Positions 1 through 64,000 of a stretch of 64,000 nucleotides of DNA are shown piece after piece. The notes under the pieces were generated by a model that saw only the letters and a program-made list of their open reading frames with translations, had not been told where the DNA came from and did no database searches. Made by a program: the position numbers and the translations under genes. Each line of letters starts with the position of its first letter. The first letter of the stretch is position 1. The stretch lies in the NCBI RefSeq assembly GCF_900141705.1, contig NZ_FQYM01000007.1, positions 1 to 64,000 on the forward strand, written 5' to 3'. Origin of the DNA: Fibrobacter sp. UWP2. Its GTDB lineage: Bacteria; Fibrobacterota; Fibrobacteria; Fibrobacterales; Fibrobacteraceae.

Positions 1-285
1 TACGCGCACCTTCGCCTTGCCGCCCGCGATGTACACGGAACCGCCCTGGCTGGACCACTTCTTGAAGCCCTCCCTGGGGTGGTATGCTGCACCGCCGAGC
101 TGTTCCCTTTCGGCCAGGAGTATCGCCTCCACGAGCCTTGCGCCCATCTCCCTCGACAGCGCGTCAAGGCAGCTTTTCCCCTGTTCGGCAAGGTCGGCCA
201 GAACCACCCCGATACTGGTCGAAATGTCGATTTCTTCGCGGCGGACGATTGACAGTTTTGGGGTTCTTTTTGTACTTTTCATCAT
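1..285 (-). CDS. IS256-family (mutator-type) transposase, N-terminal part, cut by window edge
   Basis: The minus strand reads an open frame of 95 codons that runs off the left edge. It starts at an ATG at 285 with an AGAGGA ribosome site about 7 nt upstream. The segment 'LVEAILLAEREQLGG' followed by 'KWSSQGGSVYIAGGKAKVRV' resembles the N-terminal block of IS256/mutator transposases, where an acidic helix precedes a short beta element leading into the PRxR segment. The DDE catalytic residues would lie beyond the edge, so completeness cannot be judged. No terminal inverted repeat was identified between 286 and 440. Family assignment rests on motif resemblance only. Confidence 0.6.
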   Translation of the reverse strand, partial: MMKSTKRTPKLSIVRREEIDISTSIGVVLADLAEQGKSCLDALSREMGARLVEAILLAEREQLGGAAYHPREGFKKWSSQGGSVYIAGGKAKVRV

Positions 286-440
286 GGTGGTTATCCTCTT
301 GCTTGGTGTTTTTTTGCTGAACCAAATTTACAAGTTGGAGACCACCTTTTTCTTTTTGGTTGCAGAAATTTCAACTAACTTTGGGGCATCTTCTTGAGCA
401 CGATTGGGATTTTATAGTTTTTACCCAAAAGGATCGAAGT

Positions 441-1364
441 ATGGCAATATTCAACAATATTTTGGAAACCATCGGCAACACGCCGCTCGTTCGCATCAAC
501 AAGCTGAACAAGGGCGAAGCCGAAGTCTACGTAAAACTCGAAAGTTTCAACCCGCTCGGAAGCGCGAAGGACCGCGTGGCATTCAACATGATTGAACGCG
601 CCGAAAAGGAGGGCAAACTCAAGCCGGGCGCCCTCATCATCGAGCCGACCAGCGGCAATACGGGCGTAGGCCTTGCCTACGTGGGGGCCGTAAAGGGCTA
701 CAAGGTGGTGCTCACGATGCCCGATTCCATGAGCATGGAACGCAGGCTGCTATTGAAGGCGCTTGGGGCCGAGGTCGTGCTGACCGAAGGCGCGAAGGGC
801 ATGGCGGGCTGCATCGAGAAGGCGAACGAGATTGCGGCGCAGAACCCGGGAAGCTTTATTCCGCAGCAGTTCGAGAACCCGGCGAACCCGGAGGCGCACT
901 ACCTCACGACGGGGCCCGAAATCTGGCGCGATACCGAGGGCAACGTGGACGTGTTTATCGCGACGGCGGGCACGGGCGGCACCGTAAGCGGAACCGCGAA
1001 GTTCCTCAAAGAAAAGAACCCGAACGTCTACGTGATTGCGATTGAACCCGATGACTCCCCGATGATTAGCAAGGGTGTCGCGGGCCCGCACAAGATACAG
1101 GGAATCGGCGCGAACTTTATCCCGAAAATCTACGACCCGAAGGTGGTCGACGAGGTGTACCTCACCAGCACGGAGAAGGCCGGGAACGCGGCCCGAGCGG
1201 CAGCAAGCGAAGAAGGCATCTTCGTCGGGATTTCGTCCGGAGCGGCACTCGAATGCGCGTTGACAGTCGCCAAACGCCCCGAATTCAAGGGCAAGAGGAT
1301 CGTCGCGCTCCTCCCCGACACGGGCGAACGCTACCTGAGCACCTGGCTCTGGACGGAAAAGTAG
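441..1364 (+). CDS. cysK: Cysteine synthase (O-acetylserine sulfhydrylase)
   Basis: PLP-dependent fold-type II enzyme that makes L-cysteine from O-acetylserine and sulfide in the cytoplasm. The 307-aa product has the family's usual length. The PLP lysine is K43 in 'NPLGSAKDR'; the substrate loop 'TSGNTG' is at residues 70-75, and the cofactor phosphate loop 'TAGTGGT' and the 'GISSGAA' motif follow in order. The start at 441 was chosen because 'AGGA' sits 9 nt upstream and the conserved 'NILETIGNTPLVRI' begins here; a longer in-frame start at 360 would add non-conserved residues. It is followed after 53 nt by a sodium/solute symporter on the same strand, not obviously related in pathway. Confidence 0.95.
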   Translation: MAIFNNILETIGNTPLVRINKLNKGEAEVYVKLESFNPLGSAKDRVAFNMIERAEKEGKLKPGALIIEPTSGNTGVGLAYVGAVKGYKVVLTMPDSMSMERRLLLKALGAEVVLTEGAKGMAGCIEKANEIAAQNPGSFIPQQFENPANPEAHYLTTGPEIWRDTEGNVDVFIATAGTGGTVSGTAKFLKEKNPNVYVIAIEPDDSPMISKGVAGPHKIQGIGANFIPKIYDPKVVDEVYLTSTEKAGNAARAAASEEGIFVGISSGAALECALTVAKRPEFKGKRIVALLPDTGERYLSTWLWTEK

Positions 1365-1417
1365 CCTGTATAGTTATATTTCAATAAACAAGCATTCGAA
1401 AATAGGAGATTCACCAA

Positions 1418-2959
1418 ATGGTCATTACCGTATTTATCCTGTACCTGCTGATGATGCTCGGTATCGGATTCTACTTTTCCAAGAAGGCGAACAGCCTGAA
1501 CGCCTACTACCTGGGCAACCGCGGCATGAACAAGTGGGTCGTGGCGATGTCCGCACAGGCCTCCGACATGAGCGGTTGGCTTTTGATGGGCCTCCCGGGC
1601 GCCATCTTCGTGAGCGGTTTCTCCGAAGCGTGGATCGGCATCGGACTTGTCATCGGCACGTACCTCAACTGGAAAATCGTGGGTCGCAGGCTCCGCAAGT
1701 ACAGCCACTTCTGCGGCGACTCCATCACGCTGCCCGACTTCTTTGCGAACCGCTTCCGCGACAACAAGGGAGTAATCCGCGTCATCGCCTCGATTTTCAT
1801 TCTCGCGTTTTTCCTGTTCTACACGGTGTCTGGCTTTGTGGCTAGCGCTAAATTGTTCGGCACCATCTTCGGCATGGACTACACCACTGGCCTTATCATC
1901 GGTGCGGTCGTCGTGGTGAGCTACACCTTCATGGGCGGTTTCTTCGCCGTGTGCTGGACCGACTTTATCCAGGCGACCATGATGCTCATCGCCGTCATCG
2001 CCATTCCCTCGATTATCATGGCCGGTTCGGGCGGTTTTGCAGCCACCATGGACGCCGTGAACGCGCAGAACCCCTACCTGATGAGCCTGTTCACCAACGC
2101 TACCACCGGCAAGTCCATCGGGCTGATTGCGTTGATTTCAAGCCTCGCGTGGGGCCTCGGCTATTTTGGCATGCCGCATATTCTGGTGCGCTTCATGAGC
2201 ATCAAGAACGCCGAAGACATCAAGTTCTCCCGCCGCGTCGCCATGACCTGGGTGACCATCTGCCTTGGTGCCGCCATCATGATTGCAATCCTCGGCCGCT
2301 ACTACGTGGAAGCGAACGGCATTACCGTCGCCGACCCGGAACGCATCTTCATGATTCTCTGCCAGACACTCTGCCACCCGGCTGTCGCCGCCATTCTCAT
2401 GGCCGCCATCCTCGCCGCCATTATGAGTACCGCCGACTCCCAGCTGCTGGTTTCGGCGTCTGCCTTCAGTAACGACCTCTACAAGCACCTGTTCCGCAAG
2501 AACGCGAGCAACAAGGAAGTCATGTGGGTGAGCCGCGGCGTGGTCGTGGCGATTACGGTTATCGCGGTCATCGTCGCCATGCAGGGGGCGCCCAGCGCCA
2601 ACGGCGCTGCACAGGGCAAGAGCTTCCTCGACGTGGTGATGAGTCTCGTGAGCTTCGCCTGGGGCGGATTCGGTGCCTGCTTCGGCCCGATTATGCTCCT
2701 TGCCCTGTTCTGGAAGCGTACCACGCTTCCGGGCGCCATCGCGGGCATGCTCGTGGGCGGTATTACCGCATTCGTGTGGAAGTTCTACCTCTCCGGATTC
2801 TCCGCCGAAATCTTCCAGATTTACGAACTCGTGCCCGGATTCGTGCTTAGCTTTGCGACCATCGTGATCGTGAGCCTCTGCACCAAAGCCCCCAGCAAGG
2901 AAATCCAAGACGAGTTCGATGCTGTGGAACACACGCGCTTGAGCGATATGAAGCTGTAA
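1418..2959 (+). CDS. putP: Sodium:solute symporter, PutP (sodium/proline) type
   Basis: Inner-membrane Na+-coupled transporter of the SSS family, most like PutP, which imports L-proline. The 513-aa protein has a run of about 13 hydrophobic helices. The segment 'GNRGMNKWVVAMSAQASDMSGWLLMGLPGA' region (helices 1-2) matches the PutP pattern, and 'STADSQLLV' near residue 340 matches the conserved sodium-site segment of helix 8. The start has an AGGAGA ribosome site. A hairpin terminator lies about 65 nt after the stop. The substrate is inferred from the family; related SSS carriers for other amino acids cannot be excluded. Confidence 0.88.
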   Translation: MVITVFILYLLMMLGIGFYFSKKANSLNAYYLGNRGMNKWVVAMSAQASDMSGWLLMGLPGAIFVSGFSEAWIGIGLVIGTYLNWKIVGRRLRKYSHFCGDSITLPDFFANRFRDNKGVIRVIASIFILAFFLFYTVSGFVASAKLFGTIFGMDYTTGLIIGAVVVVSYTFMGGFFAVCWTDFIQATMMLIAVIAIPSIIMAGSGGFAATMDAVNAQNPYLMSLFTNATTGKSIGLIALISSLAWGLGYFGMPHILVRFMSIKNAEDIKFSRRVAMTWVTICLGAAIMIAILGRYYVEANGITVADPERIFMILCQTLCHPAVAAILMAAILAAIMSTADSQLLVSASAFSNDLYKHLFRKNASNKEVMWVSRGVVVAITVIAVIVAMQGAPSANGAAQGKSFLDVVMSLVSFAWGGFGACFGPIMLLALFWKRTTLPGAIAGMLVGGITAFVWKFYLSGFSAEIFQIYELVPGFVLSFATIVIVSLCTKAPSKEIQDEFDAVEHTRLSDMKL

Positions 2960-2967
2960 TCCATTCT

Positions 2968-3010
2968 GTCATCCTGAGCATTGCAACAAAGTTGCGACGT
3001 CGAAGGATCT
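2968..3010 (+). repeat. Interspersed repeat copy A (GTCATCCTGAGC ... GAAGGATC)
   Basis: Directly after the symporter stop codon lies GTCATCCTGAGC, then a small perfect stem (gcaac/aaa/gttgc, 2983-2995), then CGTCGAAGGATCT. The same outer words occur in opposite orientation at 11591-11657 with a different central stem. This looks like a REP-type interspersed intergenic element rather than a promoter. Confidence 0.6.
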
Positions 3011-3023
3011 CAAAGCACAAAGA

Positions 3024-3046
3024 CCTGCTCGCAAGCAGGCCTTTTT
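3024..3046 (+). terminator. Intrinsic terminator after the symporter gene
   Basis: Stem cctgct / loop cgca / stem agcagg is followed by CCTTTTTC. It is placed to end transcription of the symporter gene before the convergent gene at 3066-3962. Confidence 0.75.
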
Positions 3047-3065
3047 CAATTCTCTTTGCGTTTAG

Positions 3066-3962
3066 TTAAAATATCACGCGGTAGGGTATTTTCTTGTTGA
3101 TGCTACGACCCTTTACGTCAAAGGATCCCCTAGCCTTGGGCACACGCATTTTCGCATGGGTTGGTACTCCAATCGACGATAGCGCCCCATTCGAATAAAC
3201 CATATAGTATTCATCTACACGCAAATCGTGATAACGGAGTCGTTTTAACACAAAACCGCTCTCATTTTCAACAACCGTAAACCCATAATTCTTGTAGAAT
3301 TCGCCTGCCTGAACTTCGTGACCATCAAGGTCCGTAACAGATCCTATTCCATCATGCCTATACCATAAATCACATTTGTGGGGGTCAGTCTGGTCCGGAA
3401 CATAGATGTAATATTCCAAGGTATCAGACGAAGTCGGACCATGGTCATTACCAACAAGAATCTGGAAAAGTGTATCATTCTGCACATGATAATCAGTAAC
3501 ATCTCTATAACCTTCTTCAACGTCGGTGTAACTAGTCCATATACCATGGGGATAATATTTCAATTGATCATCAGATACCTTTTTTCCCGAATGATAATAC
3601 ATCAGATTAAAGTTTAAGGTATCCTTTACTTGATCTTTACGAACGACCATTTCGTATTCGACACTTCCATCGACTTCGGACTCACTTTTACGAATTGCCA
3701 TTGCAGCGGTATCCATTTGAACTTCATCACCACGCTTTTTGTATCTAGTGGCGATTAATTGCCCATCTAGTCGAGTTATTTTTTGCGTACTTACGGTTTC
3801 TTCACCGCCAATTCCATACTTAGCATAAGAGCTATCCAAATACGCGCCATCATCAGCGACGAAACCGGACAATTCATTCTTTCGTTCCATCAGCACGGCA
3901 TCAATGCAAGTAATGGCATGCGCATAGCCGACAAGAAAACATAAAGCCACAAAGCGTTTCAT
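3066..3962 (-). CDS. Secreted protein of unknown function
   Basis: A 298-aa product starting 'MKRFVALCFLVGYAHA' has a clear signal peptide. The body is rich in Tyr, Asp and beta-prone segments, with no recognisable catalytic motif. The start at 3962 is preferred over the in-frame ATG at 3977 because GAGGG lies 9 nt before it; the ATG at 3977 overlaps the upstream stop codon (TAATG) but has no ribosome site. It lies directly downstream of a frameshifted lipoprotein gene and probably shares its transcript. Function is not recognised. Confidence 0.75.
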   Translation of the reverse strand: MKRFVALCFLVGYAHAITCIDAVLMERKNELSGFVADDGAYLDSSYAKYGIGGEETVSTQKITRLDGQLIATRYKKRGDEVQMDTAAMAIRKSESEVDGSVEYEMVVRKDQVKDTLNFNLMYYHSGKKVSDDQLKYYPHGIWTSYTDVEEGYRDVTDYHVQNDTLFQILVGNDHGPTSSDTLEYYIYVPDQTDPHKCDLWYRHDGIGSVTDLDGHEVQAGEFYKNYGFTVVENESGFVLKRLRYHDLRVDEYYMVYSNGALSSIGVPTHAKMRVPKARGSFDVKGRSINKKIPYRVIF

Positions 3963-3976
3963 ATCAAAGGCCCTCA

Positions 3977-4861
3977 TTAGTCGTCATATTCCGGCGCATC
4001 GAACGAGGTCGGAATGTGCGGCGTATCCGGGTCGTTATGAATGAACGAGAATCCGCTAATCTTGCCCGTTTCACGGTCAACCGGTCCAGTCTGCAGCTGG
4101 CCGTAAATAGCGGTAGTTATGCTGCTCGCATTCAGGAACGTATTGTTGTCGATTACCATATAGTAGCCGTAAATTTCCCAAGTACCCGTCTTGCGTTCGA
4201 CAGTCTTTGTACCTTCGCGAGCTTCCAATTTCGAGGTTCCGTCAGCCGTCAAGGTAAACGTCCAATCTAAGCCATCTTTCTTTGCGACCCATTCGCCGAC
4301 AAAATCCTCGGCCTTCTCGTATTCGTACTCGATTCCTTCAACCGTACAGTTCAAAGTTCCACCCGAGATTTTGGTAATGGTGTTGTCGGTGCCCACAGAA
4401 TGATTAAACAACGTACGGACTTCTCCCACATAGTAGAACGGGATCATCAACAGGGTGCTGCGCTGGATATCGTAGCGGCCCGCATGCCAGTTCACCACCT
4501 TGTCGCCGACCGAATTTTCATAGATATACGAGCCATCGAAGAACCTATAAACCCTCGTGGTATCACCATCGGCACATTCATAGATTTTATTCTTGATCGA
4601 ATCCGCCTTGGAGACCTTGCCCTTCTGAACAGCGACGCTAGCCTTGACGGCTTCGCTGTAATCGCCACCGTCTACAGAGTACAGAATTGTGTCGTCTTCA
4701 TCGGCATTGTCGGTTTCTTTGACCACGAACGAAATCTTGAAGCCTTCTTTCACTTTTTCCACAATCTTTTTGGCGGCATCGGTTTCGCTATACTGCACGC
4801 CGCTATTGCCCTTTTCAATACTCACCACGCCACCTGCAAAATCCGTATAGGTGACCCCCAC
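3977..4861 (-). pseudogene. C-terminal part of Ser-rich lipoprotein, separated by a frameshift
   Basis: This frame has no credible start: position 4861 is only a GTG inside the upstream coding frame and lacks a ribosome site. Adding one G to the G5 run (C5 on the plus strand at 4855-4859) would join 'RIPDELWG' from the upstream frame to 'VTYTDFAGGVV' here, giving one continuous lipoprotein of about 452 residues. The segment contains 'DGLDWTFTLTADGTSKLEAREG', a lipocalin-like beta pattern also seen in other small exported proteins. The break is either a real -1 mutation or an assembly or base-calling error in the homopolymer. The product function is unknown. Confidence 0.7.
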
Positions 4862-5334
4862 AATTCGTCCGGAATGCGGAGCGCGACAACGCCCTTCTTG
4901 CTGCCGGTCGACATGTAAACCGTATGGTCGAACACCTTGAGTTCATAGTTCTTCTGTAAATCGGAGAGTTTCGCAGCACGGGTCCCTTCCGGAAGCACTA
5001 TCGAAGATGAAGAAACTTCAGAAGACGAAGACTTCGGAGATTCGCTCGAAGAGGACTTGTCTTTACTTACGCTAGAAGACGACTTGGAATCTTCCTTAGC
5101 AGAAGACGGGGAATTGTCGGACGCCTTTTCGCTAGACGAAGAAACCTTGTCGCCATCCTCGGACGACGAAGACTTGGCGTCCTTTTCGGAAGAAGAAGAG
5201 TTATCGCCTTCTTCCACGGAGGAAGAGGATTCTTCTGCAGAAGGGTCCGCAGAAGCGGAAGAGCTGTCGTCACCGCATGCTGCGAACAGCAATGCGGAAA
5301 AAATAAATACGGGAAGAATTTTCTTGCATTTCAT
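4822..5334 (-). CDS. Ser/Glu-rich lipoprotein, N-terminal part (frameshifted)
   Basis: It starts 'MKCKKILPVFIFSALLFAACGDD': a lipoprotein signal peptide with lipobox LFAAC, so the mature protein is lipid-anchored at the N-terminal cysteine. A linker of about 90 residues of Ser, Glu, Asp and Lys follows, the style typical of Fibrobacter surface lipoproteins. The frame runs on to 4822 only as out-of-frame sequence after the G5 run at 4855-4859; the true continuation is in the frame of 3977-4861. Upstream there is no Shine-Dalgarno, but TATATT sits exactly 7 nt before the ATG (5342-5347), which suggests a leaderless start. Confidence 0.7.
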   Translation of the reverse strand: MKCKKILPVFIFSALLFAACGDDSSSASADPSAEESSSSVEEGDNSSSSEKDAKSSSSEDGDKVSSSSEKASDNSPSSAKEDSKSSSSVSKDKSSSSESPKSSSSEVSSSSIVLPEGTRAAKLSDLQKNYELKVFDHTVYMSTGSKKGVVALRIPDELWGSPIRILQVAW

Positions 5335-5350
5335 GCGCCCAAATATAGAT

Positions 5351-7915
5351 TTACTTTATTTGGAGCAACTTGACTGCAAGAGGTTTACCCGTAGAATTGA
5401 GCAGCTTCGCCACGTAGCGGCCGGCGGGGAGCGATTCTAGCGAAACGTGCGCGATCCCTGCCACCTGCTTGGAAAGCACCATCTTGCCGTTTACGGAGAA
5501 CAGGGCAAGCATACCGTCCATCGGCGCCGTCACATGGAGCGTACGCTTCTCCTGATGCAGGCGGGGCGATACAGGCAAGGCAATCTGTCTGTTTCCCAAA
5601 ACAATATCCGTACCCTCGGGAGCGCCTACCACAAGGCCGCGCCCCACCGTACTCATGTACACCACGCCGAAGTTGTTCATGTCGCCCTGGACGAGGTTGC
5701 CGTTGCCGGGGCCGCCGAACTGGTGGGCGTCGTCGTTGATGCGCTCGAAAGTCTTGCACTTGTCAGTACTGCGGTAGATACCAATCGGGTCGCCTTCCTT
5801 CGCGGCACCCCAAATAAAGATGGTCTCGTAAGCAGCACCTTCCTTCGCCTTGCCGACACCCACGGCGATGGCGGTGCTTGCGCCCTCACAGCGGTTCCAG
5901 GTTTCGCCACCATCTTCGGTATAGGCAAGGCCGTTTTCGCTATAACCCTTCGCGAGCCACATTTGCGCTTGGTCCATGGGAACCCACAGGTGTCCCTCGC
6001 GACCGGGGACGGTACGTATAAGGCCACCCCCATTGTAATACTCGCCGGCACTCTCGTTCTGCAGGCGCGCCGTGGCTGCATTAAAGTTCTTGCCGCCGTC
6101 CTTGGAGCGGTAGAGCGTGCCCATGGCGTTCATCACGTAGAACGCATCGGCATTCACCGGGTCGGCGACAATGCGCGCATACTGCGTCTGCTCGCCCGTC
6201 TTGGTCTCAGTCCAGCTCACCCCGTTATCGTCGGAGCGGTAGACGCTTGCACTCTGGTCCGGGCGGTGCAAAATCACCTTGCCGTCAGCAGAGAGCACCA
6301 CCAGGCCCTTCTCGCCCTTGAGCGTCGTCTTGAGGCTGTCCCAGGTCTTACCGTAGTCTTCGGAGCGGTACATCACCTTGTAGTTGATGGACTCGTACTG
6401 CCCGTAAACCGTGATGACACCCGTGCGCACCAGGGAGCCCGATTGCGCGGCGTAGCCCATGCTCTCGGTCGTGCCCACAATCGGCTTGGGGCGGTCGTAG
6501 CTTTCGTTGATGTTGTAGTAGCTGGCGCCGTCATAGTCGCCAATCGCCGTCACCAGGGGGCCACCGGGAATGCTCACCACATCGAGCGGGACAGTTTCCT
6601 CGATGCCGCGGCTCTGGAACTTCCACACCGGCACGTCGGCGGTGATGTCGTCCGTCTGGAAAACGCCGTTGCCGCTGGTGACCCAGACCTTTTTGCTGTT
6701 GAACGGGTCAAACTCAATGGAGCCCGCCCAGTGGATGGCGTTGCCGTGGATCCAGGCGTTGCCGTTCTCGTCCATGTTTACGCCATCGTTGTAGTGCTGG
6801 CCGTGCTTCCACGTCTTGCCGCCGTCCGTCGTCACGTAAATGCGGTCGCCGTAGTTCTCGGTGCCGTCCTTGTAGTAATGGCGGCCGGTGTACTTGCCCA
6901 AGGTCGTCACCACAATGTGGTTCTTGTCTTTGGGGTCAATAGCAATGCCGCCGTAGCTGCTCTGGTCCACTTCCAGCTTCATCTGCTTTGCGGCATTGGG
7001 GTCACCGTTGTTCACCTCCACGCTGTCGGAGGGCGTGATATCGGTCCACGCGCCCGAGGCCATGTTGTACTTGAACACGCCGCCACGGCTAATGTTGTAA
7101 GGGCCAGGACCGTCAGCAAACGTGATGAACATGTCGCCGTCCACGATCTTGGCCCTATGGGGCATGAGCCCCGAGGGGGCGCCGGCAACCACACTCCAAG
7201 TCTTGCCGCCGTCCTTACTCACTTGAAAATTGTCCTTGGTCTCAGAAATGCCTAGGTAAATAGTCGAGGTGCTGCCATCGGCGAGCTTGCCACCCGCTTT
7301 GTCAAAGAGCACAAAGCTGATGCCGTTGACGCCGTTCAGGCTGCTCTCGGTCGCACTCGAGAGCGCCACCTGGTAAAGGCTGGTCCATGTCTTACCCGCG
7401 TCGGAACTCTTGTAAAGCCCCTTGGTACGGCTCCCGCAAAGCACTATATTCGAGTTGTTGGGGTCCACCGCGAGCTTCTCGCCCGTCTGGCGGCCCATGC
7501 CGTTGCCGTGGGCAAGCATTTCCACGTAGCTCGTGTCCCAGGTCTCGCCGTAGTCGCTGCTGCGGAGCACCGCCGTGCGGCCCTTGCTAAAGTATCCCGT
7601 ACCGCCCAGCACGTAGATTTTCGCGGGGTCGTTCGGGTCCAAAGCAAAAGCCTCGGTACCGTAAAGGCCCACGTCGTTCTGAGAAATCCAGTCCATCAGG
7701 GGAATCCAGCGTGAAGTAGTCGCGTCCCAGCGGTAAATGCCGCCCACGTCGGTGCGGGCATAAATCAGCCCCTCGACCTGCTCGCTGGGCATCACGGCGC
7801 TCACAAAGCCGCCGCCATCGAAGCGGACATTGCTCCAGTTGTACTTTTCGGCAAACGCCGTTCCCGCCATAAGCGAAACCAGCGTCATTTCTGCAAGAAC
7901 TATTCTTCCGAGCAT
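5351..7915 (-). CDS. Secreted GH74 xyloglucanase
   Basis: An exported 854-aa glycoside hydrolase that should cut the beta-1,4-glucan backbone of xyloglucan. After the signal peptide, 'YNWSNVRFDGGGFVSAV' and 'LIYARTDVGGIYRW' match the GH74 N-terminal propeller. The two expected catalytic aspartates are present: D56 in 'ARTDVGG' and D460 in 'AIGDYDG'. Repeated 'SxDxGxTW' (BNR/Asp-box) motifs occur through the two propellers. The last 70 residues form a small domain with 'FSVNGKMVLSKQVAG' and 'LPAGRYVAKL', resembling the C-terminal sorting-type domains of secreted Bacteroidetes and Fibrobacter proteins. The start at 7915 has GGGAG 7 nt upstream; the ATG at 7927 has none. Confidence 0.9.
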   Translation of the reverse strand: MLGRIVLAEMTLVSLMAGTAFAEKYNWSNVRFDGGGFVSAVMPSEQVEGLIYARTDVGGIYRWDATTSRWIPLMDWISQNDVGLYGTEAFALDPNDPAKIYVLGGTGYFSKGRTAVLRSSDYGETWDTSYVEMLAHGNGMGRQTGEKLAVDPNNSNIVLCGSRTKGLYKSSDAGKTWTSLYQVALSSATESSLNGVNGISFVLFDKAGGKLADGSTSTIYLGISETKDNFQVSKDGGKTWSVVAGAPSGLMPHRAKIVDGDMFITFADGPGPYNISRGGVFKYNMASGAWTDITPSDSVEVNNGDPNAAKQMKLEVDQSSYGGIAIDPKDKNHIVVTTLGKYTGRHYYKDGTENYGDRIYVTTDGGKTWKHGQHYNDGVNMDENGNAWIHGNAIHWAGSIEFDPFNSKKVWVTSGNGVFQTDDITADVPVWKFQSRGIEETVPLDVVSIPGGPLVTAIGDYDGASYYNINESYDRPKPIVGTTESMGYAAQSGSLVRTGVITVYGQYESINYKVMYRSEDYGKTWDSLKTTLKGEKGLVVLSADGKVILHRPDQSASVYRSDDNGVSWTETKTGEQTQYARIVADPVNADAFYVMNAMGTLYRSKDGGKNFNAATARLQNESAGEYYNGGGLIRTVPGREGHLWVPMDQAQMWLAKGYSENGLAYTEDGGETWNRCEGASTAIAVGVGKAKEGAAYETIFIWGAAKEGDPIGIYRSTDKCKTFERINDDAHQFGGPGNGNLVQGDMNNFGVVYMSTVGRGLVVGAPEGTDIVLGNRQIALPVSPRLHQEKRTLHVTAPMDGMLALFSVNGKMVLSKQVAGIAHVSLESLPAGRYVAKLLNSTGKPLAVKLLQIK

Positions 7916-8032
7916 GCGGACTCCCATACTGTAAATTTTCCGATATTAAACTAAATCAAAGAAGCCCAAACCGCCTTTTTTTTCGTTCCCGAGCCGAATA
8001 AGCGTTTATGTAAACACAACATGCGGTTTCCC

Positions 8033-8061
8033 TTTACAAAAAACGCCCTTTTTGTTAAATT
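8033..8061 (+). promoter_or_regulatory. Promoter of tRNA-Gly
   Basis: TTTACA (8033-8038), a 17-nt spacer, and TAAATT (8056-8061), with the tRNA beginning 10 nt later. This is a close match to a housekeeping sigma-70-type promoter with a very short leader. Confidence 0.65.
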
Positions 8062-8070
8062 TTGAACAAT

Positions 8071-8143
8071 GCGGGAGTAGCTCAGTTGGTAGAGCGCGAC
8101 CTTCCCAAGGTCGATGTCGAGGGTTCGAGACCCTTTTCCCGCT
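8071..8143 (+). tRNA. tRNA-Gly (anticodon CCC)
   Basis: A complete cloverleaf can be folded: acceptor GCGGGAG / TTCCCGC, D arm GCTC / GAGC, anticodon stem CGACC / GGTCG with loop TTCCCAA (anticodon CCC, reading GGG), T arm GAGGG / CCCTT with loop TTCGAGA, and discriminator T. The 3' CCA is not encoded. It is followed at once by a strong terminator. Confidence 0.97.
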
Positions 8144-8146
8144 CGA

Positions 8147-8180
8147 AAAGAAATCCACATCCATCGTGGATTTCTTTTTT
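8147..8180 (+). terminator. Intrinsic terminator after tRNA-Gly
   Basis: Stem aagaaatccac / loop atccatc / stem gtggatttctt is followed by a T-rich run. It lies directly after the tRNA 3' end. Confidence 0.85.
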
Positions 8181-8202
8181 TCATTTTTTCTATCGTTGTT
8201 GC

Positions 8203-8745
8203 ATGTATTTTAGCAAAACAAGTCTTGGAATTTTACTTCTCGCCATCGTGGCGGGCTCCACCACCCTCCACGCCGAAGAAAAATCCATGTGGCAAAAGTT
8301 CAAGGACTTCTTTTCGCCTGTACCGACGGTCGAGGGCGAAGGGCCCGAGTACGACGAACTGCGGGCGCTCGACCAAGAAATCAACAAGTTGGAGGGCAAA
8401 TACTCCCGCGAACGCAGGCCAAATAACAAGCAGCGCATCAAAAAGGAGCTTGACCAACTGAAGTCGAAGCGCGAAGCCCTCGCCCAAAAAATCAAGGCCA
8501 AGGAAGCCGCAGCCAAGAACCAGCCCAATCCCGCCCCGAGCAGCGCCAAGCCGCAAAGTTCCTCTTCCGTCACATCCTCTGCCGCTACAGCAGTCCCGGT
8601 TTGCGGGCACGACACGGTCTTTGTCCACGACACCGTCACCGTGCACGACACGCTCTACGTGATTGTCGCGAACCCAAAGGCAACAGCCGATTCCACGCAG
8701 TCCAATACTGCGGCAGAAGCCCCTACGGTTCCAGGTAATAAGTAG
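8203..8745 (+). CDS. Exported coiled-coil protein of unknown function
   Basis: A 180-aa protein with a signal peptide ('MYFSKTSLGILLLAIVAGSTTLHA'), a charged coiled-coil stretch (about residues 45-105, with heptad-like 'ELRALDQEINKLEGKY'), then a Pro/Ser-rich linker and a short repeat 'HDTVFVHDTVTVHDTLYV'. The HDTV-type repeat occurs in exported proteins of Bacteroidetes and Fibrobacter. The start at 8203 is the first ATG after the tRNA terminator; upstream in-frame ATGs lie inside the tRNA. There is no obvious ribosome site. The 3' end overlaps the convergent HAD gene by 23 nt. Function unknown. Confidence 0.7.
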   Translation: MYFSKTSLGILLLAIVAGSTTLHAEEKSMWQKFKDFFSPVPTVEGEGPEYDELRALDQEINKLEGKYSRERRPNNKQRIKKELDQLKSKREALAQKIKAKEAAAKNQPNPAPSSAKPQSSSSVTSSAATAVPVCGHDTVFVHDTVTVHDTLYVIVANPKATADSTQSNTAAEAPTVPGNK

Positions 8746-9622
8746 GCCTGATGCCGAGGGCGATCTCGTCCGCAGCCAAAGCGGCAGCGGGCACGTTCCT
8801 CCCCACAACAAGCGCACTGTCAAAACCGGCGACAGCGGCACCATAGACATCGGTCCCAAGCGTATCGCCCACCATCAGCACGCGGGCTCCCGCCGGGAGC
8901 GATTCGCGCACGCGGTCCCAAATGGCGGGGAAAGGCTTGCCAAAGTAGTAAGTCGCAGGGTCACCCGCATCCAGGCGCATGCGCTCGGCGAGCGCCCCCG
9001 AAACGGGCTTGCGCGTGCCGTCAATGTTCGGCGCCCAGGCGTCGGAGTTGAGCACCAGGAGCACGGCCCCCGGGCGACGAAGAATTTCCACCGCATGGGC
9101 GTACATTTCGTCCGTCGCAGTCGAAGATGACACCGCCACCACCGGCGACACAGGGTTCTCCACGGCGGCAATCCCGCACTCGGCAAGCACGTTCACCCCA
9201 GTGGCACGTCCAATGTAATAGGTGTCGCGGGGGGCGTCCGGCAGGCGCTTCACAAAATCCTTGAGCAGGCTCCCCGACGAAACCGTCTCCGTCTCGACAA
9301 AGTCGAACCCGCGGGCATCGGCCTCGGCCGCCAGCACGTCGTCGGTATTGGAGGCGGCGTTCGTCACAAGCCGCAGTTGCTTGCCCGCGGCACGCAACGC
9401 ACGGAACCATTCCAGCGCCCCGGGGTACACGAAATCGCCGCGGTTATAGAGAGTCCCGTAACCGTCAAAGCAAAAGGCGTCATAGCGGTCCAAGAGTTCC
9501 GCCATGCGGACTCGGCGAGGTTCCGCCCCCGCACGGTGAGCGCAAGCCGCGGGCCGCCCTCCCAAGAAAGACTCGACAATAGATTGATAGCGTTTGTAGA
9601 TGGATGTCTCGAACGGGTCCAT
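8723..9622 (-). CDS. HAD-family hydrolase, NagD/UmpH-like, with DxY motif I
   Basis: Cytoplasmic haloacid-dehalogenase-superfamily protein of 299 aa. Order of motifs: 'FDGYGTLY' (motif I), 'LVTNAAS' (motif II), a C2-type cap in the middle, 'YFGKP' (motif III lysine) and 'VLMVGDTLGTDVYGA' (motif IV). The layout is that of NagD-type nucleotide or sugar-phosphate phosphatases. Motif I is D-G-Y rather than D-x-D, so the general acid of phosphatases is replaced by Tyr, as in dehalogenases. About 39 residues precede 'MAELLDRYDAFCFDG'; an internal start at 9505 is possible. It lies 13 nt after the gene at 9636-10904 and is probably cotranscribed with it. Substrate unknown. Confidence 0.8.
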   Translation of the reverse strand: MDPFETSIYKRYQSIVESFLGGRPAACAHRAGAEPRRVRMAELLDRYDAFCFDGYGTLYNRGDFVYPGALEWFRALRAAGKQLRLVTNAASNTDDVLAAEADARGFDFVETETVSSGSLLKDFVKRLPDAPRDTYYIGRATGVNVLAECGIAAVENPVSPVVAVSSSTATDEMYAHAVEILRRPGAVLLVLNSDAWAPNIDGTRKPVSGALAERMRLDAGDPATYYFGKPFPAIWDRVRESLPAGARVLMVGDTLGTDVYGAAVAGFDSALVVGRNVPAAALAADEIALGIRPTYYLEP

Positions 9623-9635
9623 GGTTTGAGACCGC

Positions 9636-10904
9636 CTATCGACGCATCACGCCAAAGACGCGGGTCGCGGCACCCAAGTTGCGGTCGGTACGGAAAACGA
9701 TGTTGCCGTCGTACTCCACCGCGACAATGATGTTCGCGAGGTAAGCTCCCGTCGCCACGCGGCGACGGTTGCCATCCATCAGGTTCCAGCGCAATCCTAA
9801 GCGGGTCGGCGAGTACTTGAACCTAGGGTCATCACCCTTCACGTCCATTTTGGTCCCGACCACATACGAACCCAAGTTCGTGTAGATCTTCACACTGCAA
9901 AGGAACTGCACCTTGGACGGGTCAATAAAAACTTTTTCGTCCATGCCCAGCGCCTCGCGCAGGGCGTTCTCAAACTCGGCGCCCATCACCTCCATGGAGA
10001 CCTGCCAAACGGAGTCTCGCAGGGAATCCTCGGCGCTTTCGAACACCAGCTGGAACACGGGCGCATTCTCGTTCTCGTCGCCGTGCTCCACCGCCATCAC
10101 CGGGAACTGCACGTCAAACGGGTAGAATCCCGTCACCGGGAAGAACTTCGCTTGGCTGGTGGTTGCGTTCCGGAGGGAGTCCCTCGCACAGCCGCCCACA
10201 AAACGAATCGAATCCCTTGTGGAAAGTCGTTCCTTCTCGGTCAAGTCCCCGGGCAATTGCAAGGTCACCTGGTCTTTCCAGTGCCCCCACACCATGCTGT
10301 TCACCGAGAGCAAGCGTACCGTCGAGTCCTTGGTCCCCTTGAATTCAAAGTGGGAAACACAGCCCTCGTCCAGTTGGACGCTCTCGGTAAAGTTCAGGGT
10401 CAGCGTATCGGGAGCCTTGCCGCGGTAGCTTTTTAGGTGAGCGTTCGAAATCGTGGGTGCCATGCCGTCCCTGATGTTCAAGGGGTACTCGATGCTGTCG
10501 GCCACATAAAGCGTGGCATTACCAAAATTCATGCCGGCGTAGTCCTTGCGATCCCTCGCCGTGAGCGGCATAAACCGTTCCTGTTTCGCCTTCAGGTCCA
10601 CAAGCACCTGGCGGTTGTTGGAGGGGTCCAGCGACATCTGCGCAGAGCGGACTACGTAACGGGACTTCACGCCGCTGGAATCGAGCCAGTCAAAGACAAG
10701 GCTATCAATCATCGTCGTGAGGTATTCCTGCGAAATAACTCCCAAAAAACGGAGGGAGACCAGGTCCATGCGACCGTCGCCGTCAGCGTCACGGAAGTAG
10801 TTCTGCTTGGAGTTCGGCGGGATAGGGCTCTGGATGAATGCGCCAAAAGCCCCGCTACAGAGCAGGGTCAACAAAAACGCATATTTCAACAAGGACCTAC
10901 GCAT
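9636..10904 (-). CDS. Exported protein of unknown function with Ca-loop-like motif
   Basis: A 422-aa product with signal peptide 'MRRSLLKYAFLLTLLCSGAFGAF'. Just after it, 'RDADGDGRMDLV' has the DxDxDG spacing of a calcium-binding EF-hand or FG-GAP-type loop. The rest is beta-rich and ends with 'LGLRWNLMDGNRRRVATGAYLANIIV', like the C-terminal flagellar-hook-cap (FlgD)-Ig/sorting-type segment that ends many exported Fibrobacter proteins. The ATG at 10904 overlaps the stop of the upstream gene by 8 nt, with AAGGAG close by, so translation is probably coupled. Function not recognised. Confidence 0.72.
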   Translation of the reverse strand: MRRSLLKYAFLLTLLCSGAFGAFIQSPIPPNSKQNYFRDADGDGRMDLVSLRFLGVISQEYLTTMIDSLVFDWLDSSGVKSRYVVRSAQMSLDPSNNRQVLVDLKAKQERFMPLTARDRKDYAGMNFGNATLYVADSIEYPLNIRDGMAPTISNAHLKSYRGKAPDTLTLNFTESVQLDEGCVSHFEFKGTKDSTVRLLSVNSMVWGHWKDQVTLQLPGDLTEKERLSTRDSIRFVGGCARDSLRNATTSQAKFFPVTGFYPFDVQFPVMAVEHGDENENAPVFQLVFESAEDSLRDSVWQVSMEVMGAEFENALREALGMDEKVFIDPSKVQFLCSVKIYTNLGSYVVGTKMDVKGDDPRFKYSPTRLGLRWNLMDGNRRRVATGAYLANIIVAVEYDGNIVFRTDRNLGAATRVFGVMRR

Positions 10905-11559
10905 CACTCCTTAATATACCATAATCCCGGCCCTCGACGGGTATCACCAGCTGCAATTTTGACAGCGTTTTGATGTGTTTCTCGAAAACGGCCTTAAAAT
11001 CCTCACCCAGAACCTCCTCATCGTCATGTTCCAAGTTGTACGATACGTAGCTCCCGTCGGGGAAAATGCTGATGCAGCAGTCCCAGGTGATGTCGCCTTC
11101 CAGTTCTTCTTGGTCGTCGTCGCGGTCCTGGCTTTCGAGCATTAGCATGGGGCGCGGAGCCGGGATGGGTTCGGCGTGACCATTCTCGTAAATAAAGTAG
11201 TTACGGCTGACGAGTTCGTGTTCCAGCGCCATGGTACTGGGCACGCGGTCGAACTCGTTGCGCAGGCGACGGATGTTGCCCAGGTCGTCTTCGTAGGGGT
11301 CCTCGAAATCCTTGGGAAGCACCACCTGGTGGTAGTCGAACTTTTTTCCGCTCACGGCATAGTTGTCGAGCCACGACTGGGGCGGATCCGGACGCAACGT
11401 CAAAAAGTCCTCGAACGAGTCGAGAATGTCCTGGAGGCGGGAATTCCACGGTTCCGCCTTTTGCGACTGCACCAGGTCCATAAAGTTCTTGAGGCGTTCT
11501 TCGCCAGGGATGGACGAAAGTTCCTCGCCCGGTACACTGCTCATATCAAATTCACTCAT
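10897..11559 (-). CDS. Conserved-looking hypothetical acidic cytoplasmic protein
   Basis: A 220-aa protein rich in Asp and Glu, without a signal peptide or membrane segment. No motif was recognised. The start at 11559 ('MSEFDMSSVPGEE') has GGA about 8 nt upstream and is preferred over the ATG at 11568. It is first in a probable three-gene unit with the exported protein at 9636-10904 and the HAD hydrolase, with which it overlaps or nearly touches. Confidence 0.65.
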   Translation of the reverse strand: MSEFDMSSVPGEELSSIPGEERLKNFMDLVQSQKAEPWNSRLQDILDSFEDFLTLRPDPPQSWLDNYAVSGKKFDYHQVVLPKDFEDPYEDDLGNIRRLRNEFDRVPSTMALEHELVSRNYFIYENGHAEPIPAPRPMLMLESQDRDDDQEELEGDITWDCCISIFPDGSYVSYNLEHDDEEVLGEDFKAVFEKHIKTLSKLQLVIPVEGRDYGILRSDA

Positions 11560-11590
11560 TTTTTTCATTCCAAATCAAACATTCATTCCT

Positions 11591-11657
11591 GGATCCTTCG
11601 ACTTCGAGGCTTCGCCTCGGAGTTCACCCTGAGCTTGTCGAATGGGCTCAGGATGAC
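11591..11657 (-). repeat. Interspersed repeat copy B (inverted relative to copy A)
   Basis: Reads GGATCCTTCGAC, then a perfect stem cgaggc/ttc/gcctcg (11605-11619), an inner CCCTGAGCTTGTCGAA, then GGCTCAGGATGAC. The outer words are the reverse complement of those at 2968-3010. It fills the gap between two minus-strand genes. Confidence 0.6.
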
Positions 11658-11660
11658 ACA

Positions 11661-12572
11661 TTACCACATTTCCTCTGTCTTCACGGTAAGGCTCATCGCG
11701 ATGTCCTTCTCGTAATACGCGGGTTCGTTGATGAAAATCGGCCACACGCTAGTGCTCCCGTCCGCTTCGCCCTCGTACAAAATGTCCTTGCCGTCAAAGG
11801 TGCGGAACAGCTTGTCTCCTTTCTTGAGTTCGCAGTAGTCGTGGCCGTCCAAGTCCGGGTGGATCATCGCGGCAATCGGGGCGCCCGCCCACGCCTTGGG
11901 GTAGCCCAAGTCTCGCAGCTGGGTGTAAACATCTACTTTAATGGGGGCTCGGGTCTGGAGTTGCCCCCGGTTCCATTCCTCGGTCAGTTCCAGGTAGCGC
12001 TGGACCAGTTTCTCGGAACGCTCAAAGATGGAGGCGTTCAACGTGCCGTGCTGCTGCGGCCCAATTTCAATGCAAACGTCCGCCTTGGCGACCGTGCCAA
12101 AGTACGGCGACACGCTGCGTTCCTCGGGCTGGTAATAAATCCAGGTGTCTTCAAATTCCTGCGTGAGCACGGCGCTCGCTTTCATGGTGAACGGATCCCG
12201 CGCCGAAAGGATCAAGCACAGTCCCATGTTCGAACCCGTGTTGTGCACGTCGAGCAACAGGTCCGTTTTGGTGTTTGCGCCCTTGGGGCCAAACAATTTA
12301 TTGAGTTCACGGGCGCGGCGGAACTCGTACTGGTCCACATCCGCTGTAGAGTCCAGGCAGACCTGCGAAAAAGCACGATTTAAGTCGTGATCGCGGTAAC
12401 GTCGGTTGAGGCGCATGGCCTCCGGGTTGCCGTACACAAGCTGTACATTCGCACTGGGACAAAGAGTGTTGTAGCACCCGGGATTCTCCATCCACTTTTG
12501 CACCAAGGCGACCCCGGTACGTTCGTTCCCGTGGGTTCCTCCGGCAACCACAATGTTCTTGATTGTAGTCAT
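11661..12572 (-). CDS. Aspartoacylase-like zinc deacylase
   Basis: A 303-aa member of the AspA/AstE zinc carboxypeptidase-like family, which hydrolyses N-acyl amino acids such as N-acetylaspartate. 'VAGGTHGNERTG' supplies the first zinc ligands (H14, E17), 'NPEAMRLNRRYRDHDLNRAF' is the family substrate-binding block, and 'DVHNTGSN' supplies the third ligand. A C-terminal domain with 'YTQLRDLGYPKAWAGAPIAAMIHPDLDGHDY' follows as in aspartoacylases. The true substrate may be another acylated amino acid. No Shine-Dalgarno is visible; TATAAT lies exactly 7 nt before the ATG (12580-12585), suggesting a leaderless message. Confidence 0.85.
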   Translation of the reverse strand: MTTIKNIVVAGGTHGNERTGVALVQKWMENPGCYNTLCPSANVQLVYGNPEAMRLNRRYRDHDLNRAFSQVCLDSTADVDQYEFRRARELNKLFGPKGANTKTDLLLDVHNTGSNMGLCLILSARDPFTMKASAVLTQEFEDTWIYYQPEERSVSPYFGTVAKADVCIEIGPQQHGTLNASIFERSEKLVQRYLELTEEWNRGQLQTRAPIKVDVYTQLRDLGYPKAWAGAPIAAMIHPDLDGHDYCELKKGDKLFRTFDGKDILYEGEADGSTSVWPIFINEPAYYEKDIAMSLTVKTEEMW

Positions 12573-12682
12573 GTTAGATATTATAGCAAAAAAAGGCGCA
12601 AGAGTTTCCTAACGGATTGCAGCGTCAATCACTTTCTAACACTTTTTTCTTATTTTTGCAGAAGAACGGAAGGAGAGATTCT

Positions 12683-13630
12683 ATGCGCAAAACAATTATC
12701 GGTGGAGTGGCAGCAGCATTATTTGTAGCCTGTTCGGGCGAAGACGACATCGTCACCTTGGATAAAAAGCTTCTACAAGCCGAGACCATCTACGACCTGG
12801 GAAAATGCACAGATGCGCGTAAAGGCGAAGTCGTTTTTGTCGAGGACAAAGACGAGGATTTCCTCTGCTATTCAGGCAAATGGATTCCCGCCAGTGAATT
12901 TGACGCGTCTAGCGATGCGGATTCGTTCGAGAGTTCGACATCTGAAAAAAGTTCATCGTCCGAAGCGCCCTCATCTTCTTCCAGCGACAAAGCCACCGAC
13001 TCCTCGGCAGAAGGCAGCTCTTCGTCCGAAGCGCCCTTGAACTCTAGCAGCAGTTCTACGCCAAGTTCCAGCAGCATGGACACAAAAGACACGCTTGTAT
13101 TTGCGGACCCGCGAGACCATCGGGAATACAGGTTGGTGAAAATCGGTTCACAAACTTGGTTTGCCGAAAACCTGGATTATTCCGGAGACGAGGCAACCGG
13201 AATCTGCCTGTCGGGCAAGCAGGAATATTGCGACAAGTACGGAAAGCTGTATGAATGGGCCGACGCCGTAAAGGCGTGCCCGGCAGGCAGCCATTTACCC
13301 GAAATGAGCGAATGGCAGGCGTTGCTGGATTTTGTGGGGGAACGGTCGGCAGTCAAGCTGATGTCGGATACAGGCTGGACTTACCGCGAGGGCTTCCACG
13401 AAAACGCAGGAACCGATGATTATGGATTCGGGGTACTCCCGGGAGATTTCATGGTCAGCCCTTCTGCGGGAACAATCCCCGGAATCGATGCACATATATG
13501 GACTGCAACAGACAGCGCCGGGCAAGCATACGGGATTTACTTTGGACAGAATCTGACGGAAGCAACTCCAGGTCTCTATGCTTACGAGGAGACGGCCTGG
13601 AAATTGTCCGTGAGGTGTCTGAAAGACTAG
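12683..13630 (+). CDS. Lipoprotein with Fibrobacter succinogenes major paralogous domain
   Basis: A 315-aa lipoprotein: signal peptide and lipobox 'LFVAC', then a Ser-rich linker (about residues 75-135), then a Fib_succ_major-type domain running from 'REYRLVKIGSQTWFAENLDY' through 'YGKLYEWADAVKACPAGSHLPEMSEWQALL' to 'LSVRCLKD'. This domain family (TIGR02145) is expanded in Fibrobacter surface proteins; its role is unknown. The start has a perfect AGGAGAG ribosome site, and the in-frame ATG at 12617 is rejected for lack of one. This gene is one of the strongest taxonomic markers in the window. Confidence 0.9.
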   Translation: MRKTIIGGVAAALFVACSGEDDIVTLDKKLLQAETIYDLGKCTDARKGEVVFVEDKDEDFLCYSGKWIPASEFDASSDADSFESSTSEKSSSSEAPSSSSSDKATDSSAEGSSSSEAPLNSSSSSTPSSSSMDTKDTLVFADPRDHREYRLVKIGSQTWFAENLDYSGDEATGICLSGKQEYCDKYGKLYEWADAVKACPAGSHLPEMSEWQALLDFVGERSAVKLMSDTGWTYREGFHENAGTDDYGFGVLPGDFMVSPSAGTIPGIDAHIWTATDSAGQAYGIYFGQNLTEATPGLYAYEETAWKLSVRCLKD

Positions 13631-13777
13631 ACCTAATGGGAGGTCCGTCCCGGAGCTATTGATTCAGGTTGTTTCGGCTAGTTCAAAAGCATACTTTTGA
13701 TAACAAAAAGTCAATAGGCATTTTGAAACATTCCCTATGCCACGCCCATTTATAGCATAAAAAACTATCTTTTACCC

Positions 13778-14773
13778 ATGGACCTCGATTTCAACCGCAA
13801 GCTTTCGATAGCCCCGATGCTCGACTGCACCGACCGTCACGAACGGTATTTTTTGCGATTGCTTTCCAAGCATATTCTGCTGTACAGCGAGATGGTGGTG
13901 GCGAGCGGGCTTTTGCACTGCGACAATCCCGAGATGTTCCTCGGGCACGAGCCTCTCGAACAGCCCGCCGTGTTGCAGCTCGGCGGCAGCAATCCCACGG
14001 ACCTCGCGCGAGCATCCAAGCTCGTGGAAGCGGCGGGTTTCAACGAAGTGAACCTGAATTGTGGATGCCCCTCGGACCGCGTGCAGAACGGGAACTTTGG
14101 CGCGTGCCTCATGAAGGAGAAGCATACCGTCGCCGATTGCTTCAAGGCGATGCAGGACGCCGTTTCCATCCCTGTCTCCATCAAGTGCCGCATCGGTGTG
14201 GACGAGCTCGACAGCTGGGAATTCTTCACAGATTTTGTACAAACTACCAAGGATGCCGGGTGTCGCATTTTTATTGTGCACGCCCGCAAGGCTTGGCTCA
14301 AGGGGCTCTCCCCCAAGGAGAATCGCGAAGTCCCGCCACTGCACTACGACTTTGTGCACCGCCTCAAGGCAGAAATGCCCGATTTGAACATCAGCATCAA
14401 CGGTGGCATCAAGACGCTCGACCAGGTGGAAGAGCAACTGCAGGACCTGGACGGCGTGATGGTTGGCCGCGAGGCCTACGAAAACCCGTGGTTCTTGCGG
14501 GATGCCGACGAACGGATTTTTGGCGACAAGACGCCCAGCCCTTACGCCTCGCGCAAAGCCGTCTTGGAAGCGTACCTCCCCTACGTGGAGAAGCAGACTG
14601 CCGAAGGCTGCCCCGCCACCATCTTGGTGAAGCACCTCTACGGGCTCTTTACCGGGCTCCCCGGCGCCCGCAAGTACCGCCAGCTCTTGAGCAACGGCGC
14701 CCCGCGTGCCGCCGAATACGGCGGAGCCGTCGCCCTCATCCAAAAGGCGATGGACCTGGTGCAGGAAGATTAA
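13778..14773 (+). CDS. dusA: tRNA-dihydrouridine synthase
   Basis: FMN-dependent enzyme reducing uridine to dihydrouridine in the tRNA D-loop. The 331-aa product begins 'LSIAPMLDCTDRHERYFLRLL', typical of DusA, and contains the catalytic cysteine in 'VNLNCGCPSDRVQ', the 'KCRIGVD' segment and the FMN phosphate loop 'SINGGIKT' and 'GVMVGREAYENPW'. No Shine-Dalgarno is seen; a TATCTT box lies 6 nt before the ATG, so it may be leaderless. It converges on the MATE gene with 23 nt between stops. Confidence 0.92.
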   Translation: MDLDFNRKLSIAPMLDCTDRHERYFLRLLSKHILLYSEMVVASGLLHCDNPEMFLGHEPLEQPAVLQLGGSNPTDLARASKLVEAAGFNEVNLNCGCPSDRVQNGNFGACLMKEKHTVADCFKAMQDAVSIPVSIKCRIGVDELDSWEFFTDFVQTTKDAGCRIFIVHARKAWLKGLSPKENREVPPLHYDFVHRLKAEMPDLNISINGGIKTLDQVEEQLQDLDGVMVGREAYENPWFLRDADERIFGDKTPSPYASRKAVLEAYLPYVEKQTAEGCPATILVKHLYGLFTGLPGARKYRQLLSNGAPRAAEYGGAVALIQKAMDLVQED

Positions 14774-14796
14774 AACCCGCGAAGGCTCCCCAACCT

Positions 14797-16191
14797 TCAG
14801 TGCACCGGAATCCACGACCGGCGCGAAAGCCGCACAACAAAAATGAACCCGCGGAAGCAGAGTTCGACACACATGGCCATCCAAGCGCCGCGTAGCCCGT
14901 AGATGCCCGTGAGGAACGCCGCGAGCGGGAGCCTCACCGCCCACATGCTCACAAAGTTCATAAGGCTCGGCGCGAGCGTGCGGCCCGCCCCGCGGAACAC
15001 CCCCGTCGCAACGATGGACGCCGCATAGAACGGCTCCGCGAACGCCTCGATACGAAGTATCGCCGTCCCGAGGGCGCGGATTTCTTCGTCAGGCGTAAAG
15101 AACCCGATGAGCTCGGGCGCAAAGCTGTACATGAGCACGCCCGTCACCGTCATCACCGCCATGCCGAGCCCCGTGGTGAGGAAGGCGAGTTTGCGAGTGA
15201 GATCGCGGCGTTTGGCTCCAATGCTCTGCCCAATGAGCGTCGTCGCGGCCGAACCGATGCCGTAGCCCGGCATGTAGCACAGACTCTCGATGGTAATGGC
15301 AAACGAGTTCGCGGCGAGCGCCACCATGCCAAGCGGCGAGACTATGGCGGTGAACATCACGTAGGCGCTGCACATCACCACCTGTTCCAAGCCCACGGGC
15401 CACGCGATGCGGAAGGCCTCGCGAATCTGCCGCACAGAAAAGCAGATCTTTTCGCGCACGCGCAGGTGCAGGCTCTTGGAGCGGAGCAGCAAAAAGTACA
15501 GCATGAGGAGCATGATGACAAATTCCGTGAGGACCGTCCCCAAGGCGGCGCCCATCACCCCGAGCCCCGCGCCGGGAACCTGTAGTGTAAAGCCGAGGGC
15601 GTTCACCTGGTGCGGCCCAAAAATCAAGAAGAAGTTGAGCGCCACGTTCAAAAAGCAAGAAAGCACCTGCAGCGCACTCGGGAGCTTCATGTTGCCGCTG
15701 CACTGAAGCATGCCCGCCGCCATGCCGTTCAGCTGCATCGCGGGGAGCCCAAGCGAAATAATCAAAAAATAGAGAGCCGCGTTGTGGTGTATGCCGGAGT
15801 CCGCCCCCAAAATCACCGGAATTCGATTGTGCATAAACACGCCGAACGCCGCGAGCAGCAAGCTAAAGCAAAGGCCAAAAAGCAGTCCCACCTTCACTAG
15901 GTTCCGCGCCTGGAACTCTCGCTTGCCGCCAATGGCGTGGGCTATCTGCACGGTAAAGCCCATGCTGACCGCGTGCGTGAGGCAGCCCAGGAGCCACGTA
16001 CTCGAGGCCACGAGCCCAATGGACGCCGCCTCGCTCGAACCCAGGTGTCCGACCATTGAAGCGTCGATGTACTCCATCGCTATGACCGAGATTTGCGCGA
16101 GGATGCCGGGGACACTCAGCTGCGCAATCAAGAGCAGCATCTGCTTGAGGCTCATCGCCTTCCCGTCACGTACCAGTTCCAAGCGATCCAT
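14797..16191 (-). CDS. MATE-family multidrug efflux transporter
   Basis: Inner-membrane antiporter of 464 aa with about 12 hydrophobic helices in two similar halves. 'LSVPGILAQISVIAMEYIDASMVGHLGSSEAASIGL' region matches the NorM-type N-terminal helix pair, and 'AWPVGLEQVVM' begins the second half. Last gene of a probable three-gene unit (DUF3737, PatB-like, MATE); only 3 nt separate it from the upstream stop, and it has no clear ribosome site of its own, which fits coupled translation. The substrate is unknown. Confidence 0.9.
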   Translation of the reverse strand: MDRLELVRDGKAMSLKQMLLLIAQLSVPGILAQISVIAMEYIDASMVGHLGSSEAASIGLVASSTWLLGCLTHAVSMGFTVQIAHAIGGKREFQARNLVKVGLLFGLCFSLLLAAFGVFMHNRIPVILGADSGIHHNAALYFLIISLGLPAMQLNGMAAGMLQCSGNMKLPSALQVLSCFLNVALNFFLIFGPHQVNALGFTLQVPGAGLGVMGAALGTVLTEFVIMLLMLYFLLLRSKSLHLRVREKICFSVRQIREAFRIAWPVGLEQVVMCSAYVMFTAIVSPLGMVALAANSFAITIESLCYMPGYGIGSAATTLIGQSIGAKRRDLTRKLAFLTTGLGMAVMTVTGVLMYSFAPELIGFFTPDEEIRALGTAILRIEAFAEPFYAASIVATGVFRGAGRTLAPSLMNFVSMWAVRLPLAAFLTGIYGLRGAWMAMCVELCFRGFIFVVRLSRRSWIPVH

Positions 16192-16194
16192 GAA

Positions 16195-17373
16195 TTAGTG
16201 CTTAGTGGTTGATATATATGCTTTTATCCTTTCTAGGGCTTCGTTGAGGATCGCCCGAGGGCAGGCGATGTTCATACGGAGGAACCCCTCGCCTGCATCG
16301 CCGTAAATGACTCCCTTCGAGATGAACACATGCGCATTCTCGCGGAGTTCGCGCTCAAGCACTGCGGATGTGACGCCGCGCGCCTTGCAGTATTCGCGGC
16401 AGTCGAGCCACAATAGGTACGTCGCCTCGGATGGCACGAGCTTCATTTGCGGGATGTTTGCGGACAGGTACGCCGCCACGTATTCGCGGTTCGCCTGTAT
16501 GTACTCGAGGAGTGCGTCGAGCCAGGGTTCGCCCTCGGTGTAGGCGGCGATGGCCGCCTGGATGGCAAACGCGTTGGGCTCCGCGACTTCGTCGGTGTTG
16601 AGGGCACGCCATACCTTGTGGCGGAGCTTCGGGTTTGCGACCGAGACCGCCGACGTGTTGAGCCCCGCGATGTTGAACGTCTTCGTGGGGGCAAGACACA
16701 CCGCGCTTATGTCGCGGCACATTTCCGACACGCTCGCAAACGGGATGTAGCGTTTGCCCGGCATAGTCAAGTCGCAGTGGATTTCGTCCGAAATCACCGT
16801 GACGCCGTTCGCCTTGCAGAGTTCGCCCACGCGTCCGAGTTCTTCGATCGACCAAATGCGGCCCACTGGGTTATGCGGATTGCAAAAAATAAGGAGCGAT
16901 GTCTGCGGGTCGGCAAGCACCGATTCAAATGCAAGCCAGTCGATGCCGTAGGTTTTGCCGTCATAGCGGAGCGGGCACTGGATTACGTTCCGCCCGTTGT
17001 TCACGATGGAGTTGAAAAAAATGTTGTACACGGGCGTTAAGATGACCACGTTCTCGCCCGCGGTCGTGAGTTTACGCACCATGCTCGAAATTGCGGGCAC
17101 GACCCCTGTGCAAAATACAAGCGATTCTCGCGCCATCTCGTAGCCATAGCGGCGCTTCCACCAGCCCACGTAGGCGTCGTTCCATTCCCGCGGGATCACG
17201 GTGTAGCCGAATACGGGGCATTCCATGCGTTTTTGCAGGGCGGCCACCACCGCGGGCGCCGTCGCGAAGTCCATGTCGGCGACCCACAGCGGGAGCTCGC
17301 CCTCAGGCACGTTCCACTTGAGCGAATAGGTCCCGCGCCGGTCGATAATGCTGTCAAAATTGACTTGAGGCAT
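16195..17373 (-). CDS. MalY/PatB-family aminotransferase (probable cystathionine beta-lyase)
   Basis: PLP enzyme of the class I/II aminotransferase fold, 392 aa. 'PLWVADMDFATAPAV' is the MalY/PatB N-terminal signature, 'FCNPHNPVGRIW' and 'VISDEIHCDL' are the cofactor-binding blocks, and 'APTKTFNIAGL' carries the PLP lysine. Family members cleave cystathionine and other C-S bonds to yield homocysteine or thiols, pyruvate and ammonia. It begins 1 nt after the DUF3737 stop with a G6 run as ribosome site. This clustering with DUF3737 is recurrent in bacteria as far as I recall, but the reason is unknown. Confidence 0.88.
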   Translation of the reverse strand: MPQVNFDSIIDRRGTYSLKWNVPEGELPLWVADMDFATAPAVVAALQKRMECPVFGYTVIPREWNDAYVGWWKRRYGYEMARESLVFCTGVVPAISSMVRKLTTAGENVVILTPVYNIFFNSIVNNGRNVIQCPLRYDGKTYGIDWLAFESVLADPQTSLLIFCNPHNPVGRIWSIEELGRVGELCKANGVTVISDEIHCDLTMPGKRYIPFASVSEMCRDISAVCLAPTKTFNIAGLNTSAVSVANPKLRHKVWRALNTDEVAEPNAFAIQAAIAAYTEGEPWLDALLEYIQANREYVAAYLSANIPQMKLVPSEATYLLWLDCREYCKARGVTSAVLERELRENAHVFISKGVIYGDAGEGFLRMNIACPRAILNEALERIKAYISTTKH

Positions 17374-17374
17374 A

Positions 17375-18232
17375 CTACCCCCCTGTAATAATTTCCGTCT
17401 TCGTCACATCCACCTTATCGGCTTCCATGATGAGTTCCTTGATACCCGCGGCACGGATTTTGCCACCGCTCGGGTTCTTGACGCTGTCGATCTCGTTTAC
17501 GATTTCGACGTCGATGGTGGAATACTCGAAGGCGAGTGTCGTGTTGACGAGCTTGCAGTTCTTCATCACCAGGTTCTCGATGTAGCACATGCCCTGGAGA
17601 CTCTCGACGGTACAGTTCACGAGCGTCAGGTTCTTCGCGTTCCAACCCAGGTACTCGCCCGAAATGAACGAGTCGTAGACCGTCACGTTCTCGGAATTCC
17701 AAAAGGAATCCTTTGAGAGCATGCGGGAGTTCTTGATGACCACGTTCTTCGCGCCGTCAAAGCAGTAGTTACCGTCGAGCCTAAAGTTCTCGACCGAGAC
17801 GTCCTTGCAGTTCATGGCGAAGTAGTCTCCCTTCGCAGTCACGTCCTTGAGGTTCACACCTTCGCAGTTCCAGAGCGTCTCGGCAGCGTTCGTGAACTGG
17901 ACGTTCGCAAGCGACACGCCCTTACAGCGGCGGAAGTTCTTGGGCGCCTGGAAGATGGCGTTTTCGACCGAGATGTCCTCGGTGTACCACACGCCCGCGC
18001 GGGCCATCTCGAACCAGTCGGAATCCTTCACCGTGACGTTCTTGCAGTACCAGAGAGGGTACTTCCAGCGGAACATGCTCCCCCGCACGTCGATATCGCG
18101 GGATTCCTTGAGCGGGGACTCTCCGTCGTCGAAAATGCAGTCCTCTACGCGCAGGTTTTCGCTCTTGAACAGGGCGCGCTCGCCTGTCAAAAGCCGCTGC
18201 TTTATCCATTTTTTTCCACTACCGTCTACCAT
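17375..18232 (-). CDS. DUF3737 family protein (right-handed beta-helix)
   Basis: A 285-aa cytoplasmic protein made of about 20-residue rungs of the type 'CKNVTVKDSDWFEMA', 'CEGVNLKDVTAKGDYFAMN', 'AKNVVIKNSRMLS', 'IENLVMKNCKLVN', which should fold as a single-stranded parallel beta-helix. The start 'SGKKWIKQRLLTGERALFKSENLRVEDCIFDDGESPLKES' region matches DUF3737. Biochemical function unknown. It leads a tight unit with the PatB-like and MATE genes. GAGG lies about 11 nt upstream of the ATG. Confidence 0.85.
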   Translation of the reverse strand: MVDGSGKKWIKQRLLTGERALFKSENLRVEDCIFDDGESPLKESRDIDVRGSMFRWKYPLWYCKNVTVKDSDWFEMARAGVWYTEDISVENAIFQAPKNFRRCKGVSLANVQFTNAAETLWNCEGVNLKDVTAKGDYFAMNCKDVSVENFRLDGNYCFDGAKNVVIKNSRMLSKDSFWNSENVTVYDSFISGEYLGWNAKNLTLVNCTVESLQGMCYIENLVMKNCKLVNTTLAFEYSTIDVEIVNEIDSVKNPSGGKIRAAGIKELIMEADKVDVTKTEIITGG

Positions 18233-18300
18233 TTTCGCCTGTACCTCATAAAAAAAACAAAATTGGAAGAGGAACCAAAAATTACAAAAAGGCGGGGTTT

Positions 18301-18385
18301 TAGGGGGGGCGCCCCCTAGGAGAGGGTGGGTAGCGCAAGATTTTTTGCTAAAAAAAACTTGCGCTAGGGGGGAAACATCCCCCCT
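18301..18385. repeat. Array of three adjacent hairpins, G/C-run rich
   Basis: Three perfect inverted repeats in 85 nt: taggggg/ggcg/cccccta (18301-18318), tagcgcaag/18 nt T/A-rich loop/cttgcgcta (18331-18366), and agggggg/aaacat/cccccct (18366-18385). The last ends 4 nt before a TTGACA box. It lies between divergent genes and has no coding frame. Function unknown: insulator, terminator for the minus-strand side, or mobile repeat remnant. Confidence 0.65.
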
Positions 18386-18389
18386 CCCC

Positions 18390-18418
18390 TTGACAAAACA
18401 CCCAAAAATTGCTCTATT
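18390..18418 (+). promoter_or_regulatory. Strong sigma-70-type promoter of the small ribosomal-type gene
   Basis: Consensus TTGACA (18390-18395), 17-nt spacer, TCTATT (18413-18418). The leader to the ATG at 18461 is about 35 nt and contains CGGAG as ribosome site. Confidence 0.75.
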
Positions 18419-18460
18419 TGGAACCTAAAATTCAAGTTTAACCCTTAACGGAGATACAAT

Positions 18461-18556
18461 ATGCCTTGCGGAAAGAAAAGAAAGCGCAGGAAGATTGCGA
18501 CTCACAAGCGTAAGAAACGCCGTCGTCGTGACCGTCACAAAAAGAAACTTCGCTAA
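18461..18556 (+). CDS. 31-aa basic AURKAIP1/COX24-domain protein (bS22/mS38-like ribosomal protein)
   Basis: A very small, extremely basic peptide reading MPCGKKRKRRKIATHKRK then KKRRRRDRHKKKLR. It matches the short family in Bacteroidetes and relatives annotated as AURKAIP1/COX24 domain proteins, related to mitochondrial mS38 and mycobacterial bS22, which bind the small ribosomal subunit. Supporting context: a consensus TTGACA promoter, a CGGAG ribosome site 8 nt upstream and a good terminator just after, so it is a highly expressed single-gene unit. Too short for most gene callers. Ribosome location is inferred from family. Confidence 0.85.
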   Translation: MPCGKKRKRRKIATHKRKKRRRRDRHKKKLR

Positions 18557-18589
18557 TATCCGTTAGCATTCTCAAGTGATTTCCTAAAG

Positions 18590-18614
18590 ACGGAGTGTAA
18601 AAGCTCCGTTTTTT
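18590..18614 (+). terminator. Intrinsic terminator after the 31-aa gene
   Basis: Stem acggag / loop tgtaaaag / stem ctccgt followed by TTTTTT. Confidence 0.85.
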
Positions 18615-18652
18615 CGTTTTTTTCATTTTCGGACATAAGCCCGGAGGAATCC

Positions 18653-19612
18653 ATGATTGATCGTAACAAGCATTTCCTTAGGCTCCAGGACTGGAGCGAA
18701 GAACGTATCCTCGAAACCGTAGAAATTGCGAGCAGCCTCAAGCAGGAGGTCCACGCCGGCAAGGTTTCTGACCGTCTGCACGGCCAGAACATCGCCATGT
18801 TCTTCGAGAAGCCGTCTCTGCGCACGATCACCACGTTCCAAGTAGGCATGAACCAGCTGGGCGGGAACGCCGTCCTTTTGGACCCGAACTCCATTGGCCT
18901 CGGCAAGCGCGAAAGCGTGAAGGACGTCGCCCGCTGCCTCAGTCGCTGGGTGAACGCCATCGTGGTGCGCTGCTTTAAGCAGGAACTGGTGGAACAGCTT
19001 GCTGAATATGGGAGTATCCCTGTGGTGAACGCCCTCACTGACGACTACCACCCGTGCCAGGCCATCGCCTTTGCCCAGATGATCAAGGAAAAACTCGGCG
19101 GTTTCAAGAACGCCGACGGCAAGCCGAAGACCGTCGCCTTCATTGGCGATGGCAACAATGTGGCGAACAGCTTCCTCGCGCTGGCCTCCAAGGTGGGCAT
19201 GAACTTCACGCTCGCCTGCCCCAAGGGCTACGAACAGCCCGCCAAGGTGGTGGAAGAAGCCCAAGAGGGCCTCAAGAAGCACGGTTGCCAGTACCGCGTG
19301 TTCAACGACCCCAAGGAAGCCGTGAAGGACGCCGACATTCTTTATAGCGACGTTTGGGTCTCCATGGGCCAGGAAGGCGAGAAGGCCTCCAAGCAGAGCC
19401 ACTTCCTCCCGTTCCAGATCAGCCGCGACTTGCTGAAGCTCGCTCCAGCGCACTGCAAGGTGAGCCACTGCCTCCCCGCGCACCGCGGCGAAGAGATCAC
19501 CGACGAGATCATGGACGACCTGAGCGTGAACATGAGCTTCGAGGAAGCAGAGAACAGGCTTCACGCACACAAGGCCGTGCTGTGGCAAGTAATGCCCCCG
19601 TTCAACGCCTAA
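18653..19612 (+). CDS. argF: Ornithine carbamoyltransferase
   Basis: Makes citrulline from ornithine and carbamoyl phosphate in arginine synthesis. The 319-aa product has the carbamoyl-phosphate motif 'FEKPSLRT', the 'DDYHPCQAIA' block, 'SDVWVSMGQE' and the ornithine-side 'HCLPAHRGEEITDEI', which together indicate ornithine rather than acetyl- or succinylornithine as substrate. GGAGG ribosome site 5 nt upstream. Flanked by terminators on both sides, so it is a single-gene unit; argG is nearby on the other strand. Confidence 0.95.
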   Translation: MIDRNKHFLRLQDWSEERILETVEIASSLKQEVHAGKVSDRLHGQNIAMFFEKPSLRTITTFQVGMNQLGGNAVLLDPNSIGLGKRESVKDVARCLSRWVNAIVVRCFKQELVEQLAEYGSIPVVNALTDDYHPCQAIAFAQMIKEKLGGFKNADGKPKTVAFIGDGNNVANSFLALASKVGMNFTLACPKGYEQPAKVVEEAQEGLKKHGCQYRVFNDPKEAVKDADILYSDVWVSMGQEGEKASKQSHFLPFQISRDLLKLAPAHCKVSHCLPAHRGEEITDEIMDDLSVNMSFEEAENRLHAHKAVLWQVMPPFNA

Positions 19613-19635
19613 TAGCGGGGAAAAGCAAAATTTTC

Positions 19636-19666
19636 ATGCCCGCCTCGTGCGGGCATCTTCTTTTTT
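19636..19666 (+). terminator. Intrinsic terminator after argF
   Basis: Stem atgcccgc / loop ctcgt / stem gcgggcat followed by CTTCTTTTTT. Confidence 0.88.
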
Positions 19667-19680
19667 AGGGAATCGAAAAA

Positions 19681-20652
19681 ATGTCCTTCGTTCAGGAACT
19701 CAAGAAAAAAGTTTTAGACGGTTACGAAATCAACCGCGAAGAAGCCATTAAACTGCTCGACGCAGGCCTTGACGAGCTCACGCAAGCGGCTAACGAAATC
19801 CGCGAGCATTTTATGGGCGACGACTTTGACTTTTGCGCCATCATCAACGGGCGCAGCGGACGCTGCTCCGAAAACTGCAAGTACTGCGCCCAGAGCAGCT
19901 ACTACCACACGGGAGCCCCCGAATACAAGCTACTCGGCACCGAGGAAATACTCGCCGACGCAAAAAAGAAGGAAGCCGCGGGCATCCCGCGCTATTCCAT
20001 CGTGACTTCGGGACGCACGCTCTCGAACCGCGACGTGGAACAGATTTCCAAGACCATCCGCGCCATCAAGAATGAGACGAAGCTCTCCGTTTGCCTTTCT
20101 AGCGGGCTTTTGAGCAAGGAACAGTTCGACAAGCTGAAGGCCGCGGGCCTCACCCGCTTCCACAACAACCTCGAAACCTACCGCAGGCACTTCCCCGACG
20201 TTTGCACCACGCACACCTACGACGACAAAATCGGCGCGCTCAACAACGCGCTCGCCGCGGGGCTCGAAATCTGCAGCGGCGGCATCATGGGCCTCGGCGA
20301 AACAATGGAAGACCGCATTGACATGTGTCTCGACCTCCGCGCGCTCGGCGTGAAATCGACCCCGATGAACGTGCTCAGTGCCATCCCGGGCACCCCCTTC
20401 GAAAAGCTCCCAAAGCTCACTAACGACGAGTTCTGCCGCATCGTGGCGATTTACCGCTTCATCAACCCAAAGGCCTATTTGCGGCTCGCGGGCGGAAGGA
20501 ACGTGCTGGGCGACAACGGCGTGCGCGCCTTCAAGAGCGGGGCGAACGCCGCCATCACCGACGACATGCTTACCACATCGGGTGTGCACGACGCAAAGGA
20601 CTTTGAACTCGTAAAGAGCCTCGGATACAAGCCGCACGGGTTTATTGAATAA
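19681..20652 (+). CDS. bioB: Biotin synthase
   Basis: Radical SAM enzyme inserting sulfur into dethiobiotin. The 323-aa protein has the cluster motif 'CSENCKYC' (C62, C66, C69) after 'FCAIINGRSGR', the 'YSIVTSGR' and 'GGIMGLGET' segments, and 'RLAGGRNVLG' carrying the conserved Arg ligand of the [2Fe-2S] cluster. Ribosome site AGGGAA. No other biotin genes lie next to it. Confidence 0.96.
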   Translation: MSFVQELKKKVLDGYEINREEAIKLLDAGLDELTQAANEIREHFMGDDFDFCAIINGRSGRCSENCKYCAQSSYYHTGAPEYKLLGTEEILADAKKKEAAGIPRYSIVTSGRTLSNRDVEQISKTIRAIKNETKLSVCLSSGLLSKEQFDKLKAAGLTRFHNNLETYRRHFPDVCTTHTYDDKIGALNNALAAGLEICSGGIMGLGETMEDRIDMCLDLRALGVKSTPMNVLSAIPGTPFEKLPKLTNDEFCRIVAIYRFINPKAYLRLAGGRNVLGDNGVRAFKSGANAAITDDMLTTSGVHDAKDFELVKSLGYKPHGFIE

Positions 20653-20687
20653 ATCCTCCCGTTCTCTTTTTATATACATTTAAGGCG

Positions 20688-21341
20688 ATGATTCGTCTCT
20701 CGGCTCACTGCGCTTCGATGTTCATCGTGGCGATGATCGCTGCAGCCCTATTCGCGGGCTGCACGTTCCCCGTGCGCACAGGTTACGACCGGAGCATCGG
20801 CGATTACAAGCCGGCGCCAACGGCAAAGGCCGAAACGGCGAACGAAACGGCAGCACCGCCCCAGGCGGCCCCCGCCCCCGCGGCATCACCCGCAGCACAA
20901 GCCCGTCAAACAACCGCATCGGCGCAAAAGAACGCCGCCGCCCACAAGATGGCGGCACCTCCCCCGCAAAAACCACGCGGAGGGCTCGAGGACTATGCCC
21001 GCAGTTGGCTCGGCGCCAAGTACGTTTACGGCGCCGCCGAAAAAAAACGCACCGACTGCTCGGGGTTCGTGATGCAGGTCTACAAGGGCTACTACAACAT
21101 CGCACTCGACCACAGTTCCTCCGGCATGTTCAAAGATTCTCGCGGTTCCAAGGTGAGCCGCGGCAGCCTCAAGGAAGGCGACCTCGTTTTCTTTGGGAGC
21201 TTTTGGAAAGTCGACCACGTGGGCATCTACCTGAACGGCGACCGGTTTATACACGCCAGCACGAGCAAGGGCGTAATGATTTCGCCTATGAACGACAAAT
21301 ATTGGAGCCCCAAGTACCAGGGCGGGAGAAGATTTAAGTAA
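20688..21341 (+). CDS. NlpC/P60-family peptidoglycan endopeptidase lipoprotein
   Basis: A 217-aa lipoprotein: lipobox 'LFAGC' (C25), an Ala/Pro-rich linker to about residue 95, then an NlpC/P60 catalytic domain. The catalytic cysteine is C124 in 'RTDCSGF', the histidine H177 in 'VDHVGIYL', and 'FIHAS' is the third-residue block. Family members cut D-Glu-diaminopimelate bonds in murein stem peptides. A TATATA box lies about 11 nt before the start and AAGG within the leader. Confidence 0.88.
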   Translation: MIRLSAHCASMFIVAMIAAALFAGCTFPVRTGYDRSIGDYKPAPTAKAETANETAAPPQAAPAPAASPAAQARQTTASAQKNAAAHKMAAPPPQKPRGGLEDYARSWLGAKYVYGAAEKKRTDCSGFVMQVYKGYYNIALDHSSSGMFKDSRGSKVSRGSLKEGDLVFFGSFWKVDHVGIYLNGDRFIHASTSKGVMISPMNDKYWSPKYQGGRRFK

Positions 21342-21368
21342 GCGCCTGCGGCGCAGTTCCGAGTTCTG

Positions 21369-21394
21369 AGTTACTAGTAACTATTAACTATATT
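21369..21394 (+). promoter_or_regulatory. Palindrome plus -10 box before pheA
   Basis: A perfect 14-nt palindrome agttactagtaact (21369-21382) sits directly upstream of TATATT (21389-21394), which is exactly 7 nt before the pheA ATG. Position overlapping the -10/-35 spacer would suit a repressor site, but no regulator is known. A small stem gcgcc/tgc/ggcgc lies just upstream after the previous stop. Confidence 0.4.
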
Positions 21395-21401
21395 TCCCTC
21401 T

Positions 21402-22253
21402 ATGAAGAAAATCGCATTCCAGGGCCGTCGCGGGGCCTACAGCGAAAGTGCCGCCTACCACTTGTTCGGAAACGATATCGAAGTTGTCCCGATGGACACG
21501 TTCGAGCAGATTTTCCAGGGCATCGAGACCGGCGCCGTGGATGGCGGGGCAATCCCCATCGAGAACTCCACCGCGGGTTCCATCTACGACAACTACGACC
21601 TGCTGTACAAGTGGCGCCACCCCATCGTGGGCGAAGTCAAGCTCCAGATTTCGCATAGCCTGTGCGCGCTCCCCGGAACAAAGCTTGCTGACCTGAAGGA
21701 GGTGCTGAGCCACCCGCAGGGCCTTGCGCAATGCAGCCGATTCTTCGGGCGCAACCCGAAAATCAAGAGCACCGCGTTTTACGACACCGCAGGCAGTGCC
21801 GAAGAGGTTGCGAAGCGCGGAGATAAAACGGTGGGCGCCATCGCGAGCGCCTACGCCGGCAAGTTCTATGGCCTGGATATCTTGGCCGAAGGTATAGAGA
21901 ACTTGCCGGGGGTGAACTTCACCCGGTTTTACGCCATCCAGAAGACGGCGAACCCGCTTCCGGAAGAAGGCACAATCAAGACGACGCTTCTCTTTATGCT
22001 GAGCGATTCCGGCAAGTCCGGCGCCCTACATGCCGCCCTCGGGTGCTTTGCCAAGCGCGACCTGAACCTCACGCGCATCGAGAGTCGTCCGCATCCCGAC
22101 CGCCCGTGGGAATACATATTCCACCTCTCCTTCGAAGGAAGCCCGAAGGACCCTGCCGTCATCGAGGCGCTCAAGGAACTGCAAAGCTACTGCGACTTCG
22201 TGTACCGCCTCGGGAGTTTCCGCGAAGGCACGACGGAGAAACTGAGCTATTAA
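21402..22253 (+). CDS. pheA: Prephenate dehydratase
   Basis: Converts prephenate to phenylpyruvate in phenylalanine synthesis. The 283-aa protein is monofunctional (no chorismate mutase domain). It has 'AFQGRRGAYSESAA' at the start, 'GAIPIENSTAGSI', the catalytic 'NFTRFYAI', and a C-terminal ACT domain with 'GALHAALGCFAKRDLNLTRIESRP', the phenylalanine-binding ESRP motif. Feedback inhibition by phenylalanine is therefore likely. No Shine-Dalgarno; TATATT lies 7 nt before the ATG. Confidence 0.95.
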   Translation: MKKIAFQGRRGAYSESAAYHLFGNDIEVVPMDTFEQIFQGIETGAVDGGAIPIENSTAGSIYDNYDLLYKWRHPIVGEVKLQISHSLCALPGTKLADLKEVLSHPQGLAQCSRFFGRNPKIKSTAFYDTAGSAEEVAKRGDKTVGAIASAYAGKFYGLDILAEGIENLPGVNFTRFYAIQKTANPLPEEGTIKTTLLFMLSDSGKSGALHAALGCFAKRDLNLTRIESRPHPDRPWEYIFHLSFEGSPKDPAVIEALKELQSYCDFVYRLGSFREGTTEKLSY

Positions 22254-22268
22254 AAAAGGATGGACACC

Positions 22269-22994
22269 ATGGCATACGAACGCACCGACAGAAAATTCGA
22301 CGAATACCGCCCCCTGAAAATGACTACCGGCTTTATTAGTAGTGCCGATGGATCCGTGCTCATCGAGATGGGGCGCACCCGCGTGATTTGCAATGCGACC
22401 CTCCTCCCGAAGGTTCCCGACTGGCTTGCAGGCCGCGGCACCGGATGGATTACCGCCGAATACAGCCTGCTCCCACAGAGCACGGGCAAGCGCGTGGAAC
22501 GCGAACGCAAGGGCGCGAGTGGCCGCACGCAAGAGATCCAGCGCCTGGTGGGCCGCTCGCTTCGCGGCGCAGCCAACCTGGCTGCACTCGGCGAGAACGC
22601 CATCGTGGTTGACTGCGACGTGATCGAAGCCGACGGTGGCACCCGTACCGCAAGTATCATCGGCGGCTTCGTGGCCCTTGCTATAGCCCTCAAAAAAATC
22701 AAGGAACGCCTGGGCATCACCGAACAAATTCTGCAACACGGCATCACCGCTATTTCCGTGGGCGTCGTCAACGGCAAGCCGCTCTGCGACCTCTGCTACG
22801 TAGAAGACTCCGCCGCCGATGTCGACATGAACGTGGTGATGCAAGACGCCAAGAACTTCATCGAAGTGCAGGGCACTGGCGAACACGCCAGTTTTGACCG
22901 CAACATGCTCAACACGCTCCTCGACCTCGGCGAAAACGCCTGCAAAGACATCTACAAAAAACAGATGGAGCTCATCGGCGGAGAACTGCCCTAA
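22269..22994 (+). CDS. rph: Ribonuclease PH
   Basis: Phosphorolytic 3'-5' exonuclease that trims tRNA 3' ends. The 241-aa product starts 'MAYERTDRKFDEYRPLKMTTGF' and contains 'GSVLIEMGRTRVICNATL', the 'AEYSLLPQSTGKR' block and 'IVVDCDVIEADGGTRTASI', all characteristic. The start at 22269 has AGGA 8 nt upstream; the ATG at 22260 overlaps that ribosome site and is unlikely. Lies 15 nt after pheA and 3 nt before the next gene. Confidence 0.95.
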   Translation: MAYERTDRKFDEYRPLKMTTGFISSADGSVLIEMGRTRVICNATLLPKVPDWLAGRGTGWITAEYSLLPQSTGKRVERERKGASGRTQEIQRLVGRSLRGAANLAALGENAIVVDCDVIEADGGTRTASIIGGFVALAIALKKIKERLGITEQILQHGITAISVGVVNGKPLCDLCYVEDSAADVDMNVVMQDAKNFIEVQGTGEHASFDRNMLNTLLDLGENACKDIYKKQMELIGGELP

Positions 22995-22997
22995 GCC

Positions 22998-23513
22998 ATG
23001 CGCAAGGCATCTGTACCCATACTGCTCGCCATCGCGCTAGGCATCGCATCGGCTTTCGCAGCCGACGCGCCCTCCCCATGGAGGTTCGAGGGCGGCGTAT
23101 CCGTAGGGAATCCGACGCCGCTCGCTCTGGTGGCCGGGTTCGGGTACAAGAATGTCATCTTCCGTGCCGAAGGACTCGGCGCCCACAACGGTCCCAACGA
23201 CTTTTGGTGCGGCTACCGCGGCTCACTCGCATGGACTTTTTTCAGGAATCTCCCGTTTAAGCTGGACGTGGGCGTGGGCGGCGGTTATGAATTCGCCGAA
23301 GCGCCCAACAAGCTGCACCAGGCATTCAACGACGCCAACGGCGAGATGTACCTCTACCCGTACAACTACACCGAGACGCTCGACATATCTGCCGAAATTT
23401 GGGCGCACCTGTACGGATTCTTTACGCAGGTCGCCTACCCCATCCACTACTTCAAAAAGCACGACGAGCCCGAGTACATCATTTGGCGCGTGGGCTACAT
23501 GATAGAAATCTAG
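22998..23513 (+). CDS. Exported beta-barrel-like protein of unknown function
   Basis: A 171-aa product with signal peptide 'MRKASVPILLAIALGIASAFA' and alternating hydrophobic/polar beta strands rich in aromatic residues, such as 'LKLDVGVGGGYEFAEA'-like and 'WRVGYMIEI' at the end, as in small outer-membrane barrels. It lies 3 nt after rph and is likely cotranscribed. No specific family recognised. Confidence 0.7.
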   Translation: MRKASVPILLAIALGIASAFAADAPSPWRFEGGVSVGNPTPLALVAGFGYKNVIFRAEGLGAHNGPNDFWCGYRGSLAWTFFRNLPFKLDVGVGGGYEFAEAPNKLHQAFNDANGEMYLYPYNYTETLDISAEIWAHLYGFFTQVAYPIHYFKKHDEPEYIIWRVGYMIEI

Positions 23514-23520
23514 TTCAAAA

Positions 23521-23552
23521 AAAACTCGCCCACAAACGTGAGCGAGTTTTTA
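23521..23552. terminator. Bidirectional terminator between rph unit and argG
   Basis: Stem aaaactcgc / 12-nt loop / stem gcgagtttt, with T-rich tails on both strands (TTTTTAA on plus, TTTTTTTT on minus). Serves the convergent genes on both sides. Confidence 0.85.
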
Positions 23553-23571
23553 ATTTCGGTCAAGAACCCAA

Positions 23572-24843
23572 TTACTTGTTCTTGAGGCTTGGAACGCCAC
23601 CGAAGTCCACGTTCGTCTTCTTGCCGAGCAAGAGGGCACGGGTCTTGAGCGGGAGGCCGTAGCAGCGGATGAAGCCCGTGGCGTCCTTCTGGTCGTACAT
23701 GTCCACATCGGTGAATCCGCCGAGGCCCATGTCGTAGAGGCTGTAGGGGCTCTTGATGCCGGCCGGGATGATGTTACCCTTGTAGAGTTTGAGGGTCACG
23801 TCACCGGTAACGACCTTGTTCACTTCGGCGAAGAAGGCGTCCATAGCCTGGCGGAGCGGGGTGAACCACTGGCCATTGTACACGAGGTTCGCATACGTCA
23901 TAGACATCTTCTGGGATTCGAACAAAGTTTCCTTGTCGAGCACGAGCTGCTGCAGGCATTCGTGAGCCTTGTACAGGAGCGTGCCACCCGGAGTTTCGTA
24001 CACGCCGCGGCTCTTGAGGCCAACGAGGCGGTTTTCAACGATGTCCAAGAGACCGCAAGCATTCTTGCCGCCAATCTTGTTCAGGTATTCAAGGAGTTCG
24101 ACAGCGCCCATCTTCTTGCCGTCGATAGCCACCGGATTACCCTTATCGAAAGTAATCGTCACATGGTCGGCCTTGTTCGGAGCCTTCTCGTACGTGTTGG
24201 TGTGCTTGAGGAACTCGTACTTGTGTTCCTGTTCCGGGAATTCCAAAACGCCACCTTCGTGAGAGAGGTGCCACAGGTTACCATCTTCGGAGTAAATCTT
24301 CTTCTTGCTGATGCCGTTGAGCGGAATCTTGTGGGCGGCAGCGTAGTCGATAGCATCTTCGCGGCTATGGAATGTCCAGCGCGGGTCCTTCCACGGAGCG
24401 ATGACTTCGAGCTTCGGGTTCATGGCAGCGTAGGTCAATTCAAAACGGACCTGGTCATTACCCTTACCGGTAGCACCGTGAGCCACAGCGTAGGCGCCTT
24501 CCTTCTCGGCGATCTTCACCTGGTACTTGGCAATGAGCGGACGGGCAAAGGACGTACCGAGGAGGTACGTACCTTCGTACTTGGCACCGGCGCGAACGGT
24601 CGGCCAAACGTATTCTTCGAGGAATTCCTTCTTGAGGTCGAGAACGTAGCACTTGCTGGCACCCGTCTTGAGGGCTTTCTCTTCAAGGGCCTTCGCGTTC
24701 GGGAAGTCGTTTTGGCCGAGGTCGGCGGCAAAGGCGATCACTTCGACGTCGTAGGTTTCCTTGAGCCAAGGAATGATGATAGAGGTATCGAGTCCACCGC
24801 TATAGGCGAGGACAACCTTCTTCTTGGATTCTTTTTTAGCCAT
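23572..24843 (-). CDS. argG: Argininosuccinate synthase
   Basis: ATP-dependent ligation of citrulline and aspartate in arginine synthesis. The 423-aa protein has the PP-loop 'LAYSGGLDTSI' near the start, 'YLLGTSFARPLIAK', 'AHGATGKGNDQVRFE' and 'SREDAIDYA'. Ribosome site AAGGAAA. Slightly longer than the common 400 aa because of an N-terminal Lys-rich lead and longer C-terminus. argF is 4 kb away on the opposite strand; argH is not in the window. Confidence 0.96.
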   Translation of the reverse strand: MAKKESKKKVVLAYSGGLDTSIIIPWLKETYDVEVIAFAADLGQNDFPNAKALEEKALKTGASKCYVLDLKKEFLEEYVWPTVRAGAKYEGTYLLGTSFARPLIAKYQVKIAEKEGAYAVAHGATGKGNDQVRFELTYAAMNPKLEVIAPWKDPRWTFHSREDAIDYAAAHKIPLNGISKKKIYSEDGNLWHLSHEGGVLEFPEQEHKYEFLKHTNTYEKAPNKADHVTITFDKGNPVAIDGKKMGAVELLEYLNKIGGKNACGLLDIVENRLVGLKSRGVYETPGGTLLYKAHECLQQLVLDKETLFESQKMSMTYANLVYNGQWFTPLRQAMDAFFAEVNKVVTGDVTLKLYKGNIIPAGIKSPYSLYDMGLGGFTDVDMYDQKDATGFIRCYGLPLKTRALLLGKKTNVDFGGVPSLKNK

Positions 24844-24889
24844 TTTTTAGTTTCCTTTAAGAAAATTTTAGACGCTACAAAGATAGGAA

Positions 24890-25672
24890 TTATATGCCGA
24901 TTTGCAATCCCAAGTAGGCTGAATTTGCCCAATCGGAGACCCCGCGGTTGAAGTAACGCTGAAAGCCGACTTCAACAGAAATCCAGGCAGAGAACAGGTT
25001 GTTCTGCGCCCAGGACCACGCGTCCCCCAGGTTAAAAGCGACCCCCGGCGAAAGGGTCAAAAGCTGGGCCGCCGAAAAATTGTACTCGTAAAGAGCGCTT
25101 CCGGTCAACCCGAAAAACTTGGAAAACCTCCAACCAAGCCCCATTTCTGCGCCCACCGAGAACCCGTCCAACGAGAACATCTTTTCGCAATCGTCAATTT
25201 TACGGGTCGAATCCACTTCGACTTCGGCCCCAGGCAGCCACCAGCGGTTTTCACGGTGGTCCCACTCGTCACGAATTTCCTCGATATCGGTATTTTCTAG
25301 CCCGAAAACTGGAGCCAAGAACAAATCAAACGAGTTGAATGGGAAATGGAAACGGACATTGCCGCGGTAACGCTGATAAAGGACGTTCGTTTCTCCATCC
25401 AGGTCACCTCCAAAAAAACGCACGTCAACCCCAGCACTGAGCCAATCCGTATAAAAATACTCAAGCTGATCCTGCCAAATGCCAAGGCAGTCGCAGTCCT
25501 CTGTTGGGTTGAAAATGCCGGCGCCAATGCCCACACCCAGCCCCACTCCCGTATAGGCGGACTGGTGCGGCAGCGGAATGTTGCCCACCTGTTTTGCAGG
25601 CGAAGGCGTTTCGGCGGCAAGCACCGAAATCGCAAGGCAACATATCCATAGCAAAATCCTTTTCACATCCAT
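24890..25672 (-). CDS. Exported outer-membrane-type protein of unknown function
   Basis: A 260-aa product with signal peptide 'MDVKRILLWICCLAISVLAAE'. A glycine-rich first strand ('GVGLGVGIGAGIF') and repeated amphipathic strands suggest a beta-barrel. Divergent from the FliB-like gene, with only 24 nt between start codons. No family recognised. Confidence 0.7.
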   Translation of the reverse strand: MDVKRILLWICCLAISVLAAETPSPAKQVGNIPLPHQSAYTGVGLGVGIGAGIFNPTEDCDCLGIWQDQLEYFYTDWLSAGVDVRFFGGDLDGETNVLYQRYRGNVRFHFPFNSFDLFLAPVFGLENTDIEEIRDEWDHRENRWWLPGAEVEVDSTRKIDDCEKMFSLDGFSVGAEMGLGWRFSKFFGLTGSALYEYNFSAAQLLTLSPGVAFNLGDAWSWAQNNLFSAWISVEVGFQRYFNRGVSDWANSAYLGLQIGI

Positions 25673-25696
25673 AATATAAATAACTAGTTTTGGGTC

Positions 25697-26701
25697 ATGC
25701 TACTCCGCACGCCCGATTTCTACCACAAATTTCACTGCGTCGCCGACAAATGCACCGACTGCTGCTGCATTGGGTGGGAAATCGGTATCGACCCGAGCAC
25801 CATGGAAAAATACCGCCGCGTGCCGGGCGCGTTTGGCGAGGAACTGCGGGCAAAAACCTGCAACAACCAGTTCACCTTAGAGGCGAAAAACCGCTGCCCG
25901 TTTTTGAATGCCGACGGACTCTGTAGGGTCATCTCGAACCTCGGCGAAAGCTACCTCGGCGACACGTGCCGCGAGCACCCGCGTTTTGTGGAAGTCTACG
26001 GCGATGTAATGGAAAAAGGAATCGGGCTCTGCTGCGAAGAAGGCGTCCGGCTGCTGTTGGATTGCAGCGGTGACGCGTCAACATTCAACCTTGTCGAAAG
26101 TGAAGTGAACGAACCCGAGGACGACATCCCCGACGACGCCCGCGAGGCGCGTGATATGATTTTTGCCGAGCGTCAAGAGATGTTCCGCATTCTGGAGCAA
26201 CGCGAAATCCCCTTGAACCAGCGACTGCAAATGCTCTTAGAACTGGTTTGCGGAGGAGAAGATTGCGACCCCAACACCGCGCCGAGCCTCGAAACCATTC
26301 ATAAACAGTGGATCAAAGTTCTGGGCAAAGGCGAAAGCTACGGCCTCGAATGGGACGAGGCCTACAAACGCATCACCCGTCAGGGTTGGGGAGCCCGTAG
26401 TCAAGACCCGGGGGCGGCCCTGTTCAGCGACGATGACGGCGCCCGGATTGTCGCTTACATGCTCTTCCGCTATTACGCCAAGTCGCTGTTCGACGGCGAC
26501 AGTCTTGGCAAGGTCCAGTTCGCCATTTTCTTTTGGATGGTGCTGAAGAAATTTGAAATTGCGCGAACCCGCATTGACGCCGTCAAGCTCCTGTCCAAGC
26601 AAATCGAATACTCCGACGAGGTCATGGACCTCCTCGCGGGGAATTTCGCCAACAACGACGCCTTCAGCGTTCCAGCGTTCCTTGAAATTTTGAGCGAGTA
26701 A
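25697..26701 (+). CDS. FliB-like (flagellin lysine-N-methylase family) cysteine-rich protein
   Basis: A 334-aa protein with the Cys-rich N-terminal block of the FliB family: 'FHCVADKCTDCCCIGWEIGID', then 'CPFLNADGLCRVI', 'DTCREHPRF' and 'GLCCEEGVRLLL'. In Salmonella FliB methylates surface lysines of flagellin; the cysteines suggest a metal or iron-sulfur site. The rest is helical. No flagellar gene occurs in the window, and Fibrobacter is regarded as non-flagellated, so the target here is probably something else. Start at the first ATG of the conserved block; no strong ribosome site. Confidence 0.75.
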   Translation: MLLRTPDFYHKFHCVADKCTDCCCIGWEIGIDPSTMEKYRRVPGAFGEELRAKTCNNQFTLEAKNRCPFLNADGLCRVISNLGESYLGDTCREHPRFVEVYGDVMEKGIGLCCEEGVRLLLDCSGDASTFNLVESEVNEPEDDIPDDAREARDMIFAERQEMFRILEQREIPLNQRLQMLLELVCGGEDCDPNTAPSLETIHKQWIKVLGKGESYGLEWDEAYKRITRQGWGARSQDPGAALFSDDDGARIVAYMLFRYYAKSLFDGDSLGKVQFAIFFWMVLKKFEIARTRIDAVKLLSKQIEYSDEVMDLLAGNFANNDAFSVPAFLEILSE

Positions 26702-26718
26702 GTACTGAGCGTGCGGTG

Positions 26719-27714
26719 TCAATACGTTCCGAGAAGGCTCCTAACCTTCTCCATCATCGCCTTAGACTTCACGCGTGCCTTCTCCTTGCCGTACGCGAGA
26801 ATCTTGTCGATTTCTTCGGTGTGGGAGAGCAGGTAGAAGTACTTTTCGCGAGCGGCACCCAGGTGTTCTTCGAGAACGTTCTGGAGTTCCTGCTTGGCGT
26901 GGCCCCAGCCCATGCCACCGGCGCGGTAGCGGGCAGCGAGCGCCTCGGTCTGTTCCGGCGTGGCAAAGAGCTTGTACAGCTTGAACACGTTGCAAGAATC
27001 CGGATCCTTCGGTTCCTCGATGCCCTGGGAGTTCGTGACGATCTTGCCAATCTTCTTCTTGAGGGCCTTGCTCTCGAGGAAGATGTCGATGACGTTGTCG
27101 TAGGACTTGCTCATCTTGCGGCCATCGAGACCGGGGATGATACCGGTGGTTTCCTGGAACACCGGTTCCGGAATGGTAAACACATCTTCGCCAAAGTGCT
27201 TGTTGAACTTGATGGCGATGTCGCGCGCGAATTCCACGTGCTGTTTCTGGTCCTTGCCCACGGGCACGATGTCGGCGCTGAACATGAGGATGTCGGCGTC
27301 CATCAGGCATGGGTAGCAGTAGAGGCCCATGTTCACGTTGGCATCCGGATCTTCGCCGGCGGCTTCGTTCTTCGCGACCTTGTCCTTGTAGGCGTGGGCG
27401 CGGTTCATGAATCCCTTCGGCGTAAAGCAGCTGAGTGCCCAGCTGAGTTCGAAGATTTCGGGAATGTCGCTCTGCTTGTAGAACAGGCCCTCTTCGGGGT
27501 TCAAACCGAGAGCAAGCCAAGTCGCCGCAATCTTGTAGATGTTCGCACGCATCTCGGCACCGTTCTGCACAGTGGTGAGGGCGTGGTAGTCAGCGATAAA
27601 GTAGACCGTATCGTAGGTCTTGGAAAGTTCAAGAGCGGGGCGGATGGCGCCCAGGTAGTTGCCTAAATGCGGCGTGCCGGTGGGCTTGATGCCCGTAAGG
27701 GAAATCTTTTTCAT
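26719..27714 (-). CDS. trpS: Tryptophanyl-tRNA synthetase
   Basis: Class I aminoacyl-tRNA synthetase, 331 aa. HIGH-type motif 'GTPHLGNY' at residues 13-20, 'YFIADYHALTT', and KMSKS-type motif 'GRKMSKSYDN'. No Shine-Dalgarno; TATATT (27722-27727) lies exactly 7 nt before the ATG, which suggests a leaderless transcript. It converges with the FliB-like gene, 17 nt between stops. Confidence 0.96.
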   Translation of the reverse strand: MKKISLTGIKPTGTPHLGNYLGAIRPALELSKTYDTVYFIADYHALTTVQNGAEMRANIYKIAATWLALGLNPEEGLFYKQSDIPEIFELSWALSCFTPKGFMNRAHAYKDKVAKNEAAGEDPDANVNMGLYCYPCLMDADILMFSADIVPVGKDQKQHVEFARDIAIKFNKHFGEDVFTIPEPVFQETTGIIPGLDGRKMSKSYDNVIDIFLESKALKKKIGKIVTNSQGIEEPKDPDSCNVFKLYKLFATPEQTEALAARYRAGGMGWGHAKQELQNVLEEHLGAAREKYFYLLSHTEEIDKILAYGKEKARVKSKAMMEKVRSLLGTY

Positions 27715-27756
27715 GGGCGCAAATATAGAATCTTTTTAGTGACATTTTAACGTAAA

Positions 27757-27784
27757 AGCCCCGCAAGTGGACGCCTGCGGGACT
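27757..27784 (-). terminator. Intrinsic terminator after metE
   Basis: On the minus strand: stem AGTCCCGCA / loop GGCGTCCACT / stem TGCGGGGCT followed by TTTTA. One G-T pair in a 9-bp stem. Lies between metE and trpS. Confidence 0.75.
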
Positions 27785-27824
27785 GTGAGGTGTATTTTGG
27801 AAATTTATTGCAGAAAACCGGTTC

Positions 27825-30098
27825 CTAGGCTCCGGCGCGCAGCTGCTTGGCCGCGGCAACCAGGTTCCTGAGGCTTGCGGTGGTTTCCGTTTCGCCACGG
27901 GTCTTGAGGCCGCAATCAGGGTTCACCCACACGTTTTCCTGCGGGACCTTGTCTATAATCTTGCGGATCGTATTCACGATTTCATCCACGGAGGGCACGC
28001 GCGGCGAGTGGATGTCATACACGCCTGGGCCAACCTGCGTCTCAAAACGAGCATCGTTGAGCGCATCGAGCAGCTTGAGGTCGGAACGGCTCGCCTCAAA
28101 AGTGATCACATCGGCATCCATGGAGTCGATGTCGCGGACAATGTCATTGAACTCGCTGTAGCACATGTGCGTGTGGATCTGCGTTTCGGGCTTGACCTTC
28201 GCGTGCACCAGGCGGAACGCGGGAATAGCCCAGTCGAGGTATTCCTTGTGCCAGTCAGTCTTGCGCAGCGGCAGCTTCTCGCGGAGGGCGGCCTCGTCAA
28301 TCTGGATAATCTTGATGCCGTTCTTCTCGAGGTCCAAGACTTCGTCACGGATGGCAAGGCCAATCTGCTGGGCCTGCGTCTTGAGCGAGATATCTTCGCG
28401 CGGGAAGGACCAGTTGAGGATTGTCACCGGGCCGGTGAGCATGCCCTTCACGGGTTTGCTCGTCTGCTGCTGAGCAAACACGGACCATTCGACAGTGATG
28501 GGCTTGCTGCGGTGGATATCGCCCCACACTACGGGCGGCTTGACGCAGCGCGTGCCGTAACTCTGCACCCAGGCGTTCTGCGTGAAGATGAACCCATCAA
28601 TCTGCGTACCGAAATATTCCACCATGTCGTTGCGTTCGAATTCGCCATGCACAATCACGTCGAGGCCGATGCTTTCCTGGAGGGCAATGCACTCCGCGAT
28701 TTTCTTCTGGTTGAATGCCACGTACTGCTCGCGGGTGATTTCGCCCTTCTTGAAGGCGGCGCGGTTCGCACGGACTTCGGCCGTCTGCGGGAACGACCCG
28801 ATAGTCGTCGTGGGGTAAGCCGGGAGGTTGAATTCGGCGACCTGGATGTTGCGGCGTTCAGCACGGGACGGGCTACGCGCGAAGTCGGCATCGGAAAGGG
28901 AGGCAAGCGCGGACTGCACTGCGGCATTCTCGCTCACGCGGGCCGTAGCAAATAGGGTCTTGTTCTTTTCGAGAGCGGAAGCGTCGCCGCCAGCAATCTC
29001 GGCAAGTTCCACGATCTTTTCCTCGGCGAAGGCGAAATGTTTCAGGGTTTCCGCAGGGAGCTTCTGTTCAGCAGCGACCGTGTAGGGCACGTGCAGTAGC
29101 GAACACGAAGTACCCACGACCACGCGGGACGCATCGACCACCTTCCCGATTTCGGCGAGGATAGCGTTCTTCTGCGCGTAATTGGCGCGCCAGATGTTCT
29201 TGCCGTTCACGACGCCCGCAAAGAGAATCGCGTTCTTCGGGAAACCGCCCTTGACAAGTTCGAGCGACTTGAGGCCTTCCACAAAGTCGAGACCGATGCC
29301 ATCGAAACCGAGCGATGCGACATCCTCGTAGACATCGCGGATATCACCGAAGTATGTCTGCAGGAGAATCTTCGCCGACGTCTTCGCATGCACCTGTTCC
29401 AACAGGAATGCGTAGATGGACTTGAATAGCCGCTTTTCCTCTTCACTCACGTCGAAGACGAGGGCGGGTTCGGCAAGCGCAATCCATTCCGCACCCGCAG
29501 CCGAAAGCCGTTCCACCAAATCCAGGTAGGCATTCGCAGCCGACGCCGCGAAGTGGGCGGCATTCTTCTTGCCGTTGTAGCGGGCCAGGCGCAAGAAGGT
29601 ATAGGGACCAACGAGGCTAGGAACTGTATGAACCCCGGCAGCCTTCGCCTCGTTGTATTCCCGGAGGGGTTTCACGTTGTCTGCAACAGCAAGCTCGGTT
29701 GAATCGTCCAATTCGGGAACAATATAGTGATAGTTCGTATTGAACCATTTCTTCATCGGGAGGGCCTTGACGTCGCCCTTTGCTCCCTGATAGCCGTGCG
29801 CAGCGGCAAAATAGGTCTCGAGTTTAGAAAGCCCGAGTTCCTTGTAACGCGCAGGGACGGCCCCGAGCAGGAACACCGTATCGAGAACGTTATCGTAGAA
29901 GGAGAAATCGTTGGACGGAATGAAGTCGATGCCGGCCGCCTTTTGCTTCTGCCAACCGTACTGACGGATTTCTGCGGCGGTCTTCTGGAGATCTGCTTTG
30001 GAAATTTCGCCCTTAAAGAACTTTTCACTTGCAAACTTGAGTTCGCGGGCCTTACCGATGCGCGGGAACCCAATTACCGATGTCTTTTTCGTTGTCAT
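27825..30098 (-). CDS. metE: Cobalamin-independent methionine synthase
   Basis: Transfers the methyl group of 5-methyltetrahydrofolate-triglutamate to homocysteine without B12. The 757-aa product has the family length and both halves. N-terminal '[16 protein letters not shown]', C-terminal zinc ligands in 'HTHMCYSEF', 'ITFEASRSD' and 'NPDCGLKTR', and the '[14 protein letters not shown]' substrate block. The start at 30098 has AAGGTAGG upstream and the conserved N-terminus; the longer frame to 30395 overlaps the divergent LysR gene and is rejected. Regulation by the divergent LysR protein is likely (see the box at 30193). Confidence 0.96.
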
Positions 30099-30142
30099 GT
30101 TGTATAACCTACCTTTTTTTACATGTTTTTCGTTTGTCGGCA

Positions 30143-30171
30143 AATATACCTCAAAAAACATCATCGGTAAA
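30143..30171 (-). promoter_or_regulatory. metE promoter
   Basis: On the minus strand: TTTACC (30171-30166), 17-nt spacer, TATATT (30148-30143). Predicted transcription start near 30136, leaving a leader of about 37 nt with the AAGGTAGG ribosome site. The -35 lies within a GGTAAAAT word that is repeated in the upstream LysR-type box. Confidence 0.55.
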
Positions 30172-30192
30172 ATACTATTTTTTGTGCATTCA

Positions 30193-30211
30193 CCATAGGT
30201 AAAATCTATGG
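30193..30211. promoter_or_regulatory. LysR-type box (T-N11-A) between metE and the LysR gene
   Basis: Perfect dyad ccatag / gtaaaat / ctatgg, containing the T-N11-A pattern. Its centre is about 66 nt upstream of the predicted metE start site, the usual place for the LysR recognition site. A second, weaker copy (atcggtaaaatactat, 30162-30177) overlaps the metE -35. Confidence 0.65.
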
Positions 30212-30237
30212 CAAATAACCAGTAATAAAAAAATGCT

Positions 30238-31143
30238 ATGACATTACAACAACTTAAATACGCAGTAGCGGTCGCCGACACGCAGAACATCACCGAAGCA
30301 TCCAAGCGAGTTTTCATCTCGCAGCCGAGCCTGACGGCATCCATCCACGAACTCGAAGAAGAAATGGGTGTCACCATATTCAACAGGAGCAACAAGGGTG
30401 TTACGATTACGAACGAAGGCGACGAATTCCTCTCGTACGCGCGCCAGGTGCTGGAACAGGCTTCCCTCCTTGAAGATCGTTACAAGAATGGCGAAAACGG
30501 GAACACGATTTTTTCCGTCAGTTGCCAGCACTACTCCTTCGCGGTGAACGCCTTCGTCGATGTCATTCGCAAGTTCGGCGGCGAAAGCTACGACTTCACG
30601 CTCCGCGAAACGCAGACAAACGAAATCATCGACGACGTGACAAAGATGAAGAGCGAAATCGGGGTTCTCTACTTAAGCGGCAAGAACGAAAAGGTCATCT
30701 GCAAGATGATGCAAAAAAATAACCTGCTGTTCGAGCCCCTGTTCACGACCCCGCTGCATGTTTTCATGTCGTCCCGAAACCCGCTTGCGCAAAAAGACAG
30801 GATTACCCTTGCCGACCTGAAACCGTATCCCTACCTCACCTACGAACAGGGAAACTTCAACTCGTTCTATTTCGCCGAAGAACCGCTCACCGCCATCGAC
30901 TTCGACTGCCCGCGAAATATCAAGGTCCGCGACCGCGCAACGCTATTCAACCTGCTCATCGGCCTCGACGGATACACCATCTGTTCGGGCGTCATCAGCC
31001 ACAAGCTCAACGGCCGAAACATCATCGCAAAGCCCCTCGCCGTATTCGACAAGATGACCATCGGGATAGTCACTCGCAAGGGAGTTTCGCAATCGCGATA
31101 TGCAAGGGAATACATCGCCGCGCTCAAGCGGCACTGCGGGTAA
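30238..31143 (+). CDS. LysR-family regulator, probable activator of metE
   Basis: A 301-aa protein with N-terminal winged helix-turn-helix ('[37 protein letters not shown]' region) and C-terminal periplasmic-binding-type effector domain. Divergent from metE with 139 nt between start codons and a matching LysR box in the gap, so it most likely senses a methionine-pathway compound such as homocysteine, as MetR does. Not named metR because only context supports the role. Confidence 0.88.
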
Positions 31144-31222
31144 CACCACATATTCCGTTATTGAGCCTCGTTTCATTCTGGAGATTCTTCTTTTTTCTCA
31201 ATTTAATTACATTTTGACCATA

Positions 31223-32380
31223 ATGATGCAGAACGAAAAATACATCCTGGTCGACAGCGAAGAAAGTCTCGCGAACCTTATCGCAGACCTCGAGCTCTAT
31301 GATATGGCGGCCGTCGATACTGAGGCCGACTCGATGTACCATTACACAGCCCGTCTCTGCCTCATCCAGATTACCATCGGGGAGCATCACTACATTGTGG
31401 ACCCGCTTTGCGGGCTCGACCTGGCTCCACTTTTTTTGGCAAAAGCCATGCAGACGCTCATTTTCCATGGCGCCGACTACGATTTACGCCTCCTGTGGCA
31501 GACCTACCAGTTTTCCCCGGCACATATATTCGATACCATGCTCGCCGCCAAGCTGCTGAACGAACCGCACCTTGGGCTTGCCGACCTGGTCCGCAAATAC
31601 TTTGGGGACGAGCTCAAAAAAGAAAACCAGCGCGCCGACTGGACAACCCGCCCCCTGCCCCTCGAGATGTGCGAATACGCCATCCACGACACCTTCTACC
31701 TGCATGAGCTCTGCGCCATCCTGGTCGAGAAGTTGCAGGCAGCCGGCCGCATGGACTGGCTCACCGAGCAATGCAGCGCGCTCATCGAGCACGCCAAGCA
31801 CCCGGCGCCGCCCAAAAAGGACCCCTGGCGCATTCCGGGAAGCAGCATCTACAGCCCGTGCGCCCTGAACATTTTGAAGCACCTTTGGGAATGGCGCGAA
31901 AAGCAGGCCGAGGAGCTCGACCGTCCTCCATACAAGGTGATGCCCGCCGAACTGATGCTCGCCATCGCCCGTGCGCAGCAAGCGCACTTCCCCGAAGTGG
32001 ACGAAAAGTTTTTGCCCAAGCTGCCCCGCAACTTCAAGGGCGAACGTTTGGATTCGTTCCTCAACATGATGCGGGACGCGGTCACCACCCCCGAGACGGA
32101 CTGGCCTGCCAAGCTGCCGAAGGCTCCGCCGCCCCCGGTAGTGCCCCACTCAGACCTGCTAATAGCCCTCAAACTTTGGCGTGACGAAAAGGCCGAACAA
32201 ATCGGGCTGGACGCCTCGATGCTTGCCAACAAGGCGCAGCTCATTTGGCTTGCCGCCCCCGGCGACATGCCGTGGGAAACCCGCTACAACGAAGCCCGCC
32301 TCATGAACTGGCAACGCCGGATATGGAACGAGATTCTACAAGAAAAGCTCCCCTCGGCAAAACGCATTGGTGAGGACTAG
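31223..32380 (+). CDS. rnd: Ribonuclease D
   Basis: 3'-5' exonuclease for stable RNA maturation, 385 aa. DEDDy exonuclease motifs: 'AAVDTEADSMYHY', 'LIFHGADYDLRLL' and 'YAIHDTFYLHEL'. Two HRDC-type helical domains follow ('LKHLWEWREKQAEELDRPPYKVMP' region and 'LLIALKLWRDEKAEQIGLDASML'). Start chosen at 31223 (ATGATG) where homology begins; the longer frame to 31100 overlaps the LysR gene. No Shine-Dalgarno visible. Confidence 0.92.
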   Translation: MMQNEKYILVDSEESLANLIADLELYDMAAVDTEADSMYHYTARLCLIQITIGEHHYIVDPLCGLDLAPLFLAKAMQTLIFHGADYDLRLLWQTYQFSPAHIFDTMLAAKLLNEPHLGLADLVRKYFGDELKKENQRADWTTRPLPLEMCEYAIHDTFYLHELCAILVEKLQAAGRMDWLTEQCSALIEHAKHPAPPKKDPWRIPGSSIYSPCALNILKHLWEWREKQAEELDRPPYKVMPAELMLAIARAQQAHFPEVDEKFLPKLPRNFKGERLDSFLNMMRDAVTTPETDWPAKLPKAPPPPVVPHSDLLIALKLWRDEKAEQIGLDASMLANKAQLIWLAAPGDMPWETRYNEARLMNWQRRIWNEILQEKLPSAKRIGED

Positions 32381-32383
32381 CCT

Positions 32384-32974
32384 ATGGATGTAATTACCGC
32401 CATAGCTGTATTTGTTCTCGTCACGATTGTCTTTGGCAGCAGCCAGATTGTGGACCTCATCCTCAAAAAGCGCCGCGAAAAAAAAGGCGAAGACATTATC
32501 CAGGAACCGTGGCAGCAAATCCACGACATCCCCGGCTACCGCGATTCGCGGAACATCGCCGCCTTTTACCCGGTCAAGGGAGAGCCGAACCTGATGCCCG
32601 TGGTCGAGGAACTCGCCATGGAAGGGCGCCTGCTTTTGCCGCGCTGCGAAGGGGACGGCATCATGAATTTTTACAAAATCCAAAACCTCAAAAAGGATTT
32701 GGTCAAAGGGCACTTCGGTATTATGGAGCCGCGCGAAGGGCTCGAAAAATTCGAGGGCGAAATCCCCGTGTTCCTCGTGCCCGGGACCAAGTTCACATGG
32801 GACGGGTGCAGGCAGGGCCACGGCAAGGGTTACTACGACCGCTTCCTTGCCAAGTTCCCCAAGGCCTACAAGGCGGGGATCGCCACGCCCGCACAAATTT
32901 CAAAAGAGCCCCTAGAGCAAAAGGAGACCGACATTAAAATGGATGTGGTCATCGCTTGCCGGGAAAAGGGTTAG
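32384..32974 (+). CDS. 5-formyltetrahydrofolate cyclo-ligase-like protein with N-terminal membrane anchor
   Basis: A 196-aa protein. Residues 5-27 ('AIAVFVLVTIVFGSSQIVDLILKKRREKKG' region) form a single membrane helix followed by a positive stop-transfer stretch. From residue 55 it follows the 5-FCL fold: 'NIAAFYPVKGEPNLMPVVEE', 'LLLPRC', 'PVFLVPGTKFTWDGCRQGHGKGYYDRFLA'. The GxGKGYYDR loop is the folate/ATP signature of the family. The usual soluble N-terminal helix with its Lys/Arg motif is absent. GAGG lies 8 nt before the ATG, which is 4 nt after the rnd stop. Activity likely but unproven. Confidence 0.78.
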   Translation: MDVITAIAVFVLVTIVFGSSQIVDLILKKRREKKGEDIIQEPWQQIHDIPGYRDSRNIAAFYPVKGEPNLMPVVEELAMEGRLLLPRCEGDGIMNFYKIQNLKKDLVKGHFGIMEPREGLEKFEGEIPVFLVPGTKFTWDGCRQGHGKGYYDRFLAKFPKAYKAGIATPAQISKEPLEQKETDIKMDVVIACREKG

Positions 32975-32992
32975 TTCAAAAAGGAATCAAGA

Positions 32993-33928
32993 ATGGCTTT
33001 TTACAATGACGACAATCGTCGCGATTTCAAAGAAGATCGCAAACGCTCTTTTGGCAGGGACGACCGCCAGCGCAGTTTCGGGGACCGCCCGCGGAACTTT
33101 GCCGGGGGCAACCCCCACCCGCGCCATTTTGGAGACCGTCCGCGCCCCGAGCACATCGTGACCGCCATGGGCGACGCTGATGCCGCACCGCAGGTCGCTG
33201 TCGGCGGACTCAAGGAAGTCGAGGAACTGCTTACCAAAAACCCTCTCCAAGTGCATCGCGTGCTCTTTATGCACCAGTCCGGCAACCCCAAGCTGTACGA
33301 ACTGCAAAAGCTCGCCAAGCGCGCCCACGTTCACGTGCAACAAGTGGATTCCAAAATTTTGGACAGTTACGCCCGCCCGAACCACGGCGTGGTCGCCCTA
33401 ATGAACGAAAAGCAGCTCCTCAACTGGATGGACGTCCGCGAAGAATTTTTCAAAGCCCGCGATACCGGCGAAAAAAAGTTGGTCGCCGTGGCCACGAACA
33501 TCGAGGACCCGCGAAACCTGGGCGCCTGCATCAGAAGTTCGCTCGCCCTGGGCGTAAGCATTTTGCTGTTGCCCGCTAAGGGCATGTGCGGCATTACGCC
33601 AAGCGTCGCCCGCACCTCGGCAGGAGCTCTCGAGAAACTCCGCATTTGCAGACCCGACAACCTCGAAGCCGCCATCGGCGAACTCAAGATGGCCGGCTAC
33701 CAAGTGCTCGGCCTTGACGCCGACACCGAGACGAACCTCGCCGACTTCCAGTTCGCCGACCACGTGGTCCTAGCAGTCGGCGGCGAAGACGTCGGTCTCC
33801 CGCCGTTCATCAAAAAACAGTGCGAAGCCATCCTCCGCATCCCCATGATGCCCGAGGCCCACTCCTACAACGCCTCCGTAGCTCTCTCCCTTGGACTCTA
33901 CGAATACGCGAGGCTCCGCATCAAGTAA
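32993..33928 (+). CDS. TrmH/SpoU-family RNA 2'-O-methyltransferase with Arg/Asp-rich N-terminal tail
   Basis: A 311-aa SPOUT enzyme. Residues 1-55 form a charged, low-complexity tail (DDNRRDFKEDRKR, DRPRNF repeats) likely to bind RNA. Residues 65-140 form the substrate-binding domain ('VGGLKEVEELL'). SpoU motifs: 'NIEDPRNLGACIRSS', 'LAVGGEDVGLPP' and 'SYNASVALSLGLYEYARLR'. Closest in layout to RlmB (23S Gm2251), but TrmH-type tRNA targets cannot be excluded. Ribosome site AAGGAA. Confidence 0.88.
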   Translation: MAFYNDDNRRDFKEDRKRSFGRDDRQRSFGDRPRNFAGGNPHPRHFGDRPRPEHIVTAMGDADAAPQVAVGGLKEVEELLTKNPLQVHRVLFMHQSGNPKLYELQKLAKRAHVHVQQVDSKILDSYARPNHGVVALMNEKQLLNWMDVREEFFKARDTGEKKLVAVATNIEDPRNLGACIRSSLALGVSILLLPAKGMCGITPSVARTSAGALEKLRICRPDNLEAAIGELKMAGYQVLGLDADTETNLADFQFADHVVLAVGGEDVGLPPFIKKQCEAILRIPMMPEAHSYNASVALSLGLYEYARLRIK

Positions 33929-33965
33929 AATCTTGAATTCATAAACCTCTAACGGAAGGCTCTTT

Positions 33966-35696
33966 ATGGAAAACGCAAGAAAAACAATCAACCTGTTCCT
34001 CAAGTGCAAACTCACCGGAAACGAACTCAAAAGTGAGTTGTTCAAGGCAGGCGAAGCCGCTCAACAAGAAGGCTGGACCTTCATGGACGCCTCGTTCCAG
34101 CTGGGTGGCGTCGCACGAGACAACGGCCTTTCGCCAGACGAAGTCGAACAGATTCTCCGTCGTGCGTTTTCCTCCGAAAAGCGTGCCGCAGAACGCGAAG
34201 AAGAAAAAAATCCCGAAACGGCCGCGCCCAAGGCAGAAGCCACGGCTGCCCCCATCCAGCCGACCATCATCTCCCCGATGCCCGCGGGCATGTTCTCGAT
34301 GGAGCAGATGCTCGCCATGGGTCTCGACACGCAGTCGCTCACCTTGCTACAGAACCACAAGATTGACCCCGAAGCCCTCTCCATCCCGTGGCCGAGCCAC
34401 GACTGGCGCAAGGACCTCGCCAAGCTTTTGGAAGCCGTCTTTGAGAGCGACGAAACCATCGAGTTCAAGGTTTCCGAGACGCCCAAATGCACCTCTGAAA
34501 AAGTTTCGAACATTGTAGGCCAAGACGCGAACATCGCCAAAATCATGAAGAGCCTCGACAGTCCCGAAGGCGCCCTCATTTGCGTGAACGCCACCAAGGG
34601 AAGCCCGGACGCGACCGACGAAAGCTACAAGTACCGCTACGTGGTGGTCGACAGTCCCAAAATGCTCTTGGCCAAGCAGCTCGCCTACTACAAGGCCTTG
34701 AACCTCCCCTGCGCCGCCATCGTGAATACCCTTGGTGCAAACTCCGCACAGGCATGGGTCAAGATTGGCGCGAGCAACCAGAACGAATACAACGAGCGCG
34801 TTGACTTCCTCTTCAAGACCCTGGAAGAACAGGGCTTCATTGTGGACCCGAGCAACAAGAACCCGAACATGATGGCGCGAATGCCAGGCGTTTTGCGCGG
34901 CGGCAAGCAGCAGTACCTCATCGGTTTGGAACAAGGCGCCAAGGACTTCCAGGAATGGCGCGAATGGGTGGAATACTCCCTCGACGGCAAGCCCCTGGTG
35001 GAACTGGCGAGCGACAGCGAAGAAGCGCCCAAAAAGGATGCGAGCATCATCGAGAACGTGCTGCGTACCGGAGAATTCTTCTTGTTCACGGCGCCTCCCA
35101 AGAGCGGCAAGTCGTTTGCCCTCATGGACCTCGGCCTCTCCATTTGCTACGGCGAGGACTGGTTCGGCAACTCGACCTCCTCGAACGATGTTTTGTTCAT
35201 CAACTACGAACTCACGCGTTCCGTGTTCCTGAACCGCCTGCACCTGTTGGGAAGCATTCGCGGTCTCAACGCGAGCACCTCGAAGTTCGGCTTTTTGAAC
35301 CTGCGTGGCACGGCCCTCTCACCTATCGAAACCGCCCAGCTCATTGCCAAGCGCATCGAGGGCGCCAAAAAGCTTGAGAACCACGACTACCGCGTAGTGG
35401 TCATCGACCCCATCTCGGCAGTGCTTCACAACCCCAAGTCCCTGCGTTTGACGGGCGCACCGCATCAAATGCTCATGCAAATGATCGACACCATCATCGC
35501 CCTCACGGGTTGCGCCGTGGTGACCGCCTGCAACAACGACGAGTACCCGTACCTGAGCTCCCGCGCCGACAGCGTCATGTCGCTCACCCCGGTGGAAGGC
35601 AGCCTCGACTTGTACCAGATCAACGGAACATTCCGCGAATTCCCGAAGATGATCGCCCACGAATGCTCCTGGATCTACCCGCGTTTCTTGGTATAA
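33966..35696 (+). CDS. AEP-primase-like / RecA-fold ATPase fusion protein
   Basis: A 576-aa protein. Residues 1-75 are helical (PriCT-like); an acidic linker follows; about residues 190-320 resemble archaeo-eukaryotic-type primase domains ('AWVKIGASNQNEYNERVDFLFKTLE', 'NKNPNMMARMPGVLRGGKQQYLIGL'); residues 355-576 are a RepA/RecA-type ATPase with Walker A 'APPKSGKSF' and Walker B 'VVVIDPISAVL'. The AEP active-site words look worn: the SGGKSxH motif reads 'NTLGANSAQ', and the acidic pair reads 'VVDSP'. Such fusions are usual in plasmids and phages. Here it leads a run of same-strand genes. Ribosome site GGAAGG. Confidence 0.75.
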   Translation: MENARKTINLFLKCKLTGNELKSELFKAGEAAQQEGWTFMDASFQLGGVARDNGLSPDEVEQILRRAFSSEKRAAEREEEKNPETAAPKAEATAAPIQPTIISPMPAGMFSMEQMLAMGLDTQSLTLLQNHKIDPEALSIPWPSHDWRKDLAKLLEAVFESDETIEFKVSETPKCTSEKVSNIVGQDANIAKIMKSLDSPEGALICVNATKGSPDATDESYKYRYVVVDSPKMLLAKQLAYYKALNLPCAAIVNTLGANSAQAWVKIGASNQNEYNERVDFLFKTLEEQGFIVDPSNKNPNMMARMPGVLRGGKQQYLIGLEQGAKDFQEWREWVEYSLDGKPLVELASDSEEAPKKDASIIENVLRTGEFFLFTAPPKSGKSFALMDLGLSICYGEDWFGNSTSSNDVLFINYELTRSVFLNRLHLLGSIRGLNASTSKFGFLNLRGTALSPIETAQLIAKRIEGAKKLENHDYRVVVIDPISAVLHNPKSLRLTGAPHQMLMQMIDTIIALTGCAVVTACNNDEYPYLSSRADSVMSLTPVEGSLDLYQINGTFREFPKMIAHECSWIYPRFLV

Positions 35697-35716
35697 TTTT
35701 TTAGCAGCTGTTTTTT

Positions 35717-37060
35717 ATGTATACAAGACAAAGTCGTAACGCGCGCTCTAATCCCAGGGCGCCCAAAAAGCTAACCGCCGGCAAGTTCCACAACGGAAGG
35801 GCCAGCAGCATAGCCAAACCGGAACCCGCCGTGACCAAGCCCGCTCCCCACAAAAACTTGACCGCCGAAGACCTGAAGCGCCAGCTTTTGGCATGGGCTG
35901 AGAACGACAACATCCCCGGCAAGTTCCAGGCCTGGTTCACTAAGGAGAGCGCCGCCGAAAACGCCGACTGGCGCTTTGTATGCAAAAAACAAGGCGAACA
36001 CGAAGTCCTTTCGATAGAGGCTCCAGCCAAGGGCATGGAACCGCCCGAAGTCGTGACGCGCATTGGCGAACAGCTCCACAAAGACCACCTGCGCATTTTC
36101 CGCAAGACCATCCGTCAAATTTGGCTTCGCGCCACCGGCGACGGACGTTTTGCAGTCCTGGTCCAGGCAAGTTTTCACGGTAAGAATTCGGCTCACGGAT
36201 TCAAGACCTTCTCTGACTTTTTGGAACGCAGTTGCCCCGAGGTTATTAGCTGCCACCAAATCCAGTGCATGCCCGACAAGCTGTTCGACCCCGCCTTCAA
36301 GCAGTCGGTGCGCGTCGAGAGCAAATGCAATTACGGGAGCGACTACATGCCGCTTGCCGGAACCGGGTTCCACATGCATGTTTTGGACTGGGCCCCGCGC
36401 GCCAAGGAGGCGTGGCTAGCCCTCCCCGCCCGCATCAAGGACGCCATCCACCCGGCAAAAGGCGACAAGTTGTTTGAATTCTATTCGGGTTGCTCCTACG
36501 TGGGGGCATCCCTCGCCAGCTGCTTTAGCCAAGTGGAAGCGTTGGACTGCCGCGAATCGGCCATGCTCTCGACCCGCTTCAACGCCAAGTGCCTCGTCGA
36601 CGAAAACCTGCGGTTCCACCGCTGCCAGCTCGACGCCGGTTTTTTCCAAAAATTCTTTGGCAAAGAAGAAAACGAAGGACGCTGGACATTCTACTTCAAC
36701 CTGCCCGATGGCGAGTCCCTCCCTGCGGGCGTGGAACAGTCTGCGGCCATGTCACGCCCGGAACGCATCCTGATCCAGGTATCGGACCTCGAAGTCGCCA
36801 CCAAGGAAATCCGCCACTTCCGCCGCGAAGGCTACATGCTCCGCAAGAACATCCCCCTCTACCTGGAACCGGGCAGCGGGAAAATCGAGCTCCTTTTGGT
36901 CTTTGTGCCCGACCGAGCAGGCATTTTGAGTCAAAATCCGCTCCAAAACCGCAAGTCTCGCACCGTCCAGCGCCCCAAAGAACGCATAAACGCCCAAAAA
37001 CAGGGCGATATTCCGCATTTTGTTCAATCCAGGACTACTTTTAGGCAAAGAAAAGATTAA
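35717..37060 (+). CDS. TrmA/RlmD-like class I methyltransferase lacking the nucleophile Cys
   Basis: A 447-aa protein. The core has a SAM-binding block 'KLFEFYSGCSYVGASLA' followed by 'VEALDCRESAMLSTRFNAK', and a C-terminal part 'VSDLEVATKEIRHFRREGYMLRKNIPLYLEPGSGKIELL' that lines up with the RlmD/TrmA ending (VSCNPxTLxxDL ... GYxL ... HxE). In that family a DPPRxG cysteine attacks the uracil; here the place reads 'FNLPDGESLPAG' with no cysteine, and VSCNP reads VSDLE. The N-terminal 45 residues and the tail are basic. Activity on uridine is therefore doubtful. No strong ribosome site; 20 nt after the ATPase gene. Confidence 0.65.
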   Translation: MYTRQSRNARSNPRAPKKLTAGKFHNGRASSIAKPEPAVTKPAPHKNLTAEDLKRQLLAWAENDNIPGKFQAWFTKESAAENADWRFVCKKQGEHEVLSIEAPAKGMEPPEVVTRIGEQLHKDHLRIFRKTIRQIWLRATGDGRFAVLVQASFHGKNSAHGFKTFSDFLERSCPEVISCHQIQCMPDKLFDPAFKQSVRVESKCNYGSDYMPLAGTGFHMHVLDWAPRAKEAWLALPARIKDAIHPAKGDKLFEFYSGCSYVGASLASCFSQVEALDCRESAMLSTRFNAKCLVDENLRFHRCQLDAGFFQKFFGKEENEGRWTFYFNLPDGESLPAGVEQSAAMSRPERILIQVSDLEVATKEIRHFRREGYMLRKNIPLYLEPGSGKIELLLVFVPDRAGILSQNPLQNRKSRTVQRPKERINAQKQGDIPHFVQSRTTFRQRKD

Positions 37061-37105
37061 ATTATTACATAACTTGTTCACGTTCAAAGAGTTACAAGGA
37101 TTATT

Positions 37106-38272
37106 ATGCGATTTTTAAAATGTGCGACTCTCTGCCTTGGCCTCACGGCCTTGATCGCCTCTGCCTATATCGTCAAGGAAGGCGACACCCTCTGGGACTT
37201 GAGCGACGAATTCCTGCACGACCCATTCGCATGGCCGGACCTCTGGGAAAACAACCGCCACATTCAGGACCCGCACTGGATTTACCCGGGCGACTCCATC
37301 TACTTTGGCGACAGCCTCCGCGAAGAACAAGTTCTGCGCACCCCGGCAGGCAAGAACCCCTGTGCCACCGCCGTCTCTGACACGAACCTCCCCAAGGGCG
37401 TGACTGCCGTGGGTTGTGACGACGGCGATGGACGCGAAGGTGACTTTGAAGATATGCTCGGCGACCTCCGCAGCCGTGACAAGCGCCCGACCAAAAAGAA
37501 AATCGACGCAGACCGCTACACCTATCAAAAACGCCCCGAGCCCAAGATTTTTAACGGTTACTACCAGATCCACGCTCCGATGATTTACGAAATCGACTCC
37601 CTCAAAAAGGATTCGTCCTTCATCTCCATCGTCTCGGGCGAAAAGAAACAACCGCTCATCCACATCCCCGAATCGGAGGTCGTGGTCGGCGTTGGCAAAA
37701 AAACCTATTCCAAGCTCAAAAAGGGTGATCTTGTCGAAATCTTCGACGCACGTCCTATTGAAGTTGCCATCAAGGGCAGCACCTCCTTTAAGAAGTACGC
37801 CCTCCTTCGTTTGAACGGCATTGCCAAGATTTCCGCCATCGGCGACACGCTTTCCCGCGCCCGCGTTGTCCAGAGCTTCCGCGAAATCAAAATCAGCCAA
37901 GCCAAGGCAAGGCTCAAACAGCCTCTAAAGACCATCAACGTCTCGGGCTACTCCAATGTCAAGGAAGCCAAGATTGAAGACATGGCCATGATCACGTACG
38001 CCACCGACCCAATGCTCATCATCGGGAGCTACAACTACGTGCTAATCGACAAGGGGCTTGACCAAAAGTTCAACACCGGCGACGCTGTGGCCATTTGGGA
38101 AGAAGACAAGTCCGACGCCAGCATCCCGCCGCGCCTGTTGGGCAGGGGCATCATCGCCCGCGCCGGCAAAAACGAATCCTGTGTGCTGATTCGCGAAATC
38201 TACTCCAACAACCGTAGAATTGAAACCGGGCACAAGGTTTCCATCACCCACTCCGCAAACGTCGTCAAGTGA
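37106..38272 (+). CDS. Exported LysM-domain protein
   Basis: A 388-aa protein with signal peptide 'MRFLKCATLCLGLTALIASA' followed at once by a LysM domain, 'YIVKEGDTLWDLSDEFLHDPFAWPDLWENNRHIQDPHWIYPGDSIYF' (about residues 21-66), which should bind peptidoglycan. A charged linker and a mixed beta C-terminal region with 'VGKKTYSKLKKGDLVEIFDA' follow. Ribosome site AAGGA. Its 3' end overlaps a tiny membrane-peptide gene (GTGA) and is followed by a two-component pair, which suggests a role in envelope sensing. Confidence 0.85.
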   Translation: MRFLKCATLCLGLTALIASAYIVKEGDTLWDLSDEFLHDPFAWPDLWENNRHIQDPHWIYPGDSIYFGDSLREEQVLRTPAGKNPCATAVSDTNLPKGVTAVGCDDGDGREGDFEDMLGDLRSRDKRPTKKKIDADRYTYQKRPEPKIFNGYYQIHAPMIYEIDSLKKDSSFISIVSGEKKQPLIHIPESEVVVGVGKKTYSKLKKGDLVEIFDARPIEVAIKGSTSFKKYALLRLNGIAKISAIGDTLSRARVVQSFREIKISQAKARLKQPLKTINVSGYSNVKEAKIEDMAMITYATDPMLIIGSYNYVLIDKGLDQKFNTGDAVAIWEEDKSDASIPPRLLGRGIIARAGKNESCVLIREIYSNNRRIETGHKVSITHSANVVK

Positions 38273-38385
38273 CCAAAGCGCTCGTCATAATTGCCGCCGT
38301 GGCATTCACTCTTGTGACGCTCCTCATGGGGAGCAGTGTACTGATACTCTTGTTTCCCAGCATATCGGCGAGTCTGCCCCTATAG
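38269..38385 (+). CDS. 38-aa single-span membrane peptide
   Basis: A GTG start overlaps the LysM stop codon (GTGA). The product is 38 residues, reading MTKALVIIAAVAFTLVTL then LMGSSVLILLFPSISASLPL: almost entirely one hydrophobic segment. It ends 9 nt before the histidine kinase start and the gap would otherwise be empty. Could be a regulator or accessory peptide of the kinase. It is short and has a weak ribosome site, so it may not be real. Confidence 0.45.
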   Translation: MTKALVIIAAVAFTLVTLLMGSSVLILLFPSISASLPL

Positions 38386-38394
38386 AGAGGCGGC

Positions 38395-40446
38395 ATGTCG
38401 ATAAAGTTTAACAAAAACAATCTCCTCTTTTTTGCACTTTTCGCCGGCGGCATCGTGTTGCCGACGGCCATTCTTTCGTTTTTGAGTTTCCGCAACATCC
38501 AAAACGAAATCTTCCTCGCCCAAAAGACGTTCGACGAGAACCGCGCCTCGTTCCAAAAAGAAGTCGAGGAAGCCGTAATCAAGGAACAAGACAAAATTTA
38601 CCAAGAGACCAAGGCGGCCTCCCTGTTTTTGTACGAACAGCCCCGAAGCCTTTTGGAATTCGGCAACGCCACGGCCTTCAAGGACGTGAATGGAATCGAG
38701 GCCATTTTCCTTTTCAACAACAACAAGCTGGTCTACCCCGACATCTCGTCAAGACACTTCTACAAGACGTCTGATTTTTCGGACATTAGACCTAGCCCTG
38801 TAGAGCAACAGTTCTTTCACGAAGAGCAAAAGCCCAGCTCCAACGACCAGATGTACCTGACCCGCTCCATGCGGTTGCTCCACTCACCCTTCGAGACCAA
38901 GAAGGAACAAGTCCAAAACATTTTGGGCATGATCCGCCTTGCCTACAAAAGCAAGAACTACCCCGAGGCATTGCGCCTACTCAAAATTCTGGAACAACAC
39001 CCACACTTGCAGGGCTACCTCCACGCTGACCTCACCCGTTCGGTGAACCTACTCCACTTCGAAATCCTCATCAAGCAAAAAAAGCACCAAGAAGCCGAGG
39101 ACTACTGCCTTGCCGTGCTATCGCAGTTTTTGCAAAGCGAGCACATCGAAAACATTTCGTCGGCAAAGTTCTTCTTTGAAGAAGCCTTTACCCAAATTCT
39201 CTCTTTTGAAGACCTGAGTCAAGAAAAGCGCGAGGCCTTTTGGAACCTGCGTTCCAACTTCAACCATCAGCTCCGCTATATGGACATCCTCGCCAAGTAC
39301 AAGAATCTCTTTGCCGAGCTCATGGACAACGAATACACCTCCAAAGACGGTATTCTCTACCACACCGACGGCAACGTGACCCTGTTCAAAATGAGCTACC
39401 CGCAACTTTCGGGCAACCAGATTGTCATCGCAAAAATTGACAACGAAACATACAAAAATAGACTGCTCGACAAAATCAAGTCTGTAGCCCAAAGCTGGAA
39501 AAACATTCCCTATTCCATTGTGAACGAGAACAACAACGTCCTCATGGGAAGCATCCCCGACAGCGCATCCGTTTTGACGCAGACCCGCATTAGCGACGCC
39601 TGCAACTGGGAATTCTCCCTCTACGAAAAGAACGTCAAGGAAATCCGCAAAGAAACTCGCCAACGCATGTTCCTCATGTACGGGTTGCTCTCGTTCTCAC
39701 TGATCACGGTTATCTTGGGTTCGTTCTTTATGTTGAGATTCATCTCCCAAGAGCACAGGCTGCTCGCCATGAAGGCGAACTTCCTCTCAAGTGTTTCGCA
39801 CGAACTCAAGACGCCCCTCACCTCCATCAAGATGTTCGCCGAAATGATGGCGCGCGGACGCGTACAAAAAGTCGAAAAAGTGCAGGAGTATTCTGGGCTC
39901 ATTGGCAAAGAAGCCACCCGCCTCGAGAACCTCATTGGAGCCATTTTGAACTACACCCGCATGGAGCACGGCACAGGCGCTTTCAAGTGGGAAAAACTGG
40001 ACTTTTCTATTTGCGCCCAAAAAGTGTTTGACGCCATCGAAGACATCGGCGTCGAGAAGGGGCTTGAATTTCATACAAAGTTTGAGCCGGGCGTTTATGT
40101 GATGGGCGACTACACGGCGCTTTACAGCCTTGTACAAAACCTCGTCGAAAACGCCATCAAGTACACCAACGCCCCCGGCGAAATCTCGATTAGCGTATTC
40201 AACGAAGACGGCCGAGGCGTTTTTTCTGTGACCGATACCGGCGTTGGCATCCCTTCATCGGAACAAAAAAATATATTTAATGACTTTTATAGAGTGGGCG
40301 ACGAGATGACTCGCAGCACCAAAGGTTCCGGCTTGGGGCTTGCCATTGTGAAGCGCGTCGCCGAGACCCACAAGGCAACCATATCTTTAACCAGTAAACC
40401 CGGCAAGGGATCCACCTTTACCGTCAAATTCAAGAAGGTAGACTGA
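38395..40446 (+). CDS. Sensor histidine kinase with large extracytoplasmic domain
   Basis: A 683-aa inner-membrane kinase. First membrane helix at about residues 10-30, a large exported region of about 380 residues including TPR-like helical pairs ('AYKSKNYPEALRLLKILEQHP'), a second helix ('YGLLSFSLITVILGSFFML') near 425-445, then HisKA with H469 in 'SVSHELKTPL', and HATPase with 'NLVENAIKY', 'DTGVGIP' and 'GSGLGLAIVKRV'. GAGAGG ribosome site. Followed after 2 nt by the response regulator. Confidence 0.93.
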   Translation: MSIKFNKNNLLFFALFAGGIVLPTAILSFLSFRNIQNEIFLAQKTFDENRASFQKEVEEAVIKEQDKIYQETKAASLFLYEQPRSLLEFGNATAFKDVNGIEAIFLFNNNKLVYPDISSRHFYKTSDFSDIRPSPVEQQFFHEEQKPSSNDQMYLTRSMRLLHSPFETKKEQVQNILGMIRLAYKSKNYPEALRLLKILEQHPHLQGYLHADLTRSVNLLHFEILIKQKKHQEAEDYCLAVLSQFLQSEHIENISSAKFFFEEAFTQILSFEDLSQEKREAFWNLRSNFNHQLRYMDILAKYKNLFAELMDNEYTSKDGILYHTDGNVTLFKMSYPQLSGNQIVIAKIDNETYKNRLLDKIKSVAQSWKNIPYSIVNENNNVLMGSIPDSASVLTQTRISDACNWEFSLYEKNVKEIRKETRQRMFLMYGLLSFSLITVILGSFFMLRFISQEHRLLAMKANFLSSVSHELKTPLTSIKMFAEMMARGRVQKVEKVQEYSGLIGKEATRLENLIGAILNYTRMEHGTGAFKWEKLDFSICAQKVFDAIEDIGVEKGLEFHTKFEPGVYVMGDYTALYSLVQNLVENAIKYTNAPGEISISVFNEDGRGVFSVTDTGVGIPSSEQKNIFNDFYRVGDEMTRSTKGSGLGLAIVKRVAETHKATISLTSKPGKGSTFTVKFKKVD

Positions 40447-40448
40447 TT

Positions 40449-41159
40449 ATGCAACACAAAATCCTCATCGTCGAAGACGAAGAAATCATCCGCCTCGGGC
40501 TCCAAGACAACTTTGAGCTGGAAAACTACATCGTCGAGACCGCATGCGATGGCGAAGAAGCCATAGCCAAGGCGGACTCCTTCCAGCCAAACCTCGTCCT
40601 TTTGGACTTGATGATTCCTAAAAAGAGTGGCTTTGAAGTCTGCCGAGTCATTCGCAAAAAGCATCCCGAATGTTTCATCATCATGCTCACGGCCAAAACC
40701 GAAGAGACGAGCAAGGTGGCAGGACTCGAGATGGGCGCCGACGACTATGTGACCAAGCCGTTCTCCATTTTGGAACTGCTCGCCCGCGTCAAGGCTTTTT
40801 TGCGCCGCGTCGAGACAACCGCGCCCAAGGCAGAAGCGGCCCACACCGCACAGGACGCCATCGACTTTGCCGACGTCCACCTGGACTTCAAAAAATACGA
40901 AGCCACCAAGGCGGGAGTCCCGCTCGAGATGTCGGCACGCGAGTTCCAGATTCTCAAATATTTTTGGCAGCACCGCGGCGAAGTCGTACTCCGCGAAGAC
41001 CTGCTCCAGGACATTTGGGGTTACACTCCCGAGAACATGCCCTCGACCCGCACCATCGACAATCACATTGTAAACCTCCGCAAAAAACTGGAAGAAGACC
41101 AGGCCAACCCCAAAATCATTCTCTCCATTCGCGGAGCCGGTTACAAATTCGACGCTTAA
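40449..41159 (+). CDS. OmpR/PhoB-family response regulator
   Basis: A 236-aa DNA-binding regulator. Receiver domain with acidic pocket 'VEDEE', phospho-acceptor D53 in 'LLDLMIP' and K in 'TKPFSILELLARV'. C-terminal winged helix ends with 'ILSIRGAGYKFDA'. Partner of the kinase just upstream. Only 4 nt before the exported propeller gene, so it is in one unit with it. Confidence 0.95.
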   Translation: MQHKILIVEDEEIIRLGLQDNFELENYIVETACDGEEAIAKADSFQPNLVLLDLMIPKKSGFEVCRVIRKKHPECFIIMLTAKTEETSKVAGLEMGADDYVTKPFSILELLARVKAFLRRVETTAPKAEAAHTAQDAIDFADVHLDFKKYEATKAGVPLEMSAREFQILKYFWQHRGEVVLREDLLQDIWGYTPENMPSTRTIDNHIVNLRKKLEEDQANPKIILSIRGAGYKFDA

Positions 41160-41163
41160 GCCT

Positions 41164-43692
41164 ATGACAAAAGTCTTGTTCCATAATGCCAAAGTTCTAA
41201 GGGCGGCCGCCACAGCGAGCCTCGCCTTGCTTTGCGTATTTGGCGGCAAGGCTCACGCCAGCACCATGGCGTACTCGCTGCAAGAGGCCATTTACCTGTT
41301 CGAGATGAAGGGCGAAACTGCCGAGGCTATTCGCATTCTCAAGGACGTCTCCGAAAAAGGCGACCGCGAAGACAAGGAGCAAGCCCACTTTTACCTTGCC
41401 AAAATCCAAGAACTCGCGGGCAATTTCAGTTCAGCAAACTTCTATTACAAGCAAAGCCTGAACAACACCAAGGAGACCGCCAAGGCCTACTGGCTTGCCG
41501 AACGCGAAGCGGCGACCAGCAACACCTTTGACGAGTTGCTCAAAAAGAAGATCCCGCTCAAGTCCCCCATTACCAAAATTTTCAAGGACAACTCGACCTA
41601 CCTCCTACTCGAAAACAAGAACATCAAAAAGGTAGAGCAGGACACCCTTATTTCGATCAACCCCCATATAGGGGCCAACGCCGAAATCCTTTATATTGAC
41701 GACGCAGGCGTTTGGTACCAGTATCCCGAAAAAGACAGTCTCCATTTTAAGTCCTTTACCAACTCCGCAATCAAGAGGGCGTTCCCCATTGTGGGGACAA
41801 CCAGCATTTTTATCAAGGGCGACAACATTCTCGCGCAAAGTGCACACACTCTGACGTTGCTCAACAAAAAAGGCATCCGTGCGCAAATCAACGAGAAGTA
41901 CAACGGCTGTGATGTATCGGCTTTTTACGCCACCACAGGGCACTTCGTGCTCAACTGTCCCGACAATGCCCTGCATTTTGTTTCGGATGGCGACGCCAGT
42001 GAAACCTACACCATCACCCAGTTCGAACCCATCAAGGAACTCCTCGTCGACAAGCGCGACATCTTGTTGCTCTCGGGCAATACGCTGTTTTGCTACCAGC
42101 CCAAAAACAGCGCCATCCCCCAATGGAGGGTTTCCTTCAGCAATGCCGAAAAAATTCTCTCCTTCGAAAACCGCATTGCCGTTTTAGAGGCCTCAGGGCG
42201 CGTTACACTTTTGAACAAGTCCAACGGCACTATCAAATCCATCATCAGGAGCGACGCCGCCGACATTCAGGAACTGGCCCAAGGGACACTCGGTCTCTTT
42301 ACCAACGAAGGCGCGCTCACCGTCGTCGATACCATCCTTAGGCCGCTTTGGCATTTCAACTTCACCAAGCCCATCACCACGGATGTCATCCGCACGGGCG
42401 AAAGCATCTACTTGTTCTTTGGCGACTCCTACTTGCAGGGGATTGCACCGCACTATTACGGCATGCACCCGCTCCTTTCGGAGAACCTCGCCAAGCGTGC
42501 CGCCTCATTGGTCGAAAACAGCGACTGGACTTCGCTGCCTAGTATCTTGGATTCCATTTTCAAGCTGGAACCGGGCAATGCCGAAGCTTGGCTGTTCAAG
42601 GCACTGTACTTGGAGAACAACGAGGGCAACGACAAGGACCGTCAAAAAGCATGGTCCGAGGCAGTCCGTCACTCGGTCAGCAACCCCTACGCGACCCCGG
42701 TTATATTGAACCGCTACGGGAAAGCCATTGGCGCCAAGTTCGTAAGCCTCCTAAACATTTCGCCCAAGACCAAGTACCCGCAGCTCTTTGGCAGCAAAAA
42801 GAACTTGTTCACCATTGACCCGGCAGCCGAGCGCCTCATTTGCGTGAACGCCGACAACGGGGAACTCCGCTGGACGCGCCCTCTCGCCAAAATGGACAAC
42901 AGCCCTGTGATGGACCATGACGACGCCATTCTCGCCCTTATCTCCGGATTCACTTTGAACATCTACGACTTCAACAAGGATACGCCGCCAACAACCATCC
43001 AGCTCCCCGGCAAGGCTTTCAACGTCAAGGTAAACGACGACGCCATATACGTTTCGACTTGGAACGGGTTTCTGCTCAAGATTCTGCGTCCCGAAAGCAA
43101 GCTGGCCTGGTCCCGCAAGATTTTCTCCATCCCGTTCCTCTTCACCAAGAATGGCGCGGAATTGCACCTGGCAAGTCTTGATGGCGATATCATCCACCTT
43201 TGGGACGGCTCCGGGCAAATCAAGAGCAACGGCGTCAAGCTCCAAAACGGAATTTCGCTACTGGCCCAGGCAGACTCCATTATGGCAATCGCCACGGCAA
43301 ACAACAGGCTCTACTTGTACAACACTACCAACAACGCCAACGAGCCCGTTCAAATCTTGCTGGAATCCCCCATTTCGTCGCTGCAGGCAGTCCAGTACCA
43401 AGGAAAGCCGCACTTTATGGTGGGCCTTTCGGATCAAACCGTCCTATTCTATACCATCAAGGGCGCTCCCCTCTGGAAGTTCCAAGGCAAGAACAGCGTA
43501 TTCAACACCCCGTTCATCCACGACAACTCGGCCTGGCTTGACCAAGGCAACGAAGTTGTTTCCATTTCACTCAAAGACGGCAAGGTCCAGCAAAAATTCA
43601 GCACCCCCGGAGGGGCTGGCACCCCCTTTATTTTGAACAAAACACTTTACAGCGCCTCGTCAAAACGCCTTTTGTACGGGTTTTCTTTGTAA
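41164..43692 (+). CDS. Exported TPR / PQQ-like beta-propeller protein
   Basis: An 842-aa protein with signal peptide ending 'GGKAHAS', a TPR-like region at about residues 35-115 ('AEAIRILKDVSEKGDREDKEQAHFYLAKIQEL' region), then repeated propeller blades with the PQQ-like pattern ('CVNADNGELRWTRPL', 'ILRPESKLAWSRKIF', 'YTIKGAPLWKFQGKN', 'SISLKDGKVQQKF'). BamB-like scaffolds have this fold. Last of the LysM-kinase-regulator group, so probably a periplasmic sensor partner or target. Specific role unknown. Confidence 0.82.
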   Translation: MTKVLFHNAKVLRAAATASLALLCVFGGKAHASTMAYSLQEAIYLFEMKGETAEAIRILKDVSEKGDREDKEQAHFYLAKIQELAGNFSSANFYYKQSLNNTKETAKAYWLAEREAATSNTFDELLKKKIPLKSPITKIFKDNSTYLLLENKNIKKVEQDTLISINPHIGANAEILYIDDAGVWYQYPEKDSLHFKSFTNSAIKRAFPIVGTTSIFIKGDNILAQSAHTLTLLNKKGIRAQINEKYNGCDVSAFYATTGHFVLNCPDNALHFVSDGDASETYTITQFEPIKELLVDKRDILLLSGNTLFCYQPKNSAIPQWRVSFSNAEKILSFENRIAVLEASGRVTLLNKSNGTIKSIIRSDAADIQELAQGTLGLFTNEGALTVVDTILRPLWHFNFTKPITTDVIRTGESIYLFFGDSYLQGIAPHYYGMHPLLSENLAKRAASLVENSDWTSLPSILDSIFKLEPGNAEAWLFKALYLENNEGNDKDRQKAWSEAVRHSVSNPYATPVILNRYGKAIGAKFVSLLNISPKTKYPQLFGSKKNLFTIDPAAERLICVNADNGELRWTRPLAKMDNSPVMDHDDAILALISGFTLNIYDFNKDTPPTTIQLPGKAFNVKVNDDAIYVSTWNGFLLKILRPESKLAWSRKIFSIPFLFTKNGAELHLASLDGDIIHLWDGSGQIKSNGVKLQNGISLLAQADSIMAIATANNRLYLYNTTNNANEPVQILLESPISSLQAVQYQGKPHFMVGLSDQTVLFYTIKGAPLWKFQGKNSVFNTPFIHDNSAWLDQGNEVVSISLKDGKVQQKFSTPGGAGTPFILNKTLYSASSKRLLYGFSL

Positions 43693-43849
43693 TTAGTTCA
43701 AAAAAGTGGTTTAAAGCCCCCGTTTATTCCACTTTATCATAGTCTGTAAAGATTTTTTAGTAGCATTTTTTTATAAAACTCACTACATTTTCATTATAAA
43801 GTATTGTTTCTTTTGTGTTAAAAGAGACAAAATATGAGATGAAGGGATT

Positions 43850-45625
43850 ATGAGTGCTATTAACAAAATCTTCGGGCTTCTAGGGGAAACAGGCTTGCTG
43901 ATTGCAGCAGCGAGCCTTGTGGCATGCCAGGAGACTAAACAGGAATCCGCCGCCGCGGACGCTTCGGAATATCCGAGAGCCGAAACATTATATATAGGCG
44001 GCTTCGACTGGGCTCCCCCGTCGACCTTCAACCCATTGGACTACGACCCGAACTTCCCCATCGACGGCAACGTCCGCCTGATGTACGAGACCCTTGTTAC
44101 CTACAACCAGCTTGACGGCAAGCTTGAACCGATGCTCGCGGACAGTTTTGAACAGACGGACTCTTCGCTCGTGGTGCACCTGGACCCGAGGGCCAAGTGG
44201 AACAACGGTCAACCGGTCACCGTGGACGACGTCCTGTTCACATTCCACATTGACGAGATTTTGCCGACCCCGCGTCACGGCAACTGGGAATACATCCAGT
44301 CCATCGAGGCTGTCGAAGGCAACAACATTGTATTCCACTACGTCAAAAACAACAAGAACCCTCTCATTTTGCTGAACGCCATCGCCGAAACCTCCATCCT
44401 GCCGAAGGCCGTCTTTGAACCGTTGGTCAACTCCGCCAAAAAAGGCAAGTCCTATGACTTCAACCGCATTACGGCTTTCAAGAACGACTCCGTGCCCGTG
44501 GTCTCGGGCCCGTACAACCTCAAGACGTTCTCTCCCGACAAAATTGTGTTGGAACGCGATGCCAACTACTGGGGCAACGTAAAGCACGGGGGCAAGCTCC
44601 CGGCTCCCAAGTTCATCATCCACTCCCTCTACAACGGCAACAACCACTTCAACAGTGCCATGACCAAGGGCAACCTCGATGTCTCGTCCATCTTCTTGCC
44701 GCGCATTTGGGACAAGGCAAAAGACAGCATCCGTTCTTGGAGCCGCAACGAGCCCTACCATCTTCCGGGCTCTATCACAACGCTCATCATCGCCCACCAG
44801 AACGCGCCGCTCAATGACGTCGCCTTCCGCCAGGCAATGACCTACGCCGTGAACTACGAAAAGATCAAGACCCGCGCCATCTCCAACTACACGCCCGACA
44901 TCCAGGCCGGTTTCATTTTGCCCTTCGGTTCCGAGAGCAAGTTCTTCAACAAAGAAGACGCCGACAAGTTGGAATTGGGTTTCGACGCCGACAAGGCCAA
45001 AAAGATCTTGACCGACGCCGGTTATACATGGAACGACGAAGGCAGGCTCATGGACAAGGGTGGCAAGCCCGTCCGCACCATCACCATTGAATGCCCGTCT
45101 GGCTGGACCGACTGGGAAGACGCCATCAAGGTCATTGTGGCCTCTTTCCAAGAAGTCGGCATCCCTGCCGAAGAAAAGTTCGTGGACTACAGCGTATGGG
45201 ACACCGATTTGCGCAAGGGGACCTTCGACCTCGCCATGAAAACGCAGACTGCCGAACTTTCTGCAGCAACACCGTGGAGCCGCTTTGAGCAAATCATGGG
45301 TACTATCGGCGGCGTAAAGGCCGTTGGCGAAGACGCCTTCTCGAACCAGGGGCGCTTTAAAAATGAGAACGCCAATAAGCTTCTGGCAAAGATCCCGACC
45401 GTCACCGACGAAAAGGAACTGGCTGCAGCCTACCGCGATCTCAACAAGATCTTCATGGAAACCGTACCGGTCATCCCGGTGATGTACCGCCCCACGCAGT
45501 ACTACCAGTTCTCCACAAAGCACTGGGACAACTTCCCCACCGAGGAAAATCCCTACGCACCGCCGCAACATTTGATTGTTGCCGCAGGTGTTAAGGCACT
45601 GTGGGAAATAAAACCTGCTAAATAG
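43850..45625 (+). CDS. Extracellular solute-binding lipoprotein, family 5
   Basis: A 591-aa substrate-binding protein of the peptide/nickel ABC type. Lipobox 'SLVAC', then 'VRLMYETLVTYNQLDGKLEPMLADSFEQTDSS' region and 'WNNGQPVTVDDVLFTF' as in OppA/DppA. 'AFRQAMTYAVNYEKI' and 'AGFILPFGSESKFFN' follow. Permease and ATPase genes are not adjacent. Ribosome site AAGGG. Ligand unknown. Confidence 0.9.
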   Translation: MSAINKIFGLLGETGLLIAAASLVACQETKQESAAADASEYPRAETLYIGGFDWAPPSTFNPLDYDPNFPIDGNVRLMYETLVTYNQLDGKLEPMLADSFEQTDSSLVVHLDPRAKWNNGQPVTVDDVLFTFHIDEILPTPRHGNWEYIQSIEAVEGNNIVFHYVKNNKNPLILLNAIAETSILPKAVFEPLVNSAKKGKSYDFNRITAFKNDSVPVVSGPYNLKTFSPDKIVLERDANYWGNVKHGGKLPAPKFIIHSLYNGNNHFNSAMTKGNLDVSSIFLPRIWDKAKDSIRSWSRNEPYHLPGSITTLIIAHQNAPLNDVAFRQAMTYAVNYEKIKTRAISNYTPDIQAGFILPFGSESKFFNKEDADKLELGFDADKAKKILTDAGYTWNDEGRLMDKGGKPVRTITIECPSGWTDWEDAIKVIVASFQEVGIPAEEKFVDYSVWDTDLRKGTFDLAMKTQTAELSAATPWSRFEQIMGTIGGVKAVGEDAFSNQGRFKNENANKLLAKIPTVTDEKELAAAYRDLNKIFMETVPVIPVMYRPTQYYQFSTKHWDNFPTEENPYAPPQHLIVAAGVKALWEIKPAK

Positions 45626-45640
45626 CTTAAAATACTGATA

Positions 45641-45668
45641 AAATGCGCCTTTTGGGCGCATTTTTATT
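45641..45668 (+). terminator. Intrinsic terminator after the solute-binding gene
   Basis: Stem aaatgcgcc / loop ttttg / stem ggcgcattt followed by TTATTTATTTTT. Confidence 0.88.
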
Positions 45669-45702
45669 TATTTTTGACGTAAGTTTACAAAGGAGATCCG
45701 TC

Positions 45703-46494
45703 GTGGGAAAGACTCGCTTTATTTTGCCTAATGCATTCACCAGCATGAACTTTTTGCTCGGTGTATTTTCCATTTGCTGGGTAACGGGGGCATTTCCATC
45801 CAAGAACCCCATTCTCATGGGAGCGTACTTCATCATCCTTTGCGTTCTCCTCGACAAGCTCGACGGCTTTGCCGCACGCCTGGTCAACGCCAGCTCCGAA
45901 TTCGGCGCCCAGTTCGACAGTCTCGCCGACCTGATTGCCTTTGGCCTCGCCCCGGCATTCTGCGTGATTTTCGCCTACAAGAGCATGGTCCCCGACTTCT
46001 TTGACGCAAACACGCCGATGATGGCGGTCGCCCTCTCCGTGTACGTTTTGTGTGCCGCCATGCGCCTTGCCAAGTACAACGCCTGCGACTCCGAAAACTA
46101 CCACCACCACTTTTCGGGGCTCCCCTCAACTTTTGCCGGCGCCGTAAACGCCATCCTGGTCGTGTTCCTCATGAACAAGGGCGTCTTTGCCGACCCGAAC
46201 AGCTCGCTCATCTTTTTGCCGGTCATCATCATGTTCATCACGGGAATTTTGATGGTAAGCCCGCTGTTCCTCCCCAAGCTGCAGCCCCGCAAGAACAAGG
46301 CTTTCAACTACTTCCAGGCGGTCCTCATCGTCATTACCTACATCGCCGGCTTCATGTTCATTTCCCAGAGCCTTTACGTGCTGACCTACCTACTGATTCT
46401 CGTCGCCTGCTACATGGTCATTGGCTTTACCATCGGACTTGTGCAGCGTAACAAGATCATCGAAGAAGCGAACGCCGTCGCCAAAGAAAAGTAA
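45703..46494 (+). CDS. pssA: CDP-diacylglycerol-serine O-phosphatidyltransferase
   Basis: Integral membrane enzyme making phosphatidylserine, precursor of phosphatidylethanolamine. The 263-aa protein has the full CDP-alcohol phosphotransferase motif, DGx2ARx8Gx3Dx3D, read as DGFAAR ... EFGAQFDSLAD, and about seven hydrophobic helices. The GTG start at 45703 is chosen because AAAGGAGA lies 8 nt upstream; the ATG at 45643 is inside the terminator of the previous gene. Confidence 0.92.
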   Translation: MGKTRFILPNAFTSMNFLLGVFSICWVTGAFPSKNPILMGAYFIILCVLLDKLDGFAARLVNASSEFGAQFDSLADLIAFGLAPAFCVIFAYKSMVPDFFDANTPMMAVALSVYVLCAAMRLAKYNACDSENYHHHFSGLPSTFAGAVNAILVVFLMNKGVFADPNSSLIFLPVIIMFITGILMVSPLFLPKLQPRKNKAFNYFQAVLIVITYIAGFMFISQSLYVLTYLLILVACYMVIGFTIGLVQRNKIIEEANAVAKEK

Positions 46495-46512
46495 TCGAGT
46501 TTGTTGTATGAG

Positions 46513-46537
46513 AAACGCTCCCTCAAAGGAGCGTTTT
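46513..46537 (+). terminator. Intrinsic terminator after pssA
   Basis: Stem aaacgctcc / loop ctcaaa / stem ggagcgttt followed by TTTA. Separates pssA from the convergent mpaA. Confidence 0.85.
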
Positions 46538-47245
46538 TTATTTGATGTCGGCGTTTTCCAGAAACTCGGCAAAAGGTTCGCCGTAACGTTCGAACAAAAG
46601 TTCGAGGGCTAGGCGCGGCAGTTCCAGCGTCACACATTCCAACCCCTGCTCCATGCACCAGGTCCCAAGGCTCCCGGGCGTAGGGTAACCGATGTTCTCG
46701 ACCCACGGCAAACGGAACACCTTTTGCAAGTCAAGGACAAGGGGCGTTTGGCGCGGGGCGTCCACGCAACCGATGGGCGAATGCATCGAGAGGATTGCCG
46801 AGGGCTTAAGCTTTTGCACCAGTGCCACAAGAGCTTGGATCTCGGGTTCGCCGCCCTTGAAATCACCCGGCGAAAGAAGCGTATCCCGCGGGGCTTCCAA
46901 AACGGAACGCGAAGCCACCGGGTCAGCAGCCCAGTTGGACGTCGGGAAGTTGCGGTTCAGGTCCACGCCGTTCGCGTTCCCGCGGGTGCCCAAGGCAACG
47001 CCGTCGGGATTGGCGCACAGCACAAAGGCGATAGACTTAAACGGACTGGCGTACGCGCGGAGGGCGCGGCTAAGCAAAAAAGTGGTCTCGGGTTCCTCGC
47101 CATGGATGGCCGCCATAACCAGAAGGCGGCAAGGGCCCGTGCACGGGATATAGCGCAGCGTCGCCCCCAAAACGGATATTCCGTAAGGTTCTGTTTTAAG
47201 GCGAAGGACGCCCCGATGTTCCGGCTCAAACTTCACGGCGGTCAC
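46538..47245 (-). CDS. mpaA: Murein tripeptide amidase-like M14 metallopeptidase
   Basis: A 235-aa zinc carboxypeptidase-fold enzyme similar to MpaA, which splits L-Ala-D-Glu-mDAP during murein recycling. Zinc motif H48-x2-E51 in 'AAIHGEEPET', 'NPDGVALGTRGNANGVDLNRNFPT' for substrate binding, 'ILSMHSP' with the third ligand, and catalytic Glu in 'VTLELP'. No signal peptide, so cytoplasmic as expected. Overlaps the vanY-like gene by 4 nt (ATGA). Confidence 0.85.
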   Translation of the reverse strand: MTAVKFEPEHRGVLRLKTEPYGISVLGATLRYIPCTGPCRLLVMAAIHGEEPETTFLLSRALRAYASPFKSIAFVLCANPDGVALGTRGNANGVDLNRNFPTSNWAADPVASRSVLEAPRDTLLSPGDFKGGEPEIQALVALVQKLKPSAILSMHSPIGCVDAPRQTPLVLDLQKVFRLPWVENIGYPTPGSLGTWCMEQGLECVTLELPRLALELLFERYGEPFAEFLENADIK

Positions 47246-47922
47246 ACAAAGTACGGGAAAATAAATTCTTCGGCAAGCTTGTCTAGCCGGGCGAGCACGA
47301 CCTTTTTGCAGGCCATGTCAGACTGCTCGTAAATATGGCGGAGGGTGCTGAGCGAGAAGTTCTGCAAGCGCTTGCGCGACGTAGGGAGGTGCGCAATGTG
47401 CCAGCCCTCGGGGCGAATCTTGCCACGGCCAGGTATAAACACGCGTTCAAAGCCAAACGACTCGCCCTTCTCCATCCGGCGGGTCAAAAACTCATGGAAC
47501 TTGACGAACATGCCGGTACATTCGGCGGGCGTGAGCTGCACCTCGTATCCTTCGGGGCAAGCGGCGCCATCGACCACGTCAATGTCGGTACCCAAATGGT
47601 GGCGGCTTGCCCCGGGGAGCGCCGACCACGTGAGGATGGCATACATCAGTTCTTCTTCGTCCTGCGGGCGTTCCATGGGTTCGCCATGCTCGTCAAGGAG
47701 CTTAAGTTCCCCGCGGGCTTTGCGGTTCCAAATGGAGAGTTGCTTTTCAAAAGGGCGGTAAGCCGATTCAATGCGCAGTTCAAAGCCTTCCGCCTTGGCT
47801 GCATTATTTAGTTTGTCTACAAAAGGAACGATGTCGGCATCGACGAAATAACCCGGCTGCACCTCGACCAAATTTGGTTGGCCCAAACCATAGGGCAAAA
47901 ACTCTTCGGAGACAAAACTCAT
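47242..47922 (-). CDS. M15B D-Ala-D-Ala carboxypeptidase (VanY-like)
   Basis: A 226-aa zinc peptidase. 'IESAYRPFEKQLSIWNRKA', then 'SRHHLGTDIDVVD' (HxxGxxxD zinc motif) and 'EGWHIAH' (third ligand) are typical of VanY/LdcB. No signal peptide is visible with the start at 47922, so it may act in the cytoplasm on recycled peptides, in keeping with the mpaA neighbour. The start is set by GGGAGGG 7 nt upstream and overlaps the ruvC stop (ATGA). Confidence 0.87.
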   Translation of the reverse strand: MSFVSEEFLPYGLGQPNLVEVQPGYFVDADIVPFVDKLNNAAKAEGFELRIESAYRPFEKQLSIWNRKARGELKLLDEHGEPMERPQDEEELMYAILTWSALPGASRHHLGTDIDVVDGAACPEGYEVQLTPAECTGMFVKFHEFLTRRMEKGESFGFERVFIPGRGKIRPEGWHIAHLPTSRKRLQNFSLSTLRHIYEQSDMACKKVVLARLDKLAEEFIFPYFV

Positions 47923-48488
47923 TGGATAGTCCCTCCCATCTTTTCGATTAGGTCCTTCCACTGCTGCACCGTGGCCTTCTTCTTTTTGGTTTTAGCCTTC
48001 CCCTTGAGGGCAACCGTCAATGGCGCCGGCGTGCAGTGGGTAAAGGCTATGGCCAATGCGTCAGAAGCGTCCAATGGGAGGTCTGAGGGTTCAATCCCCA
48101 AACGGGTATAGACCATGTTCGCCACCTGCTCCTTTGAGGCGGAGCCATCCCCGGTCACCGACTGCTTGACGACCTTGGGCGGGTACTCCATAAAGGACAT
48201 TCCCCGCTTGCGGCACGCCACGAGCACAGCCCCGCGAACATGACCCAGCACCAGGGCGCTCTTGGCGTTTTTGGCAAAGAACACGCCTTCCATGGCAAGC
48301 GCCTCGGGGCGGTAGCGTTCTAAAAGTTTTTCCAGCTCCCCAACAATGTGGAGCAAGCGGTCTTCCAAGGCGTTGGTCGCCGGGGCGTGCAAAGTCCCGT
48401 ATTCCAGCACCTGCAACGAGCCGCCGGAATTGTCCAAAAACGCGTACCCCGTCGTGATGGAACCGGGGTCAATTCCTAGAATAACCAT
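47919..48488 (-). CDS. ruvC: Holliday junction resolvase RuvC
   Basis: Endonuclease that cuts Holliday junctions; 189 aa from the conserved start 'MVILGIDPGSITTGYA'. Catalytic acids are in 'GIDPGS', 'AMEGVFFAKN' and 'DASDALAIA'. The start at 48488 is preferred: TATAAT (48495-48500) lies 6 nt before it, and no Shine-Dalgarno is present, which suggests a leaderless message. The in-frame ATG at 48518 would lie upstream of that box. First gene of ruvC-vanY-mpaA. Confidence 0.94.
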   Translation of the reverse strand: MVILGIDPGSITTGYAFLDNSGGSLQVLEYGTLHAPATNALEDRLLHIVGELEKLLERYRPEALAMEGVFFAKNAKSALVLGHVRGAVLVACRKRGMSFMEYPPKVVKQSVTGDGSASKEQVANMVYTRLGIEPSDLPLDASDALAIAFTHCTPAPLTVALKGKAKTKKKKATVQQWKDLIEKMGGTIQ

Positions 48489-48596
48489 ATTCCAATTATA
48501 ACTACTTTTCTTGACCAAAAATTGGTTTTATTCCAGTTTCTTTATTAGATTTTCATTTGGAAGGCTCTTAAAAGAGATTGCCTTCTGGAGGCCCTT

Positions 48597-50483
48597 ATGC
48601 TAATCGATCAGGAACATGCTGGAATTGTGAGAACCAAAACCCACCCACGCCAGTTGGGGATTCCCCTGAGCCGTTGGGGTCGAAACCTTATCGCTTGCTG
48701 CCCCTTTCACGCCCCCGAAGAGACGTCGCTGTTTTTCTACGACGCCCTGGGTTACTGGCGTTACCGTTGCCTCCAGTGCGGTAGCGAGGGCGACCTGATC
48801 GAGTTTGTGATGCGCAGCCGCTTTAACGGCATGGATGAGCCGCAGGCGCGTGCCGAAGCCACCGAGTTTTTGGGCGCACAGGAAGCCGAACAGCAACAGG
48901 ATTCCTTCAAGGATGAGCACCCCTGGATCAAGGAAATTGGCGGTGAAAAGTCCAAGGTCCTCGAGAGCTTTGTGCGCTACTGCCACTGGGCGGCATGCCG
49001 CAGCCCTTCCTCAGCCGAATACCTCTCCAGCCGCGGTTGGAGCATTGGCCAGGCACAGCTCTACGGCATTGGCTACTACAGCGGCGACCCCGAACCGTTC
49101 GTGAGCTACTGCATGCTCTCGGGCATCGAACGCCACCAAATCAGTTTTTACCTGGATAACCTCGAAGCCTATCACGAGCCGCGCATCACCATCCCAGCCC
49201 GCAACTCCAAGGGGCTCATCCACTCGGTCTACGGCCGCCTTATGGAAGACGAAGGCAAGGGCCACCCCTACATTTCTTACGCCTCGGGTCCGGGGGACAT
49301 TCCGTTCAACATCCAGCCCGAAAACGACAAGCCCATTATTGTTGAAGGGTTCTTTGACGCCCTCACGGCCGACCTCGCGGGTATCCCGGGAGTGGTTTCG
49401 ACCATGTACCAGGAACTTTCGCTGAGCCACCTCTACAAGCTCAAGGCCTGCGGCGCCGATTCCGTGACGCTCATCTTGCGGCGCGAAGCCAACCGCCGCG
49501 AACAGGAATACCGCATCCAGCGCTACCTCAAGATGGCCGAAGAACTGAATTTGAGGTTCAAGTCCATCGTACTCCCCAAGGACGAGACCATTGACCAGGT
49601 GCTCCGCAAGAACGGCGCCGACCAGCTGATTACACTTATCGACCAAACCGAAGAAGACACGGTGCACACGCATCGACGTTCCATGCTGCTGCAAGACATC
49701 AAGGAGAACTTTGACACCGCCATGGCGTGCCCCCCCGATGTGAGCGTGGGTTATTCACTGAACACCTTCCCAAAACTCACCAAAGAGATTGACGGTATCC
49801 AGTCTGGCTGTTTCTACGTGTCCTCGAACCCGTTCGGCCTCAAGACGACCCTCCTTTCGAGCCTCGCCCTAGACCTGCTCCAGAGCAACCCGAAGCTCAA
49901 AATCATCTACATCGCGCTCGAGACACCGCGCCGCCAGATTTTTGACCGCCTGGTCGCCATGATGATTGGCGAATCGGTGCTGACCGTGCGCAAGCAGAAC
50001 GAATCCGACCAAATCAACCAAAAGATTTTGGAAGCGACCCGCGAGCTGATGGGCTACGTGCGCAACAACCGCCTCGAAATCTGGGAAGATCAGCCGGCGT
50101 TCAACAACACGGAACTGCTAGACATTTTGAAGGGCGAGCAAAAGGACCACCCGGACCTGATCGTCATCATTGACGGCATTGACCACCTCAAGATTTCGGA
50201 CCGTCCGGACCTCTCGGACATTCACGAACGTCGCTCCTCCGTGATGCTTGACCTGTACAAGGCGCTCGACATCCCGCTGTTCCTCGGCGGCGAGCTCATC
50301 GATTCCGAGAACGGCCTTGTGGGGCCGCGCGCCTACCTCCGTGATTCCGACGCCATCTACTGGCTCGAATCCAAGGGCGGCAACCTGTTCTTGTCGGTCA
50401 ACTCCAAGCGTCTGGGTACAAACAACCTCTATAGAGGAACGCTCTCCATAGATCCGGAATCCAACAGGATGCAAGAAACCTAA
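48597..50483 (+). CDS. DnaG-zinc-finger / TOPRIM / DnaB-like protein with altered catalytic motifs
   Basis: A 628-aa protein laid out like a T7-gp4/Twinkle primase-helicase. CHC2 zinc finger: 'CPFH' and 'CLQCGSEGDLIEFV' (about residues 35-70). TOPRIM: 'IIVEGFFDAL' keeps the VEGxxD half, but the DxD half, expected as FDxDxAG, reads 'LILRREANRR'. RecA part: Walker A position reads 'SSNPFGLKTT' (GK replaced by LK), Walker B 'LIVIIDGIDHL' is normal, and 'GPRAYLRDSDAIYWLES' matches DnaB motif H4. Priming activity is unlikely; ATP binding uncertain. GGAGG ribosome site. Its stop overlaps the start of a glycosyltransferase (TAATG). Confidence 0.8.
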   Translation: MLIDQEHAGIVRTKTHPRQLGIPLSRWGRNLIACCPFHAPEETSLFFYDALGYWRYRCLQCGSEGDLIEFVMRSRFNGMDEPQARAEATEFLGAQEAEQQQDSFKDEHPWIKEIGGEKSKVLESFVRYCHWAACRSPSSAEYLSSRGWSIGQAQLYGIGYYSGDPEPFVSYCMLSGIERHQISFYLDNLEAYHEPRITIPARNSKGLIHSVYGRLMEDEGKGHPYISYASGPGDIPFNIQPENDKPIIVEGFFDALTADLAGIPGVVSTMYQELSLSHLYKLKACGADSVTLILRREANRREQEYRIQRYLKMAEELNLRFKSIVLPKDETIDQVLRKNGADQLITLIDQTEEDTVHTHRRSMLLQDIKENFDTAMACPPDVSVGYSLNTFPKLTKEIDGIQSGCFYVSSNPFGLKTTLLSSLALDLLQSNPKLKIIYIALETPRRQIFDRLVAMMIGESVLTVRKQNESDQINQKILEATRELMGYVRNNRLEIWEDQPAFNNTELLDILKGEQKDHPDLIVIIDGIDHLKISDRPDLSDIHERRSSVMLDLYKALDIPLFLGGELIDSENGLVGPRAYLRDSDAIYWLESKGGNLFLSVNSKRLGTNNLYRGTLSIDPESNRMQET

Positions 50484-51685
50484 TGCAAAACGGAACCAAG
50501 CCGTTCACCATCGTCGACTTCAACAACTTCTGGAGCCCATCCGGAGGTGGAGTCCGCCGTTACCACCTGCAAAAAATGGCGTTTTACGAAGCGGCCAGCT
50601 CCAAGGGCGAAAACGCGCTCTCGGTTTTTGTGATGCCCGACGGCAAGACCTTTACCGAACAAAAGAGCGAAAACCTCGTCATTGAGCACGTGGAAGCGTT
50701 CAAGTTCCCCGGTAACTGGGAATACCGCTTTATTTGGAAGCGCTCGCAGGTGGAGCCCGTGCTCGCCAAGTACCAGCCCGACATTATTGAAGTCGGCTCC
50801 CCGTACATTTTGCCGACGGTCGTGCGCCGCGCCGCCAAAAAAATCTCGCCCGCATCCAAGCTGGTGGGATTCTGGCACGCCGACTTCCCCGTGACTTACG
50901 TGGGTCGCCCCGTCGCCAAAAAAGTGGGGCCCGGCATAGGCACGTTCTGCCGCAAAAAGGCGTTCTGGTACGCCCGCAAAGAATTCAAGGGCTTCGACTG
51001 CATCCAGGCCTCTTCCAAGGAGGTCATGGCGCGCCTCAAAAAGAACAACCTCCCGGACCCGCGCTGGATCCCGCTCGGTTGCGACATTCAAATGTTCTCG
51101 CCCACCAAGCGCGACGAAGCCTTGGTGCAAGAGCTTAAGGCGGGCGACCCGGACCGCCTCACCATCTTTTTCCCGCACAGGCACTGCAACGAAAAAGGCA
51201 TGGACCTGGTCCTTGGCGCCTACGACATCCTGACCGAAAAGCTGGGACACGAACCCGCTATTGTGTTTGCGGGAACGGGGCCCTCGCTCCCGCAAGTACA
51301 GGAGGCGGTCGCCAAGCACCCGCACATGCGCTACATTGGCTTTGTGAATTCCATTGACGAAATGGCCCGCTACTACGCGAGCGTCGACCTGGGGCTTGCC
51401 CTCTCGGGCTGGGAGACCTTCGGACTCTCCATTCTCGAAAGCATGGCAAGCGGCAACGCCCAGGTGGGAGCCGCCGCCGGAGCCGCCTTTGAACACGTGA
51501 CCGAATCCAAGGCAGGGACAATCCTCGCCGAACGTACACCGCAGGCTCTCGCCAACGCCATTGTGGAACTTTACCATTCCGACATGCAGACCATGAAGCA
51601 GAACGCCCGCGCCTATGCCGAAAAATACAGCTGGGAAGACTGCTTTAAAAGACAACTGGATTTATACAAGAGTTTAGCAAAATGA
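50483..51685 (+). CDS. Glycosyltransferase family 4 protein
   Basis: A 400-aa GT-B enzyme. N-terminal 'SPSGGGVRRYHLQKM' is the acceptor-side glycine loop, and the C-terminal 'FPHRHCNEKGMDLVLGAY', 'GTGPSLPQV' and the nucleotide-sugar motif 'SGWETFGLSILESMASG' (ExFGxxxxE) are typical of GT4 mannosyl- or glucosyltransferases. The start overlaps the previous stop, and its end overlaps the next gene (ATGA). Sugar and acceptor unknown; a role in surface glycan or glycolipid synthesis is inferred. Confidence 0.9.
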   Translation: MQNGTKPFTIVDFNNFWSPSGGGVRRYHLQKMAFYEAASSKGENALSVFVMPDGKTFTEQKSENLVIEHVEAFKFPGNWEYRFIWKRSQVEPVLAKYQPDIIEVGSPYILPTVVRRAAKKISPASKLVGFWHADFPVTYVGRPVAKKVGPGIGTFCRKKAFWYARKEFKGFDCIQASSKEVMARLKKNNLPDPRWIPLGCDIQMFSPTKRDEALVQELKAGDPDRLTIFFPHRHCNEKGMDLVLGAYDILTEKLGHEPAIVFAGTGPSLPQVQEAVAKHPHMRYIGFVNSIDEMARYYASVDLGLALSGWETFGLSILESMASGNAQVGAAAGAAFEHVTESKAGTILAERTPQALANAIVELYHSDMQTMKQNARAYAEKYSWEDCFKRQLDLYKSLAK

Positions 51686-52611
51686 TTCCCAATCGCCTCA
51701 TCTTTATTTGGCTAGGCCCCAAGTTCCCGTGGAGCGGCGGTGTCGCCGTCCGTTCGGCATACAAAGTTCAACAGCCACAGTCCATTTGGCTTGTACACGA
51801 AGGACTAATGCAAGAAGGCGACGGTTGGGACCTCATCAAGGACATCCCCGGACTCGAGGTCATCCCCGTCCAGGACTCCCACTTTGAAGGCCTGGACGAT
51901 GACGGGCTTTGCCTAAAGCTGTTCAAGACACTCAAAGCGCCCGCCAGCCGAGCCAACCTGTTGCGTTTGGCACTTCTCTACAAATACGGCGGTGTTTACC
52001 TCGACACCGACGTCATTGTCGTAAAACCTTTCGACAACCTCATGCAGCAAAAGGGCTTTATTGGAGTCGAACCCGTAGCGCTTCCCGCCGACCTTTTCAG
52101 GAGCGTCAATCCCTTCCGTTGGATTTATTGCGGCCTCCAATTCGCCTTCCGCGAGTTCTGTGCGCGACTCCCCGGTGGGTACAGGTTGTTCCGCCTTGCC
52201 GAGAGAGGATTCTCTGCCGCGGTGAACAACGCCATCATAGGTTCCGAGCCCGGGAACCCCACCATCCGCAGCGCCTTTGAATTCATCAAGAAAATGCCCG
52301 AAGCGGAACGCCTCAAACGCTACCGCCTGGGGACGCGGCTCATGCAAAACGTCACGCACAACAAGAGCAGCGAATCCATGGTGGTCTTGCCGGCACGCTT
52401 TTTTTACCCCCTCGGCCCCGAAATCAGCGCGCACTGGTTTAAACCAAAGACCAGCAACAAGTTAGACGAGCTCATTTTAAAGGATACCTGCGTGGTGCAT
52501 TGGTACAACTCGGTCGAGGGGCGCTTCCTCCACACCAAGGTCTCGGCGGAGTGGGTCAAAGAGAACCCCACAACGGCTTTTAGCGAATTATCGAAAGAGT
52601 TCATAAATTAA
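51682..52611 (+). CDS. DXD-motif glycosyltransferase (GT32-like)
   Basis: A 309-aa protein starting 'MIPNRLIFIWLGPKFP', the usual opening of GT32/Gly_transf_sug enzymes, with 'ASRANLLRLALLYKYGGVYLDTDVIVVKPF' containing the DXD metal site (YLDTD). A C-terminal amphipathic region follows. Translationally coupled to the GT4 gene, so both probably act on the same glycan. Confidence 0.88.
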   Translation: MIPNRLIFIWLGPKFPWSGGVAVRSAYKVQQPQSIWLVHEGLMQEGDGWDLIKDIPGLEVIPVQDSHFEGLDDDGLCLKLFKTLKAPASRANLLRLALLYKYGGVYLDTDVIVVKPFDNLMQQKGFIGVEPVALPADLFRSVNPFRWIYCGLQFAFREFCARLPGGYRLFRLAERGFSAAVNNAIIGSEPGNPTIRSAFEFIKKMPEAERLKRYRLGTRLMQNVTHNKSSESMVVLPARFFYPLGPEISAHWFKPKTSNKLDELILKDTCVVHWYNSVEGRFLHTKVSAEWVKENPTTAFSELSKEFIN

Positions 52612-52649
52612 CGTTTTTATCCGTCATTTTTTACTAGATTTATTGCTGT

Positions 52650-53144
52650 ATGGTACAATTGAGTCAAACATCGTGGCAAGAGTTTTCCCTCCCCAATGTG
52701 ATGGAAACCATGCGATACGCCCCGATGAACCTGACCATTGGTACGACGCCTATCCTCCACTACACCTTACCCGCTGAACTCGCTCCTGGAGCGAGCGTCA
52801 ACTACCACATTCAGTGCGGTTTCAAGGCCATCAAGTGGAAGGGCATCATCAGTTCCGTCGCCGACAACAAGGTCACGGTGCGCCTGGGCGACGGACCGTT
52901 CCGCGGCTTTACCGCAAGCCACCAGTTTGTGTCCGAAGGCAACATGACCGCCATTTACGACGAGTTCTCGTTCCAGGGATTCACGACCATCCCCGAAGAA
53001 GTTTTCGCGGGCATTATCGACAAGACGAACGTGGTCTACGGCATTTACGCCCGCAAGGCGACCCGCGAAGTAATGCTCGCCTACGAATCCCAAAAGAAGA
53101 CCCAGGAATTCCAGGTCCTGGACCAGAGCGCTACAGCAGGCTAA
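52650..53144 (+). CDS. SRPBCC/START-like ligand-binding protein
   Basis: A 164-aa cytoplasmic protein with the helix-grip pattern: 'WQEFSLPNVMETMRYAPMNLTIG', 'VNYHIQCGFKAIKWKGIISSV', 'FRGFTASHQFVSEGNMTAIYDEFSFQG'. The last segment is like the cyclase/dehydrase-type SRPBCC family. Ligand unknown. It lies 24 nt before the ubiD-like gene and could be cotranscribed with it. Confidence 0.6.
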   Translation: MVQLSQTSWQEFSLPNVMETMRYAPMNLTIGTTPILHYTLPAELAPGASVNYHIQCGFKAIKWKGIISSVADNKVTVRLGDGPFRGFTASHQFVSEGNMTAIYDEFSFQGFTTIPEEVFAGIIDKTNVVYGIYARKATREVMLAYESQKKTQEFQVLDQSATAG

Positions 53145-53168
53145 ATTTCAAGGAAACTTCCGGTTTCT

Positions 53169-55001
53169 ATGTACAGCGATCTTAAACAGGCTCTGCTGGA
53201 TTTGGAAAAAGCAGGGATGCTCAAACGTATCCACCAGGAGGTGGACCCGTATTTGGAGATGGCCGAAATAGCCCGCCAGGCTTTTGACTGCGGTGGCCCG
53301 GCACTCCTGTTCGAGAAAGTCAAGGGAAGCAGGTTCCCTGCCGCCGCCAACATTTTTGGCACGCAAGAGCGTTTGGACTTTTTGTTCCGTGACACGCTCG
53401 AGTCCACGCAGACCGCGGTGCTTTTCAAGTCGAACCCCGTGGAGTTTTTCAAAAAGCCGAGCCCTGCGCGCCTGTTCAACGCCGCAACGGCAGGCATCCG
53501 AGCCCTCCCCAAAAAAAGCGGAAGCATCAAGGACTTTGAAGAATGTTCCCTCGCCGACCTGCCGCAAGTCGTTTGCTGGCCCGAGGACGGCGGGGCGTTC
53601 ATCACCCTCCCGCAAGTGGCTACACGCCCAAGCGAAAGCGCCAGTATACTGCAGACCAACGTGGGCATGTACCGCATTCAACTCTCGGGTAACGATTACG
53701 CCGCTGCGGACCCCACCAAGGGAACCGACGCCGAATGCGGTCTGCATTACCAAATCAAGAGGGACATCGCCCGCCACCACGAAAAGGCGATTGAAGAAGG
53801 CAGGCCGCTCAAGGTGAGCATCTTTATTGGAGGCGCTCCGGCGCACACCATCGCCGCAGTGATGCCCATGCCCGAGAACCTCTCGGAACTTGTATTTGCC
53901 GGGATGCTCGCCGGAAGGCGTTTCCGTTACTTTATCCATGACGGTTACGTGATTTCGAGCGATGCCGATTTCTGCATTTTAGGCGAAGTCGCCCCCGATT
54001 TGAAACCCGAAGGGCCGTTTGGCGACCACGTGGGCTACTACTCTGGCAAGCACCCGTTCCCTTACCTCAAGGTAAAAAAGGTCCTCTGTAAAAAAGACGC
54101 CATTTATCCATTTACCGTTGTGGGACGCCCGCCCAAAGAGGACACGCTCTTTGGCAAGTTCATCCACCAGATTACGCGTCCCATGGTACCTGCATCGATT
54201 CCCGGCGTGCACGCGGTCCATGCAGTCGACGCCGCCGGAGTGCACCCGCTCTGCCTAGCCTTGGGAAGCGAGCGGTTCCGCCCCTACGCGAGCCGCGCAG
54301 AACGCGAACCGATGGAGCTCTTGAAAACAGCCAACGCGCTGCTCGGCTTCAATCAGGTCTCGCTCAGCAAGTACCTGATGCTTGCGGCCAAAGAAGACAA
54401 CCCCAACTTGGACGTTTGCGACGTGCCCGCCTTTTTTGAGCACATTCTGGAACGTATCGACTTCAAGCGCGATTTGCACTTCCAGACTTCGACCACCATC
54501 GATACGCTGGACTACACAGGCACTTCGCTGAACCACGGTTCCAAACTCGTGATAGTCGCCGCCGGCGAAAAGCGCCGCCTGCTCAGGAATTTTGAAGCCG
54601 ACTTGGCAACGCTCAAACTGCCCGAAGGTTTCACTGCCGTCAAGAACGTGATGAACGGCGTCATCGCCGTCGAAGGGGCTGGCGACATCCAAAAACTTTC
54701 AAACGAACTGGATCATTGGCCTTTCAAGGAGAACTATCCCTGGGTCAGCATCGTAACCAACCTGAACGAAATCCAGAACATCGACGACTTTTTGTGGGTG
54801 ACCTTCACTCGCTCGGACCCGGCGCAAGACGTTCATGGCTTAAACGAGCAAGTCGCAAACAAGCACTGGTCCATAGATGCCCCCATGATTGTAGACGCCC
54901 GCATCAAGCCGAGGCACCAAAAAATATTGAACGTTCCACCCCAAGTAAAAACACGCGCCAAAGAAATCTTGAAGGCGGCAGGCATCGGAGGAATCACCTG
55001 A
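53169..55001 (+). CDS. UbiD-family decarboxylase, menaquinone biosynthesis type
   Basis: A 610-aa prenylated-FMN-dependent decarboxylase. 'RIQLSGNDYAAADPT', 'IKRDIARHHEKA', 'VSIFIGGAPAHTIAAVMPMPENLSE', then 'PEGPFGDHVGYYSG' with the catalytic Glu region, are UbiD hallmarks. The length fits the longer menaquinone-type enzymes used in the futalosine route rather than E. coli UbiD (about 490 aa). UbiX, which makes the cofactor, is not in the window. Stop overlaps the next start (TGATG). Confidence 0.9.
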   Translation: MYSDLKQALLDLEKAGMLKRIHQEVDPYLEMAEIARQAFDCGGPALLFEKVKGSRFPAAANIFGTQERLDFLFRDTLESTQTAVLFKSNPVEFFKKPSPARLFNAATAGIRALPKKSGSIKDFEECSLADLPQVVCWPEDGGAFITLPQVATRPSESASILQTNVGMYRIQLSGNDYAAADPTKGTDAECGLHYQIKRDIARHHEKAIEEGRPLKVSIFIGGAPAHTIAAVMPMPENLSELVFAGMLAGRRFRYFIHDGYVISSDADFCILGEVAPDLKPEGPFGDHVGYYSGKHPFPYLKVKKVLCKKDAIYPFTVVGRPPKEDTLFGKFIHQITRPMVPASIPGVHAVHAVDAAGVHPLCLALGSERFRPYASRAEREPMELLKTANALLGFNQVSLSKYLMLAAKEDNPNLDVCDVPAFFEHILERIDFKRDLHFQTSTTIDTLDYTGTSLNHGSKLVIVAAGEKRRLLRNFEADLATLKLPEGFTAVKNVMNGVIAVEGAGDIQKLSNELDHWPFKENYPWVSIVTNLNEIQNIDDFLWVTFTRSDPAQDVHGLNEQVANKHWSIDAPMIVDARIKPRHQKILNVPPQVKTRAKEILKAAGIGGIT

Positions 55002-56653
55002 TGCTTTCGACCTGTTCCCGCTCGTATAAAAAGATTGCCGTAGCAGCATTGCTCGCGTTTTTCGCGTTCGCCCCCGCCGCCGAGAACCTCCCAGACGTCG
55101 CTAGCCATTGCGGAACCATGCACGCCGTCATCAAACGCCAAAAGAATAAAGGCAAAATGACGGCAGCGAGGAAGTTCACGTCCAATTGCGAACCTGAGGC
55201 CTATTACGATACCGTATACACCCGCAAAACGAAACACTTCGAAATATTCTATACGCTGAACGGCGTCCACGCCACCACCGCGGCCTTTGTCGACAGCGTC
55301 GCCGCCAGCATGGAAAAAGCCTGGGACCACCATGTAGGCAAGCTGGGCATGAAAAAGCCCATTGGCGGAAGCGTCTCGTACCACTTTCAAAAGAACATCG
55401 ACTCCGGGCTTTACCCTGTCGAAATCGTCGACCTGTACAACGTGAGGAATGCAAGCGTCGTGGGCACCGACCAGTGCACCGCCGGCTGCTTTGGCATCAC
55501 CCACCCCACCGACTACAACGACCCGCAAAAAACTGAAATCTTATTGGACAACGACTTTTATTATGTACCCATCAACGCCTCCAGTTTGACCTACGACAGC
55601 GTCACGGTCAACGACGACATTTGCAAGTACGCGGTCGCCACCGCCGAACTAAAAAGCGTCGAACGCTCGTATGTACGCGATTGGGGCATGGGCATTCGCG
55701 TCACCGCCTTCCATGAACTCTACCACGCCGTACAGCTCCGCTACATGAGCGTCGACTACTGGTCCTTTTGGTTCGAAGCATCCGCCTCGGGCATCGAAGA
55801 AGTTGCCGCACCCGATGTGGACGACTACATTTCGCACGTAGGCTCGGTATTAAGAAGTCCAGGGCTCCCTTTGGACAACTACCCCGACGACTACGGCCTT
55901 GGAATCCTGTACATTTACCTGTATTTCCACTTTGACGCAATGTTCGACAAAAAAATTTGGGAAGGATTCGCCAAAGACCCCAATACCAATTTCCAGGGGC
56001 AGCTTTCCAAAGTGCTCCGCGAGCGGAATTTATCTGCAGACAGCGTTTTCCACGACTTTTCGACCAAGATTTCGTTCGCCGGCAAGCGCAGTTTGGCTGT
56101 AGATTCCAACCTGTGGATCAACGCCGATCAGCCCAAGTGGCCCGAAGCCCTGTTCAAGGAGGCTCCCACCGCGGCGCCAGACATGGAAAAGTTCTCGTTC
56201 CAGTATTACACGGCAGACGACATGGACTTCAGCAGTTTTAAAGGCAAAGCGAGCGCGGTCCAATACAGCAACGGCAAGGCGACCGTTACGCCAATCATCA
56301 ACACCTCCACCTTGGACAAAATCCGGTCGCAATCTTTAAAGTACGATTCCCTCGTTTGGGTTTTTAGCCGTTTCGCCGATTCCGATTACATTCCCGAGGT
56401 GGTCAAAGATTCAACGCTACGCGCCTACCCCACGCCTTGGCGTAACGGCAACCTGTGCTTTACACCGCTTCCCAAAGGAAAAAAATTCATTGAAATCCGC
56501 AACCGTCGTGGCGACCTCGTGATGCGTGAAAATTACACGCACAGCACCCACTGCATTGACGAATCGACAGTGAAAGCAAAAATGGTCCCCGGACTCTACC
56601 GGTTCCGCGCCGGCGCCCACGGGCGCAGCCAAGACATGATGATCATTTACTAG
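55001..56653 (+). CDS. Secreted zinc metalloprotease-like protein (HExxH)
   Basis: A 550-aa protein with signal peptide 'KIAVAALLAFFAFAPAAEN'. Motif 'AFHELYHAVQ' (H238, E239, H242), followed by 'WFEASASGIEEVA' with a downstream Glu as third ligand, resembles the MXAN_6640-type putative metalloproteases. The end ('LCFTPLPKGKKFIEIRNRRGDLV' region, 'LVPGLYRFRAG') is like exported-protein C-terminal domains. Overlaps the ubiD stop; a longer frame from 54716 is rejected because it lies within ubiD. Confidence 0.8.
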   Translation: MLSTCSRSYKKIAVAALLAFFAFAPAAENLPDVASHCGTMHAVIKRQKNKGKMTAARKFTSNCEPEAYYDTVYTRKTKHFEIFYTLNGVHATTAAFVDSVAASMEKAWDHHVGKLGMKKPIGGSVSYHFQKNIDSGLYPVEIVDLYNVRNASVVGTDQCTAGCFGITHPTDYNDPQKTEILLDNDFYYVPINASSLTYDSVTVNDDICKYAVATAELKSVERSYVRDWGMGIRVTAFHELYHAVQLRYMSVDYWSFWFEASASGIEEVAAPDVDDYISHVGSVLRSPGLPLDNYPDDYGLGILYIYLYFHFDAMFDKKIWEGFAKDPNTNFQGQLSKVLRERNLSADSVFHDFSTKISFAGKRSLAVDSNLWINADQPKWPEALFKEAPTAAPDMEKFSFQYYTADDMDFSSFKGKASAVQYSNGKATVTPIINTSTLDKIRSQSLKYDSLVWVFSRFADSDYIPEVVKDSTLRAYPTPWRNGNLCFTPLPKGKKFIEIRNRRGDLVMRENYTHSTHCIDESTVKAKMVPGLYRFRAGAHGRSQDMMIIY

Positions 56654-56671
56654 CGAATTGTAAAAGCGACG

Positions 56672-58276
56672 CTACAGCAACTCGCTAATCCAAGGGAACA
56701 GATTGTCCTTTTTCTCCAGGCTCGCAAGCAAGCTGGTGTCGGGATGCTTGCGGCTCATGACGACTGCCGCCGTGGCAGCTGCATAAAGGGCGCACACGTT
56801 TTTGTAATGGCCATTCTGGCGGGACTTCGCGTAATCGGCAGCCGACTTGTTGTGGATCATGAACGCCCAGTCCGAAGCCTGGAACAGAACCAGCTCACGG
56901 GCCATTTGCGCATAAAAGCGTTTTTGAAGTTGGTTTTGCGCCGACTTAGAATTATCAATGCGAAGTTTCATCTCATTCATCATCGCCCGCATGCGGAAGA
57001 ACAGCGGGTACGCCCAACTGACTTCATCGTTCATCCAAACTTCGCCAAAGCCGCCCTCGCCCCACGAAGAGAATATGGGCGCATGAGTTCCGCCATCGGG
57101 TGACTCGTGCATTGTAGATTCAAGCGACGCCATCTCCACCACGTTGGAACTAGCAGCGCGTTCGAACATCTTCTCGATAAACATCGGGCCTTCGAACCAC
57201 CAGTGCCCAAAGAGTTCCGCGTCGTAGGGGCACAATATGGAGACCTTGTTGCCATCCATGTTCGGAAGCAAATCGGTCACGGTCACCTCGCGGTTCGCCA
57301 CGAACAGGCGCGCATGATCTTCGACAAGGCGAAGCGCGTTCCACGGACGGTAAACCTGCTTGTCTTCGCTTCCGGTAATGCGATAATACTTGAGACCGGT
57401 TTCTATGGGTGTGTCGCCCGCCATAAAGTAGTCACCCAAATACTCGGGATCGCGTTCCGTGGCAATGTCCTTGAAGAATTCGCGGTATTCGGGATGCCCC
57501 GGATAGCCGGTTTTGCGGCTCCACACTTCCATGGAGCTGCTCTGCTCGCGACCCATGCAATAAAGCCCCGCCGGGGTCTTTATTGGCGCAAATACGCCGT
57601 ATTTGGGCGCGGGTTTTGCCAAAAGCACGCCATGGGTCTCGAGAAAGAAGTACTCAAACCCAAATTCCGCCAAAATGGAATCCAGGCCGTCAAAGTACCC
57701 GCATTCCGGGAGCCACAACCCTTTAGGTCTTTTGCCGAAGGCGCTCTCGAATGCGCGAACCGTAATGCCGAGCTGCAAACGGATGGCGTCCACGTCGGAC
57801 TGGTACGCCGGCAAAAAAGGGTGCGTGCCCACGCACGTGAGGAGCGTAAGCTTGCCGCGCTCTTCAAGTAGTTTTAACATGGGGACAATTTTACCGTGGC
57901 AGACTTTTTCCCAATGGTCTATCAAGGATGTCTGGCGTCGATAATAAAAATTCACCACGTCCAAGCGGGCGCTATCGTCCTGCAGGCGCACCTTCTCTTT
58001 TTCGAGAAGTTCCAGCTGCTTGTGCAAATGGCGCGTGAACTTTTGCAGCAGCACCTCGTCGGTGAGCATTGCCAAAAGCACCGAGGATATACTCAAGTTG
58101 AGCGTCCCCGGCACGCCGCGCTCTTCCAATCGCCAAAGCATTTGCACCAGGGGCAAATACGTTTCCGACATCGCCTCAAAAAACCAGTTCTCTTCCAAGA
58201 ACCGGTCATATTCAGGCTCACGCACAAAAGGCAAGTGCGCATGCAACAGGAGGTGTATTTTTCCAGGTGCGCTCAT
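56672..58276 (-). CDS. GH57 1,4-alpha-glucan branching enzyme
   Basis: A 534-aa glycoside hydrolase family 57 enzyme that forms alpha-1,6 branches in glycogen. 'LLLHAHLPFVREPEYDRFLEENWFFEAM' region, catalytic nucleophile E192 in 'WLPECGY', and the acid 'CPYDAELFGHWWFEGP' with a DUF1957-type helical C-terminus ('YAQMARELVLFQASDWAFM'). The ATG at 58276 is chosen over TTG at 58279. It directly follows the DUF4912 gene, a pairing common in genomes that use GH57 branching enzymes. Confidence 0.92.
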   Translation of the reverse strand: MSAPGKIHLLLHAHLPFVREPEYDRFLEENWFFEAMSETYLPLVQMLWRLEERGVPGTLNLSISSVLLAMLTDEVLLQKFTRHLHKQLELLEKEKVRLQDDSARLDVVNFYYRRQTSLIDHWEKVCHGKIVPMLKLLEERGKLTLLTCVGTHPFLPAYQSDVDAIRLQLGITVRAFESAFGKRPKGLWLPECGYFDGLDSILAEFGFEYFFLETHGVLLAKPAPKYGVFAPIKTPAGLYCMGREQSSSMEVWSRKTGYPGHPEYREFFKDIATERDPEYLGDYFMAGDTPIETGLKYYRITGSEDKQVYRPWNALRLVEDHARLFVANREVTVTDLLPNMDGNKVSILCPYDAELFGHWWFEGPMFIEKMFERAASSNVVEMASLESTMHESPDGGTHAPIFSSWGEGGFGEVWMNDEVSWAYPLFFRMRAMMNEMKLRIDNSKSAQNQLQKRFYAQMARELVLFQASDWAFMIHNKSAADYAKSRQNGHYKNVCALYAAATAAVVMSRKHPDTSLLASLEKKDNLFPWISELL

Positions 58277-58285
58277 CAAGCCTGC

Positions 58286-59449
58286 TTATTCGGTGCGCTT
58301 TACAACGATAGGGACGATTGTCGTCGGGAAGTCGCCATCCTTGTCGGTGGCGAACACCGGGATGATCTTCGTGGAATCCGGAAGGTCTTCTTCAAAGCTG
58401 AAGGTGCCATCGGGATTCAGCGGGAACGGTTCGCCGCGCACCTGCAAGTGAGCGTCCGGGCGCGTACCGCCGTAAACAATCAGGCGGGTCTTGACCCACA
58501 GGAAAAAGTCCTTGCCGTAGTTCACGGAATCCTTCGGGAGTTCAAGCTTATTGCTCTTGAGAGCCGCACTGGAGAGCGCTCCCGAGAACATGGAACCCGA
58601 GGAACTCGAAAGGGATTCAAGCCAGTTCTTGGCCGACATGCTCGAAAGGCCCGAGCTGTTGAACCCTCCCAGGGCGGCACCGCCCAAGGAGGCCTGCACA
58701 AACTTGTTGCCGGCATCAATTTCGGAACCTTCCATGGAGAACGGGTGCACCGGAGCGGACTCCACAAGCGGCAAGAACTTGTTGCCGTCGGCAAAGCCCA
58801 AAACGGCGACGCAGTTGTCGCTGGCCTTGTTTTCTACATACCAGCTGCGGGCATCGGCAGGCACCACCACATCGTGAAACTTGCGCTTTTTGCCACGCTT
58901 CACGGTCAAGTCGTTCGAAATGTCGAACAGGCGGAGAACCAGCTTGCCTTTCCCCTTTTTGGAATTCTTGATTCTCTTTTCGGAAACTTCCCAGAACGCC
59001 TGCATCCAGTTCGGATCCTTTTGCATGAGTACCAGGTATTCGGGGTCAAAGGACTGTGCGAGCGAAGCGCTCTTGGTCACCGGCTTAGCAGCCGCCTTGA
59101 CGGCAGAAACCTTAACTACCGGTTTTGCCTTTTTGGCAGTGCTCTTTAAAACAACATCGGTCTGTTCCGTAGCACGCGGGGCGGACCTTGCCACCGGTGC
59201 GGCGGTCTTTACAGTCTTGACGGCAGTCTTTATTTTCGACGTGGTCTTCTTTACAGCTTCCTTCTTGGCGGTGACCTTGGTCGCCACCTTGGCGGCCACT
59301 TTCGTCAAAGCGCTTTTAGCCTTTGCGACCGCTTTTGCCGGAGCAGCTTTCGCAGCGGTCTTCGCCGCCTTTGCCGGAGCAGCCTTGGCAGCGGTCTTCG
59401 CCGCTTTTGCCGGAGCAGCCTTAGCAGTTATCGTCTTTTTCGTAGCCAT
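58286..59449 (-). CDS. DUF4912 protein with histone-H1-like Lys/Ala tail
   Basis: A 387-aa protein. Residues 1-125 are almost only Lys, Ala, Pro, Thr and Val, with near-perfect 14-residue repeats ('KAAPAKAAKTAA'), like histone H1/HC1-type DNA-binding tails. From about residue 130 a DUF4912 domain follows ('DPEYLVLMQKDPNWMQAFWEVSEKRI', 'LRLFDISND', 'SWYVENKASDNCVAVLGF', 'LWVKTRLIVYGGTRPDA'). AAGGAGG ribosome site. Adjacent GH57 enzyme suggests a role near glycogen; the basic tail could bind DNA, RNA or glycogen-bound acidic partners. Confidence 0.85.
   Translation of the reverse strand: MATKKTITAKAAPAKAAKTAAKAAPAKAAKTAAKAAPAKAVAKAKSALTKVAAKVATKVTAKKEAVKKTTSKIKTAVKTVKTAAPVARSAPRATEQTDVVLKSTAKKAKPVVKVSAVKAAAKPVTKSASLAQSFDPEYLVLMQKDPNWMQAFWEVSEKRIKNSKKGKGKLVLRLFDISNDLTVKRGKKRKFHDVVVPADARSWYVENKASDNCVAVLGFADGNKFLPLVESAPVHPFSMEGSEIDAGNKFVQASLGGAALGGFNSSGLSSMSAKNWLESLSSSSGSMFSGALSSAALKSNKLELPKDSVNYGKDFFLWVKTRLIVYGGTRPDAHLQVRGEPFPLNPDGTFSFEEDLPDSTKIIPVFATDKDGDFPTTIVPIVVKRTE
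59330..59440 (-). repeat. Tandem 42-bp repeats coding the Lys/Ala tail
   Basis: About two and a half near-identical 42-bp units within the start of the DUF4912 gene, each coding 14 residues rich in Lys, Ala and Pro. Copy number could vary between strains. Confidence 0.7.
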
Positions 59450-59475
59450 ATAAGCCTCCTTCAGTTCAAACTTAT

Positions 59476-60714
59476 TTAGCGAGCTTGGCCCCAGTTACCT
59501 ATGCCCATCAGGCCAAGGCGGAGCCCAATAAATGTTTCTTCCCAATCGCGACCGTTATCCACAAAACGCTTGCCGCCCTGAATGGCAAGATCGACAGTCG
59601 TGCCCTTGCGGCCCAACGGGAATCCCGCACCAATAGAGCCGCCCAACTCGTGGACAGACTCCATGTACCAACCCTTGTACCAGGCGCCGGCACGGTAAGT
59701 CATGCGGTCCAAATACGGGTCGTAAAACAGCGGGCTGCCATCTCGCTGGAAGCCAACCGCCGCCAAAACGTCATTTTGCGTTTCAATCGCATCCGGCATG
59801 TCAAAGCTCTTGCCGATGGTCTCGATGTCGCCGTCCCAGGCGCGCCACTGCAAGTCAGCCATTACGTTGTACCTCTTTTTGAAGCGGAAGTTCATGCCGG
59901 TCGCAAGCGTCATGGGCACATCAATTTCACGCGTGTACTTGGTGGGCACGAGCGTATCCAATTCGCTGAAGCGGAGATTGTATTCTAGGTCGTTTTGCAA
60001 AGTGTACGGTGTGGTGAACGAGAAATAGTACGAAGACTGACGCCCGCGGTACTGGAGGGCGATCGAATAGTAAGCCGGGTGGTTCTTGATTTCCCAAGTT
60101 CCTTCAACATGGTCGGTAATCTTGGAACCCGTCGTCGCCCAGGATTCGTCCTCGGGGATCTCGCTGTTGTTCGGGCCCAACGTCAAATTGCGTTCGGCGC
60201 TTCCCATCACAAAATGAGCTGAGGCGCCCAACGAGAAGTTGCGGAAATACGGAATTCGAACGGCGTAATTGGGCACAATCTCGTAAACGCTGCTCTGGTA
60301 CTTAAAGGTCGCCATCGCTGAGGTCGTAGTATCCTCGACTTCTTCGTCCATAATCGAGGCGTAATGCTGCCACAAAGAAACACCCATCGCCCCAAAGCTC
60401 CCCATGGGGAACGAAAGATTGAACGAAGGAATGGTCACATTATTCGTGGAATAGTAACTGCCTCCCTGCTCAATAGACAAAATGTCCATCAAGAAGTTGA
60501 TATTGAACACGACCTTGCTATCGAAAGCAATCCTTGCCGGGTTCGAAAGGGAGATGCCCTCGGCCTCACCCGTTTTGGCTCCACCAGCAAAACCACGACC
60601 GGCAGCAGAAGCCATTCCGCCCAGAGTCTGTTCTTCGCCAAGGGCGTCAAGACCGAGCATGGAAGCCGAAGCACATGCAGCAGCAAAAAGGAGAACACTT
60701 AAAATCTTTTTCAT
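59476..60714 (-). CDS. Outer-membrane OMPP1/FadL-like beta-barrel protein
   Basis: A 412-aa exported protein with signal peptide ('MKKILSVLLFAAACASASM'). 'GRGFAGGAKTGEAEGISLSNPARIAF' resembles the N-terminal block of FadL/OMPP1 (conserved NPA), and many amphipathic strands follow. PorV-type proteins of the type IX system have a similar layout, so this is an alternative. It starts at the stop of the lipoprotein gene (TAATG), so the pair is cotranscribed. Confidence 0.75.
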   Translation of the reverse strand: MKKILSVLLFAAACASASMLGLDALGEEQTLGGMASAAGRGFAGGAKTGEAEGISLSNPARIAFDSKVVFNINFLMDILSIEQGGSYYSTNNVTIPSFNLSFPMGSFGAMGVSLWQHYASIMDEEVEDTTTSAMATFKYQSSVYEIVPNYAVRIPYFRNFSLGASAHFVMGSAERNLTLGPNNSEIPEDESWATTGSKITDHVEGTWEIKNHPAYYSIALQYRGRQSSYYFSFTTPYTLQNDLEYNLRFSELDTLVPTKYTREIDVPMTLATGMNFRFKKRYNVMADLQWRAWDGDIETIGKSFDMPDAIETQNDVLAAVGFQRDGSPLFYDPYLDRMTYRAGAWYKGWYMESVHELGGSIGAGFPLGRKGTTVDLAIQGGKRFVDNGRDWEETFIGLRLGLMGIGNWGQAR

Positions 60715-62120
60715 TATTCATCCCCCCGCTTGGAGGCTAGCCACAGCTTTAACGTAGCCGGCTGTTTCATTATCTCAGAAAAATCGTAACGGGCGTAGTC
60801 AAAGTGCGACAAGAACACAAAGCTGGTATCGCCCTTCGACGTAATGTAATCGGTATAGGCAGTATCCTTCTCTTGCAGCACCGGATAGCCTAGGCGCATC
60901 ATGATTTTGAAGGTACGACCATCACTGGCGCGGTTGATAAAGTTGCGCATGCCGTATGTCACCTGGAGCGTCAAAGAATCACCGTCATGGAACACCATGT
61001 TCGGGTGCCCCTCTTCAAGGATAACATCCCTGTTGAGCTTGTACGCCTCCATTTTACGGTAAGTCCCATCGGCGCTGTCTAGGAAAGAGCCGACCACCAC
61101 CTGGATGGGATGCCCAATCTCATTTGAGCCCTTGGAATCGTCACGGGCAAACGTCAGCTGGGCCAACACCACATTCTGGCGCACATCCTCGCCATCACCC
61201 ACCGTGTACGGGAAGTCGTCACCATAGAATTCAGCAAGCTTTTTGAGAATCGGCTCCGACGGGAACTCCACGACCAGGGAATCAAACACGCCGCCGTGCA
61301 AAATGAGGCAGTCCGAGCAATCCTCCTTGTTCGAGATGGCTTCCGCCATGCGGAACGGCGTCATGGAGCGGTAAGTGTATGTGGAATCCGTCAAGGTCGT
61401 CAGGCGGAACTGCGGCCCGTAGGTGTAGTTCGGTCCAAAAATATGGTAGACGTGCTTGGCCTCGGGGGCCGAGATGCGGAGCTGCAGGCGGCAGAAGCTC
61501 ACCTCGCTACGAATGTCATCGACCAGCGCCGCTGGCAAGAAGAATGCCAGAAGAGAATCCTTGGAACCCACAGAAATGGAGTAGGTCGTATCGGCACTGC
61601 CGTCCTCTTCCCAGTTCTCAATGCTTTTGAGCCAGGACTTATCCGTTATTTCCATCACATCTTCCAAAAAATCCATGCTCTTGCCGCGGTCGAGTTTCCA
61701 GCTCACCGTCATGTTCATGTCTTCTTCAATGGGGAACGAATCCGCCGGGAAGGCCTTGGACCTGTAGAAGGAGGGCAACAAGCGCAAAATCAACACCGAC
61801 GCGGCTGAGTCCGCTTTTTTCAAAGTGGCAAGCAAGGTCGTGTCAAAGCCAAAGTCAAGCACCAGGTCGTGGGAAATATTGGAGGAACGGCCAAACACCG
61901 CCCTGGAGTTCGCGGAATCGGGGAACGTGTCCAAGAACGCCTCGGCAGAGATCGGGGTCAGGTCTTCGATACTTAAAGATTGGACTTTGTAGCTATCGGG
62001 CATTCCCTGATCCGAAAGCCAGCTGCTAAGGGCAGAATCCTCTGAATCGAACAGGCAGGCCGATAGCGTTAACGCCAAAATCGACAAAAAGGACAATAAA
62101 ACAACTTTTTTCTTCTTCAC
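60714..62120 (-). CDS. Lipoprotein of unknown function, partner of OMPP1-like protein
   Basis: A 468-aa lipoprotein with a GTG start, CGGAG ribosome site 7 nt upstream, and lipobox 'LSAC'. The mature protein is rich in Asp and Ser with beta structure, two CxxC-like words in 'KEDCSDCLILHGG', and no known domain. Overlap with the outer-membrane gene downstream suggests that the two act together on the cell surface. Confidence 0.75.
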   Translation of the reverse strand: MKKKKVVLLSFLSILALTLSACLFDSEDSALSSWLSDQGMPDSYKVQSLSIEDLTPISAEAFLDTFPDSANSRAVFGRSSNISHDLVLDFGFDTTLLATLKKADSAASVLILRLLPSFYRSKAFPADSFPIEEDMNMTVSWKLDRGKSMDFLEDVMEITDKSWLKSIENWEEDGSADTTYSISVGSKDSLLAFFLPAALVDDIRSEVSFCRLQLRISAPEAKHVYHIFGPNYTYGPQFRLTTLTDSTYTYRSMTPFRMAEAISNKEDCSDCLILHGGVFDSLVVEFPSEPILKKLAEFYGDDFPYTVGDGEDVRQNVVLAQLTFARDDSKGSNEIGHPIQVVVGSFLDSADGTYRKMEAYKLNRDVILEEGHPNMVFHDGDSLTLQVTYGMRNFINRASDGRTFKIMMRLGYPVLQEKDTAYTDYITSKGDTSFVFLSHFDYARYDFSEIMKQPATLKLWLASKRGDE

Positions 62121-62219
62121 TCGGTACTCCGTATCGAATTGAACATTTTCTCGAAGGAAAATATAGAAAAAACGACCTGTTTTCGCCCAATTTTCCCTTC
62201 CAAAAGGCCACCATATCGC

Positions 62220-62255
62220 AATAGACAGCCCCTAAACAATAGACAGCCCATAAAC
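62220..62255. repeat. 18-bp tandem duplication upstream of the lipoprotein gene
   Basis: aatagacagcccctaaac is followed directly by aatagacagcccataaac, one mismatch. It lies about 82 nt before the start codon at 62337, in the gap between divergent genes. Confidence 0.7.
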
Positions 62256-62336
62256 ATAACGCCAACGGAAAAAATTCAGCGCTACGTGCACCCTGTTCAA
62301 AAAAACATATTTTTAGTACAAAGTAGGAAATCGCTC

Positions 62337-63287
62337 ATGAAATTCAGATTACGCCTAGGCAAGTTCTTTTTATCTGTAGCGGCCATATTTTGGGCCAGCT
62401 GCTCCGATGACGCGCAACCCCTCTACGGCACTATCGGTATCGACGATTCCGCCCCGGAGTCAAGCGAGTCCCTCAAACCCATCTCTTCGACAGCAATCGA
62501 AGAAACATCCAGCAGTTCCGAAGCGACATCGAGCGGAACTCCCGAGTCGTCATCCTCGGCTCGCGACGAAATTTCGTCCAGCAGTTCCGCAAAATACAGG
62601 CTTGCCAGTGACACGACCGTGGCCTGCAAAGATTCAACCTTCGCTTACAATGAATGCGTATACATAGGCGGTTCCAGCGCGGAAACGTGCAGTTCACCAA
62701 AATACGAATTGCGGAACAACGCGACATTGACTATCGAAGAACTGATCAAAATAGAAGACCGCCTGGAAAATTGTGCCGATGCCGTACCCGTTTATGGAGT
62801 TCCCTCGTGCATGAACCAAATGAGATGGAACACAAAATACTATTGCTCCAACGGCAATATCTATTCCCACAGGAAAAATGGATTAGTTTATACGAACGAT
62901 GAATACAACAACCTATTTGTCAGTAGCAGTTCCGTAGCCGAATCCAGCAGTTCCGCAGCCCCGTCCCCGCTTTGCCAAAAGACTGATTTCGTAAACAAGA
63001 GCGAGGTTAGACAAGACTGCATAAGCGAGAAACTGGACAGTCTCGCTACAGCCGGCAAAACCGTTTCCGACGATCTAAAAAATTGTGTCGACGCAACTGT
63101 CGATTACGATTACACAGGTGAATTCGCAAAGACACAAATTTGCGATGGCGACACGACAGTGAACCCCCGCTACCAGGCCAAGCTGGATTCCATCCGCGAA
63201 GAGGTCGACAAGGCCATAAAAACCTGCTCGTTCCCCCCAGTTCCAACAGACACCACAAAAACACCTGCGGACAGCACCACATTCTAG
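62337..63287 (+). CDS. Ser-rich Cys-containing lipoprotein
   Basis: A 316-aa lipoprotein. Lipobox 'FWASC', then a Ser/Glu linker (about residues 30-85), then two Cys-rich segments with 'LASDTTVACKDSTFAYNECVYIGG' and 'LCQKTDFVNKSEVRQDCISEKLDSL', separated by a second Ser linker. Ribosome site TAGGAAA 9 nt upstream sets the start; the frame to 62139 has none. Function unknown; a surface-adhesion role is only a guess. Confidence 0.82.
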   Translation: MKFRLRLGKFFLSVAAIFWASCSDDAQPLYGTIGIDDSAPESSESLKPISSTAIEETSSSSEATSSGTPESSSSARDEISSSSSAKYRLASDTTVACKDSTFAYNECVYIGGSSAETCSSPKYELRNNATLTIEELIKIEDRLENCADAVPVYGVPSCMNQMRWNTKYYCSNGNIYSHRKNGLVYTNDEYNNLFVSSSSVAESSSSAAPSPLCQKTDFVNKSEVRQDCISEKLDSLATAGKTVSDDLKNCVDATVDYDYTGEFAKTQICDGDTTVNPRYQAKLDSIREEVDKAIKTCSFPPVPTDTTKTPADSTTF

Positions 63288-63329
63288 TCTATTTTGCTAT
63301 ATTTGCCCTCGTAAAATCAAGAGGACATT

Positions 63330-64000
63330 ATGGCCCAATTCAATGCGCATTTCAGGAACATCAACGGGGACGACACCTACCCGCTGACCGACGTCATTTA
63401 CCGTAGCAAGGTGGACGGAAGCCTGCTCGAAGTCGAACACGACCGTGCTGCACTTGCCAGCAAGAGCCCCGACGAATGGAAGAAGCTCTTTGCCGAACGC
63501 CGCATGAGCTTTGAACCCGCCGACATGAGCGGCATCTGGAGCAAGCGCGAAATGGTGCTCCCCGACATGCCCCTCGAAGACATCGTCACGATGCGCGAAG
63601 GCTGGAGCCCGCTCTTTGACGCCGCCCCGCTCGCCAAGGAACTGGGCATCAAGAGCCTCAAGGTCAAGCTTTGCGGCAACTCCCACACGGGTAGTTTCAA
63701 GGACCTCGGCATGACGGTTCTCGTGAGCCAGGTGAACCACATCATCAAGAAGAAGATTCACGAAATCGACGCCGTGGCCTGCGCCTCTACCGGCGACACC
63801 TCGGCAGCCCTCAGCGCCTACTGCGCGAAGGCCGGCATCCCGAGCATCGTGTTCCTCCCCGCCGGCAAGACGAGCGTTGCCCAGCTGATCCAGCCGATTT
63901 CTAACGGCAGCATCGTGCTCGCCCTCGACACCGACTTTGACGGTTGCATGAAGATCGTGCAGCAGGTCACCGCCGACAACCGCATCTACCTCGCGAACTC
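63330..64000 (+). CDS. thrC: Threonine synthase, 5' part (runs off window)
   Basis: First 223 codons, no stop before the edge. PLP enzyme converting O-phosphohomoserine to threonine. 'GWSPLFDAAPLAKELG' is followed by the PLP lysine in 'CGNSHTGSFKDLGMTV' and the 'ACASTGDTSAALSAYCAKAG' block, both typical. GAGGA ribosome site 5 nt upstream, and a TATATT box about 25 nt before the start. Confidence 0.93.
   Translation, partial: MAQFNAHFRNINGDDTYPLTDVIYRSKVDGSLLEVEHDRAALASKSPDEWKKLFAERRMSFEPADMSGIWSKREMVLPDMPLEDIVTMREGWSPLFDAAPLAKELGIKSLKVKLCGNSHTGSFKDLGMTVLVSQVNHIIKKKIHEIDAVACASTGDTSAALSAYCAKAGIPSIVFLPAGKTSVAQLIQPISNGSIVLALDTDFDGCMKIVQQVTADNRIYLAN

Follow-up and report, generated by a model that had tools for sequence, protein, structure and literature searches.

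Single cases are known of proteins related to replication enzymes that have lost catalysis, the TOPRIM domain of RecR being one example. Among the closest described systems to the protein considered here are the primase-helicases. In gp4 of phage T7, a zinc ribbon, a DnaG-type TOPRIM core, a linker helix and a DnaB-type RecA domain follow one another along the chain. Animal Twinkle has an active helicase, and its primase half, from which the zinc-binding and metal sites have been lost, is catalytically dead yet structurally kept; in the human protein, this N-terminal half has lost priming, binds DNA and stabilizes the oligomer or ring (PMC9860392).

Here we describe the product of an open reading frame of 628 residues at positions 48597-50483 of the forward strand of the window (the whole stretch of Fibrobacter DNA that was analyzed, 64,000 nucleotides in length), with its ATG at 48597. 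The protein, which we name PHL (pseudo-primase-helicase), has the domains of T7 gp4 in the same order and matches it structurally over the full length, but it has lost the TOPRIM DxD, the primase lysines, the Walker A glycine, and the glutamine of motif H4, and it is encoded by a chromosomal core gene beside a glycosyltransferase rather than in a phage replication module. Unlike Twinkle, it is a bacterial protein found alongside DnaG and DnaB, its zinc ribbon is invariant, and its P-loop is altered. DnaG shares with PHL a zinc ribbon and an RNA-polymerase core, but PHL is without the catalytic acids and the lysines of the NTP site, and a RecA-like domain replaces the C-terminal helicase-binding domain. 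With DnaB, PHL has in common the C-terminal RecA-like fold, but the N-terminal domain of DnaB is absent and the P-loop glycine, the H4 glutamine, and the LRESG loop are changed. The glycosyltransferase partner most resembles GpgS, the GlcNAc-phosphatidylglycerol synthase of Pseudomonas aeruginosa (PMC12713373), but falls far below the cut-off of that family, and no gpgD or gpgF neighbors were seen. We found no description of PHL in the open-access literature, a scope beyond which most subscription papers lie, and a gp4-type protein that is a bacterial core gene and has both centers altered is, as far as we could find, new.

Domain order and fold

A match to the CHC2 family above the Pfam cut-off (PF01807, 37.4 versus 24.9 bits, E 2.3e-9) identifies the zinc ribbon, residues 21-75, encoded at 48657-48821; matches to TOPRIM, DnaB_C, and DNAG_N lie below their cut-offs. 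Against PHROGs and NCBIfam, the first half of the protein matches DnaG or phage primases and the second half DnaB, and among viral models those of phage primase-helicases come nearest. The DnaG-type RNA-polymerase domain, including TOPRIM, spans residues 116-352 (48942-49652). Together with the zinc ribbon, it can be aligned over its full extent with DnaG of the same host (hhalign E 1.3e-15), and by VIA-align the primase core superimposes on Staphylococcus aureus DnaG 4edg with Z 21.7 and rmsd 3.0 over 247 aligned residues. A linker (residues 353-378, 49653-49730) joins the primase and helicase halves; it is modeled as a helix at residues 356-375, has low entropy and low dN, and is probably an oligomerization element. 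The DnaB-type RecA-like domain, residues 384-628 (49746-50480), has a profile match to DnaB (E 5e-6) and aligns with DnaB 4esv with Z 27.4 and rmsd 2.4 over 244 residues. All four segments lie on the forward strand.

Structure prediction had been proposed in an earlier reading of this locus made from the sequence alone (hereafter the sequence-only reading), and the outcome agrees with the assignment made there. The AlphaFold model, built from 33 orthologues, is a monomer with a mean pLDDT of 76 and a pTM of 0.44, in which the relative placement of the domains is unsure. A Foldseek search with this model placed Twinkle (7t8b, E 6e-16) on top and also matched T7 gp4 (5ikn and 1q57), in both cases over nearly the whole chain. 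The most divergent orthologue (G146), which has 35% identity and reads VPHIFD for VEGFFD, is predicted to fold with its helices and strands in an unchanged order (pLDDT 67). Since CHC2 ribbon, TOPRIM primase core, linker, and DnaB-type RecA domain are all matched by profile, hhalign, and structural comparison in a single chain, the descent of PHL from a primase-helicase of the T7 gp4/Twinkle type is firm.

Residues kept and lost in the primase half

Conservation was counted over 87 distinct orthologue sequences, which come mostly from one genus and from metagenome-assembled genomes (MAGs) and are not independent events. The CHC2 ribbon is the best-conserved segment of PHL. Its ligands C35, H38, C58, and C61 are present in 87 of 87 sequences and, with the Walker B aspartate, fall within the bottom 2% of variability in a diverse orthologue set, so the sequence-only reading was right to regard the zinc finger as kept.

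The TOPRIM site presents a different picture, much of which had likewise been noticed. Alignment with DnaG places Arg-Arg-Glu (49479-49487, forward strand; the RRE of LRRE) where TOPRIM has Asp-Gly-Asp; most orthologues have R-R-E here, and none of the 87 has D-x-D. The other half of the motif had been described as kept, and VEGFFD is indeed present in the window's protein, with its aspartate (D254) invariant (87/87). The glutamate (E250), however, is found in 72 and replaced by Q, S, or P in the other 15, and its position lies at the 50th percentile of variability. The positions aligned with the NTP-site lysines of DnaG (K229 and K241 in Escherichia coli) are not lysine in the window's protein, and the segment around the second is shortened. 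With both the metal-binding acids and these lysines lost, priming chemistry is, as read from the alignments, gone throughout the orthologues.

The altered ATPase site of the helicase half

The sequence-only reading took the Gly-Lys of Walker A to be lost and motif H4 to be kept. The first of these claims is half correct and the second did not hold. The P-loop reads SSNPFGLKT (49821-49847, forward strand), with leucine for the seemingly essential glycine that precedes the lysine. At this position, the orthologues have L, F, D, Y, or H and never glycine (0/87), and its variability ranks at the 84th percentile within the diverse set, whereas Lys416 and Ser/Thr417 (threonine in the window) are each present in 86 of 87. 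The family alignment proposed in the earlier reading thus finds the loss of the TOPRIM DxD and that of the Walker A glycine in every orthologue. In motif H4, the SQLNR/AQLSR of DnaB aligns with GGELI in PHL; the glutamine is lost in all 87, with E, D, S, or N in its place. Walker B, which had been called intact, is so (Asp526, 50172-50174, forward strand, 87/87). Glu442 (49920-49922, forward strand), counterpart of the catalytic glutamate of DnaB, is E in 78, D in 8, and K in 1. In the KxR finger, Arg605 is kept in 78 of 87, and the lysine has become serine in 77 and leucine in 6.

Judged by its residues, then, the ATPase site is altered, not erased. As the Walker A lysine, the Ser/Thr, and the Walker B aspartate are held, and the catalytic glutamate is present in most, nucleotide binding may persist, and some ATPase activity is possible. 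The proposal that priming alone has been lost, as in animal Twinkle, and that PHL is still a functional helicase driven by ATP, with a working LKT P-loop, draws on the retention of Walker A Lys/Thr, Walker B Asp, catalytic Glu, and finger Arg in most orthologues and on the intact RecA-like fold. It has to contend with the replacement of the Walker A glycine in all 87, with the loss of the H4 glutamine and the KxR lysine, with genus g6 and others, in which the catalytic glutamate is aspartate and the finger arginine is asparagine, and with one orthologue in which the Walker A lysine itself is missing. We consider it improbable.

Distribution, inheritance, and selection

A whole-genome search found a full-length PHL orthologue in 97 of 168 genomes of the phylum, all of them Fibrobacteraceae: in every one of the 80 genomes from the window's genus, and in genera g3 and g5-g11, with identities of 35-92%. 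Named records include MAGs of Fibrobacter succinogenes, F. intestinalis ATCC 43854, and other Fibrobacteraceae. A 98th match (G039) was rejected as an unrelated primase with intact acids. A scan of 84,980 species for two short peptide patterns, which distant relatives in other phyla may escape, returned no PHL relative outside the family. The gene is single-copy per genome, one draft genome excepted. The exception, MAG G075, carries two copies of PHL with the glycosyltransferase (contigs C11 and C15; loci L079 and L109), 84% and 80% identical to the window, and may contain DNA from two species.

The 12 genomes of genus g4 are without PHL, and a profile search for a diverged copy in this genus and in the outgroups matched only DnaG. 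In the tree of the glycosyltransferase GT4, described below, the PHL-bearing genera g3 and g8 branch outside g4 (support 91/93); PHL was therefore probably present in the ancestor of the family, its absence from g4 being a later loss. No firm order for these branches comes from the rpoB tree.

The sequence-only reading had also held that the frame is intact, with a good ribosome site, and is not decaying. Conservation bears this out: the changes recur across the 87 orthologues, none of the listed orthologues has an internal stop codon or a frameshift, and comparison of the window's gene with each of seven Fibrobacter orthologues gives a pairwise dN/dS of 0.04-0.09, an approximate range in that several of the pairs approach saturation at synonymous sites. 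Among six neighboring genes, PHL has the smallest protein distance (0.33 versus 0.45 for RuvC). The loss of catalytic residues would suit a functionless relic in decay, but these selection data refute that explanation, to which we attach next to no credence. On the genome comparisons, PHL is a core, vertically inherited gene under strong purifying selection. The earlier description of a retained, probably inactive replication-type protein is borne out in that the TOPRIM changes are lineage-wide and under such selection, but it goes too far for the ATPase half, which has not been stripped.

An origin among mobile elements raises a further question, whether PHL is a replication protein domesticated from a phage or plasmid and serving as a decoy or dominant-negative against invading replicons. 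The architecture is typical of phage primase-helicases, and dead subunits mixing into foreign rings would poison them. Yet defense genes are patchy, and PHL is found throughout the genus, as a single copy passed on vertically; it has no defense neighbors, no match to a defense family beyond the zinc ribbon, and no related intact protein in viral contigs. A decoy role is thus very unlikely. For PHL as a defense gene more generally, the sole pointer was the resemblance of its zinc ribbon to DRT-associated primases, and the idea was dropped. That PHL is a phage or mobile-element gene still in play was also rejected, in view of its presence in 80 of 80 genomes of the genus, its shared neighborhood, the absence of a related protein from viral contigs, and a search of phages and plasmids that found only distant primases, with at most 63% query coverage.

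Upstream region and gene neighborhood

A GGAGG ribosome binding site (48587-48591, forward strand) precedes the ATG by 5 nt, and a site of the GGAG/GAGG type is found in most relatives. When the upstream regions of 30 loci were aligned, one block alone proved to be conserved in most relatives: TTTATTAGATTT, at 48541-48552 on the forward strand, which has one exact match in the window; the remaining intergenic sequence is not conserved. It is probably the -10 region of a promoter or a Fibrobacter promoter element, which would give PHL a promoter of its own. A scan for sigma-70 promoters and terminators gave no excess over shuffled sequences, and a search for structured RNA in the region gave none.

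The last base of the PHL stop codon, TAA, is also the first of the ATG that starts the following gene (TAATG), an overlap that had been correctly reported. This following gene (50483-51685, forward strand; PF13692/PF00534) encodes a GT4 glycosyltransferase, found directly downstream of PHL in all 72 named loci. Where the gap was measured (71 loci), it ranges from -4 to +23 nt, and in 45 of these loci the genes overlap. The best full-length NCBIfam relative of GT4 is NF053787 (GlcNAc-phosphatidylglycerol synthase), at 185.7 bits against a cut-off of 480, and GT4 is probably a phospholipid or glycolipid glycosyltransferase. From the arrangement of the genes, PHL and GT4 are predicted to be co-transcribed, and thereby co-expressed.

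Coupling had originally been claimed to glycosyltransferases in the plural, which applies to GT4 but not to the third gene, a GT32-like sugar transferase with a DXD motif (51682-52611, forward strand; PF04488). This follows GT4 only in close relatives and is not conserved across the family, and a tie between GT32 and PHL was rejected. A GT4-GT32-like pair also occurs in two outgroup genomes from other families of the class (G153 and G161; L064 and L065); this pair may be older than that of PHL with GT4, although most Fibrobacter have lost GT32.

On the other side of PHL, neighbors vary, and no replication gene is constant. The divergent ruvC gene (47919-48488, reverse strand; TIGR00228 over cut-off) is kept in most relatives, but a functional tie to PHL was judged weak and set aside, as ruvC is not adjacent in the two most divergent orthologues and is displaced in another. 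In these two (G044 and G146), the block of ruvC, carboxypeptidase, and M14 genes is missing, and GT4 still stands next to PHL. In G146 (L033), a murA-like gene lies directly upstream of PHL in the same direction. At L093 and L129, the M14 peptidase gene lies on the strand opposite to that seen in every other relative, which suggests a local inversion.

Genus g4 (L057-L063) has GT4 preceded not by PHL but by an RNase H1-like gene whose product has a Cauli_VI (viroplasmin) N-terminal domain. A homologue of this gene sits elsewhere in the window's genome, so the arrangement in g4 looks like reshuffling. As GT4 is kept there without PHL, it must in that genus be independent of PHL. Rate covariation between PHL and GT4 was nothing special compared with that of other neighbors, and was uninformative as to a link. 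The persistence of GT4 alone and the lack of special covariation argue against strict dependence between the two proteins; direct contact between them is possible.

These observations bear on the proposal that PHL no longer uses DNA and is a protein-level regulator of GT4 or of envelope lipid synthesis, the ring-fold binding GT4 or a nucleotide signal and tuning GT4. GT4 is the sole neighbor held throughout, with its start overlapping or nearly touching the PHL stop, and replication genes provide no constant neighbor. DnaG-type TOPRIM cores, moreover, are targets of ppGpp. Against this, the metal- and nucleotide-binding residues of DnaG are gone in PHL, the best-kept segment is the zinc ribbon, a nucleic acid-binding module, and, as described above, GT4 survives without PHL in g4 and covaries with it in no special way. 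We regard this proposal as unlikely.

A possible role for PHL

The strong preservation of PHL and its constant adjacency to GT4, despite the lost chemistry, point to a new, non-catalytic job. That this is one of binding or regulating, as the sequence-only reading supposed, is plausible. The account that we put forward, with as much doubt as conviction, is that PHL is a domesticated pseudo-primase-helicase: a non-priming, probably non-translocating, nucleic acid-binding oligomer, co-expressed with a lipid-type GT4 and serving as a clamp, scaffold, or regulator. An enzyme of the gp4/Twinkle type has become a fixed chromosomal gene of the Fibrobacteraceae, beside a complete and ordinary DnaG/DnaB set. 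Single-stranded DNA or RNA would lie in the zinc ribbon and primase groove; a ring, assembled through the linker and RecA-like domain, may bind nucleotide without efficient turnover and would for that reason act as clamp, scaffold, or regulator rather than as motor. Human Twinkle provides the precedent, with the losses and retained functions of its N-terminal half outlined at the outset. If PHL is co-transcribed with GT4, the simplest reading would be that one and the same condition of growth or of the envelope calls for both proteins. Against this account stand the retention, for the most part, of the Walker A lysine, the Walker B aspartate, the catalytic glutamate (78/87), and the finger arginine (78/87), the presence of GT4 without PHL in g4, the unremarkable rate covariation with GT4, and the variety of the upstream neighbors.

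A bolder extension, and a long shot, is that PHL, a ring protein of replicative origin no longer engaged in priming or unwinding, senses the state of nucleic acid or nucleotide and couples it to membrane-glycolipid synthesis by GT4. If true, this would be a link from chromosome to envelope built from a retired primase-helicase. PHL can be looked upon as a natural separation-of-function mutant, one with which to ask, in a rumen fiber degrader, what the zinc ribbon, the primase groove, and the helicase ring do without catalysis, and its constant association with what is probably a lipid glycosyltransferase suggests a link between chromosome and envelope that can be put to the test.

Replication genes of the host and a third CHC2/TOPRIM protein

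The possibility that PHL replaces a missing part of the replisome or recombination machinery was rejected on inspection of the host genome. DnaG has intact motifs (VEGYFD and FDGDAAG), as does DnaB (ARPGVGKT, SLEM, AQLSR, and AKHRNG); RadA and RuvB are above their family cut-offs, and RuvC is also encoded. The genome contains, in addition, a third CHC2/TOPRIM protein, of 358 residues (L056:700-1776, reverse strand; G000 contig C1 near 101565). Its gene is divergent from a murB-like gene, its acids are apparently intact (CEGAVD and LDKDDAG), and it looks like a small primase of the mobile type.
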